Assembly: GCA_021771635.1 (NCBI GenBank)
Contig: JAETOQ010000017.1
Location: forward strand, 1-36,834
Reading direction: 5' to 3'
From: Oscillospiraceae bacterium
Lineage (GTDB): Bacteria; Bacillota; Clostridia; Oscillospirales; Oscillospiraceae
DNA: 36,834 bases
Under the pieces are notes generated by a model. The model was not told the DNA's origin and searched no databases. It was given only the letters and a program-made list of their open reading frames with translations. Made by a program: the position numbers and the translations under genes. Positions 1 through 36,834 of this stretch are shown here, piece by piece; the first letter of the stretch is position 1, and each line of letters begins with the position of its first letter.

Positions 1-110
1 ATCTTGGCGATCAGGGCCCGTCCTCTCTTCGTGACGGTAGCGCCGTAGCTGTTGCCACCTTCGGGGTTCATGGGGTCTCCAAACACAGGATCGTTAATCA
101 TCGGGCTCAT
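1..110 (-). CDS. Putative tail fibre/collar protein, N-terminus only
   Basis: The gene begins at an ATG whose last two bases are shared with the preceding stop (ATGA overlap). A very good ribosome site, AAGGAGG, lies nine to ten bases upstream inside the upstream gene. Only 36 codons are visible before the window edge. They begin MSPMINDPVFGDPMNPEGG and continue with a short basic stretch ending GRALIAK. No domain can be recognised in so short a piece. In P2/Mu-like contractile phages the gene after the J-like and I-like baseplate proteins is normally the tail fibre or receptor-binding protein, so that role is inferred from position only. Confidence 0.6.
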   Translation of the reverse strand, partial: MSPMINDPVFGDPMNPEGGNSYGATVTKRGRALIAK

Positions 111-976
111 AATTTTTCCTCCTTCAATTCAGGTAGTCTTGTCTCCATGATGGAACCATGTGGTACGACATAAAGGCGGCTGACCACAGCCGCAGGAATC
201 ACAGTGTCAAACTCAGGCAGGGGCGGGAGCCGGGTCTCCATGATGCTGCCGACGCAGGCGGCGGTGGCGTGGGCAGCAACAGCGGCCACGCCGAGGTCTG
301 GCTCAATGGGCGGCAACACGGTAATACTCATGCCGTGGCCTATGACGGGGGTAACGTAAAGGCCGGTGGCAGGCGTATCAGGCTCCAGCTCTGGGAGCGT
401 CGTGATAGCCATACCCCGGCCTGGGACGGGTGTGATATGCAGATCGGACTCGACTGGCGGCGATTCGGTGGTCGCTGTGATATGGATACCGACACCGGCA
501 GCCTTGATGATGGGAGAACTCAACAGATCCTCGGCATGGTCTTCCGGGGACAAAACGCCGGTGTCCAGGAACATCGTCGCCGGGTATTCCGGGTCTTCCG
601 AGTAGTAGAGCGGCTTTTCCCAGAACATTCTGAACGCCTTAATCAACTCCGGATAGGTGCAGTTGTTGGTGTTCTTCAGCACCTTGTAGTACAGGTACTT
701 CCGGTACACCTCATCGTTGGATGCGTCCCCCAGGCCGGCAGCCTTTGCGTACTCGGACGCCTCCGCCCTACTGAGAACGACAATATCCCCAACACCATCA
801 AGCTGCTTCCCGGTGGCGTCGTGAATCCACCTGTGCAGCTTCAACTGCATAAAGAAGTCGTACACGTCCTGGAGCTGCTTTGCAAAAACGTCGTGGAGCA
901 CCTGGATATTCGGCTGCCCCCGGAACTGCTCCAGCGTGTCCTTCTCAATGGACTGGCGGTAATCAAAATCAGCCAT
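107..976 (-). CDS. Baseplate I-like protein (tail fibre attachment)
   Basis: 289 residues starting at ATG 976, which has GAGGTGG seven bases upstream; a TTG three bases earlier is less likely. The first ~150 residues are a compact, charged domain (MADFDYRQSIEKDTLEQFRG...) like the short tail proteins (DUF2612/gpI type) that follow the J-like baseplate gene in contractile phages. This family links the baseplate to the tail fibres at the virion tip. The C-terminal ~130 residues are quite different: acidic, proline-rich and internally repetitive. The pattern TPVxGxGMxITxLP occurs twice and GSIMETRLP occurs twice. The gene overlaps its upstream neighbour by eight bases. Family assignment comes mainly from order and length and is moderate. 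Confidence 0.65.
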   Translation of the reverse strand: MADFDYRQSIEKDTLEQFRGQPNIQVLHDVFAKQLQDVYDFFMQLKLHRWIHDATGKQLDGVGDIVVLSRAEASEYAKAAGLGDASNDEVYRKYLYYKVLKNTNNCTYPELIKAFRMFWEKPLYYSEDPEYPATMFLDTGVLSPEDHAEDLLSSPIIKAAGVGIHITATTESPPVESDLHITPVPGRGMAITTLPELEPDTPATGLYVTPVIGHGMSITVLPPIEPDLGVAAVAAHATAACVGSIMETRLPPLPEFDTVIPAAVVSRLYVVPHGSIMETRLPELKEEKL

Positions 977-2432
977 CAAGCGCCACCTCGATCATCGTCT
1001 CGGAGGTCACGGCTCTCTCTCTAGCGGAGATCGTCTTGCTCCGAAGGGTGTAGCTGTCCGTCGTCGGCGTGTCCGCCTCGTCTGTGCTGGCAAACATGGT
1101 GATGTCGAGGTAGGAGATACCGGGGCAGGAGCCGTAAATGGCGTCCAGGAACTTCTGCGGTACGATGTCGTCCCCGCAGTTCAGCTCATCCATCCTGGCT
1201 ACGATGGCGTCCTTGATGCGGTCAGCGTAGTTCAAGGGCAAATCTTCGACGCCGCTCTGGGTGATGCCAACCCTCATCCAGGTGTAGACGTAGGTGGGCC
1301 GGTTGAAGCGGATAGTGATTTCCTCCCCGTACTCCCCCGGCAGGCTTACTTCCTCGCTGCCGAACGTGCTGATACCCCCTGCCTTCCTGGCGAGGATCTG
1401 CTGGGCGATCTCCCTGGCGTCTCCCCCGTCGACGACGATCTCGACGCTGTGCGGTGGCCGTCCATACTTATCGGTGACGTTGGTGTCGTTCTCATACGGC
1501 GCAACGCTCTTGACGCCCTGGACATTCTGGAGGATGGCGCTGCGGATGCTCTCCAGCATCCGGGAGGAGCGGTTGAAAATCTTGTCGACGTAGGACTGGC
1601 GGAGCTCCCGGTCGGTCTCCTCCTGGCGGCCGGCGATGTACGGGCATAGATTCGTGCAGCCCTGGAAGTCGGCGTGGCCCTGTACGATATTCGTGATGGC
1701 CTCATAGGGCAAAACAATATCGCCGTTCTGCTCGCTGGCGAAGTTGATGATGGACGTGACCGTATCCGTTGTCAGGTTCTCCGTCAGGATCATGGCATAG
1801 CTCGCAGTCTCGTCTACGGCCTCGATAGACAGCAGCAGGTTCTCAGTGTCCACGGAGGCGGTGAACTCATCACTGGCGGCCAGGATCGTCTTGAGGCCGT
1901 CCAGGACTTCCTTGGGGCCGTCCGTGCTCTTTGGGGTATAGGAGAATAGGGTGCCGTCGATGGACACGGTGTAGGCAGCGGTGGAGGCCGTGGAAACGAC
2001 CTTGACCGTGGCCCGGTTAAATGAACTCCGGGTAATGGTGGCGGGGTTCAGCAGGACAAAGTTGGTCTGCGGGTTCGTAGCGGAGGCGATGATGGTGGAC
2101 GTGTCCAGCGGCGTCCCGTCAACGCCGGTACAGTGTATCGGGTAGTAGGAGCGGGCAGCGGTCTCCCGGACGGTGCCGCCGAACTGGCAGGCGTTGTCCA
2201 GGCTGATCCCCTCCGCCGAGGACGGGTACATGGAATCGTAGATACCCTTGCCCAGCTCCCACAGCTCGGCGATCTTGTCACTGAAGTTCGTCACCAGGAC
2301 GTTCAGCTTGGACTTAGGATTGAGCCGGGTGTTGACGCCCCAGCCGTCCGACAGGCCGGTATGGACTTCATCCATGATAGTGTCCAGGCGCTTGATGTTC
2401 ACGCCTCTCTCCGTGATGCCATACTCAGACAT
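969..2432 (-). CDS. Baseplate J-like protein
   Basis: 487 residues, the usual length for Baseplate_J/gp47-like wedge proteins (P2 gpJ, PBSX XkdT). The N-terminus MSEYGITERGVNIKRLDTIM and the segment SSAEGISLDNACQFGGTVRE (about residues 72-91) fit the start of this family, which opens with a trans-membrane-free helical region and then beta-rich repeats. The protein forms the baseplate wedge arms around the hub and controls sheath contraction. Start ATG 2432 has GAGGTG eight bases upstream and lies inside the last codons of the gp25-like gene (eight-base overlap), indicating translational coupling. The order gp25-like, J-like, I-like, fibre is the standard one for contractile phages. Confidence 0.9.
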   Translation of the reverse strand: MSEYGITERGVNIKRLDTIMDEVHTGLSDGWGVNTRLNPKSKLNVLVTNFSDKIAELWELGKGIYDSMYPSSAEGISLDNACQFGGTVRETAARSYYPIHCTGVDGTPLDTSTIIASATNPQTNFVLLNPATITRSSFNRATVKVVSTASTAAYTVSIDGTLFSYTPKSTDGPKEVLDGLKTILAASDEFTASVDTENLLLSIEAVDETASYAMILTENLTTDTVTSIINFASEQNGDIVLPYEAITNIVQGHADFQGCTNLCPYIAGRQEETDRELRQSYVDKIFNRSSRMLESIRSAILQNVQGVKSVAPYENDTNVTDKYGRPPHSVEIVVDGGDAREIAQQILARKAGGISTFGSEEVSLPGEYGEEITIRFNRPTYVYTWMRVGITQSGVEDLPLNYADRIKDAIVARMDELNCGDDIVPQKFLDAIYGSCPGISYLDITMFASTDEADTPTTDSYTLRSKTISARERAVTSETMIEVALDG

Positions 2433-2778
2433 TGATTTTCACCTCGTCTCTAATAGTCTCTTCATCCGTGACAGCCTCGAAGCGGACGGTCAGCGTCCGC
2501 TCCTTCACATCATGGTCGAGCTGCACCTCGTTCACGGCGGTCACTTCATCGACCGACATGATCTCGTCACGGATGGCCTGCCGGATTTTGACCAGGTTCG
2601 GGTTCTTCACCAGAACAGTCCCCCAGTAGTCCAATCCGTTACCGGGGCCGAGCCTCCATTCGCCAAGGAACCATCGGAGCCGGATGATGATGGCCTGCCG
2701 GACGCTCTCGGTCAGGGATATGTCCCCGGTCTCGGACACCTTCAGGTCGCCGTCACGGTCAAGCAGGATGTCAAGCAC
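2425..2778 (-). CDS. gp25/W-like baseplate wedge protein
   Basis: 117 residues, typical of the small gp25-like lysozyme-fold wedge proteins (P2 gpW, PBSX XkdS). It opens with a short beta strand rich in aspartate (LLDRDGDLKVSETGDI) and contains RLRWFLGEWRLGPGNGLDYW, the conserved aromatic/glycine core of the family. It initiates sheath assembly by joining the J-like protein to the first sheath ring. The likely start is GTG 2778, with GGAGG eight bases upstream. An out-of-frame ATG two bases earlier opens only a 12-codon frame. It overlaps the J-like gene by eight bases. About 130 bases without a visible gene separate it from the PAAR gene. Confidence 0.85.
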   Translation of the reverse strand: MLDILLDRDGDLKVSETGDISLTESVRQAIIIRLRWFLGEWRLGPGNGLDYWGTVLVKNPNLVKIRQAIRDEIMSVDEVTAVNEVQLDHDVKERTLTVRFEAVTDEETIRDEVKINV

Positions 2779-2909
2779 ATTGGATACCTCCTTTCAGAAT
2801 CGGCGTAGGATTGCGTGATAAAGCCAGGAAGGCGGTGTACTGTATCGGGATGGGTAAGGTGTTGGGTTGGAGTGGGAACGCCCTGTGGACGCTTAAAATC
2901 GCTCCTGAG

Positions 2910-3200
2910 CTATCCTCCGATAAACACGTTTCCGCTTCCATCCTGGACAGAGCCGCCTATGGATACGGAATCGCCGACACGGGCCGCCGGTTTTCCGTTG
3001 ATGAAAACGGTGCCGCTCCCGGCGGCAATCACATCCTGGTGGCCCGGATGGACGACACACCCATGCGAGGAATAATGGTCTCCGACACGACCGGCGGGCC
3101 GACCGTTGGTGAACACGTTCGGGCTCCCCTCAGCCAGCGGAACAGGCGGGCAGGAATCGTGGCCGGTGCAGTTATCATTCAGCCGTGTAGCTGCCGGCAT
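2910..3200 (-). CDS. PAAR-repeat spike tip protein
   Basis: 96 residues from ATG 3200, preceded by GGAGGGAGGGAG. The protein starts MPAATRLNDNCTGHDSCPP, giving the N-terminal His/Cys-containing loop of PAAR proteins. It continues with glycine-rich, beta-turn repeats that include SPNVFTNGRPAGRVGDHYSSH and GSGTVFINGKPAARVGDSVS; a third partial copy ends GSGNVFIGG. PAAR proteins form the sharp, metal-binding cone at the end of the central spike of contractile tails and type VI systems. The gene sits just after the spike gene and overlaps the end of the 74-residue gene before it by 26 bases. Longer upstream readings are rejected because the strong ribosome site matches ATG 3200. Confidence 0.9.
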   Translation of the reverse strand: MPAATRLNDNCTGHDSCPPVPLAEGSPNVFTNGRPAGRVGDHYSSHGCVVHPGHQDVIAAGSGTVFINGKPAARVGDSVSIGGSVQDGSGNVFIGG

Positions 3201-3399
3201 GACGCTCCCTCCCTCCATGCTGTGGCCTTGGGTAAAGCAACAGCTCCAGCCTGTCAGCATACTCCGGGTGGTACTGGCGGTACTCGGCAACCACGGCCTT
3301 CAGGTCTGTGGGGAGCCCACGACGCCGCCTATCTGTTCTAATGCGGTGCCGGAGACAGGCGGCCTCGATCTGTCGGGCGATTTCTTTTACAACTTTCAT
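3175..3399 (-). CDS. Small basic protein between spike and PAAR genes
   Basis: 74 residues from ATG 3399, with GAGGAGG seven bases upstream. The sequence starts MKVVKEIARQIEAACLRHRI, is strongly charged, and ends with an arginine-rich tail. No domain is recognised. Its excellent ribosome site, its 12-base gap after the spike gene and its overlap with the PAAR gene show that it is a real member of the tail operon. Its place between spike and tip suggests an assembly factor or minor baseplate part, but this is inference only. Confidence 0.65.
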   Translation of the reverse strand: MKVVKEIARQIEAACLRHRIRTDRRRRGLPTDLKAVVAEYRQYHPEYADRLELLLYPRPQHGGRERHAGSYTAE

Positions 3400-3411
3400 T
3401 CGATTGCCTCC

Positions 3412-3954
3412 TCAGTTCAGGTCAATCCTGCCGGCATTGACCTTGAAACTCTCGCTGGCATTGATAACAAATTTCTTGCAGTCGGCTTGGATAAGACCAT
3501 CGCTTTTGACAGTGAGCCGGGTTCCACTGACATCAACGATGATGGCGTCCTGCTCGCAGGCTTCCTTCACAACGGCGTTGGCCTTGGAGAACAGGCCGGG
3601 GATTGCAATGGCGTTGGTCAGGTCGAACTTCAGGTTGGTGCCAGTATCCTGGCCGTACATCCAGTAGTCGAGCGACTGCTCGGAAACGACGAGAAGGCAG
3701 CCATCGCCCGGTTTCACAGGGAATCCGATGGTTGCCTTCTGGCCCATGTGCTGCTGGAATACGACGGGGACGCCGCTGACCTGGGGGTAGTCGATGATGT
3801 TGCCGCCCTGCGTGGTAAACTTCATGGTGGGCTTCACCGTGGCCTGCCCCTTGGCCGGGTCATAGGACACGATGGTGGCGGGGATAGCGGTGTGGATTCT
3901 CTCAGCCGCTTTCTGGGCGGTCTCCGTTATCCGGTGGACAAGTTCAGAGTTCAT
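3412..3954 (-). CDS. Baseplate central spike protein (Gp138-N-like)
   Basis: 180 residues from ATG 3954, with GGAGG seven bases upstream. The N-terminal ~90 residues form an OB-like domain, including AIPATIVSYDPAKGQATVKP and the YPQVSGVPVVF strand. PVKPGDGCLLVVSEQSLDYW then matches the N-terminal domain of phi92 gp138-type and P2 gpV-like spikes. The rest (LTVKSDGLIQADCKKFVINA) has short alternating strands suitable for a trimeric beta-helix. The protein trimerises into the membrane-piercing spike under the hub and is capped by the PAAR protein encoded downstream. At 180 residues it is a short spike with no enzymatic domain. Confidence 0.85.
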   Translation of the reverse strand: MNSELVHRITETAQKAAERIHTAIPATIVSYDPAKGQATVKPTMKFTTQGGNIIDYPQVSGVPVVFQQHMGQKATIGFPVKPGDGCLLVVSEQSLDYWMYGQDTGTNLKFDLTNAIAIPGLFSKANAVVKEACEQDAIIVDVSGTRLTVKSDGLIQADCKKFVINASESFKVNAGRIDLN

Positions 3955-3958
3955 CCGC

Positions 3959-4327
3959 TCACCTCCGCTCGGTAACGACAGCCATCACCTTGACTCCCAG
4001 CCTGTGGAACACACCGTCCTCAAGGCGGCGGTTGAACTCCGCTGCGATCTCTTCATCCGTGAAGTCGGTGATCTTCTTCTCATACTTCCGCCTGTACCAC
4101 TCATCGTCAGACATGGCCTCGAAGCGTTCTGCGCTCCGCCGGTCAAGCGACTGGGTTTCCTCGAAGCACATTCGCTGCCGGATCTTGGGCCAGTCATCCT
4201 TGACGAAGGTATGAGCCTCTCCCTTTACCCTGCCGGCATACGTCTGCGTGTCCATGGTGACGGTGACGGTGCGCTTATGCTCTTCGACTCCGATAATCCT
4301 GTCGATACAGATGGTCATGATTTCCAT
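3959..4327 (-). CDS. Unknown tail-operon protein
   Basis: 122 residues from ATG 4327, with AGGAGGGGG just upstream; a second in-frame ATG lies three codons on. The protein is rich in charged residues. It has a beta-looking first third (MEIMTICIDRIIGVEEHKR, TVTVTMDTQTYAG) and a helical acidic second half (FEAMSDDEWYRRKYEKKIT). No family is recognised. It is encoded between the hub and the spike, 14 bases after the hub stop, and is probably a minor baseplate or assembly protein. Confidence 0.65.
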   Translation of the reverse strand: MEIMTICIDRIIGVEEHKRTVTVTMDTQTYAGRVKGEAHTFVKDDWPKIRQRMCFEETQSLDRRSAERFEAMSDDEWYRRKYEKKITDFTDEEIAAEFNRRLEDGVFHRLGVKVMAVVTERR

Positions 4328-4341
4328 GGCTCCCCCTCCTG

Positions 4342-5181
4342 TCAGCTTATTGCGAGCAGCCTCGCCTTGCATTGCCACGCCGTTCCCTCCGTGTCCCCCT
4401 CGATGCTGATGCTGTAGACCCGGAAGTAGCCGGTCACGATCTTGCTCTTCAGGTACACATAGTCATCAACCCCGATGGCGGCATTCATCAGGAACTCTAC
4501 GTCCCAGCCTTCCACATCCTTCTTGCTGTCATCGTCAGCGGTGACGTTGACTTCCTTGGGGTAGCCTATCATGCCGGTCTCCTCAGACAGCACGAAGACC
4601 TCCTGACTCATCACATCCCCCGGCTTCTTAATCTGCATGACACCGTTCTGGATGCTCCACGTCAGGTTCGAGGTCTTGCAGATCACACTCAGAACATCCT
4701 TTGCCATGCCGACAAAGCTGTACCCGTTCGGGATGTCGGAGAACTCGGCATTGTAGGAGTAGGTCACAGCCACGCCCATCTGCCCGGCAACGTCGTCCAG
4801 GATCGTCTTGGCGTTGACCTTGCCCTCATACGACAGCGAGACGTAGGTGTCCTTGGTGGCGATCAGGCCGTCCTCCACCTCAACGGTGGTCTTCTTATCG
4901 GTGCCGTCCATGTTCGTGGACACGAACGAGACGCCGCCGGCGAAGACCAGCGGCGTCCTGCTTCCGTATCCGGCCTGGAGGGAAACGGCGCAGTCCTTCA
5001 TCTTCAGCATGGCCTTGTGCTCATCGTTCAGGTTCCAGATGTCCAGACGGGCCGTGTTGGAGGTTTCGAGGTCGGTCTTCTCCAGGGAGAAGGCTATGTG
5101 GAGCTCCGAGGTCTCGAAGCCGCTGCCCCCGGCGGGGCCAATCATCAAGCGGTAGGAGCGTCCGAAGTTCTCGTTTCCCAT
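4342..5181 (-). CDS. Baseplate hub protein (gpD/XkdQ-like)
   Basis: 279 residues from ATG 5181, placed eight bases after a GAAGGGGG ribosome site; ATG 5187 is too close to it. The sequence starts MGNENFGRSYRLMIGPAGG. Its layout is typical of tube-like hub proteins: an early beta barrel with TARLDIWNLNDEHKAMLK, then YGSRTPLVFAGGV and the inserted domain GYSFVGMAKDVLSVICKTS. Such hubs (P2 gpD, T4 gp27, PBSX XkdQ) form the trimeric platform that joins tail tube and spike. The gene is preceded by a 391-base gene-free stretch holding an inverted-repeat element, so its expression may be set separately from the genes upstream. Confidence 0.8.
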   Translation of the reverse strand: MGNENFGRSYRLMIGPAGGSGFETSELHIAFSLEKTDLETSNTARLDIWNLNDEHKAMLKMKDCAVSLQAGYGSRTPLVFAGGVSFVSTNMDGTDKKTTVEVEDGLIATKDTYVSLSYEGKVNAKTILDDVAGQMGVAVTYSYNAEFSDIPNGYSFVGMAKDVLSVICKTSNLTWSIQNGVMQIKKPGDVMSQEVFVLSEETGMIGYPKEVNVTADDDSKKDVEGWDVEFLMNAAIGVDDYVYLKSKIVTGYFRVYSISIEGDTEGTAWQCKARLLAIS

Positions 5182-5278
5182 GAGCATCGCCCCCTTCAAT
5201 CAATTTGGAAAACCGAGCACTAAATATATATATTTATTACTGTTACTGTTACTATTACTATTAGAGCGTGACTTGACT

Positions 5279-5553
5279 GTGACTGTCACGCTCAATGTCA
5301 CGTGACACCTCGTTTTTTGTAAACTACCAGGTTGATTTATCGGATATTTTTACAAATGGTTCGTTTTCGTGTGGAGACCAAAAAACAGAAAAGCGATGCG
5401 TCACAATTTTCGAGTGTGACAGACCATGTGACAACGAGTGTGACTGTCACGTGACAGTAGGCGTGACCGAACATCAAAAGTTATGCGAGTGCTTAACTTT
5501 TCACCAACATATCCGAATAATACCTGTCACGTGACATTTAGCGTGACAGTCAC
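5279..5553. repeat. Inverted-repeat element rich in GTGAC/GTCAC
   Basis: Two 29-base arms, 5279-5307 and 5525-5553, are reverse complements with a single mismatch. A third partial copy (TGACTGTCACGTGACAGT) sits between them at 5441-5458. The palindrome GTCACGTGAC occurs in all three places. I count 17 copies of GTGAC or GTCAC between 5265 and 5565. The segment is visibly richer in A/T than the genes around it, and the outer left side carries a short TTACTG/TTACTA tandem run (about 5235-5262). This element fills the 391-base gap between the plug and hub genes. Its function is unknown: it could be an operator array, an RNA structure, or a small non-autonomous mobile element. Confidence 0.75.
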
Positions 5554-5573
5554 GGTGACAGGTTTTTCAGGCA

Positions 5574-5882
5574 TCATGCCGGGGCAAAAATGAACTGCGC
5601 TTTGCCGTTCTTGAAGTCCTCTCTGCCCACCGCCTCCAGGTTGCTCATACAGCCGAACACGCCGCTGGGCATATTGTCATGGCCCATGAACAGGTTGAGC
5701 GGGAAGCCGGGGACAATCTTCACCATCTGGACGATGGGGACGCCCTGGGCGTCGTTCAGGCCAAAGTACCAGCGGCCCTCGGTGTCATTGTAGGTAAATC
5801 GGATTTGATACACCGTCCCATTCAGAACGATACGGGAAACGCTGTCGTTCAAATCGGGGACGGCGATGATGGTATAGCCCAT
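5574..5882 (-). CDS. Baseplate plug protein (Pam3 gp18-like)
   Basis: 102 residues from ATG 5882, with GGAGG eight bases upstream. It starts MGYTIIAVPDLNDSVSRIVL and contains RFTYNDTEGRWYFGLNDAQG, then a run of short beta strands. This is the pattern of the small plug-like baseplate proteins known from cyanophage Pam3 and similar simple contractile phages. The plug sits inside the hub/tube lumen and helps hold the baseplate before infection. The gene follows the Dit-like gene and a spacer with a cloverleaf-like sequence, and precedes the inverted-repeat element and the hub gene. Confidence 0.7.
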   Translation of the reverse strand: MGYTIIAVPDLNDSVSRIVLNGTVYQIRFTYNDTEGRWYFGLNDAQGVPIVQMVKIVPGFPLNLFMGHDNMPSGVFGCMSNLEAVGREDFKNGKAQFIFAPA

Positions 5883-5907
5883 AGCGTCAGCCTCCAAATT
5901 CAAAGTA

Positions 5908-5981
5908 GCTGGTGGCCGGGGTCGAACCGGCCCACCGGGAGAAAGGATTGAAAGCCCGGCGTGTGAACCGTCACCGCCAGC
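5908..5981 (-). other. tRNA-like cloverleaf sequence
   Basis: A 74-base stretch in the spacer between the Dit-like and plug genes can fold into a cloverleaf. The outer stem pairs GCTGGCG with CACCAGC (six of seven pairs). The last arm, 5915-5931, is a perfect T-arm: GCCGG, loop TTCGACC, CCGGC, matching the GGTTCGANNCC consensus. The middle arm, 5935-5959, has five pairs but a 15-base loop, and the D-like arm is irregular. It is therefore not a normal tRNA and no anticodon can be assigned; a decayed tRNA, a tRNA mimic, or chance pairing in GC-rich DNA are all possible. The start of the downstream ribosome site follows directly. Confidence 0.35.
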
Positions 5982-6018
5982 AGGTAGGCCCCGCCGCCGG
6001 TAGGCAGCGAGGCCGGGG

Positions 6019-6654
6019 TTACATCAGGCCGATACTTGACGCCACATTGTAGAGGACGGAACCATTCGAGCCGCCAGAGCTGCCGCCATTCGATCCACCA
6101 GAGGAACCGCCGCCAGAACCGGAGGAGCCGCCAGCTCCAGCGGAGCCAGCAGAGACGCCGGAACTGCCGGAACCGCCAGCGGTTGTGCTGGCAGTCCCGG
6201 CTGCGGCCTTTGTGCTTCCGCTCTTGCCGTAGGAGGCGGGTATGGAGGTTGTCTGGGTCGCCGTGGTGCGGATATGCTTCAGGGTGATGGGCACTTCCCT
6301 GGCGTAGCCGTATTCGTTCGTCCGGCTGATCTTCAGGCTCTGGATAGCCATGTTGTCGTAGTGGGCGTCCGGCGTCGTGACCGATACCAGTTGCTTGGAG
6401 TAGTACAGCTCCTTGAGCTGCTTGACCACGGAATCCACCCGGCCAGCGCCGCCGAAGCGGCTCTTGAACGTGACCGGGCGGTCAGACACGAACAGGGTCA
6501 TAGTCAGGACTTCGGCGCTCAGGATGATGGAATCGCCGATGGTGAAGCCGCTCTCCACAACGTAGTCCGGGGAACTGGCCTCCAGCGAATAGTCCTCGCC
6601 GAGCATGGCGTCAAACTCGACGCCGTTGATGCTCACGGGCTGCTTAGCTGCCAT
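6019..6654 (-). CDS. Dit-like tail protein
   Basis: 211 residues from ATG 6654, with a modest AGGTGA ribosome site. The N-terminal ~140 residues (VSINGVEFDAMLGEDYSLEA, FKSRFGGAGRVDSVVKQLKE) resemble Dit-like tail/baseplate proteins encoded directly after the tape measure gene. These proteins form the ring joining tail tube to hub. The tail ends unusually: from about residue 145 it is almost entirely Gly, Ser, Thr, Ala and Asn, with short GGSS/GGSN repeats, before a final hydrophobic LYNVASSIGLM. That low-complexity part may be a flexible linker whose end packs in the baseplate. Confidence 0.75.
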   Translation of the reverse strand: MAAKQPVSINGVEFDAMLGEDYSLEASSPDYVVESGFTIGDSIILSAEVLTMTLFVSDRPVTFKSRFGGAGRVDSVVKQLKELYYSKQLVSVTTPDAHYDNMAIQSLKISRTNEYGYAREVPITLKHIRTTATQTTSIPASYGKSGSTKAAAGTASTTAGGSGSSGVSAGSAGAGGSSGSGGGSSGGSNGGSSGGSNGSVLYNVASSIGLM

Positions 6655-6666
6655 TCAATCACCTGC

Positions 6667-9483
6667 CTATCCTGCGTAGGCCAGCGCCCTTGCGAGGGCG
6701 CCGGTCGTGTCTTCTGCTGCGGAGTCTGCCGCCTTCGATATATTCTTCTGGGCGGCGGCGTCACCGTGGAACTCCTGATTGATTTCGACGTTCTGGGTCA
6801 CATTCTTGCTGACGGAGCTGTTGTTGGTGGCACCGTTCACGGTCGAGACTGAGGGCCGTGCAGATTTCGCAAGGGCGTCCATGCCGCCGACTACGGTGCC
6901 CAGCACATCCCGGAAACCGCCGATGCCGCCTCTCGGCTTCGGCTTCCCGCCGTTCGGGTCAGGATCAGGGTCGAGGTCAACATCATTCACATCGTCGGAC
7001 ATATCGCCGGTCAGGGCCTTGATGGCGTTCCCTACGACGGACTTGCCCTTCCTGATACCCTGAGCCATCAGGTTCATCATATCCGGCATATAGGTGTGGA
7101 AATTGGACAGCGGGCCGTCCTCCGGCTCAGAGAAGCCGAGGAACGACTTAATCTTATCGGCCACGCCCTTGACGGCCTCGCCGACAGCACCAACCGCACC
7201 AGTGATACCGTCCACAATGCCCTGGATGATGTCAGCGCCCCATTGCAGGGCCTGCTCCGGCAGGGACGTGATCCAGTCGATGGTGGCCTGGAAGCCTTCC
7301 ACGATGGTGTCCTTGATGCCGGTCACGGTGGTCTTGATGCCCTCCCAAATCGTGGAGAACACGCTGGTAATGACGCTCCAGATGGATTGCAGGATCGTCC
7401 CGATGATGTTCAGGATACCGTTCCACACATCGGAGAACAGGGCCTTCACGTCCTCCCACAACTGCGACCAGTTGCCAGAGAACAGGTCGGTGAAGATGGC
7501 AAACAGGTCTGTCAGCACATCCAGCACCGTGCTGAACACGGCCTTGATGGTCTCCCAAACGCCGGAGAAGTAGGCCATTATGGTGCCGCCCCAGGTGTTC
7601 CAGAAGGCAGCCAGCGCCCCAAACACCACTGTTGCCACAGCCTTGATGGCGTTCCATACAGCGGACAGGACGCCCTTGATGATGTTCCAGATGTTGACCA
7701 GACTGGTCATCACCTGCTCACCGTGTTTGGCCCAAAAGCTCTGCAAGCCGCCGAAAATGTCGGTCGCCACGGATTTTATCACATTCCAGGCGGCCAGCAG
7801 GAACGTCTTGATCTGCCCCCACACCGCAACCATCTTTGCTCGGACGGCCTCAGTGTCTACACCGAGTTTCCCGAGGACGGTGCCGAAGACGGAATCCTTC
7901 CCGCTCATGAAGTTGAACAGGTCGTAGAGCACGGCGGCGATGGCGGCGATAGCTATGACGGCTACACCGACTGGACTGACCAGCGCCTTAAATGCGGCAC
8001 CGAGGCCCTTCAGTCCACCGCCGGCACCTTTGAACGCCTCGGTGGCTGGGCCAAGGACGGTCTTTGCTTTGCCGACAACATCGTTCACTTTCTTGACGGT
8101 GCCGACGATCTTCTCGGTTGCCCCTTTCGTAACGAGGAACACGCCGACGAGCTTAGCGACCGCTCCGGCCACCTTCACAACCAGCCCCCAGTTCTCGGAT
8201 AGCCACTTAGAGAACTGTTCGAGCTTGCCTACGGTGCTGGTGACGGCGCTGGAGACGCCTTGCGTGATGGCATCCCCGTTCTGTTCCCAGAATTGCCTGA
8301 TAGCGCCGAACAGGCCGCCGACCGTGTTCCTGATGGCGGATGCTGCGGTTTCAAACACATTCCTGATCGTGCTCCAGGCGTTTCGTATTCGTTCTCGGAG
8401 GGCGTCGCAATCAACGCCGGTCTTTGCGAGGATATTCCCTATCAGGGAGTCTTTTCCCTGCATGAAGGCTATGAAGTCCTCCACAATCAGGGCCAGGACA
8501 AGAGCAGCGGCGGCAGCCACCAGCATGGCAGCCTTGGCGCTGGTGAGCAGCTTCACAACGGCGGTCGGCCCGGAGATTATTTTGCCGAAGTTCATTATCC
8601 CGAACAGAGCCGCCGCCGTTACGCCGAGTATGCGTAGTATCCTCTCGGCGCCGCCTATCTTCTCAGCGAAGGCGCTGAACCTCTGGATGCCATCCCGTAA
8701 CAGCGTCAGGCCCTTGGAGCCAAAGCTCAGCACCTTTTGGAACGTGGGCAGGAAGAACTGCCCGATGATTTGCTTAACCTCTTTCAGTCTCGCCTGGAAT
8801 TGCCGCATGGTACTCTCATAGGAGCCGAGGCTCCGTTCGCAGTCGCCGATGGCGTCCGGGCTTTGACTTAGGATGGCCTGATAGTTGACCTGCATCTTGG
8901 TGAGCTGATCCAGCTTTTCATAGGTGCCGGACAGCCCGAGGGTCTGCATGGCCTGGGCCCTGGTGCTCTCATTCAGAACAGCGCCGAGGGCCTGCGCCGC
9001 CTCAGACTGGCCCATGACGGCCTTGGTCATGTTGTTCACGGCCGAGGTCTCATCCAGGTTGCCGAACGATGCGAGGTCGAGGGCGAGGGTGGTCATCTGC
9101 TTGGACAGCTCTGCGCCGGCCTCTCTGGTCATGCCAAAGCCGACCAGCAAATTCTGCTGATCGGCCAGATAGGTCTTGATGTCGTTCTTGTTTCGCCCGA
9201 TGGCGTCTGCGTAGTCCTGGCACCATGCGTCTACATCGTCCCGGAGGTTGTCAAACACAACATCGAACTTGTTTTCCATTTCCTCCACTTCGGAGGCCAG
9301 GGAAACGCAGTCTTTAATGGCCGATGATATTCCGGCGATGGATAGGGTCAGGCCGATAGCGCCCAGCGCCTTGGACGCCATGTTCTTCAGCTCCTTGACG
9401 CTGTTCTCAACCTTGTCCTCGGAGGCTTTGTCAACCTCGTATCCGAACAGAATACCAATGTCCCGGATGGTTATTCCGGCCAT
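6667..9483 (-). CDS. Tail tape measure protein
   Basis: 938 residues, the longest gene of the tail region, in the expected place between the assembly chaperone and the Dit-like gene. It starts at ATG 9483 behind AGGAGGTGAGAGG. The protein sets tail length, fills the tube and is ejected ahead of DNA. There are long alanine-rich helices, several hydrophobic segments (for example near residues 290-345 and 505-530) and many short tryptophan repeats of the type FWxxxG...WNxIK between about 370 and 720. Two similar blocks, around FMQGKDSLIGNILAKTGVD (near residue 342) and FMSGKDSVFGTVLGKLGVD (near residue 524), show an internal duplication. The C-terminus is asparagine/serine-rich and low in complexity. 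Confidence 0.95.
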   Translation of the reverse strand: MAGITIRDIGILFGYEVDKASEDKVENSVKELKNMASKALGAIGLTLSIAGISSAIKDCVSLASEVEEMENKFDVVFDNLRDDVDAWCQDYADAIGRNKNDIKTYLADQQNLLVGFGMTREAGAELSKQMTTLALDLASFGNLDETSAVNNMTKAVMGQSEAAQALGAVLNESTRAQAMQTLGLSGTYEKLDQLTKMQVNYQAILSQSPDAIGDCERSLGSYESTMRQFQARLKEVKQIIGQFFLPTFQKVLSFGSKGLTLLRDGIQRFSAFAEKIGGAERILRILGVTAAALFGIMNFGKIISGPTAVVKLLTSAKAAMLVAAAAALVLALIVEDFIAFMQGKDSLIGNILAKTGVDCDALRERIRNAWSTIRNVFETAASAIRNTVGGLFGAIRQFWEQNGDAITQGVSSAVTSTVGKLEQFSKWLSENWGLVVKVAGAVAKLVGVFLVTKGATEKIVGTVKKVNDVVGKAKTVLGPATEAFKGAGGGLKGLGAAFKALVSPVGVAVIAIAAIAAVLYDLFNFMSGKDSVFGTVLGKLGVDTEAVRAKMVAVWGQIKTFLLAAWNVIKSVATDIFGGLQSFWAKHGEQVMTSLVNIWNIIKGVLSAVWNAIKAVATVVFGALAAFWNTWGGTIMAYFSGVWETIKAVFSTVLDVLTDLFAIFTDLFSGNWSQLWEDVKALFSDVWNGILNIIGTILQSIWSVITSVFSTIWEGIKTTVTGIKDTIVEGFQATIDWITSLPEQALQWGADIIQGIVDGITGAVGAVGEAVKGVADKIKSFLGFSEPEDGPLSNFHTYMPDMMNLMAQGIRKGKSVVGNAIKALTGDMSDDVNDVDLDPDPDPNGGKPKPRGGIGGFRDVLGTVVGGMDALAKSARPSVSTVNGATNNSSVSKNVTQNVEINQEFHGDAAAQKNISKAADSAAEDTTGALARALAYAG

Positions 9484-9493
9484 ACTCTACCTC

Positions 9494-10197
9494 TCACCTC
9501 CTTCTGTCTGCGTCTGCTTTCGCTTCCTCGATTTTCGCCGCCTCGATGTCAGCGTTCATCTGGTGCAGGGCGTCCAGCTTCAGGGCCTCGTCCAGTGTGT
9601 AGACGTTCTTCATCTCCCACATGGTCGCCTTGCCAGCGTTGATGAGGCTATACAGCCGCAGCTCAAGGTCAGTGAACCGGGTTACGTCGAAGTCTCCGTA
9701 CCTTCGGATTCCATCTTCTCCAGCTTCTTCGCCAACCCTGCGAGGCTGCCAAATCGGCTGGTGAGCTTCCCGAAAAAACCGGAGTAGTTCAGCTTAATGA
9801 CCTTGAACGCCAGGACAAACATATCCTGGACGTTGCCGCAGAAAATCTCGTTCAGAGCATCGTAGGTCAGGAGCTGGGGCTTTTCGTCGTCGATTCCCTC
9901 ATACGAGATATTCTTGCTGTTGACCAACAGCTTCTTCATGAGGTTCTCCAGCTTATCGCCGGTGAGCGAGGAAAAGGCCCCCGCAATGGCGGGAGCCACA
10001 TCCTCGACCTCAGTATCCATCACCTTGCCGTCCTCCTTGCTGAGCTGCTTGCCAACCAGGGGGGCCAGCGCACCCAGCATCGGCGTGACAAGGCCGGCGA
10101 GGTCGCCGGTCATGTTGGCGGCCGTGAGGGCCGGGAACGGGCGGATATAGAAATTGTAGTCACCGATGGACTCTCTGACGGCTTCTTGCTGTTTCAT
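9494..10197 (-). CDS. Tail assembly chaperone, long form made by -1 frameshift
   Basis: If ribosomes slip back one base at T TTT TTC (9778-9772), translation leaves the short chaperone frame after codon 142. It continues for 92 codons to TGA at 9494-9496, giving about 234 residues. The second frame is fully open and clearly coding: it contains YGDFDVTRFTDLELRLYSLI, then GKATMWEMKNVYTLDEALK and a charged helical end. These are the hallmarks of the extension domain in PBSX-type chaperone pairs. The short and long forms chaperone the tape measure during tail assembly. The extension has no ribosome site of its own and ends 10 bases before the tape measure start. Confidence 0.85.
9682..10197 (-). 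CDS. Tail assembly chaperone, short form
   Basis: 171 residues from ATG 10197, with AAAGGA upstream. It is the first of the two chaperone frames, following the tail tube gene and preceding the tape measure. Its N-terminus (FYIRPFPALTAANMTGDLAG) and its helical core with MFVLAFKVIKLNYSGFFGK fit the XkdN-like chaperone family of contractile phages. The Gly-Phe-Phe codons GGT TTT TTC carry the slippery heptamer used to make the long form. Beyond that point the zero frame runs only 29 more codons. Confidence 0.85.
   Translation of the reverse strand: MKQQEAVRESIGDYNFYIRPFPALTAANMTGDLAGLVTPMLGALAPLVGKQLSKEDGKVMDTEVEDVAPAIAGAFSSLTGDKLENLMKKLLVNSKNISYEGIDDEKPQLLTYDALNEIFCGNVQDMFVLAFKVIKLNYSGFFGKLTSRFGSLAGLAKKLEKMESEGTETST
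9772..9778 (-). promoter_or_regulatory. Programmed -1 ribosomal frameshift site
   Basis: The heptamer TTTTTTC is phased T TTT TTC in the chaperone frame, exactly the X XXY YYZ pattern needed for -1 slippage. The new frame stays open for 92 codons of family-typical sequence. The position inside the gene before the tape measure is where tail phages conserve such a site. Confidence 0.85.
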
Positions 10198-10226
10198 TGC
10201 GCTTCATCCTTTCTTTCTGGTGTGGG

Positions 10227-10649
10227 TTACTCGGTCAGCGTGGCAACGCCGGTCTGAATCTCCCACTCGTTGTTATTGGTCTCCTTGCCCCGGACACGGG
10301 TTGCGGGCTTCGTCACCCAGGCTTGGTCAGCCTGAAGCACCAGCCCACCTCTCAGGTCTTTAATCAGGATCGGGAACATACCCTCACCGGAGGCCATGTC
10401 GATGTTGAACTGGTTCTGGAGGAACGAGTTCGTGTCGGAGGTCTGGAGCACCGTCAGCTTGACGAGGTAGGTATCGTTCGGGCTGACAGCACGGGCGATC
10501 TCACCATCGCAGCCGTACTTGTAGGTGATGCCGTCGCCAGCGGCCTCGATGGAAATGAAGCTGTCGTCAGCAACGCCGGTAGCCATGTGCCGCCCCAGGG
10601 AGGTCGTGACTTCCTTGGCGGCGTAGGTCTTGATGATGCCGTTTGCCAT
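10227..10649 (-). CDS. Tail tube protein (DUF3277 type)
   Basis: 140 residues from ATG 10649, with GGAGG ten bases upstream. It starts MANGIIKTYAAKEVTTSLGR and has the beta-rich core of DUF3277 tube proteins (YKYGCDGEIARAVSPNDTYL, FPILIKDLRGGLVLQADQAW). It polymerises into the inner tube through which DNA passes. The sheath gene lies 18 bases upstream and the assembly chaperone gene 29 bases downstream, the fixed order in this phage group. Confidence 0.9.
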   Translation of the reverse strand: MANGIIKTYAAKEVTTSLGRHMATGVADDSFISIEAAGDGITYKYGCDGEIARAVSPNDTYLVKLTVLQTSDTNSFLQNQFNIDMASGEGMFPILIKDLRGGLVLQADQAWVTKPATRVRGKETNNNEWEIQTGVATLTE

Positions 10650-10667
10650 AGCTGCTTATCCTCCTTC

Positions 10668-11828
10668 TTACAGGTTGTCGTAGGTCAGCGTCCCCTTGAT
10701 CGTGACCATGTGGATGGCCCCGGCCAGCCGGGCCTCGAAGCTGACATCCTCCAGGACTCGGGACGCCTTTTTCGTGGCCGGGATGTTGGCCGCCAGGGGG
10801 ACGTGGGTGACAAAGCCGGGAATCTCATTCCCGTCCTCGTCGTACTCGGTGGGGGAGATACCACCATACTTCTGGCCGTCCTTCAGGCTGGAAATCATCT
10901 GGTTCTGCACCAGGGCGATGCCGCCGTCGGTGTAGGGAACCTTGCCTTTGTAGGTGACGAGCAGGTTCACGACACGCACCTGCATATCGTTCTGGAGCCA
11001 GTCACGGAAACGGACAATATCAATCCACTCGCCGCTGTTGGTCTTGCCGCCCTGGGTGATGTTCTTCGATGCCACCGTGAGGACGTAGTTGAAGTTGGCC
11101 GACTGCATCTTCTTGATGGCGGTGCTGTTCAGCTTGGACGGCGTAACGGCTGCCAGGGGCTTCAGCGCCCAGGTCTCAGAGCCGGCGTGGTAGTTCATGG
11201 CTTTGGCGGCCATAGCGATAGCCATGCCGTACTTGTTCTCCAGGGGAACGTCGGTGTCAGACTGCTCCGGCGTGACCTTCGGGTACACCGGGTAGCTCCG
11301 CATATAGATACCGGCCTCCACGATGGGGTTGTCAGGATCGTCGTCGATGTAGCCGCACAGCTTGTTCTGGGTCTCAGTCCATTCGATGACTTCCTTGACC
11401 TGAGCCTTCGTCAGACCGACCGGGCAGATGCAGTACCAGCCGTTGGTGTCAAGGGCTTCGGTCAGAACGTCGGCCACGCTGGGCGTGGTGGGCGTGGCGT
11501 CGTTTTTCTCGCCGTCCTCGCCATTCTCGGCGGCCACAGCGATGGTGCCAGCAGGGACGCAGGTGACATACACCTCATGCGGCTTGGGCGACTGGGAAAA
11601 GGCCACACGGGCAGCCACGCCGATAGGGTCAGCGTTGGCACCAACGGCAACGAAGCCCAGTTCGGTCAGCTCCTCCAGGCCATTGAACACCCCGACCTTG
11701 GGGATGGTTCCCTTCGGAGAGGCAGGTGCGGGGCCGATGATGAGGCAGTTGTCAAAGTTGGCATCGTTCGAGATGGGGCTTGCAATCGAGATGTCAACGA
11801 TGCAGATTCTTTCGAGGTTAGAGCTCAT
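10668..11828 (-). CDS. Contractile tail sheath protein (DUF3383 type)
   Basis: 386 residues from ATG 11828, with GGAGGAAGG upstream and a four-base ATGA overlap with the terminator gene. The sequence begins SSNLERICIVDISIASPISN and contains FNGLEELTELGF and WEIDIVRF-like strands (GEWIDIVRFRDWLQNDMQVR) typical of DUF3383 sheath proteins. The sheath surrounds the tube and shortens on contact with the host to drive the spike through the envelope; its presence makes this a myovirus-type particle. A charged, low-complexity insertion (AENGEDGEKNDATPTTP) sits near residues 106-122, probably a surface loop. Confidence 0.9.
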   Translation of the reverse strand: MSSNLERICIVDISIASPISNDANFDNCLIIGPAPASPKGTIPKVGVFNGLEELTELGFVAVGANADPIGVAARVAFSQSPKPHEVYVTCVPAGTIAVAAENGEDGEKNDATPTTPSVADVLTEALDTNGWYCICPVGLTKAQVKEVIEWTETQNKLCGYIDDDPDNPIVEAGIYMRSYPVYPKVTPEQSDTDVPLENKYGMAIAMAAKAMNYHAGSETWALKPLAAVTPSKLNSTAIKKMQSANFNYVLTVASKNITQGGKTNSGEWIDIVRFRDWLQNDMQVRVVNLLVTYKGKVPYTDGGIALVQNQMISSLKDGQKYGGISPTEYDEDGNEIPGFVTHVPLAANIPATKKASRVLEDVSFEARLAGAIHMVTIKGTLTYDNL

Positions 11829-12607
11829 TGCTTACCTTCCTCCTTCTTGTACTCAATGTTCACTTTGGCGAAGTAGCCAGTCTCGGTGTTCTCCACCAGC
11901 TCTTGGCTGCCTCCGCCGCTTGCGGTGGGTTCATACACGGGCTTGACTGTAACGCCTTCCTCCGTGTCATCCGGCACAACGTAACCGGGTTCTGAGCCGT
12001 CTCCCTTGGGGGCCGGGGTAACACTCGGCTCTCCGGGTTGCCCTGGTTCTCCGGGCTTTTCCGGGTTTTCTGGAGCGGTTTCGCTGGGGTGCTGGATGCT
12101 GGCCTCGCCCTGGATGCCGGTGTAGCCGACAGCCTTGTGGACGTAGCAGAACACGATCTCCACCATAGCCCGGTATTCGTAATCGGTATCAGTAACCAGT
12201 CCTGTGAGGGGCTGGACGGCACCGTTCACGATGATGGCGGCCCCTATCCGGTGGCACCAGTCTGTGACATACCAGGACTCCAGGTAGTCCACGAAGTCGG
12301 TCAGGTCATCAACAGACGTGTCTTCCGTCTCAACAAAGCCGTTATCCCCGGCCTCTCCATCTGCCCCGTTGGTAAACAGGTCAATCTGGACGGGCAGCCG
12401 GGTCTGGTAATAGCTGACCAGCCTGTCATCAACCATTCGCTGTGTCGGGTATGAATCCCGTGCGGGGCTTCCGAGTGTCAGGCGAACAAACGGGGCCTTG
12501 GCCCTCACCTTGCTGCTCTGCTTGGTGAAGTCCACGGTGGCCCCAGCGAAATACTTCTTCGTGATGTTCTTCAGGTGCTTTTTGGCCTCACTTCCCGTCA
12601 CCGGCAT
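11825..12607 (-). CDS. Tail terminator/neck protein
   Basis: 260 residues from ATG 12607; a GTG two codons later (12601) has an equally good distance to GGAGG and may be the real start. The N-terminal half holds YPTQRMVDDRLVSYYQTRLP and VQIDLFTNG, the pattern of tail terminator proteins that cap the tube and join it to the head. A long linker rich in Pro, Glu and Gly (about residues 165-225) separates this from a short final domain, YFAKVNIEYKKEEGKQ. That makes it longer than most terminators. It overlaps both neighbours (20 bases upstream, four bases downstream), so the connector genes are translated together. Confidence 0.7.
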   Translation of the reverse strand: MPVTGSEAKKHLKNITKKYFAGATVDFTKQSSKVRAKAPFVRLTLGSPARDSYPTQRMVDDRLVSYYQTRLPVQIDLFTNGADGEAGDNGFVETEDTSVDDLTDFVDYLESWYVTDWCHRIGAAIIVNGAVQPLTGLVTDTDYEYRAMVEIVFCYVHKAVGYTGIQGEASIQHPSETAPENPEKPGEPGQPGEPSVTPAPKGDGSEPGYVVPDDTEEGVTVKPVYEPTASGGGSQELVENTETGYFAKVNIEYKKEEGKQ

Positions 12608-12980
12608 CCCCTCCTTCCTCCGGGGTGTTCTCGACCGGCGGCTCCAGGTTCTTCTTTGCGACAGATCCATCGACCAGACAGAACTCGCTGCGGTAGTGGC
12701 TCAGAATCGTGTGGTTCCATGTGACACAGGACACGCACTCGTACCACCGGCCGTCGTAGTACAGCCAGTCCCCTTGCTGCCCGGTCTGCTGGTCGCCGGA
12801 GGTGAGCTTGGCGGAGCCCCATGCTTTCAGCCGCTTTATCTGCCTAAGCCCTTCGGGCAGAGCCTTCAGGTCGTCGGCGCTGAGCGGCTGGACATTCAGC
12901 TTGGTCTTGAAGTCGGTGCGGCCGCTGTCGCCCCAGCGTCTGATCCAGTGAGGGCTGCGGAACATTCCGATAACACCCAT
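12588..12980 (-). CDS. Small head-tail connector protein, unknown family
   Basis: 130 residues from ATG 12980, behind GGGGGAGG. It begins MGVIGMFRSPHWIRRWGDSG and has a central beta part with GDWLYYDGRWYECVSCVTWN, suggesting a small barrel. The C-terminal 20 residues are acidic. It is encoded between an HK97 gp10-like protein and the tail terminator, the usual place for a head-closure or stopper protein. No family is recognised with certainty. Confidence 0.65.
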   Translation of the reverse strand: MGVIGMFRSPHWIRRWGDSGRTDFKTKLNVQPLSADDLKALPEGLRQIKRLKAWGSAKLTSGDQQTGQQGDWLYYDGRWYECVSCVTWNHTILSHYRSEFCLVDGSVAKKNLEPPVENTPEEGGDAGDGK

Positions 12981-12982
12981 GC

Positions 12983-13441
12983 TCAGCCCTCCCCCTTCCG
13001 GCGAATGATGTAGTTGACAGACTGCCTCATGCGGCCAGTGTCAATCAGCGGCCTGGACGAGCCCTTCTTTCGGATGGTCGAGGCGGCATTGGGCTCAAAG
13101 GTGCCGTCCACGATCTTCCGCTGAATCAAGCCCTTCTGGAAGACACCGATTTTCTCAAGGATGTCTTGGGCGTCAGCCCCCTGGGCCAGCCGCTTGAGCT
13201 GTCTCGTACACATCGCCTTGATTTTGTCGGTGTTCTCGTCCACGCTTTTCCGCATAAACGGACGAGCCGGAGCCCTCGAAGTCCCCAGCTCGTTCCACAT
13301 GGCGATATTGGCGATGTCAACACCGTCCTCGTCAGCAGCAGCACCGGCCTGAAAACCAACTTGGACTTGGAGTTTCTTCAACTGCTCAATCTGAGCAAAG
13401 AAGCGACGCCCCTCTGGCGTAAGTCTGTCATGGCCGCCCAT
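12983..13441 (-). CDS. HK97 gp10-like neck protein
   Basis: 152 residues from ATG 13441, overlapping the previous stop as TAATG. The protein contains KKLQVQVGFQAGAAA, then IAMWNELGTSRAPARPFMRK, the very typical N-E-x-G-T...PARPF motif of HK97 gp10/Mu gpG-like virion morphogenesis proteins. SSRPLIDTGRMRQSVNYII follows, with the family's L-x-D-T-G-x-M/L-x-x-S signature. Such proteins act at the head-tail joint. Length and motifs agree well with the family. Confidence 0.9.
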   Translation of the reverse strand: MGGHDRLTPEGRRFFAQIEQLKKLQVQVGFQAGAAADEDGVDIANIAMWNELGTSRAPARPFMRKSVDENTDKIKAMCTRQLKRLAQGADAQDILEKIGVFQKGLIQRKIVDGTFEPNAASTIRKKGSSRPLIDTGRMRQSVNYIIRRKGEG

Positions 13442-13878
13442 TACCTCGCCTCCCCAGACGACATGATCGGAACAATAGCCATCCGCAAAAGCGTCCGGTA
13501 TTGCGTTCCGTAGGCCGTCAGCGTGAGTTCCGCTTCGTCTTCGAGCATCGACACGCTGTTGTTGAAGCTGATGGAGGTTTCGCCCTCCGAATAGCTGGCC
13601 ACCCGGAGCCCAGTGGCAACGCTGCCCAGGACGCCGCCGTCCTCCCCCTCGTCAGTTTCATCGAAGGCACCGGACATCTTCATCCGATGGGCGGTCAGCA
13701 GGGCCAGGGCTTGGTCATACAGCTTCCTGAACCGCTTTTGGCTGACCAGCGGAGCCGTGAGCTCCAGCCATGCGTTCACGGTGCCGTCGTCCACAGCAGA
13801 GAACTCAGCGGCGAGGACACGGAACACCTTCAGGGCGGGGTGCGGAGGTGGTGCGGCGGCCTTCTTACGCCTGCCCAC
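13441..13878 (-). CDS. Head-tail adaptor (DUF4054 type)
   Basis: 145 residues from GTG 13878, with AAGGA eight bases upstream. It contains FRVLAAEFSAVDDGTVNAWL followed by helices with YDQALALLTAHRMKMS. This is the DUF4054 pattern, a helical adaptor that binds under the portal in contractile phages. A mobile acidic loop (DETDEGEDGG) follows. The start overlaps the end of the preceding small gene by 14 bases. Confidence 0.85.
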   Translation of the reverse strand: MGRRKKAAAPPPHPALKVFRVLAAEFSAVDDGTVNAWLELTAPLVSQKRFRKLYDQALALLTAHRMKMSGAFDETDEGEDGGVLGSVATGLRVASYSEGETSISFNNSVSMLEDEAELTLTAYGTQYRTLLRMAIVPIMSSGEAR

Positions 13879-14137
13879 CGTCGTTGTCCTTGCTGCCGGA
13901 ATCAGCCTTGCCGCCGTCGCCCTGGCTGTCGTCGCCCTTGTCAGTGGTGTCAGCCTTGCCGCCCTTCTTGCCCTTGCCGCCGGCGGTTTCCTTGACGATG
14001 GTGAGGTTGCCGTGCTTCACCAGACAGGTGAAGGCGGGGTTATCAGCGTAGCTGTCGTTCACCTGGGCGGTCTCATCGGGAAGGATGGCGGTGGTGCCGA
14101 TGCTGATTACCTTCCCGCCGATGTTCTTAACTTTCAT
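13865..14137 (-). CDS. Small head protein with charged low-complexity tail
   Basis: 90 residues from ATG 14137, with AAAGGAG seven bases upstream. The first ~50 residues (MKVKNIGGKVISIGTTAILP) look like a compact beta domain resembling small decoration or head-fibre-base proteins. The last ~40 are almost only Gly, Lys, Asp, Ser and Gln. No family name can be given with confidence. It is the first gene after the terminator-like hairpin behind the capsid gene, so it is likely expressed at a lower level than the capsid protein. Confidence 0.65.
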   Translation of the reverse strand: MKVKNIGGKVISIGTTAILPDETAQVNDSYADNPAFTCLVKHGNLTIVKETAGGKGKKGGKADTTDKGDDSQGDGGKADSGSKDNDGGQA

Positions 14138-14160
14138 GCTCGTACTCCTTTCGTCAATGC

Positions 14161-14193
14161 AAAACTGGGGGGCTCCCATGACGGGAGCCCCAG
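14161..14193 (-). terminator. Hairpin after major capsid gene
   Basis: On the minus strand CTGGGGCTCCC, a five-base loop and GGGAGCCCCCCAG form a strong stem followed by TTTTG. It lies directly after the capsid stop. The short T-run suggests a partial terminator that lowers transcription of the connector and tail genes relative to the capsid gene. Confidence 0.7.
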
Positions 14194-14203
14194 GTGTGGG
14201 TTC

Positions 14204-15229
14204 TCAGCAGATGCCGACGCCAATCAGCAGGGACATGGGGTAGTAGATGATGGCGCCAGCGGTGCGGGCCTCGCAGGGCACCTCCATCTCCAGGCCCTTG
14301 GTCTGGACGGGATGCTGCTTGAAGGGCAGCGGGTTCTCGATGGTCAGCTTCTTGGGGTCGTTTTTGAACAGCAGCATGACGCCCTGGCCGTTGGTCTCAG
14401 CGGCGTAGGGGTTGGTCTCCACGCTGTCAGGATCAAGCTCGGGGCAGGCCACGATGTTCTTGATGTCCTTCAGGTTCTTCTGGATATAGCTCAGGACGGT
14501 GGTGTCCGTGCCCTCGATGCGGCGGCCCTGGAGCTCGATGTACGCCTCGGAGGGCAGGGCCAGGGTGTCGGCCTTCTCCACCTTCTTGGTGGTGCGGGCC
14601 ATCTGCTTCAGCATACCGTTGATGTCGGCCAGGATTTCATCCTCGGTCTTGTCGGCCCACTTGGTAGAGTTCTTGGCGCCCTTGGCAATAACGTACAGAG
14701 GTACGCTGTTGTCCTCGGACAGAACGCCCATCAGGCCGTTCTCCTTATCGCCAGCCCAGGCGATCCGGTTGTTCAGCAGCTCGATCTGATACCGGGCGGA
14801 GTCGGCCTTCCGGGTATCCAGACCCTTACCGGCCATGACGGAGGCCCGCATCTCCTGGACGGAGTAGCCGTAGCTGGCGCCGAGCCCCTTGATGTTGCCG
14901 GTGGTGGGCTTGCCCTTCACGTCCACACGGGGCAGATCGGTGGCATAGTCGGCGATGATTTTCGCCATGCCGACCTTATCGTAGGAGTAGTAGGTGACTG
15001 TCTCAGCGCCGGGGTTCACCTCGCTGGACATGGGGAACAGGGCCAGGGCGGTCATCTCGGGGTACTCCTGGTCATAGGTCTGGGCCTTGATGTGGTTCAG
15101 CTCACGGGCAAAGAAGATGCCGGCGTCCTCCGCACTATCAAAGCGGGTTCCGGTGGTTTCGGCCACCGTTGCGGGAATCTGGCTCTGGCTGAGAGCCCGA
15201 TAGTCGTCAGTGTTGTAGCCTTTTGCCAT
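14204..15229 (-). CDS. Major capsid protein (DUF2184 type)
   Basis: 341 residues from ATG 15229, with GAGGT eight bases upstream. It begins MAKGYNTDDYRALSQSQIPA and carries AGIFFARELNHIKAQTYDQE, GAETVTYYSYDKVGMAKIIA and WAGDKENGLMGVL, all fitting the HK97-fold DUF2184 capsid family found in simple contractile phages. It follows the cement gene and precedes a terminator-like hairpin, and should be the most highly made virion protein. The N-terminal ~25 residues may be a delta-like region. No cleavage site can be fixed by eye. Confidence 0.9.
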   Translation of the reverse strand: MAKGYNTDDYRALSQSQIPATVAETTGTRFDSAEDAGIFFARELNHIKAQTYDQEYPEMTALALFPMSSEVNPGAETVTYYSYDKVGMAKIIADYATDLPRVDVKGKPTTGNIKGLGASYGYSVQEMRASVMAGKGLDTRKADSARYQIELLNNRIAWAGDKENGLMGVLSEDNSVPLYVIAKGAKNSTKWADKTEDEILADINGMLKQMARTTKKVEKADTLALPSEAYIELQGRRIEGTDTTVLSYIQKNLKDIKNIVACPELDPDSVETNPYAAETNGQGVMLLFKNDPKKLTIENPLPFKQHPVQTKGLEMEVPCEARTAGAIIYYPMSLLIGVGIC

Positions 15230-15253
15230 TGTGTTTTACCTCACTTTCAAAAA

Positions 15254-15853
15254 TCAGGTCGCAGGCTTCCAAGTCTCAGAGCTGCTGTTGTACTTCAGCG
15301 TCTGACCGTTGGTAGCCGGAGTGGAGAGGTCAACGTCGGACAGGCCGGCGAGGCTGGGGGCGTCGGCGGGGGCCGGGCCGTTGAACAGCTCCACGGGGGC
15401 GATGCCATCGACGCCGCTCGCACCGATGAACGTGCCGGACACGGCGATCTTGGTGGCCTCACTGTCCTTGTTGGTGAAGTAGCCGGCCTCGTCCCCGGAG
15501 GTGATAAGGTACACATCCTCACCATAGGCGATTTCGGCGTCCTTCTCGATACGAACCCAGGCACGGCCATACCGCATGACGTTGACGGTCTTGCCGTCCT
15601 TGATGGTCAGGACGCCATCCATGTCCATCTCGTGGGTGTGGGAGCTCAGGACGACGCCCTCGAACTTGGCGGCAGTAGAGGCGGCCTTGGGGGCGGCCAC
15701 ATTGGCGCCGGGGGCGCTGCCCTGGACGACGCCCATACCGAAGCGAAGAACCCCGTCGCTCTGACGGGAGTTCACGGCCCTCGGGGACAGGTCATAGATG
15801 CCGCCGGGGGCGTTGCGGGGGGTGGTGTAGCGATAGCTGTTCTGTGCGCTCAT
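15254..15853 (-). CDS. Capsid cement/decoration protein (gp24-like)
   Basis: 199 residues from ATG 15853 in a TAATG overlap with the protease stop; GGAGG lies nine bases upstream. It contains NAPGGIYDLSPRAVNSRQSD, VQGSAPGANVAAP and RAWVRIEKDAEIAYGEDVYL. This matches the gp24-like structural cement proteins encoded between the protease/scaffold and capsid genes. Such proteins bind at capsomer junctions and stabilise the expanded head. The final ~40 residues (LAGLSDVDLSTPATNGQTLK) resemble the short repeat often found in tail-fibre-type proteins, which may place it on the capsid surface. Confidence 0.8.
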   Translation of the reverse strand: MSAQNSYRYTTPRNAPGGIYDLSPRAVNSRQSDGVLRFGMGVVQGSAPGANVAAPKAASTAAKFEGVVLSSHTHEMDMDGVLTIKDGKTVNVMRYGRAWVRIEKDAEIAYGEDVYLITSGDEAGYFTNKDSEATKIAVSGTFIGASGVDGIAPVELFNGPAPADAPSLAGLSDVDLSTPATNGQTLKYNSSSETWKPAT

Positions 15854-16713
15854 TACTTCGTACCTCCATTCTCCTTCTTCTGGCGCCGCTCAATCATGCG
15901 CTGACGGGCGACGTCGGCGTCAACATCGTCAGCGCCGTCGGTGTGGGTGGGCTTGCCACTCATCATCTGCTGGCGCTGGAAGTCGGTGCTCTTCTGGCTG
16001 TTGATGGCCTCCACGGCCAGATCGTAGGCGGCGTTGATATAGGCGATCTCTTTGCCGTCCAGGCGAACATTGGGGTTCACCTTGGCGATGATGGCCTTCT
16101 TCGCCTCAATGGTGGACATGGCATCCAGGCCGTCCATGTGGAGCTTGTCGCCGACCCGGCAGATGCTCAGGCGCTCGGCCACGATGGCATCGACGGAATC
16201 GGTGTTGACGGCAGGGACAGTAGTGTCGGCACCATCAGACCGGCCGGGGGCCTTGGCGGGCTCAGCACCGGTGGCCGGAGGCTCTTCCTTGCCATCGCCG
16301 TCGCCCTTGGTGCAGGTGCCGTCGCCCTCCTTCGTGCCGGTGCCCTCGCCGTCACCCTTGGTCTCCCCGTCGCCCTTGGGCTCGACGGGATCAGGGTCGC
16401 AGCCTTCGCCGTCCTTGTTCTTGGTGCCATCTCCGGCGAAGTCCTTCTGGGCGTTCAGGACATCAATGACACCCAGCAGGGTATCCAGGTCTTCGTCCTG
16501 CTGGGCGATGGTGCCCATAGCGGCCTCGGTGGTCTCGGGATCGCCAGCGGCATCCCGGCGGTCACGACGGTCTTTGACCATCTGAACCAGCTCCTCCGGG
16601 GTCTTCTTCTTGTTGGGGTCTCCGGCCCCATCCAGTCTCTTGGCCCGACGGGCCTTGAAACGGGCGATGCTGGCAGCGACGCCAGCATCCAGAGCGGTTT
16701 TCGCTTCTGCCAT
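15853..16713 (-). CDS. Nested scaffolding protein (internal start)
   Basis: Inside the protease gene, AGGAGGT is followed after eight to nine bases by an in-frame ATG at 16713. That is as good a ribosome site as the main genes have. Starting there gives 286 residues (MAEAKTALDAGVAASIARFK...), exactly the scaffold-like helical and charged part without the protease domain. The same plan is known from lambda, where Nu3 scaffold starts inside the C protease gene. Product existence is inferred from the ribosome site and domain boundary. Confidence 0.6.
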   Translation of the reverse strand: MAEAKTALDAGVAASIARFKARRAKRLDGAGDPNKKKTPEELVQMVKDRRDRRDAAGDPETTEAAMGTIAQQDEDLDTLLGVIDVLNAQKDFAGDGTKNKDGEGCDPDPVEPKGDGETKGDGEGTGTKEGDGTCTKGDGDGKEEPPATGAEPAKAPGRSDGADTTVPAVNTDSVDAIVAERLSICRVGDKLHMDGLDAMSTIEAKKAIIAKVNPNVRLDGKEIAYINAAYDLAVEAINSQKSTDFQRQQMMSGKPTHTDGADDVDADVARQRMIERRQKKENGGTK

Positions 16714-17271
16714 AGGAATCTTACCTCCTGTCAAATTGTCCAGACCGTCGGTGTTCAGTCTGGCCTGATCGCCTGCCCTCGCCTTATCGACCAGGGCAAG
16801 GTGATTCACACGGATGTTCTTCTGGATGGCGTCATAGGGTTCGCCGTTCCAGGTTCCGGGCGTCTCGTCGAGGTCGAGCTCATAGCCGAGGGACAGCTCC
16901 CGCAGCCCGCACCTCTTCATGGCGTCCGTGTCGTGGATAACGATTTCAACCCTCACGTCCTCGCCGTCCTTGTAGCCCTCGGAGAGAATCGTGCCGATAA
17001 TCTCACGCTCGACGTTGTTCTTGTCGATAGTCCCAGCATCATGGGTGATGATGATGGGCTTGGACTTGTAGCTGGCGAGGCTCTGCGGGTCGAAGACGTG
17101 CTCCGGCAGCCTGAGCTCCCGGCGGACGGAACCGTCGGCAAGGTGGTACTCAAAGATGCCGCAGCTCGTGACGATGGGGCGGTCTCTGAAGTAGCCCTCC
17201 CCGGTGTAGTAGGTGTCATCCAGCTTGATGCTGTCCAGCCGGATCACCCTGCTAAGCGTTGGGGTCTCCAA
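15853..17271 (-). CDS. Prohead protease fused to scaffold (DUF2213 type)
   Basis: 472 residues from TTG 17271, with AAGGAGGAG about nine bases upstream. The first ~180 residues (EGYFRDRPIVTSCGIFEYHL, KPIIITHD, GLRELSLGYELDLDETPG, IRVNHLALVDKARAG) are the DUF2213 domain, a serine protease-like fold used for head maturation; His in VNHLAL and Ser in RELSLGY are candidate active residues. The rest is helical and strongly charged, with a long Gly/Asp/Lys/Glu low-complexity stretch (about residues 285-345), typical of scaffolding. A nested start at 16713 would give the scaffold alone. Odd point: an ATG with a perfect ribosome site at 17325 is in the same frame but meets TGA three codons later. Confidence 0.85.
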   Translation of the reverse strand: METPTLSRVIRLDSIKLDDTYYTGEGYFRDRPIVTSCGIFEYHLADGSVRRELRLPEHVFDPQSLASYKSKPIIITHDAGTIDKNNVEREIIGTILSEGYKDGEDVRVEIVIHDTDAMKRCGLRELSLGYELDLDETPGTWNGEPYDAIQKNIRVNHLALVDKARAGDQARLNTDGLDNLTGGKIPMAEAKTALDAGVAASIARFKARRAKRLDGAGDPNKKKTPEELVQMVKDRRDRRDAAGDPETTEAAMGTIAQQDEDLDTLLGVIDVLNAQKDFAGDGTKNKDGEGCDPDPVEPKGDGETKGDGEGTGTKEGDGTCTKGDGDGKEEPPATGAEPAKAPGRSDGADTTVPAVNTDSVDAIVAERLSICRVGDKLHMDGLDAMSTIEAKKAIIAKVNPNVRLDGKEIAYINAAYDLAVEAINSQKSTDFQRQQMMSGKPTHTDGADDVDADVARQRMIERRQKKENGGTK

Positions 17272-17360
17272 CTTGTCGTTCTCCTCCTTCCTGTGATTCT
17301 TCTGCGCTGGTTCTCAGGGGCCCATACGCACCACCTCCTTAAAATGGCTGACACCCCGGA

Positions 17361-18251
17361 CTACAAATCCAGGGTGTCAATATCGAATACCGGGAGGGCC
17401 ACGCAGCGGCATTGATAGTCTCCGCCGGGGTGACAGCGCCTCCCTGTCCTTTCGTCTACTACTGGCGGGTCGTCCCAGCGGAACCGCTTCCCGTTCAAAT
17501 CGTGGTGCCGTGTCCGAACACGTTCATCACGAGAATCAGACCACTCATACTCCTCCACGCCTGCGTCCTGCTGCTGCTTCTTGGCTATCTCGCCGTTCAG
17601 CTTGGCAATCTGGTCACGGGCAATGAGTTGGGCATGGCGGCGGGTCATGCTGTACTCCCTCAGAATCTCCTTGACGATGTTTGTCGTCGTCTTGCCGTTC
17701 CGATAGCCGTCGAGAACGATGTCCCGCATACGGCCAAGGCTTTCACTCGGGATGGTCTTTATCAGATCTACGTTCTGCCGTGTCCATACCTCCAGGGCCA
17801 GCTTGTAGAACTGGCCGGCGTAGTAGTCGTCCAGCAGGTCGATACCAACCGTCTCCTTGACCGCCCTCTTCCATTCCTTTATGCTCAGCTTCACGGTGAG
17901 GGCGGCCATCTCCGAGATACGGCTATACAAGCTGAAGCGGTTCAGGCTCTGTTCGAGCTCAGCACTACACTTTGCGAAGGCATCGACCAGCCCCCACATG
18001 AGGCCGTCCTGCGAATCGGTACGGTAGTAGCCGGGCGGCAGCTCCTCCCTGGCAATCTTCCTGATCGCTGGGACGAGCTGCTCCTTTATCGCTTTGCTCA
18101 GAAGGGCCATGTAGGCGTTGGTCACACGCTGGTACTCCCGCTCAGCCGCCTCCGGGTATCTGATACGGGTCTTGCAGACCAGCTTCTTCTGGCCCTTGAA
18201 CTTCTTCCGGGCGTATTCCCGCACAGCCTCCCGGCGGACGTTGCTGTCCAT
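17361..18251 (-). CDS. Mu gpF/SPP1 gp7-like minor head protein
   Basis: 296 residues from ATG 18251, with AGGGGG six bases upstream. The C-terminal ~110 residues carry the family signature: ILREYSMTRRHAQLIARDQI, EYEWSDSRDERVRTRHHDLN and HPGGDYQCRCVALPV, ending in the conserved C-x-C. These proteins bind the portal, enter the prohead and help DNA ejection. The N-terminal two-thirds is helical. A pairing between GACACCC and GGGTGTC spans the stop codon (about 17349-17378) and may slow transcription before the protease gene. Confidence 0.9.
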   Translation of the reverse strand: MDSNVRREAVREYARKKFKGQKKLVCKTRIRYPEAAEREYQRVTNAYMALLSKAIKEQLVPAIRKIAREELPPGYYRTDSQDGLMWGLVDAFAKCSAELEQSLNRFSLYSRISEMAALTVKLSIKEWKRAVKETVGIDLLDDYYAGQFYKLALEVWTRQNVDLIKTIPSESLGRMRDIVLDGYRNGKTTTNIVKEILREYSMTRRHAQLIARDQIAKLNGEIAKKQQQDAGVEEYEWSDSRDERVRTRHHDLNGKRFRWDDPPVVDERTGRRCHPGGDYQCRCVALPVFDIDTLDL

Positions 18252-18384
18252 CAAATACCCCCTTCCTATTGGCGCATGGGAGCCGTTTTAAGCGACGTTC
18301 CTCCTGGGGGATGGAGTTATATGAGGAAACGGCCAAACACGGTTCTTTGCTGTTTTATTTCAATTTTGGGCGGCGTTGCCGTGC

Positions 18385-20226
18385 TTAGCTGGTGTTGTCG
18401 CCAGAGTCGAGCTGCTCCTTCAGAATGGCAAGGCTGTCGGCAAACGGCTTGAACAGTTGGCCGTCTTCGTTCTCCAGTAGCGTATCTATCGGGATGAACA
18501 TGGGGCACTCCATCTCATGGTCGGTACACCGGGGAACGCCGTCGTATTCGGCGCAGAGGAAAAGCTGTGGGGCAAGGCCGGTGTCAGCTTCCATCGGCCC
18601 ACGCCCAAACGGTGTCAGGTTCTTCGGCCGGATACCGAACTCCTCCATAGTCTCCCGGATGGCGGCCTGCCTGGGTGTCTCTCCGTCCTCGACGTGACCG
18701 CCGGGGCCGCATATCTTTCCGCTCCCGGTGTCGCCCATGCGGATGCCGCACAGGACTTGGTTTCCATGGACAACGACCACACCGACAGACCCGGCCTGCT
18801 CCTGATCCTCGCCGTCTTCGGCTGTCTCAGGCAGGTTGAGGCCGGCGAGGGCATCCTTCAGGTCTGCCATAGTGTCGCCGCCGATGTCGCTCTCGTCAAT
18901 GAGCTCCTCAATGTCGAACTGCTCACTCTTGGCGAGGCCCCTCCTGACCTCGCTGGGGTCGATGGCCTGCATATCGCAATATATCTGGGCCGTCTGTGCC
19001 CGGATGTGCTCGGTGTTGGCCTTCTTCTGGTCGAGGTCTGCCTGCTCCATCTCACTGAGGTTCCAGAACGGCTTAAACTCCAGCTTGTACTTCGGTTCCT
19101 CCCGGAGCTGCTTGGTGTTCAGCCAGCCACGGAACAAAATATCGAGGAGCCTTTGCAGGTTCCCCTTTACTTGCAGGTCGCTTATCTGCCCCAGGTAGTT
19201 GTACCAGTTCTCCAGGTCGGACTCACCGGTGGAGTTCTCACCGGCGGGAGACCTGCCGAACAGGATCGTCTGCGGGATACTCGTTATAGCGGACAGCATA
19301 TTGCACGAGGCGTTCACGGCCTCGCTGAAGCCGCTCATCTGGAATGTCTGGAAGGTGTAATCCTCCCCATCGCCGTCAATGACGATGCTGTTCAGGATAC
19401 CACGGGCCATGTCGATGGTCTTCAGTCGCCTGAGAACCTCGTCATCACCGCCCTCCACGGACAGCGTACTCGTCAGGCCGTTCATCTTGTAGATGCCCTG
19501 CACAGAACGCTCCAGCAGCTTCGTCCCGTTCGCATGGTTCGTAACGGTCTCCCGGAGGGCTCGCTTGATTCGTGCGTACTCTGGCATACCCCAGAACCGA
19601 TACTCGGCCTGGGTGGTGGTCTCGGGCAAGATACCATTTCTGAAGACCAGACAGCGGCTCTCGTGGACGACGAAGTGACCGTACTGGCTATACACACGGA
19701 AGAACTGCGGCTTGCCGAATTTCGGGCGGAATCGCTTTGTCCCCTTGGGCTGCCCGTAGCTATACAGGTAAGAGTAGTCAGGCTCCACGACGGCCCGCTC
19801 AAACAGGGCAATCTCCTCAACGCCCTTAATGCTGTTCCAGTTCAGCGGGTCTTCCAGCCTACCGCCGTCATCAATCAGCATGACAGCGATGGCGCCGCCG
19901 AACAGCCTTGACCACTTGATGGCCTGAGCGGCCGTCGTCACCCAGTCAAGGTCTTCCAGAGCGTCAGTGACCAAGGATTTCACGTCCTCGTCGCTCAGGC
20001 CAAGGTCAAACTCCCTGGTAGCCGCCTTCTCAGCCGGTATGTCGATAATCTTCGTGAACAGGCCATTTCCCTCATAGTGTGAGGCCAGCGTCATATCGTC
20101 AACCATCGTCTCAGGGGCGAAGTGATAGGCTTCACCGTTGTCCTGAGCTGTGCCGAAGCGGTTCAGCACATTCATGTAGCCGTCATTCCGGGTTCCGCCG
20201 GTGGCTACTGCGTTCTTTTCGTCCAA
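18385..20226 (-). CDS. Portal protein (DUF1073) fused to Nudix hydrolase
   Basis: 613 residues from TTG 20226, eight bases after AAGGGG; GTG 20235 is in frame but touches the ribosome site. Residues 1 to ~440 are a DUF1073-type portal: FTKIIDIPAEKAATREFDLG, AAQAIKWSRLFGGAIAVMLI, TSIPQTILFGRSPAGENSTG, ENWYNYLGQISDLQV. It forms the ring through which DNA is packaged. From about residue 480 a second domain begins (SVGVVVVHGNQVLCGIRM) with a complete Nudix box at 510-532: G-x5-E-x7-RE-x2-EE-x-G-I. Nudix enzymes cleave nucleoside diphosphate-linked molecules with Mg2+. There is no stop or ribosome site between the domains, so this is a true fusion. The order TerS, TerL, portal is standard; the enzyme domain is not. 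Confidence 0.9.
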   Translation of the reverse strand: MDEKNAVATGGTRNDGYMNVLNRFGTAQDNGEAYHFAPETMVDDMTLASHYEGNGLFTKIIDIPAEKAATREFDLGLSDEDVKSLVTDALEDLDWVTTAAQAIKWSRLFGGAIAVMLIDDGGRLEDPLNWNSIKGVEEIALFERAVVEPDYSYLYSYGQPKGTKRFRPKFGKPQFFRVYSQYGHFVVHESRCLVFRNGILPETTTQAEYRFWGMPEYARIKRALRETVTNHANGTKLLERSVQGIYKMNGLTSTLSVEGGDDEVLRRLKTIDMARGILNSIVIDGDGEDYTFQTFQMSGFSEAVNASCNMLSAITSIPQTILFGRSPAGENSTGESDLENWYNYLGQISDLQVKGNLQRLLDILFRGWLNTKQLREEPKYKLEFKPFWNLSEMEQADLDQKKANTEHIRAQTAQIYCDMQAIDPSEVRRGLAKSEQFDIEELIDESDIGGDTMADLKDALAGLNLPETAEDGEDQEQAGSVGVVVVHGNQVLCGIRMGDTGSGKICGPGGHVEDGETPRQAAIRETMEEFGIRPKNLTPFGRGPMEADTGLAPQLFLCAEYDGVPRCTDHEMECPMFIPIDTLLENEDGQLFKPFADSLAILKEQLDSGDNTS

Positions 20227-20241
20227 ATCATTCACCCCTTG

Positions 20242-21645
20242 TTACGTTATCAACTGTCTGACATCGAAGGCGCTCTTGACCTCAATCTCTGCGAAGCCAT
20301 TGGCGGAGGCGTCCACCATGTCCTTGAACTTGCTGTCTGGGAAATTCTCAAGCTGGGTCAGGTATTCTTCATTCCAAGGTGCCGCCAGGATGTCGAAATT
20401 CCCTGCCTGCCACTGGGCGGCCATAGGCTCTGCCCTGGCCTCCTTGCTGCCGGACTCGGCGACCGTGCAGACATCAAAACCGGCAAGGAACTTGATGTAG
20501 CTCTGTGCCTGCTCTTTTCCAGCTTGTCCTGGGTCTTGAGGCAATCGGATACGCACACGCTTATAGGTGGCCCGGTCTGCCTGGGCCGTCAGCTTGATGG
20601 TCTTTCGGACATCGGAGGCGGACATCTGCTTGTTTATCACATCGGCCACGATGTATCGACCGTTCCGGCGCTTCCCAATCAGGACGCCGGCGGTATAGGC
20701 AGGATCGCCGCCCTCCGTCTTTTCGGTAGCGGCCAAGTCCCAACAGCGCACCCACCGAACTACATCGTTCGGAATGGCGTCCAGGATGTCGCCAAGCTGT
20801 GTGCGCTTGAAGAACAGGCCAGCAGCGGCCTTGATCTTCCAGTTGCCACGCAAAAGGCGCTCCCGCTCAATGACGGGCAGCGCCTTCAGGTTAGTGAGGT
20901 ATCCGGGGTCGATTCTCAGCAGGGCTCGGTTGTCGTATATGGAGGACATGATGAACGTGACCGACTTCGGCTCGCTGAGCTCCTCCGGGGTCTTCAGGTT
21001 GAACTGCTCCCACAGCTCCTCCTTGGTGTCGGCCCAGTGTACGACTTCCTCCCGACGGATGAACCAACGTATCTTGCCGCTCCGCTCCGGGATGGGGTAG
21101 CCGGTGTCCTGATCTATCCACCAAGCGATGAACTTCGCCACCCAGCTATCAGCGTCCGGGTTGCAGGTGGCCTTGACGTATGGCCTGACGCCACAGGTCG
21201 AACGGTTACGGGACAGCATATAGAAGAACTGGTGCTCGGTGAAGTGCGTCAGCTCGTCGAAGCACAGGCCGCAAATCTGGCTGCCCTGATAGTTGGGCAG
21301 CTCTGCGTCACTTCCGATGTGCTTGAACAGCACCTTGCCGGCGGGTCTGCCTCGCTTATCTCTGAACCCCCACTCACCATTTGACACCCTCGGCCGTGCT
21401 CCTCGCATCCCGCCGTACATCTTGGTGGCTTCATCCCACAGGCCGCCAGGAGAAAACACCTGCTTGTACGTCCTTCGGAATATCGTGCAGTTGAACTGGT
21501 CAACATTCTTGTACCGAAGGGCCGACAGAAGCAGGCCGTAGGTCTTTCCGCCACCAGCGGCACCACCGTATATCACAACATCTGCGGAGGACGCCATGAA
21601 GGCCGTCTGAGGCCCAGGCTGTGGCTGGAGTATAATCTTACTCAT
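20242..21645 (-). CDS. terL: Terminase large subunit
   Basis: 467 residues from ATG 21645, overlapping the previous gene by eight bases (ATGAGTAA). It is the packaging motor: an N-terminal ATPase and a C-terminal nuclease. Walker A is YGGAAGGGKT (residues 26-35) and Walker B is ICGLCFDELTHF. KATCNPDADSWVAKFIAWWI gives the coupling region. RCWDLAATEK begins the RNase H-like nuclease with its first acidic residue, and KDMVDASANGF near the C-terminus gives the last one. Length and motifs are complete. A frame extending 24 codons further upstream is not supported by a ribosome site. Confidence 0.95.
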   Translation of the reverse strand: MSKIILQPQPGPQTAFMASSADVVIYGGAAGGGKTYGLLLSALRYKNVDQFNCTIFRRTYKQVFSPGGLWDEATKMYGGMRGARPRVSNGEWGFRDKRGRPAGKVLFKHIGSDAELPNYQGSQICGLCFDELTHFTEHQFFYMLSRNRSTCGVRPYVKATCNPDADSWVAKFIAWWIDQDTGYPIPERSGKIRWFIRREEVVHWADTKEELWEQFNLKTPEELSEPKSVTFIMSSIYDNRALLRIDPGYLTNLKALPVIERERLLRGNWKIKAAAGLFFKRTQLGDILDAIPNDVVRWVRCWDLAATEKTEGGDPAYTAGVLIGKRRNGRYIVADVINKQMSASDVRKTIKLTAQADRATYKRVRIRLPQDPGQAGKEQAQSYIKFLAGFDVCTVAESGSKEARAEPMAAQWQAGNFDILAAPWNEEYLTQLENFPDSKFKDMVDASANGFAEIEVKSAFDVRQLIT

Positions 21646-22153
21646 CGCCGCCTTCGCCCTCCTCCCAGGCGCTTTCAGGCGGTTCCATGACTGGCTCCGG
21701 GCCATCTCCACGCCCATTATCAGGCAGGACTACGACCACATCATCCATGTCGTCGTCTCCTGATCCGCCTGCGGGCAGATAGGAGCTTTCGTCCATCTTG
21801 CGGATACGGGCCTCGCTCTCCTTGTCCCTCTGCTTCTTGTCCGGGTTGAAGCCGCCGTAGTCACAGAGGGCTCTAAATGCGCTGGCATCACCCTTTGCTG
21901 CTTGAATCGCCATCCCGACGATGATGCCGGTCAGGTTCGTCCGGTCTTCTTCATCTACTCCGACACTCTTCAGGGTGTTATCGAGAGGGATAACTGCTGG
22001 GGCCTCAAACATCCACTTTATCGCCTGCTGAACGTCCCTTTTCTTCCTGCGGGTCTCTCCGCTTTTCTTGCCACCAGCGGCCCCTCTCTTTTTTGCTTCT
22101 TTCTTGGTTCGGACTGGTTTGAGGTTCTGGGGATTCCCCTTCGGGTTCGCCAC
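21638..22153 (-). CDS. Probable terminase small subunit
   Basis: 171 residues from GTG 22153, with GAGG seven bases upstream. The very basic N-terminus (MANPKGNPQNLKPVRTKKEA, KKRGAAGGKKSGETRRKKRD) and a helical middle with AAKGDASAFRALCDYGGF are common in Firmicutes phage genes directly before terL. The last ~40 residues are highly acidic. It should bind phage DNA at the packaging start and feed it to TerL. The assignment rests on place, size and this basic-helical-acidic plan; no helix-turn-helix is obvious. Confidence 0.65.
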   Translation of the reverse strand: MANPKGNPQNLKPVRTKKEAKKRGAAGGKKSGETRRKKRDVQQAIKWMFEAPAVIPLDNTLKSVGVDEEDRTNLTGIIVGMAIQAAKGDASAFRALCDYGGFNPDKKQRDKESEARIRKMDESSYLPAGGSGDDDMDDVVVVLPDNGRGDGPEPVMEPPESAWEEGEGGDE

Positions 22154-22185
22154 ATCACCACCTCTCTTCTGCGGACATGAAACGA

Positions 22186-22209
22186 CCCCTCATGGTTGCC
22201 CATGAGAGG
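22186..22209 (-). other. Hairpin with GCAA loop before terminase genes
   Basis: CCTCTCATGG, loop GCAA, CCATGAGGGG: ten pairs including one G-U, closed by a GNRA tetraloop. It lies in the 90-base gap between a small unknown gene and the TerS-like gene. It has only TCGTTTC after it, so it is a weak terminator at best and may be a messenger-stabilising or regulatory structure. Confidence 0.5.
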
Positions 22210-22243
22210 CCGTAGGAACGTCGATGTTCTTTTGGGGGTAGGT

Positions 22244-22507
22244 TTATTGGTACAATGCGGTGACAACGGAAATACCCTCCTGGATTGCTTGGGAGAGGTC
22301 GGTTCCAATGGAGGTATAGAAAGCGGGATGCACCATACATTCGTAGGCCCTTGCCATCAGGCTCCGCTGCTCTTTGCTGATGCCGAGCCGGAAGTCCTTG
22401 GCGATGGACAGCGCCTTTTTCATGTTCCCTGCGGCGACGGCCTCACGAACGATGTCGGTTTTTTTGACCGGGCTGCTGGTTCCGGTGTCTGCAATCTTTT
22501 TTGCCAT
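22244..22507 (-). CDS. Small protein leading the late operon, unknown
   Basis: 87 residues from ATG 22507, with GGAGG nine bases upstream. The sequence is helical (MAKKIADTGTSSPVKKTDIV, MKKALSIAKDFRLGISKEQR) with no recognised domain. It is the first gene after a promoter-like sequence at 22551-22580 and lies just before the terminase genes. It could be a packaging accessory protein, but nothing in the sequence proves that. Confidence 0.7.
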   Translation of the reverse strand: MAKKIADTGTSSPVKKTDIVREAVAAGNMKKALSIAKDFRLGISKEQRSLMARAYECMVHPAFYTSIGTDLSQAIQEGISVVTALYQ

Positions 22508-22550
22508 TTTGATGCCCCTCCTGCGAAAAGTTAATGTTTTCTGTAACTTT

Positions 22551-22580
22551 ATTCTCGCACACAGGGCTACTTTACGTCAA
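22551..22580 (-). promoter_or_regulatory. Putative late promoter for packaging/structural operon
   Basis: On the minus strand TTGACG (22580-22575) and GAGAAT (22556-22551) are 18 bases apart. The -10 is poor, as expected for an activated promoter. The sequence after the -35, TTGACGTAAAGTAGCCC, is nearly the same as at 23894 (TTGACGTATAAGTACCC), suggesting a shared activator. It lies between the GNAT gene and the first late gene. Confidence 0.55.
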
Positions 22581-22596
22581 CCGGAAGATACTGCGT

Positions 22597-23100
22597 TTAC
22601 AAATTGTTAAGATGCTCCGGCAAGCTGAGCTCAATCGCTCTCCTCTGGAGCGTCCAGTCGAACTCCCGGCCGGTCGGTACGAACCCAGCCAGCCGGAACA
22701 CTTTGAGCGACGCCTCGTTGGTCACATCCACGCAGGCAGTCACAGGAGCGATACCGTTCAGCCAACAATACTCCTCGGCCAGCCGCAGGAGCGTCGGGGC
22801 ATATAGCCTCTTACGGCAAGAAGGCCGGATGCTGTATCCGACCTTCCCATTCGCCTCGTAGTTGATGCGGGAGCTGATCCTCACCATCCCAACCAGGGCT
22901 CCGCCCACCAGGAAGCCGAACCGGCGGTTCCGCCGGTCGGCCTCCTGGCGTTCGTAGTATTCGTCGATGCTGAGGGTGGCGAGCTCCCACAGGACGTTCT
23001 CAGCTTCGCCGTTCTCAGTGAACTCCCTCCAGTACCCCTCCACCTCAGCCTTGTCCAGCGAGGTCAGGGGCAGCAGCTCAGCCGCTACCATTTCCACCAT
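22597..23100 (-). CDS. GNAT-family N-acetyltransferase
   Basis: 167 residues from ATG 23100, about nine bases after GGGAG; ATG 23091 is an alternative. The fold is that of GCN5-related acetyltransferases: an early strand, RFGFLVGGALVGMVRISSRI (strands 3-4), NGKVGYSIRPSCRKRLYAPT (where acetyl-CoA normally binds) and CVDVTNEASLKVFRLAGFVP, the typical N...S..VF...GF ending. The usual R-x-x-G-x-G/A loop is weak here. The substrate is unknown. It is last in a two-gene unit behind a strong promoter, next to the modification cassette, so it may act on a modified base, sugar or amine, or simply on a host protein. Confidence 0.8.
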   Translation of the reverse strand: MVEMVAAELLPLTSLDKAEVEGYWREFTENGEAENVLWELATLSIDEYYERQEADRRNRRFGFLVGGALVGMVRISSRINYEANGKVGYSIRPSCRKRLYAPTLLRLAEEYCWLNGIAPVTACVDVTNEASLKVFRLAGFVPTGREFDWTLQRRAIELSLPEHLNNL

Positions 23101-23105
23101 CCATC

Positions 23106-23819
23106 TCAACTCCCATCATCCGGGTCGGGGAAGTCTTTCCCGTTGTGCGTGGGGTCTGTCTCCCGCCCGGCCATGTAATCTTTCCACCGTTGGTCGTATG
23201 CGGGGGCAAGCCTGAATCCAGCATCGTGGCTCCTCTGGTAATACTCGCCGAAGCTGCCCTCGTCGAACAGGCTCATCTGCCGGGGCTCCAGGGCCTCATT
23301 CTCCTCAATGAAGAAGTCCAGCCTTGTCTTACCCTGCTGCTTTCCCCGGTAGGTATGGACATCGAACACATACGCCGGAACACGGAAGTTCGGTTCCTCG
23401 CGCATGAGCCGCTCAACTTCGGAGCTGTCGATCAGGTCGATGACCTCTCCCTCGGTCAACCTCCGGTTCCCCCACAGGTAGTTGCAGGCGACGTAATCGG
23501 CGTCCCGGTTCTTCCGGGCCATACACAGCAGAATCACGGCTTTTGCCAAAAACACCATGTTGGCCTTGTCTGCCGGCTTCTTCCCGTTCAGCCGTTCATC
23601 TGCCTGGGCCAGCGCCATGATCTCCCTGGTCATGATGCCGTAGCAGTCCTCAGCCGAAACGGTCAGGAGCCTATTCCATAGCAGCGTTCGGTATCCTGGA
23701 TACAGCTCGGCCGCCGCATACGCCGCATGGGGGATGTCGCACCGCCGTATCGCTTTCTGGATCATTGACGACATCTCGAACATACTGTACCCATTTTTAG
23801 TTCTCGGATTTCCAGCCAT
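23106..23819 (-). CDS. Stand-alone MgsA/RarA C-terminal-like protein
   Basis: 237 residues from ATG 23819, with GGAGG seven bases upstream. Residues ~10-115 (SMIQKAIRRCDIPHAAYAAA, NRLLTVSAEDCYGIM, MVFLAKAVILLCMARKNRDA) match the helical C-terminal domain of MgsA/RarA/WRNIP1 clamp-loader-like ATPases, with the characteristic S-A/S-E-D and LAKAV...L motifs. The AAA+ ATPase domain itself is missing. The rest (YVFDVHTYRGKQQGKTRLDF, FFIEENEALEPRQMSLFDEG) is unassigned; QMSLFD resembles a sliding-clamp-binding peptide (Q-x-x-L-F). It has its own strong promoter and is followed by the GNAT gene. A role in replication forks or repair is inferred. Confidence 0.7.
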   Translation of the reverse strand: MAGNPRTKNGYSMFEMSSMIQKAIRRCDIPHAAYAAAELYPGYRTLLWNRLLTVSAEDCYGIMTREIMALAQADERLNGKKPADKANMVFLAKAVILLCMARKNRDADYVACNYLWGNRRLTEGEVIDLIDSSEVERLMREEPNFRVPAYVFDVHTYRGKQQGKTRLDFFIEENEALEPRQMSLFDEGSFGEYYQRSHDAGFRLAPAYDQRWKDYMAGRETDPTHNGKDFPDPDDGS

Positions 23820-23864
23820 TTTTTATCCTCCTTTTTCATGGCATTGCATGGATTTCCTAACTAT

Positions 23865-23894
23865 ATTATAACTTTTTGGGTACTTATACGTCAA
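23865..23894 (-). promoter_or_regulatory. Strong promoter for MgsA-like and GNAT genes
   Basis: TTGACG (23894-23889), an 18-base spacer and a perfect TATAAT (23870-23865) on the minus strand, in a short AT-rich gap right after the PLP decarboxylase stop. It shares TTGACGTA-AAGTA-CCC with the promoter at 22580. It should drive the MgsA-like and acetyltransferase genes independently of the modification cassette. Confidence 0.8.
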
Positions 23895-23902
23895 TTACGC
23901 CG

Positions 23903-25117
23903 TCACGTTTGTTGCAAGTATTTTCCGAACATATCGCCAAAACATTCCGGCTCCCGCAGGCACTCTTTCGTCCTGGAGTCATACACGCCGAGCCTCGGGG
24001 TGATGAACTGCCGGGAGGTCACGAGAGAGTAGGCGCCGATGTTTTCAAACACGATGGTGTCGCCAACGGCCAGCACTCCGCAGTAGTCTCTCACCAGCAC
24101 ATCAATCTCCGTGCAGGTGGTTCCTACCAGATCGGCATTAAGCAGGCCGACCGGCTGGCCGGTTCCTGTCCGTATGATGCGGAAGGGCTTGCGTATCCTG
24201 TTGGCGTCGCAGTTATAGTCGAAGGCCGTGGCGGCGCCGTTGATGTCGAGCTGGACATACTGCTTGCCTCTGATCTCTTTGATGCCGACGACGTGGCTGA
24301 CACACTCCATGGCGCTGCCTACAAGGCCGATACCGGGCTCCACGATGAGCTTAACACTCTCATCCGGGAACGCCTTGGCAAAAAGGCCGCCGACCGCCTC
24401 CCCGTACTCCTGGTAGGTGTTCGGTCGGCTCTTGAACTGGGCCTTGAGCCCCTCCGGCATTTTCCCCCACATACCGCCGCCGAGGTCGATGTACCGGGCC
24501 CCGTACCGCTTCGCCAGATCTATCAGGGCCTCAGCCCTCTCCACCCAGCATCGGACATCCCTGCCGCCGTGGACGTGGCTATGGAAGCCGCCGAGCGACA
24601 CGAAACTGTTCTGGGATATGCGCTCCATGATAGCAGCAAAATCGCCCCCCTCCGGCGGGATACCGAAGCGGGACGTTGCCCAGGGCACGTCGAGGTTCAC
24701 ACGGATGCCGATGCTGATGTGGGTGGAAAGCTGCTGCGCCATCCAAGCCAGCCGCTCATACTCGGCCAGGCTGTCGATGTTCACCATCCCACCGACTGCG
24801 AGGACGGCCAGCTTGCCGTCGTCAGGAATGACGCCATTGTAGACGATCCTGCTTTCCGGGAAACCGAGGGCGCTGGCATACGAATACTCCTGGGGCGACA
24901 CCACCTCAGCGAAGCAACAGCGATCCCTGATGGCGTCGCAGGCGTCCTTCAAGTAGTTCGTCTTGAAGCTGTACGCCAGGGCGAAGTTTCCATACCTCGG
25001 CAGGAACGCCTCCAGCAGCTCGTCGATGTTCTGACCGAACCCATCCCGGTCGAACAGGTAGTGCGGATCACCGCTTGACCCGTATGGCGCCGATGTTGCG
25101 CTTCTTGTTATACACAT
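23903..25117 (-). CDS. Fold-III PLP decarboxylase (DAP decarboxylase-like)
   Basis: 404 residues from ATG 25117, eight bases after GGGGGA and 50 bases inside the end of the glycosyltransferase gene. It belongs to the alanine racemase-fold amino-acid decarboxylases (LysA, ornithine/lysine decarboxylases). ALAYSFKTNY (Lys52) supplies the PLP lysine. GFHSHVHGG, DLGGGMWG and IVEPGIGLVG bind cofactor phosphate and ring. TTCTEIDVL is the C-x-E variant of the substrate cysteine region, and FENIGAYSL closes the site. All key residues are present, so it is probably active and makes an amine from an amino acid, or acts on an amino-acyl group. A LysA role is unlikely in a phage. The ATP-grasp and glycosyltransferase neighbours suggest it supplies or trims a group for DNA modification (inference). 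Confidence 0.85.
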   Translation of the reverse strand: MCITRSATSAPYGSSGDPHYLFDRDGFGQNIDELLEAFLPRYGNFALAYSFKTNYLKDACDAIRDRCCFAEVVSPQEYSYASALGFPESRIVYNGVIPDDGKLAVLAVGGMVNIDSLAEYERLAWMAQQLSTHISIGIRVNLDVPWATSRFGIPPEGGDFAAIMERISQNSFVSLGGFHSHVHGGRDVRCWVERAEALIDLAKRYGARYIDLGGGMWGKMPEGLKAQFKSRPNTYQEYGEAVGGLFAKAFPDESVKLIVEPGIGLVGSAMECVSHVVGIKEIRGKQYVQLDINGAATAFDYNCDANRIRKPFRIIRTGTGQPVGLLNADLVGTTCTEIDVLVRDYCGVLAVGDTIVFENIGAYSLVTSRQFITPRLGVYDSRTKECLREPECFGDMFGKYLQQT

Positions 25118-25790
25118 AATACTTCCCCCATTTATTCCGCATAGCCTCCGTGAACTCCAGAAATGCCCGCCGGTCGTTTTTGGCTCCATCGTTCTTGTCC
25201 ATGAACGCCTTGACGCACAGGTACTTCGGCTGGAGGATGATGCGGTTATACATCAGTTCTTGCAGAGCCATGTCCACATCGGACGGAGTGAGCTCGCCCC
25301 GTGTGTAGGTGGCTCTCAGCTTCTTCTTGTTCACCCAGCGGATATGCCCAGGCATCCCCTTGAACTGGAACTCCCGGTCATACGCATACGGTGCCAGGGT
25401 CGGCTGGTCGAAGGCCAGCCCGAGGTCGAGGTCAAACAGGAGCTGGGCAATCCGCTCAACCTCGCTCGTGATCTTCTCCACGTCGGGGCTTCCATCAGGC
25501 AGCTCCAAGTAGGTCGTATCGCCCATTCGGTAGACGAACTTCTCGATGTCATCGTCAGCGATGAAAATGACATCCTCCGGGGTGTTGTTGATTATCCAGT
25601 ACAGGGTGGACATGAAATTCCACGCCTCGCCCTTCGGGATCGCCAGTATGTCGTCAACGCCGGCCGCCCGGTAGAGGTCGGCTTCCTCCTCCCGGACGAC
25701 ATAGGTGCAATATTCAAACAGGTGCTTGGTCATGATGGCGTTGGAGCGTTTGTACGACATACAGTAGATGTTAAACGTACTCGCACTCAT
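25068..25790 (-). CDS. GT-A glycosyltransferase-like protein, TAGT-like
   Basis: 240 residues from ATG 25790, eight bases after GAGGA and overlapping the ATP-grasp gene by 20 bases. Its features are FNIYCMSYKRSNAIMTKHLF, then TYVVREEEADLYRAAGVDDI, and DVIFIADDDIEKF with the metal-binding acidic cluster at residues 79-81. This is the pattern of GT-A-fold transferases. The Y-K-R start, VVRE...Y and IADDD motifs resemble the TET-associated glycosyltransferase (TAGT) family described in phages that glycosylate modified bases. No TET/JBP dioxygenase is in this window, so the accepted base, if DNA is the target, must come from elsewhere. The protein may use UDP-sugars; a phage UDP-galactopyranose mutase is encoded 5.6 kb upstream. 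Family call moderate, function inferred. Confidence 0.65.
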   Translation of the reverse strand: MSASTFNIYCMSYKRSNAIMTKHLFEYCTYVVREEEADLYRAAGVDDILAIPKGEAWNFMSTLYWIINNTPEDVIFIADDDIEKFVYRMGDTTYLELPDGSPDVEKITSEVERIAQLLFDLDLGLAFDQPTLAPYAYDREFQFKGMPGHIRWVNKKKLRATYTRGELTPSDVDMALQELMYNRIILQPKYLCVKAFMDKNDGAKNDRRAFLEFTEAMRNKWGKYYVYNKKRNIGAIRVKR

Positions 25791-26793
25791 AATACTTCCT
25801 CATCTTCAGACCATACCGCACGTTGATGTCGTAGCCGGTGATGTCATAGCCGAGGAGCTGCTTGCACCGCAGATACGGAAGGTTCAGGCCGGCCGCCGCC
25901 ACGAACGGGAGTGAAGCACTCAGCCGGGGGTTGACCTCCAGCAGCTTCACCCGGCCATCCTTCCCGAGCATGAAGTCGAAACAGGCGTTTCCGTCGATGC
26001 CAAGCTCAGAGCAGACGGTCTCGGCAATCTCGTAGGCGGTAGCGTTCTTCTGGATTTCTCCGAGCATCACGCTCCCGTAGTCCATCTCCAGGCCGACGAA
26101 GCCGCACCTATGGAGAACCTTGCCGGAGGCCGAGAGGGTGCAGACGCTGTAATCGTGCCCAGCGATGTACTCAGACAGGATGATGTCGCCGGCGTAGTTA
26201 TCGGCCAGCTCCTTCAGCATATCCAAGGTGACGAACCCGGCCACGCCGCACTTGTTCCTGAGCCTGATGTCCAGGCCCAGCTTCTCGTCCACAACAGAGA
26301 ACCCGTTCCCACCGCAGCTCTCCGGGAGCTTGCAGCAGAAACGGGTGTCAGGATAGCCAATCTCCCGAGCGAACTCATCCACGCCGTCGGCGCCCAAGAT
26401 CACTCTCTGGAGGGGCATATACTTGGCGAACCGCTCATACATGGCAATCTTGTTGTTCGCCACAGCCAGAGACTCCGGGGACGACACAGACACAGCCGTA
26501 CCGATTTCGGCGAAGCGGTGTGCGTTGGCGGCCATGATGGGGAGCTCGGTCGTGACGAACGGGAGAATCACATCCACGTTCATCTCATCGCAGATTGCCA
26601 GCATCTCCGGGATGTAGTCGGGATCGTCGCTCCTCGGGACAACGAAGGTATTCCCGCAGCCAGTCCCAAGCAGGTGGTTGGCGTTGCAGTCAGTCCCAAT
26701 CGTCCGTATCTCCTCGTGCTCGTAGTTATCGTGCAGGCACCGTTCAATGCCCTGGAAATGGTTGTTGCACCCGGTAATCAATACTGTCATCAT
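25771..26793 (-). CDS. ATP-grasp ligase (CarB-like)
   Basis: 340 residues from ATG 26793 (or the next codon, 26790), behind GGAGGGGG, 16 bases after the ParB-like stop. It begins MMTVLITGCNNHFQGIERCL, a Rossmann-like pre-ATP-grasp domain. NKIAMYERFAKY, RFCCKLPESCGGNGFSVV (the ATP-binding lysine and glycine loop) and IILSEYIAGHDYSV follow, then CFDFMLGKDGRVKLLEVNPR with the Mg-binding E...E-x-N-x-R. All core residues are there. Such enzymes form an amide or ester-type bond between a carboxylate and an amine, thiol or alcohol through an acyl phosphate. Here it is coupled to a glycosyltransferase and a PLP decarboxylase. An amino-acid ligase acting on a modified base or sugar is the most attractive reading (inference). 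Confidence 0.85.
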   Translation of the reverse strand: MMTVLITGCNNHFQGIERCLHDNYEHEEIRTIGTDCNANHLLGTGCGNTFVVPRSDDPDYIPEMLAICDEMNVDVILPFVTTELPIMAANAHRFAEIGTAVSVSSPESLAVANNKIAMYERFAKYMPLQRVILGADGVDEFAREIGYPDTRFCCKLPESCGGNGFSVVDEKLGLDIRLRNKCGVAGFVTLDMLKELADNYAGDIILSEYIAGHDYSVCTLSASGKVLHRCGFVGLEMDYGSVMLGEIQKNATAYEIAETVCSELGIDGNACFDFMLGKDGRVKLLEVNPRLSASLPFVAAAGLNLPYLRCKQLLGYDITGYDINVRYGLKMRKYYECEYV

Positions 26794-26809
26794 GTTCTGA
26801 CCCCCTCCA

Positions 26810-27424
26810 TCACAGGTCGTAGTTCTTCTTGCCGTCCTCCGGCTTCTTGACAATCTGGGCCTTCATGTCGTCGTACCAGACGGCCCGTGCCCGGATTTTC
26901 CTCTTCTTGGCGACCAGCACCTTGGCGTCGTCGATGCCCAGCGCCCTGGTCAACTGCAAGTAGTCGATTTCGTTCCGGCAGACGATCATCACATAGTCGT
27001 ACTTCTCGTACCTCATAAGCTCCATCATCTTGATGTTCCGCTCCTGCGGGCTCTCGGCAGCGGGGTCGATGCCGAAGCTCATGTTCAGGTCTGCCGTCCA
27101 GTCGGCAAGCAGGTCTAAATCCCACTCGCCTGCGTGGGTGTTGTCCTTAATGTTGATGGCCCGGAGCTCAGCCTCGGTGTAGCCGATAAGCCTCTTGCAG
27201 TCGAGCATGGTGTCGGGGCCATACCTTCGCAGAACAGCCTTGAGCCTTTGATTCCCACCGATGATGTTGTCATGCTCATCAATCAGGTAAATCCCGAAGT
27301 CCCCGAGCATTTCAAGGCTGTCGGCGAGTTCATCCAGCTTCTTCTTGCTGATCTTCCTCGGGTTCCCAAAGCCGGTCTTCAGGTCTCCGGCCCTCATTTT
27401 GCATACCTCTGTACGCTTCTCCAT
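26810..27424 (-). CDS. ParB-like N-terminal domain protein
   Basis: 204 residues from ATG 27424, with AAGAGG eight bases upstream; GTG 27433 is less well placed. The first ~110 residues are a ParB/Srx-type domain: NPRKISKKKLDELADSLEML, then IIGGNQRLKA (residues 54-63, the GG-x-(Q/R)-R nucleotide loop) and YTEAELRAINIKDNTHAGEW. The C-terminal part is basic (VLVAKKRKIRARAVWYDDMK) and unassigned. It lacks the DNA-binding and dimer domains of true partition proteins, so plasmid-like partition is unlikely. ParB-like domains are often found beside phage DNA methylation or hypermodification genes and may bind CTP or cut/handle DNA. It is the first gene of the four-gene cassette. Confidence 0.85.
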   Translation of the reverse strand: MEKRTEVCKMRAGDLKTGFGNPRKISKKKLDELADSLEMLGDFGIYLIDEHDNIIGGNQRLKAVLRRYGPDTMLDCKRLIGYTEAELRAINIKDNTHAGEWDLDLLADWTADLNMSFGIDPAAESPQERNIKMMELMRYEKYDYVMIVCRNEIDYLQLTRALGIDDAKVLVAKKRKIRARAVWYDDMKAQIVKKPEDGKKNYDL

Positions 27425-27464
27425 TGGCCGCACCTCTTTTCATAGTCTGTTAGGCTATCTTCGA

Positions 27465-27493
27465 TTGCCTTACGGCGTATCTTCTGGTATAAT
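27465..27493 (+). promoter_or_regulatory. Promoter of the divergent nuclease-like gene
   Basis: TTGCCT (27465-27470), 17 bases, TATAAT (27488-27493) on the plus strand, about 30 bases before the start of the rightward gene, which has AAGGA upstream of its ATG. This is a near-ideal sigma-A-type promoter, unlike the neighbouring genes that belong to long leftward units, so the gene is probably expressed in the lysogen. Confidence 0.8.
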
Positions 27494-27523
27494 CTGTTAC
27501 ATTCTGATAAGGACGGTGATACT

Positions 27524-28683
27524 ATGGAAAACAAACTGTTCTTCGTGTCGAATGGAGCTGCTCTGGAAATGAGCGAACAATCATACGAGGCGGAGAGCTA
27601 CCTCCAAAAAATCGTCGAGGACAATCCGCATCTACTGGCAAGGGCTTGGGGCGACAACGATTGCAGGCTGTTCCTGATTAAGCGGGAACTGGAGATTCTG
27701 GAATCAGAAGACGGCTCCAACTCCTATTCCCTGGATCACCTTCTGGTGGGTGAGGATGGTGTGCCGGTTCTCGTCGAGGTCAAGCGGAGCACCGACACCA
27801 GGATCAGGCGGGAGGTCATCGGGCAGATGTGCGACTACGCCTGCCGGGCCTGCACCTGGAAGGTGGACAAGCTGCGGGAGCTATTCATGGAGAACAACTC
27901 CAGCGAGGTCGCCGACGAGTTCGACAACGACGAGTTCTGGGGGCAGGTGGCAACTAACCTGAAGGCCGAGCATCTACGTCTGGTCTTTGTGGCAGACAAA
28001 ATCCCGGACACACTGCGGGTACTCATAGAGTTTCTTGACCGCAACATGGACGGGATCGAGGTCTACGGCGTCGAGGTCAGGCAGTACAAAACATCTGACG
28101 CCCTTCTTCTCTCGTCGAGCGTCATAGGCAACAGCCTCCTCGACAGCAAAAAGACGGGCCAGCCGGCCCAGCGAAGTTACCGGACATGGAGCGATGCAGA
28201 TTTCACGGACTATCTGCGGGAACACGGTCTCGGTGAGGTGGCCCCGGTCGTAGACGAAATTCGGAGCTTCTCAAAGGGCCTCGGCCTAACCTGCTACTCG
28301 GGCCGAGGTGGGAGCTGCCCGTCCTACGGCGTTCGGATGGGCGGCCAACGGCTCTTTACGGTAAGCTCGTGGTGGAAGAAGTCTGTCGGCTTTCTCTGCG
28401 AGGTTGACTTCTTCATTCCCTACGTCCTTCCTTCCCTCGGGAGCGAGTGGGACGAGGACAAGCTCAGGGCCTTCCTGACGGACTTACCAAATCGGAAGGG
28501 AGCCGACGGCAAGGACTATGCCTGGAACTCGCCCAGGACGCAGTACATTGACATTCACGCTTTCCTCGACGCTACCAACATGGAAGCCTTCAAACAAATC
28601 GTCAAAGACCTATGCAAAGCCCTCAAAGAATCGAATAGTCATAATATACAACAACAGCTTACCCCCCCCCCCCCCGAATTTAG
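27524..28683 (+). CDS. PD-(D/E)xK nuclease-like protein with poly-C tract
   Basis: The only rightward gene in the leftward part of the phage, with its own promoter. Near the N-terminus, SLDHLLVGEDGVPVLVEVKR gives D71, E85 and K87, followed by Q101 in REVIGQMCDYA. This is a PD-(D/E)xK nuclease core as in NucS/DUF91-like proteins. The C-terminal ~170 residues (WWKKSVGFLCEVDFFIPYVL and more) are unassigned. Fourteen C at 28662-28675 lie just before the expected end. In the sequence as given the frame runs on to 29356, straight through a strong terminator and antisense to the late regulator, which cannot be natural. One extra C gives a 386-residue protein stopping at TAG 28681-28683, which I take as the intended gene. 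Such an isolated, lysogen-expressed nuclease is a good defence candidate. Confidence 0.7.
28662..28675. repeat. Run of 14 C, possible phase-variable tract
   Basis: Fourteen consecutive C inside the 3' end of the nuclease-like gene. With 14 the frame reads through to 29356. With 15 it stops at 28681-28683. With 13 it stops at about 28790. Such long homopolymers slip during replication and are a classic cause of phase variation; they are also a common sequencing error. Confidence 0.9.
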
Positions 28684-28714
28684 CACTATTGACGAAACAC
28701 ACAATTCAGGAGAC

Positions 28715-28753
28715 AAAAAGAACGCACTGGCGTTTCTGCCGTGCGTTCTTTTT
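28715..28753. terminator. Bidirectional terminator between converging genes
   Basis: AAAAAGAACGCAC and GTGCGTTCTTTTT form 13 perfect pairs around a 13-base loop that has an inner GGC/GCC pairing. It has T-runs in both directions. It sits between the nuclease-like gene (rightward) and the late regulator (leftward) and can end both transcripts. Confidence 0.95.
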
Positions 28754-28810
28754 CGCTCTACACTTTACCATATCGGTAACTGGCCTGTAAATGGCGACTT
28801 TTTGGCGCAG

Positions 28811-29377
28811 TCACTCGATGTAGCCAAAAATCATGGCGCTCAACTGCTGGATAGCTGCTCTTTGGTCTTTGTAAATCGTGCTGACATCAACGTGCTCTTC
28901 GTCGGCGATTTCCTGGGCGGTCATCTGCTGATCCTCTTCGACGAGGTACATCTTCTCGATGACCCGGTATCTCCGGGCCTCCTCCGGCTTTCTGGAGTTC
29001 TCACAGCGGGCTTTGAAGTAGCCCAGCATCCAGTCAATGTGGTGGACGAGGATGCGGGTGCGGGCCACGCTGTCCCGGACGCTCTCGGCTACCACCGGCT
29101 TGCTCCCACAATCCATCAAGTCCAGCAGCGAATCGAAGTCCATATCGTCTTCCACCTGGGCGGCATCGTAGACGGCGCTCTCGCTGTGGACGACGAACGC
29201 CCGATACCGCTCAAGCAGGAGCTTTGTGTTGTGGAGCCGCCGGTCTTTCGCCTCCTTCCGGTGCTTCTCCACAGCCTTCTGGTACTTCTCTATGGCGACC
29301 TGGGATGCTATCCCGATAATCTCCCGGCGCTGATCGGCGGCGATGCTGGTGGTTGACTGCTTGCCCTTTTTGCTCAT
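28811..29377 (-). CDS. ArpU/sigma-like late transcription regulator
   Basis: 188 residues from ATG 29377, with AAGGAGG eight bases upstream. It has a long helical body (EKYQKAVEKHRKEAKDRRLH, RTRILVHHIDWMLGYFKARC) and a C-terminal helix-turn-helix like sigma region 4: MTAQEIADEEHVDVSTIYKD. This is the form of ArpU/RinA-type regulators that switch on phage late genes. It is the last gene of the early unit and ends at a strong terminator, as expected. Likely targets are the related promoters near 22565 and 23880. The ribosome-site region lies next to a rightward promoter for a putative small RNA. Confidence 0.75.
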   Translation of the reverse strand: MSKKGKQSTTSIAADQRREIIGIASQVAIEKYQKAVEKHRKEAKDRRLHNTKLLLERYRAFVVHSESAVYDAAQVEDDMDFDSLLDLMDCGSKPVVAESVRDSVARTRILVHHIDWMLGYFKARCENSRKPEEARRYRVIEKMYLVEEDQQMTAQEIADEEHVDVSTIYKDQRAAIQQLSAMIFGYIE

Positions 29378-29390
29378 GCCCTTTACCTCC

Positions 29391-29418
29391 TTGACTTTTC
29401 GAGCGAATATGCTACAAT
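29391..29418 (+). promoter_or_regulatory. Rightward promoter within the regulator leader
   Basis: TTGACT (29391-29396), 16 bases, TACAAT (29413-29418), with TGC just before the -10 (extended -10). It points away from the late regulator and towards a hairpin with a T-run about 50 bases on, with no rightward gene in between. Confidence 0.55.
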
Positions 29419-29424
29419 GATGGT

Positions 29425-29478
29425 GCGATCAGGTAGCGGCTTCAACTCTTTCGGGAGGCGGGGCTGCTATTCTTTTTC
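29425..29478 (+). ncRNA. Putative small RNA
   Basis: From the promoter at 29391-29418 a transcript of roughly 50 bases would end in AGCGGCTTC (29435-29443) paired with GGGGCTGCT (29460-29468, with G-U pairs) followed by ATTCTTTTTCT. The loop holds CTCTTTCGGGAG. The tail overlaps the 3' end of the leftward gene at 29467, so the RNA would be antisense to the spacer in front of the late regulator. This is a sequence-only prediction. Confidence 0.4.
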
Positions 29479-30123
29479 TGCTTCGGAGTCTCTACCAACA
29501 AATCCAGCCAGTTTCTCCACCATCTCATCGCCGACTCTTTCATTGAGCCCAGGCATCTCCAGAAGGGCGTGAACCTGAAATTCCAGGATAGCGTGGGTCA
29601 AGGGTGCATCCACATCCATGCTCAAGGCGGCATCTCCAAGCGGGGCCTTGTAGTCAAGTAGCAAACTGGCAACAAACAAATCAAACGGTATTCCAATATC
29701 CCTGCGATTCATCTTCTTGACAACCTGTTCATAGTCCCGGTTGCAGAGATTACACAACTCCTGGAGAGTAGCGCCGCACATCTCCCAGGAGCGCAGTTCA
29801 CGGCACAACTCATGGCCGACGTTCGCAAGCTCGTTCTTGGCCTGCTGATACTCAAGGCGGAGCTGCTCCATCCGGCTCCGATCTTCCTCGAAAGCGGCGT
29901 CATCCTCCTGATCCCTCAGCCTGCTTGAGCGCATAGCGGCGTCAAACGCTTCCTCGGCAGCTATACACCGGTTTACGGCCATTCTCGCTCGGAGCCTGCT
30001 GAAGACAATCATCGTCCCAACGGCTTTCTTTGCCAGCTCGTCCTCTCCACCAATCAGGTATCCTATCGCCAGGGCGTTGTAGGCTTTGGCTTTCTTGAGG
30101 TACAGCCTATCTTTCCTTCCCAT
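29467..30123 (-). CDS. Unknown early helical protein
   Basis: 218 residues from ATG 30123, nine bases after GGAG and 17 bases inside the end of the previous gene. It starts MGRKDRLYLKKAKAYNALAI and is almost all helix, with charged coiled-coil-like stretches (RMEQLRLEYQQAKNELANVG), three cysteines around LQELCNLCNRDYEQVVKKM, and an acidic end. The track of codons further upstream in this frame is antisense to nothing real and is left out. No family is recognised. Its place between the helicase loader and late regulator suggests a replication or regulatory helper. Confidence 0.65.
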   Translation of the reverse strand: MGRKDRLYLKKAKAYNALAIGYLIGGEDELAKKAVGTMIVFSRLRARMAVNRCIAAEEAFDAAMRSSRLRDQEDDAAFEEDRSRMEQLRLEYQQAKNELANVGHELCRELRSWEMCGATLQELCNLCNRDYEQVVKKMNRRDIGIPFDLFVASLLLDYKAPLGDAALSMDVDAPLTHAILEFQVHALLEMPGLNERVGDEMVEKLAGFVGRDSEAEKE

Positions 30124-30484
30124 CTTCATCTTCTCCTTCCAGCCTGTCGGCCACTTCAATGTACTTCCGGGAGCCGCTGCGGAGCTCCCTTGCCAGCTTG
30201 GCGCTGGCGATGTCCCTACGGGCGTTAGCCTCGACGCCATCCTGGGTGAGCCACAACACCTCATAGAGCTGGTGCTCAGAGCCGGTCTGCTCATTGATTT
30301 TGTCCAGGGCCTTCCCTGCAATGCGGACAGCCTCATATAGCGTGTAGGGCGACTCGTCAAGGACACTCCTAACCACATTCTTACCACTTCCGGTATCTTT
30401 TTGGTCACTACCTACTTCTTTCTTATCAACCCTGATCTGATAGCCAGCTCCGTACCGTTTGTTCGCTTCAAGGTAAATCTCCAA
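30107..30484 (-). CDS. Unknown early protein
   Basis: 125 residues from TTG 30484, ten bases after GGAGG. The sequence starts LEIYLEANKRYGAGYQIRVD, continues with SPYTLYEAVRIAGKALDKIN and LYEVLWLTQDGVEANARRDI, and ends in an acidic tail. It is probably a small alpha/beta protein; no known domain is seen. No ATG start with a ribosome site is available, so the TTG call carries some doubt. It follows the DnaC-like gene after a strong hairpin. Confidence 0.6.
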   Translation of the reverse strand: MEIYLEANKRYGAGYQIRVDKKEVGSDQKDTGSGKNVVRSVLDESPYTLYEAVRIAGKALDKINEQTGSEHQLYEVLWLTQDGVEANARRDIASAKLARELRSGSRKYIEVADRLEGEDEDGKER

Positions 30485-30506
30485 ACAACAAACGCCTCCT
30501 CTCTCT

Positions 30507-30541
30507 GCCGCCCATGCCGGATACGCTCCAGCATGGGCGGC
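30507..30541 (-). other. Strong hairpin after helicase loader gene
   Basis: GCCGCCCATGC and GCATGGGCGGC pair perfectly over 11 bases, with an inner GGA/TCC pairing. There is no T-run behind it, and the next ribosome site (GAGGAGG) follows within eight bases. It may tune expression or protect the 3' end of the upstream message rather than end transcription. Confidence 0.6.
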
Positions 30542-30549
30542 TATACTTT

Positions 30550-31374
30550 TCAACCGAAAATCTCCCGCACAACGTCCTTTTTGCCCTCTGCAATCTTCAC
30601 CCGCCGAGACCCACCCTTGAAGTAGACGGGAACGCACATCTCCTGGATGCGAGAGTATATACGCTTATAGTCCATGCTCTTCGGGTCATTCATCTCGTCC
30701 AGCGTGAGGTTCGTGGTCACTATCAAGGGCTTCCTGGTCTTGTACCGCTCGTCCACGACGGCGTATACAATCTCCTGAGCGTACTCGCTCTGCCTCTCTG
30801 CTCCAAGGTCATCAATCACCATGAGCGGGAACCGCTTCATCTGGCTGATAATCTCAGACTTGTCCCACCCACCGTTGAGGATGCGTGGGAACGACGTGAC
30901 CAGGGCGGGGACACCACGGTCAATGAGGGCATTGGCGATGCAGGCGGCGGCGAAGGTCTTTCCATTTCCGACACCGCCCCAAAACAGGAGGCCGCTGTTG
31001 TTCTCAAGCACCTCGGGCCAGTGTTCGACGTACTTCTGACACCTGACGATTTCGGTGGTCTGCTCAGCTTTTGCGAAGGTGTACTCCCGGACGGCCTTGT
31101 CCTGGATGCCCTGCACCCGGAGGGTGCTGATGCGGCCAATCTCCTCCTGCTTCTTCAGGCGCCGCTGTTCAGCCTCGTACTTCTCGACAGCGCATTTACA
31201 CTGGCAGCTCACGATGTCCTCCTGGCCCATGAGGGTGACACGACACTGTTTCGGCGTGTGACACTCCCCGCAGTACAGCAATCCATCCTCTCCCCGGTAG
31301 TCTCCGGGCAGCTCGGGTGAGGCAATGGCGGCCGCCCGAGCGATAGCGTTGAACGCTTCCATTCCAAAGTTCAT
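30550..31374 (-). CDS. DnaC-like helicase loader ATPase
   Basis: 274 residues from ATG 31374, with GGAGGA seven bases upstream and a four-base ATGA overlap with the UDP-galactopyranose mutase gene. Two cysteine pairs near the N-terminus (CGEC 35-38, CQCKC 57-61) form a zinc site as in Bacillus-type DnaI and phage loaders. Walker A is FWGGVGNGKT (131-140), Walker B is MVIDDLGAE, and IVTTNLTLDEM is sensor 1. It loads the host replicative helicase onto the phage origin marked by the replisome organiser encoded two genes upstream. Confidence 0.9.
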   Translation of the reverse strand: MNFGMEAFNAIARAAAIASPELPGDYRGEDGLLYCGECHTPKQCRVTLMGQEDIVSCQCKCAVEKYEAEQRRLKKQEEIGRISTLRVQGIQDKAVREYTFAKAEQTTEIVRCQKYVEHWPEVLENNSGLLFWGGVGNGKTFAAACIANALIDRGVPALVTSFPRILNGGWDKSEIISQMKRFPLMVIDDLGAERQSEYAQEIVYAVVDERYKTRKPLIVTTNLTLDEMNDPKSMDYKRIYSRIQEMCVPVYFKGGSRRVKIAEGKKDVVREIFG

Positions 31375-32495
31375 CGGTCTTCCTCCAATTCCTTTCCGGC
31401 GGTGTCCAATGCGGCCCGGATCACCTGATCCATGTCGTAGTATCGGTAGCTCCCGAGTCGGCCGCCGAATGCCACGTTCTTCTCCAATGCGGCCAGTTCC
31501 GCATACCTGCGGTACAGCTCCATGTTGGCGTCATCGCCAATGGGGTAGTACGGCTCCTCTCCGGGGCTCCACTCATGGCTATACTCCCGGCTGATAACGG
31601 TGTTTGGCAGCTCCCGGCCAAGCTCGTCCATGCCGAACATGAACCACTTGTGCTCAATGATGCGAGTCCACGGGATGTCTCTCCCGGTGTAGTTGACGAC
31701 GGCGTTCCCCTGGTAGTTCGGGGTATCCAGAGTCTCCGTCTCAAACCGAACAGAGCGATACTGGAGCGGCCCAAGCGCATAACCGAAGTAGGCGTCGATG
31801 GGGCCGGTGTAGACAATCCTATCGGCCATAGCGTCGAGCTCCGCCTTCTGCTCCAGATAGTCAACACCCAAACGGACATCGACGCCCATGAGCATATTCT
31901 CCACCAGCTTCGTGTATCCACCGAACGGGATTCCCTGGTACAGAGCATCGAAGTAGTTGCTGTCATAGGTCAGCCGGACGGGCAACCGTTTGATGATGGA
32001 GCATGGGAGCTCCCGGCAGGGACGCCCCCATTGCTTCTCTGTGTACCCCTTGACCAGCTTTTCGTAGATGTCCCGGCCTACCAGCGAGATTGCCTGCTCC
32101 TCCAGGTTCCTCGGCTCCCAGCCAACCTCCCGCCGTTGCTTCAGGAGGATCGCCGCGGCCTCCTCCGGGGTCACAACTCCCCACATCTGGCTGAACGTCA
32201 GCATATTGAACGGCAGCGAGTACATCCGCCCCTGGTAGTACGCCATCGGCGAGTTCGTGAAGCGGTTGAACTCAACGAACCGCCTAACGTAGCTCCATAT
32301 CTGCCTATCGTTCGTGTGGAAGATGTGCGGGCCGTACCTGTGTACCGTGACGCCGTTCACTTGCTCGGTGTAGGCGTTGCCGCCGATGTGCCCCCGGCGG
32401 TCTATCACCAGACATCTCCGCCCAGCCTCGGTCATCTGCTGGGCGAACGTGGCCCCATAGAGGCCAGCACCAACAATCAAATAATCGTATCTCAT
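31371..32495 (-). CDS. glf: UDP-galactopyranose mutase
   Basis: 374 residues, full length for Glf, a flavoenzyme that converts UDP-galactopyranose to UDP-galactofuranose. DYLIVGAGLYGATFAQQM is the FAD-binding GxGxxG. RGHIGGNAY and YGPHIFHTND follow, and PIDAYFGYALGPLQYRSVRF and FGGRLGSYRYYDMDQVI carry the conserved tyrosines and arginines that hold the substrate phosphates. All core motifs are present. It overlaps the replisome organiser upstream and the helicase loader downstream by four bases each, so it is fully built into the replication operon. Galactofuranose could serve the phage's glycosyltransferase (DNA modification) or alter the host surface; the first is favoured by the accessory cassette but is not proven. 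Confidence 0.9.
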   Translation of the reverse strand: MRYDYLIVGAGLYGATFAQQMTEAGRRCLVIDRRGHIGGNAYTEQVNGVTVHRYGPHIFHTNDRQIWSYVRRFVEFNRFTNSPMAYYQGRMYSLPFNMLTFSQMWGVVTPEEAAAILLKQRREVGWEPRNLEEQAISLVGRDIYEKLVKGYTEKQWGRPCRELPCSIIKRLPVRLTYDSNYFDALYQGIPFGGYTKLVENMLMGVDVRLGVDYLEQKAELDAMADRIVYTGPIDAYFGYALGPLQYRSVRFETETLDTPNYQGNAVVNYTGRDIPWTRIIEHKWFMFGMDELGRELPNTVISREYSHEWSPGEEPYYPIGDDANMELYRRYAELAALEKNVAFGGRLGSYRYYDMDQVIRAALDTAGKELEEDR

Positions 32496-33337
32496 AGGCT
32501 GCCACTCGTGTCCCCAGGGTCGTAGTGATACTCTCCAGCGGGGCCTCCGGCGGGCCGGTAGCCTGGAGCGTCTCCTTCCCGGAGAAAGTCAACAAACGGG
32601 GTATTTTCACTAAGGAACGTCTTGCCGAGCTTGATGTAATGCTTCTCGGTCTGGAGCTTCTTACACTGTGCCGCATAGGCAACGGCGGCTCTGAATAGCT
32701 CGTCCTCGGAGAACCCGTCGTTCAGGCGGGCCTTATACTTCTTGTAGGCGTTGGCCTTTTCATCTTTCCTAGGATATGCTGCCCAAAACTGTTCAAATGC
32801 AGGTGTGTACTGGGAGCCATTCGGTTTCTCGGGCTTCTTCGTTTCGCCCGGCGGATCGTCCCTGGGCGGCTCAACGGGCGGGTCTCCAGGCGGCGCCGGA
32901 GGGAGCTTATTGGGGGTGTCATCCTGCGTTCCGACCTGAACCGCCTTTGCGGCGGCTTTCCTGGCGCGTTCCCGTCTCTTCCTCTCGTTTGCCGCTTCCT
33001 TTGCCGATACATAACGCACCCACGGCTCCTGGTGCTCGGGCCAATCGTGAATGTAGTACCGTCCATCCATCTCATCAATCCACCCGGCATCGACAAGAGC
33101 TTGTGCTACCTTCATCGGGTCACGGCTCTTATCAATTTTCAAGGCAAAGACATCTGCGATGTCATTCAGGTCAGCTTTCTTCAGGAGGCCGCTGCTGTCT
33201 GCGTTGTCCTTCACGGCCCACAGCCATACATAGTCCAAAATGCCGAGTGCCTCGGCTTCGTTGCACCCGGCCAGCTTTGCGAAGTCTCGGAGTTTCGGGC
33301 CGACGACTCCTTCGTGTAAGGCAATCCATCTGTCCAT
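32492..33337 (-). CDS. Replisome organiser (Lin1244/DnaD-like)
   Basis: 281 residues from ATG 33337. The N-terminal ~105 residues form a winged-helix domain (MDRWIALHEGVVGPKLRDFA, AEALGILDYVWLWAVKDNA, DEMDGRYYIHDWPEH). A proline-rich linker (about 145-185) follows, then a helical domain with FEQFWAAYPRKDEKANAYKK typical of DnaD-like/phage replisome organisers. It should bind the phage origin and recruit the DnaC-like loader. The next gene upstream encodes a second copy of the N-terminal domain alone. Its C-terminal end overlaps the Glf gene by four bases. Confidence 0.85.
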   Translation of the reverse strand: MDRWIALHEGVVGPKLRDFAKLAGCNEAEALGILDYVWLWAVKDNADSSGLLKKADLNDIADVFALKIDKSRDPMKVAQALVDAGWIDEMDGRYYIHDWPEHQEPWVRYVSAKEAANERKRRERARKAAAKAVQVGTQDDTPNKLPPAPPGDPPVEPPRDDPPGETKKPEKPNGSQYTPAFEQFWAAYPRKDEKANAYKKYKARLNDGFSEDELFRAAVAYAAQCKKLQTEKHYIKLGKTFLSENTPFVDFLREGDAPGYRPAGGPAGEYHYDPGDTSGSL

Positions 33338-33623
33338 ACATCTCGCCCTACCTTTCCTCGCAAAACGCTTGGAACTCGGCCCAATCGCTGAGGTAGTACC
33401 CGTCACTCCGCTCCTCGATCCAGCCGGATTCTACAAGTGCCTCGGCCACTCTCTGAGGGTCAAGGCACTTTGATATGGTACTCTTGAACGTACACTTGAT
33501 GTCCTCCAGGTCGGCCTCCAAGAGAAGACCGTCCTGATCGGCGTTCCCGCCAATACCCCACAGCCAGAGGTAAGACAGGATTCCGAGTGCCTCGGCTTCG
33601 TTGCACCCGGCCAGCTTTGCGAA
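33243..33623. repeat. 41-base direct repeat marking gene duplication
   Basis: Positions 33243-33283 and 33583-33623 are identical over 41 bases, 340 bases apart, and similarity continues on both sides. They encode the same GCNEAEALGIL region of two neighbouring winged-helix proteins, so the copies come from a tandem duplication, or have been kept alike by conversion. Confidence 0.9.
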
Positions 33624-33695
33624 TTTTCGGAGCTTCGGGCCTATGACCCACTCATGCACCGCAATCCACTTATCGACTTCCATTCCAGGTGACAT
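33348..33695 (-). CDS. Stand-alone winged-helix paralogue of replisome organiser
   Basis: 115 residues from ATG 33695, with AAGGGA upstream. From residue 5 it matches the first ~100 residues of the next gene almost throughout: VDKWIAVHEWVIGPKLRKFA, KLAGCNEAEALGILSYLWLW, DGYYLSDWAEFQ. It ends where the paralogue's linker would begin, so it has a DNA-binding domain but no helicase-loading part. It may compete for the same origin sites or regulate the operon. The spacer to the next gene is ten bases. Confidence 0.85.
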   Translation of the reverse strand: MSPGMEVDKWIAVHEWVIGPKLRKFAKLAGCNEAEALGILSYLWLWGIGGNADQDGLLLEADLEDIKCTFKSTISKCLDPQRVAEALVESGWIEERSDGYYLSDWAEFQAFCEER

Positions 33696-33726
33696 CTGCT
33701 AATCCCTTCCTTTCTGACGCCATTGT

Positions 33727-33891
33727 TCACGAGGCTTTCGCTTGCCCCTTGGCGGTAGAGCCATCCCTGCTGCCAGCCATAGCAAATATGTCAATCTTGG
33801 GGGCCTTCTTCAGAGCTGCTTCCAACTCGGCATCGGAGTGGATTCCGTACTCCTCGGCCAACATCTTTCTGAGTTCTTCTACACGGCTCAT
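33727..33891 (-). CDS. Small early protein, 54 residues
   Basis: ATG 33891 follows AAGGAGGGGGCGC and opens a 54-codon frame: MSRVEELRKMLAEEYGIHSD, then ELEAALKKAPKIDIFAM, ending at TGA 33727-33729. The sequence is helical with an acidic first part. Short proteins of the same type (EELR..LA.EYGI) are common in Clostridia prophages before the replication genes. Function unknown. It is the first gene after the early leader. Confidence 0.75.
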   Translation of the reverse strand: MSRVEELRKMLAEEYGIHSDAELEAALKKAPKIDIFAMAGSRDGSTAKGQAKAS

Positions 33892-34147
33892 GCGCCCCCT
33901 CCTTTCTCATTTACCGGCCATCTGACAGGGACATTGCCCTAAAGCCACTTTTACCCCCGTTTTCGTGTACTCAGACGCACGTTTACGGGGCCAAACGTAC
34001 ATCGACAATCTCTTTTCTTGCTACGGCCGGCGTCGTATAATTACCACAGTGGAAAACGAAGCCAGCCTTGGAGCGGTTCAGATCCATTTGGTTCGGCGAC
34101 GTTCCAGTATCCGCAAAGTTTCCATAATGGAATGTTGCTCCGAATGA
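33892..34147. promoter_or_regulatory. Early leader with operator-like palindromes
   Basis: No gene is seen in these 256 bases. TTACCACAGTGGAAA (34041-34055) and TTTCCATAATGGAAT (34119-34133) match the operator family seen at the Cro/repressor promoters. Another inverted repeat, CCCCGTTTTCGTG against CACGTTTACGGGG (33955-33990), and several ACGT-centred motifs near 33960-34005 could mark an origin or a further control site. I do not see a convincing -35/-10 pair for the leftward genes here. Confidence 0.55.
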
Positions 34148-34366
34148 TTACCGCTTTGGTAATTTGTCGTCAAAAAAAATGATGCTGAACTGCTCCATCG
34201 TCAAATCCAGCTCCGCCGCCAGTGCCAGCTTCTCCTCGTCGGTGAACGGGGTCTTGCCGGTCTCTTTCTTGGCATAGGCGTTAAGGCATTTGCCGATTGC
34301 GCTTGCCATGTCCCGTCTGGTCTTTCCTTTGCGCCTACGAGCGATTTCGAGTTCCAGAGTATTCAT
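34148..34366 (-). CDS. Cro-like helix-turn-helix regulator
   Basis: 72 residues from ATG 34366, with AAAGGAGG seven bases upstream. It contains LELEIARRRKGKTRRDMASA, IGKCLNAYAKKETGKTPFTD and EKLALAAELDLTMEQFSIIF, the usual five-helix XRE/Cro plan. It is the first leftward gene after the promoter at 34396-34424 and should repress the repressor gene when the phage enters lytic growth. Oddly, an operator-like palindrome (34147-34163) overlaps its last codons and stop. Confidence 0.8.
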   Translation of the reverse strand: MNTLELEIARRRKGKTRRDMASAIGKCLNAYAKKETGKTPFTDEEKLALAAELDLTMEQFSIIFFDDKLPKR

Positions 34367-34395
34367 GTGGCCGCCTCCTTTCCTGTTATATCTCT

Positions 34396-34424
34396 ATCCT
34401 ACCACTTTGGTATTCCATTGTCAA
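34396..34424 (-). promoter_or_regulatory. Leftward early promoter with internal operator
   Basis: TTGACA (34424-34419), 17 bases, TAGGAT (34401-34396) on the minus strand. The palindrome TACCACTTTGGTA (34400-34412) fills the space between the two boxes, so a bound repressor would block polymerase. This is the expected lytic promoter of the switch. Confidence 0.85.
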
Positions 34425-34430
34425 TCTGAT

Positions 34431-34483
34431 TTTACCATTGTGGAAAAATTACTGTTGCAAACTCTCACTTTTCGTAGTAAAAT
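34431..34483 (+). promoter_or_regulatory. Repressor promoter and operator
   Basis: TTGCAA (34455-34460), 17 bases, TAAAAT (34478-34483) on the plus strand, 30 bases before the repressor start. TTACCATTGTGGAAA (34432-34446) lies directly upstream of the -35 and matches the operators at 34041 and 34400. It could be an autoregulatory site. Confidence 0.8.
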
Positions 34484-34513
34484 ACTATCTATCTGTACTT
34501 GGAGGTTATCATT

Positions 34514-34903
34514 ATGTACGACAACAAAGCGTTTTCTTACCAGCTTACCCGAATTATGGATATGCGTGGCATCACGCAGAAGGAGCTGGCCTCAACTATC
34601 GGAATTGCGGGTGCATCTATATCCAGATATGTAACAGGAAACAGGGAGCCGGACATCAGAACACTCGTCAAACTTGCCGAGGCGCTCCATGTATCCATCG
34701 ACGAGCTGGTTGGCTTTGACGTGCCGGAGCCCGTGGCGCCTCCTGCCCCTCCAGTGGACGTTGCAACGCTGGTATCCTGCTATGCCAGGGCATCAGAGCA
34801 GGACAGGGACGTTCTGTGGTCGCTCCTCTCCAGATACATGAAACCGGCAGAGAAAGCGGCAATCACGGCCCTACGGGAGAAGAAAGGCGAGCAGGTCGGC
34901 TAA
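34514..34903 (+). CDS. XRE-family lysogeny repressor
   Basis: 129 residues from ATG 34514, with GGAGG nine bases upstream. Residues ~10-66 are a clear XRE helix-turn-helix (LTRIMDMRGITQKELASTIG, ASISRYVTGNREPDIRTLVK, LAEALHVSIDELVGF). A proline-rich linker (PEPVAPPAPPVD) and a short helical C-terminus follow. There is no LexA-like self-cleavage domain, so induction must not depend on RecA-driven cleavage of this protein. It is next to the integrase and divergent from the Cro-like gene, the usual immunity layout. Confidence 0.85.
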   Translation: MYDNKAFSYQLTRIMDMRGITQKELASTIGIAGASISRYVTGNREPDIRTLVKLAEALHVSIDELVGFDVPEPVAPPAPPVDVATLVSCYARASEQDRDVLWSLLSRYMKPAEKAAITALREKKGEQVG

Positions 34904-34983
34904 GTCCGGCCTGCAAGGTAATTGAGCTCCCAATCGGTAGCGGGCCGAGGGGCACGGTCTGATCGAGATATGGAGGTGGCACC

Positions 34984-36750
34984 ATGCCAAAACGAAAGGC
35001 CCAGAAGAAGCGGGTATCCAAAGCAACGGCAGAGCCAAGGGCGGCAATCTACATCCGGGTGTCAACTCAATACCAAACGGACAGGGCCAGCCTCCCGGTA
35101 CAGCGCGAGGAGCTCATCAACTACGCCAAGTATGCCCTGAACATCAGCTCCTACGAGGTGTTCGAGGACGCCGGCTTCTCGGCGAAGAACACCGACAGAC
35201 CGGCCTACCAGCAAATGATAGCCCGTGTCCGCAACGGTGAGTTCACACACGTTCTGGTCTGGAAAATCGACCGGATCAGCCGGAACCTGCTGGACTTCAC
35301 GGCCATGTACCAGGAGCTCAAGAACCTGGGTGTCACCTTCATCTCCAAGAACGAACAGTTCGATACCTCCACGGCAATCGGTGAGGCGATGCTGCGGATC
35401 ATCCTTGTCTTCGCCGAGCTGGAGCGGAAAATGACCAGTGAGCGTGTCAGCGCCGTAATGGTGTCCAGGGCCAATGGCGGCAACTGGAACGGCGGCAAAA
35501 TCCCATACGGCTATGACTACGACAAGGACACTGGCGAGTTCACCATCAACGAGGACGAGGCCAAGGTCATCAACATGATCTACGACCTATACGAGAGTGA
35601 GAAGTCCCTGACCACCGTGGCGAAGTACCTGAACGAGCACGGCTACCGAGCGAGGTCTGGCAAGCCCTGGAATCCGACAACCACCAGGAAGATGCTGGTC
35701 AGCCCGTTCTATGCCGGTGTCTACCGCTACAACTACCGATGTGAGGCAGACGGTGGCAGCCACTCCCCATCCTATGTCCGGGACGAGGACGAGTGGGTCG
35801 TCATCGAAGACCACCACCCGGCCATCGTGGACAAAGCAAGGCAGAAGCGGGTGGAGGTCATCCTCCAGGCGAACCAACGTTCTCAGTCAAACGGAACCAC
35901 CACATACAACAGGAAGGACGTTCACATCTTCGCTGGCCTTCTCCGCTGCGGGGTGTGCGGGAGCGGCATGACGGCCTCCACGGATCGGGAACGAGACGGG
36001 GGCTGGGCTCCATCCAAGTACGGCTGCACCCGCCGCCGGCGCTTCAATGACTGCAACAACAAATTCGTTTCAGACATCACCATAGGCCCGTTCGCAATGA
36101 ACTACATAGCCAACATCATCCGGGCCAGCAACAGCTTCGGCAGGAGCACCAGCATAGAGACACTCCAGAAGAAGCTGCTTCGGGGCGACACGTTCAAGGA
36201 CGTGGTGGGCATCGAACGCCCCGGCCTGGAGGAACTCTACAATCATCTCCAGAGCGGGGCCGGTGGGCTGGAGTACAAGTCTGCCGCCCTGACCGCTGCG
36301 GAGGCGTCCAGCATCACAGACGAACGGGATGTCCTGCTGGCTGAGAAGCGGCGCCTTGAGAGGGCCTTGGCCCGCCTGAAAAGCCTGTACCTGTATTCTG
36401 ATGAGGGGATGTCAGAGACCGACTATGTAATCTCACGGAATGACCTAATGACATCGCTGGACAGCGTGACAGAGAGGTTGGATGTTGTCGAGAACTCCAT
36501 CACGGAACACCTGACTCTCTCCGACGAGGAGTTCATGGCGAAGGCGTCCTACTTCCTCGTGGCACAGAAGCTCAACGAGAAACGGTACATCGACTACGAG
36601 AAATTCATCAAGAAAATCGACTCCCGAATCCTCAAGGATTTCATCAACTCAGTCGTACAAAACTTTTGTATAAAAAACGGTCGAGTCGTCTCCATCCTCT
36701 TCAAAAACGGCATTGAGCACCGATTTTTATACTCTGATGCCGAACAGTGA
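34984..36750 (+). CDS. Large serine recombinase (integrase)
   Basis: 588 residues from ATG 34984, with GGAGG seven bases upstream. The N-terminal resolvase domain has AAIYIRVSTQYQTD with catalytic Ser27, VLVWKIDRISRN (the R-x-x-R), and FAELERKMTSERV. GGKIPYGYDYD then starts the recombinase domain. A zinc ribbon with CGVCGSGM and YGCTRRRRFNDC follows, and a coiled coil (ERDVLLAEKRRLERALARLK) that joins attachment-site complexes. It integrates the phage between attP and attB. Its place at the edge, followed by a terminator, suggests that an att site lies just to its left or right. Confidence 0.95.
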   Translation: MPKRKAQKKRVSKATAEPRAAIYIRVSTQYQTDRASLPVQREELINYAKYALNISSYEVFEDAGFSAKNTDRPAYQQMIARVRNGEFTHVLVWKIDRISRNLLDFTAMYQELKNLGVTFISKNEQFDTSTAIGEAMLRIILVFAELERKMTSERVSAVMVSRANGGNWNGGKIPYGYDYDKDTGEFTINEDEAKVINMIYDLYESEKSLTTVAKYLNEHGYRARSGKPWNPTTTRKMLVSPFYAGVYRYNYRCEADGGSHSPSYVRDEDEWVVIEDHHPAIVDKARQKRVEVILQANQRSQSNGTTTYNRKDVHIFAGLLRCGVCGSGMTASTDRERDGGWAPSKYGCTRRRRFNDCNNKFVSDITIGPFAMNYIANIIRASNSFGRSTSIETLQKKLLRGDTFKDVVGIERPGLEELYNHLQSGAGGLEYKSAALTAAEASSITDERDVLLAEKRRLERALARLKSLYLYSDEGMSETDYVISRNDLMTSLDSVTERLDVVENSITEHLTLSDEEFMAKASYFLVAQKLNEKRYIDYEKFIKKIDSRILKDFINSVVQNFCIKNGRVVSILFKNGIEHRFLYSDAEQ

Positions 36751-36794
36751 AAAACCCCGGAAACCCATGATACCAAGGGCTTCCGGGGCTTTTT
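36751..36794. terminator. Terminator after integrase
   Basis: CCCCGGAA (36755-36762) and TTCCGGGG (36781-36788) pair, with an inner CCC/GGG pairing, AAAA before and CTTTTT after. It directly follows the integrase stop and can also serve the leftward gene ending at 36793. Confidence 0.9.
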
Positions 36795-36834
36795 ACTTCG
36801 CCGGGTCAATCGTATCTGTTATGAACATGGCATC
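36793..36834 (-). CDS. 3' end of a leftward gene entering from the right
   Basis: The last 42 bases read leftward as 13 codons (DAMFITDTIDPAK) and a TAA at 36793-36795, directly before the shared terminator. Nothing can be said about the product. It may be host DNA beyond the prophage end or another phage gene. Confidence 0.35.
   Translation of the reverse strand, partial: DAMFITDTIDPAK

Follow-up and report, generated by a model that had tools for sequence, protein, structure and literature searches.

A putative modular DNA-glycosylation system with exchangeable tailoring genes in an Oscillospiraceae prophage

We identified a near-constant, same-strand gene core in phages and prophages, consisting of a ParB-like protein, a TAGT-like glycosyltransferase (GT) and, usually, a RarA_C-like protein. 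One version of it lies in a 36,834-nucleotide stretch of Oscillospiraceae DNA (contig JAETOQ010000017.1, assembly GCA_021771635.1; the window). We consider it fairly probable that the region encodes one form of a modular system by which phages glycosylate DNA, in which swappable tailoring genes surround a core and which acts in the steps proposed below. The prophage module probably attaches galactofuranose to its own DNA, decorated with an amino acid or amine. We infer DNA as the acceptor, galactofuranose as the moved sugar, the order of the steps and a protective role.

Gene content of the window

The original prediction described a four-gene DNA hypermodification cassette. All four genes are present and complete, and their ORF coordinates place them on the minus strand, overlapping end to start. 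They encode a ParB/sulfiredoxin-fold protein (first core gene; 26810 to 27424, ORF start 27433, GTG), a PylC/CarB-like ATP-grasp ligase (tailoring; 25771 to 26793, ORF start 26853), a TAGT-like GT-A glycosyltransferase (second core gene; 25068 to 25790) and a fold-III PLP decarboxylase (tailoring; 23903 to 25117, ORF start 25189). The four do not constitute the unit, which is ParB plus GT, usually with RarA_C, and exchangeable tailoring genes. Three linked genes lie outside this interval, also on the minus strand. These encode a protein like the RarA/MgsA C-terminal domain (RarA_C-like, third core gene; 23106 to 23819), a GNAT acetyltransferase (tailoring; 22597 to 23109; PF13302, 4e-10) and a UDP-galactopyranose mutase (UGM; 31371 to 32495; PF03275, 4e-77), which yields UDP-galactofuranose. 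The terminase large-subunit gene (20242 to 21717, minus strand; PHROG_979, 5e-153) is a landmark downstream of the module. A neighboring gene, c10, resembles a defence candidate.

Proteins of the core

Profile searches with the ParB-like protein gave no Pfam match; it matched PHROG_620 (6e-19) and PHROG_498, named 'DNA methyltransferase' (7e-18, over PHROG positions 29 to 148 of 633). Its AF2 model has a mean pLDDT of 72.5, with low confidence in the C-terminal third. The best Foldseek matches were pNOB8 ParB-N (5k5d, 5e-5) and ParB-CDP (6sdk, 8e-5), with sulfiredoxin at 0.02, and the match to a ParB N-domain identifies a ParB/Srx fold in the model. Residues N24, P25 and R26 and residues G60, Q62 and R63 are unvarying across 41 relatives.

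The profile of the RarA_C-like family matched the AAA-ATPase chains 3bge, 3ctd, 2qw6, 2r9g and 8g28 (E 0.003 to 0.035) and RarA itself (3pvs) at E 0.76. Of the seven PDB sequences that the profile matched at E≤1, six belong to AAA-ATPases; one is named RarA, and the others are presumably RarA-type. PF12002 was matched at E≤0.1 by 4 of 38 family members (best 0.0047), and the window protein gave no match.

The 240-residue transferase had been predicted to adopt a GT-A fold resembling the TAGT family. The fold was borne out by a confident AF2 model (mean pLDDT 90.5) with GT-A structural matches, and the acidic metal-binding motif D79 D80 D81 is unvarying in 43 GT sequences. The best match in a structure search of BFVD was unnamed (TM 0.80); the named viral matches were mostly TAGT proteins (TM 0.66 to 0.75), with a T6-type BGAGT at 0.72. 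By sequence, the protein matched PHROG_842 weakly (0.002), and a search of named phages at E 0.01 found nothing; distant members were therefore sought by profile and via partner genes. The GT profile had no match among PDB sequences. The TAGT profile (PF20691) was matched at E≤0.1 by 36 of the 43 family members, and the GTs in the same slot of loci L087, L102, L104 and L105 scored 29.3 to 68.2 bits, over the cut-off of 27.5, whereas the window GT reached 17.6 bits. We therefore class it as a divergent TAGT relative and do not count it as a TAGT member; the predicted kinship to TAGT is supported. The L087 protein also matches the BGAGT of Citrobacter phage Ursula (residues 11 to 89, E 7e-5).

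Distribution of the core and its setting

The survey was based on 94 non-redundant units. The four-gene set recurs in other phages and prophages at about 30 to 87% protein identity, so its grouping is not due to chance; L008 and L009 have the altered order ParB, decarboxylase, ATP-grasp, GT. A fixed four-gene cassette was dropped as a description, because the decarboxylase, ATP-grasp and mutase genes come and go. The core is nearly constant. Units with RarA_C and at least 5 kb of upstream sequence in view (n = 63) contained a GT in 63 cases and a ParB profile match in 60, and in the other three a ParB-like ORF was seen by eye before the GT. When units were anchored on RarA_C, GT was present in 36/36 and ParB in 33/36; anchoring on ParB gave GT in 28/29 and RarA_C in 26/29. 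All 135 trio loci (a redundant set) lie on a single strand, with a median span of 3.4 kb and a maximum of 6.1 kb. RarA_C is missing in L159, where the GT runs directly into the terminase. Streptococcus phage Javan291 has ParB and GT without an annotated RarA_C, Arthrobacter phage KellEzio has a distant RarA_C-like gene with neither GT nor ParB nearby, and the ParB of L178 has neither partner.

Around this core, tailoring sets are swapped: the window type (galactofuranose mutase, ATP-grasp, decarboxylase and GNAT), PIG-L/WbqC, UDP-sugar dehydrogenase, epimerase or none. Strict exclusion between PIG-L and ATP-grasp does not hold (L082, L158 and L159). On a quick GT tree with long branches, tailoring class changed 9 times against a shuffled mean of 38.8 (0 of 200 shuffles as low), a clustering that could be plain co-inheritance.

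The core also occurs in the Microbacterium phage genus Quhwahvirus (Gina and Paschalis), in the order ParB, GT, UDP-glucose-dehydrogenase-like gene, RarA_C; this cassette differs from that of the window in having no annotated ATP-grasp, decarboxylase or mutase, and identity to the window proteins is 19 to 20% for GT and 27 to 28% for ParB. In Gina it occupies the record's right end, with the terminase at the left; the Gina GT gave no match to the TAGT profile at E 0.01. Among Microbacterium phage records, 56 match the RarA_C protein and 56 match the GT, with the same host breakdown when compared by host totals; M. foliorum NRRL B-24224 is the listed host for 27 of the 56.

A terminase-type gene lay within five genes downstream of RarA_C in 48 of 50 loci in the first survey, although in the bare-core survey one was nearby in 22 of 59. 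The phage setting of the original prediction was thus upheld, and occurrence mainly in non-phage surface-sugar clusters is counterindicated. Closeness to the terminase would also suit a module whose glycosylation target is a virion protein or a phage protein bound to DNA; ParB and RarA_C would then position the enzyme at the DNA or packaging machine, and the tailoring genes would decorate the glycan. GT-A enzymes often glycosylate proteins, and a PDB Foldseek search with the GT model returned generic GT-A enzymes, LH3 first. However, the nearest named viral structural relatives are TAGTs, one of them a T6-type DNA glucosyltransferase, and no gene family besides the trio was shared by more than 9 of the 12 whole records; we regard protein glycosylation as unlikely.

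A role in lysogenic conversion or superinfection exclusion, with the genes remodeling a host surface glycan or small molecule, appears similarly improbable. Surface-polysaccharide loci typically contain PIG-L, WbqC, UGM, GNAT and CarB-like ATP-grasp genes as well; these families and the PglD/NeuD-like one recall such loci, and the defence-like c10 gene would suit the same reading. The mutase of Agrobacterium phage Atu_ph04 was interpreted by its authors as a cell-wall gene (PMC6630229). Against this stand the place of the genes in a phage operon running toward the terminase, in the window as in 48 of 50 first-survey loci, the ParB- and RarA-type partners and the presence of the core in Quhwahvirus. 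No flippase, polymerase or lipid-linked first transferase was recognized by eye in the ORF lists.

Tailoring genes

The window ATP-grasp protein scored above the cut-offs for PF15632 (54.7 bits, cut-off 29.1; 1e-14) and PylC-like_N (PF21360; 50 bits, cut-off 27; 3e-13), and its LLE-NPR motif is unvarying save for one position in seven sequences. The decarboxylase matched PF02784 (3e-13) and PF00278 (4e-6), both above cut-off. The predicted pairing of ligase and decarboxylase was supported: among trio units, the decarboxylase occurs only where ATP-grasp is present (21/21), as does UGM (16/16), and either gene is found in 0 of 45 other trio units (Fisher, 1e-12 for the decarboxylase and 6e-9 for UGM, with units treated as independent). 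GNAT genes, in two clusters, occur in 18 of 73 trio units, all 18 with ATP-grasp.

The window UGM scored 396.5 bits against TIGR00031 over residues 3 to 367 of 374, above the equivalog cut-off of 303.75. Its gene is flanked by a replication-initiation gene and a DnaC-like gene and is the sole PF03275 match in the host assembly. The sugar in the window phage is probably galactofuranose, because the phage encodes its own mutase. For ATP-grasp-type prophages with no mutase in the locus, 7/7 host assemblies (six units) carry one outside, against 12 of 61 in the window's genus; two of these 12 are G000, which holds the window, and G033, from which L046 comes. In the four genomes in which surroundings outside the prophage were read, those of L214, L215 and L216 look chromosomal. 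The mutase L213 (G033), in ambiguous surroundings, is on the same contig as the cassette, about 45 kb away. G122 has five mutases, one on contig C6, which may be the prophage's own.

It is possible, if rather doubtful, that the decarboxylase acts on a free amino acid and that ATP-grasp then ligates the amine or omega-amino acid. Most of the solved fold-III enzymes matched are named diaminopimelate, ornithine or lysine decarboxylases. However, the nearest solved relative is N-citrylornithine decarboxylase (7kh2), and BtrK, named glutamyl-[acyl-carrier protein] decarboxylase, was also matched. Directly following the Cys, the window protein has Thr and 7kh2 has Met, non-acidic in both, compared with Glu in diaminopimelate decarboxylase. 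The score against the N-citrylornithine decarboxylase FslC (NF041039) was 88.5 bits, well below the cut-off of 500.

The accepting base

No thymidylate-synthase homologue (PF00303) was found in 42 phage records (0/18 and 0/24; many perhaps fragments), three of which (W01 to W03) were named records searched whole, and no member of a 2OG-oxygenase family (PF13640) in 24. TET gave no match in 32 records and genomes, where the control genomes were likewise silent. Besides the trio, no non-structural family reached beyond 7 of the 12 whole records. The core may therefore act on an un-hydroxylated base. A hydroxylase partner of the gene set was sought and not found, and the idea that the phages share a hydroxylase encoded elsewhere was unsupported by the PF00303 and PF13640 searches and the family survey.

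PF00303 matches were present in 9 of 14 cellular genomes. Those of the window's host, G000 (two, on other contigs), and of G124 (one) have chromosome-like surroundings by eye, with no module genes. In a variant that is quite possible, though short of probable, the DNA carries its sugar on a 5-hydroxymethyl- or 5-hydroxy-pyrimidine, the product of an unrecognized or unshared hydroxylase elsewhere in phage or host. The phage DNA glycosyltransferases treated in PMC13390438 use such hydroxyls, the phage records could be incomplete, numerous genes have hypothetical products, and the Atu_ph04 genome combines mutase, thymidylate synthase and glycosyltransferase (PMC6630229). The empty phage searches, the family survey and the location of the host's two matches argue against it.

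Proposed pathway and comparison with known systems

In the DNA-glycosylation scheme that we favor, the ParB-fold protein would bring the enzyme to DNA, perhaps using NTP, and the TAGT-like transferase would add a sugar post-replication, with the RarA_C-like helper, usually present, coupling this work to DNA handling. In the window phage, the mutase would supply UDP-galactofuranose and the GT would transfer galactofuranose. The ATP-grasp ligase would couple an amino acid to the sugar and the decarboxylase would then strip a carboxylate from the conjugate, leaving an amine that the GNAT may cap. The product would shield phage DNA against nucleases. The phage TAGT structural matches, the same-slot Ursula match and the ParB- and RarA-type partners point to DNA. 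We counted against this reading that no source of an acceptor hydroxyl was found, that the window GT falls below the TAGT cut-off, that RarA_C is not constant (L159 and Javan291), and that the terminase is near a minority of bare-core loci. The most specific form remains tentative and somewhat unlikely in all its parts: a self-contained post-replicative system in which the core glycosylates an ordinary un-hydroxylated base, sugar supply and tailoring are interchangeable, and the window phage DNA is (amino)acyl- or aminoalkyl-galactofuranosylated.

We know of no earlier case of galactofuranose in DNA. If the scheme is true, a DNA-modification core that works without a recognized base hydroxylase and takes several interchangeable tailoring sets is common to phages whose hosts are Bacillota, Bacteroidota and actinobacteria (Microbacterium). 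New DNA sugars would follow (galactofuranose, deacetylated amino-sugars, perhaps uronic acids), as would new DNA-labeling tools and a counter-defence layer in prophages. The related isolated Microbacterium phages make the DNA-modification reading directly testable. In the literature searched, from which subscription papers were mostly absent, no report combining these genes was found.

T-even phages and Mosigvirus, with their glycosylated cytosine, likewise use phage sugar-supply genes and DNA glycosyltransferases; their thymidylate-synthase-family enzymes hydroxylate at the mononucleotide stage (PMC13390438). No such homologue was seen in the module phages searched. The accessible part of that paper mentions no galactofuranose, ligase or decarboxylase. 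T6-type beta-glucosyl-HMC-alpha-glucosyltransferase (BGAGT) and TAGT have the GT-A fold in common with the window GT. The Ursula BGAGT gene adjoins a thymidylate synthase gene, whereas none was found with the module, whose partners are ParB and RarA_C instead. In the thymidine hypermodification of phages such as ViI, M6 and phiW-14, which resembles the scheme proposed for the window, a DNA base receives an amino acid and an amine is left by PLP-dependent reactions. That pathway starts from hydroxymethyluracil with a DNA kinase and is not known to involve a sugar or an ATP-grasp enzyme. The rhizoferrin N-citrylornithine decarboxylase and butirosin BtrJ/BtrK (7kh2, 2j66 and 7ru7) act on small molecules, outside DNA or phage, and in both pathways conjugation of an amino acid precedes its decarboxylation by a PLP enzyme of fold III.

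Setting of the cassette

The window is an entire contig (G000:C8, 36,834 bases) within a 2.8-Mb assembly. Matches to PHROG families for the terminase, portal, head, tail sheath, tape measure and baseplate, together with a serine-type integrase, identify the contig as a contractile-tailed temperate phage. PHROG matching identified no lysis or tail-fibre genes in the window, and the contig stops within the baseplate region. A 99% identical glycosyltransferase (GT) is present in a MAG labelled uncultured Flavonifractor. The portal protein (18385-20235, minus strand) also matches the NUDIX hydrolase PHROG_1198 through residues 484-588 (3e-11).

The ParB-like (26810-27424), ATP-grasp (25771-26793), GT (25068-25790) and fold-III decarboxylase (23903-25117) genes of the original prediction are all present, complete and overlapping. 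They are followed in the same direction by a RarA/MgsA-C-terminal-like gene (RarA_C; 23106-23819), a GNAT gene (22597-23109), a small phage protein and then the terminase subunits, the small one (probable) before the large. As a unit, the four genes are a real set that had been framed too narrowly: the unit is a ParB-GT-(RarA_C) core with tailoring genes.

Upstream of the ParB-like gene lies an adjoining nuclease-like gene on the opposite strand, found in 5/73 units with the trio of core genes. In the window it runs from 27524 (plus strand) to 29356 (610 residues), and its relatives include a shorter one in locus L010 (5817-6974, minus strand; 385 residues). Both match PDC-S11, a candidate defence family in PADLOC (L010, 9e-20; window, 6e-14), and an LVEVKR motif with an upstream D, read by eye, suggests a PD-(D/E)XK type.

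Survey of the core genes

Loci were collected with GT profiles (32 viral and 19 genome loci), with a RarA_C-like profile (the best 80 of 325 relatives) and with a ParB profile (47 relatives). The 171 loci carrying one or more core genes collapsed at 95% identity to 94 units. Among the 63 units with RarA_C and 5 kb or more of upstream sequence in view, GT was found in 63/63 and a ParB profile match in 60/63; in the other three (L117, L124 and L127, with their copies), a ParB-like ORF directly before GT was recognized by eye (NPNRH...GHGRLEAA). The 36 units anchored on RarA_C with 3 kb or more of upstream sequence, a sample biased toward the loci nearest to the profile, contained GT in 36/36 and ParB in 33/36. 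The 29 units anchored on ParB with 4 kb or more of downstream sequence contained GT in 28 and RarA_C in 26. No RarA_C was seen in the ParB-anchored L158, where 0.9 kb of contig remained; it is absent from L159, because there GT directly precedes the small and large terminases; and L178 has ParB without either partner. The trio lies on a single strand in 135/135 loci (redundant), with a median span of 3.4 kb and a maximum of 6.1 kb. A terminase-type cluster, recognized from landmark genes or by eye, follows RarA_C within five genes downstream in 48/50 loci of the first survey versus 22/59 of the bare-core survey.

Arthrobacter phage KellEzio has a distant RarA_C-like gene with no annotated GT or ParB nearby, and Streptococcus phage Javan291, with a "DNA modification methylase" and the GT two genes before terminase, lacks an annotated RarA_C. 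In many bare-core phages, including L102, L104 and L107, a conserved protein (about 97 residues; cluster d0, 19 members) is encoded upstream of ParB.

The ParB model is of moderate confidence (pLDDT 72.5), and its N-terminal part matches structures of pNOB8 ParB, ParB-CDP and Noc. The window protein also matches PHROG_498, named DNA methyltransferase, through the N-terminal part of that family (7e-18), and we infer that the ParB-like domain is a DNA-targeting module for base-modifying enzymes. Against the PDB, 6/7 matches of the RarA_C profile at E ≤ 1 are AAA-ATPases, one of them named RarA, a likeness that is weak yet consistent.

Tailoring genes

Among the 73 trio units, ATP-grasp occurs in 28, and it accompanies every decarboxylase (21/21), UDP-galactopyranose mutase (16/16) and GNAT (18/18). 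WbqC occurs in 16 units, none with ATP-grasp, and PIG-L in 16, 15 with WbqC and one with ATP-grasp; Fisher values for such co-occurrence are overstated, related units having been handled as independent. A UDP-glucose-dehydrogenase-like gene and an epimerase occur in seven units each, and 17 units lack all ten of the genes scored. Beyond the 73 units, PIG-L occurs together with ATP-grasp and decarboxylase in L158 and L159, and a decarboxylase without ATP-grasp in L070, whose contig starts inside GT. Tailoring class tracks the GT tree, a quick tree with some long branches, with 9 changes versus 38.8 on average after shuffling (74 rows), an agreement that co-inheritance of whole cassettes would give equally.

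Gene order varies with the same content in L008/L009 (ParB-decarboxylase-ATP-grasp-GT), L052/L053 (GT before ATP-grasp) and L071 (decarboxylase after RarA_C). Two tandem ATP-grasp genes precede GT in L014 (1156-3323) and L015 (1-1858), suggesting two successive ligations. The dehydrogenase-like proteins between GT and RarA_C (cluster d2, about 250-266 residues; L059:4870-5667, L091:4468-5226 and others) match the dehydrogenase central domain, in L091 also part of the NAD domain, and possibly oxidize a sugar to a uronic acid.

The nearest solved relative of the decarboxylase is N-citrylornithine decarboxylase 7kh2 (profile, 4e-56; window protein alone, 5e-22), which by its name acts on already conjugated ornithine; the profile also matches BtrK (4e-24). 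In alignments, the Cys that we take to be catalytic is followed by Thr in the window protein, Met in 7kh2 and Glu in diaminopimelate decarboxylase 2p3e, at a position that presumably helps bind a free second amine. These relationships, with the restriction of the decarboxylase to ATP-grasp cassettes, favour an order in which ligation would precede decarboxylation. Homologues with 21-26% identity occur in 10 phage records (OR844989.1, 232343-233479, and nine others), two annotated as lysA diaminopimelate decarboxylase.

Donor sugar and starting base

The window's mutase (31371-32495; PF03275, 4e-77; TIGR00031, 396.5 bits) lies 4 kb upstream of the cassette between replication genes and is the only UDP-galactopyranose mutase found in the host assembly. 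A mutase was found outside the locus in all seven searched hosts of ATP-grasp-type prophages whose fetched loci, several of them short contigs, lacked one (L042, L043, L045, L046, L047, L048 and L058; six units), versus 12/61 genomes (at least 80% complete) of the window's genus, to which not all seven hosts are known to belong; two of those 12 are the window phage copy and G033, the L046 host. Three of four mutase contexts read look chromosomal, and the fourth is ambiguous. On this combined evidence, UDP-galactofuranose is the probable donor in the ATP-grasp type.

A gene-by-gene comparison of 12 records (ten viral, the window and the Microbacterium phage Gina, a Quhwahvirus; G115 and G116 are near-duplicates of each other across the core) recovered GT and RarA_C families in all 12 and ParB in 11, the twelfth (G107) having a ParB in L019 that was missed through ORF choice. 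Tape measure and terminase occur in nine, integrase in seven and every other family in at most six. Profile searches for a hydroxylase partner of the module found none: thymidylate synthase (PF00303) profiles gave 0/18 and 0/24 phage records and the 2OG-oxygenase family PF13640 gave 0/24, PF00303 being found in 9/14 cellular genomes, as expected of hosts. A TET search gave 0/32, with the controls also silent. The annotated products of the complete Gina genome include no hydroxymethylase, DNA polymerase or integrase. These results leave two readings: the core works on unmodified DNA, or the base is hydroxylated by enzymes that differ between phages or go unrecognized. We favour a modular system for DNA glycosylation, built on a ParB-GT-(RarA_C) core and here adding galactofuranose bearing an amino-acid-derived group, in which DNA would be the acceptor of the sugar.

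Relationship of the glycosyltransferase to known families

The window GT was modelled with a mean pLDDT of 90.5. Among viral structures, its top match is unnamed (TM 0.80), followed by named TET-associated glycosyltransferases (TAGT, PF20691; up to 0.75) and a T6-type beta-glucosyl-HMC-alpha-glucosyltransferase (BGAGT; 0.72). Of the GT family, 36/43 members match TAGT at E ≤ 0.1; the window protein itself scores under the TAGT cut-off. All four tested same-slot GTs from bare-core viral loci exceed that cut-off (29.3-68.2 bits), and the TAGT profile gave no match to the Gina GT. The GT of L087 matches Quhwahvirus GTs (about 1e-21) and, through residues 11-89, the BGAGT of Citrobacter phage Ursula (7e-5). 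In T6-like phages, the second glucosylation is attributed to a TAGT gene as its likely source (PMC13390438).
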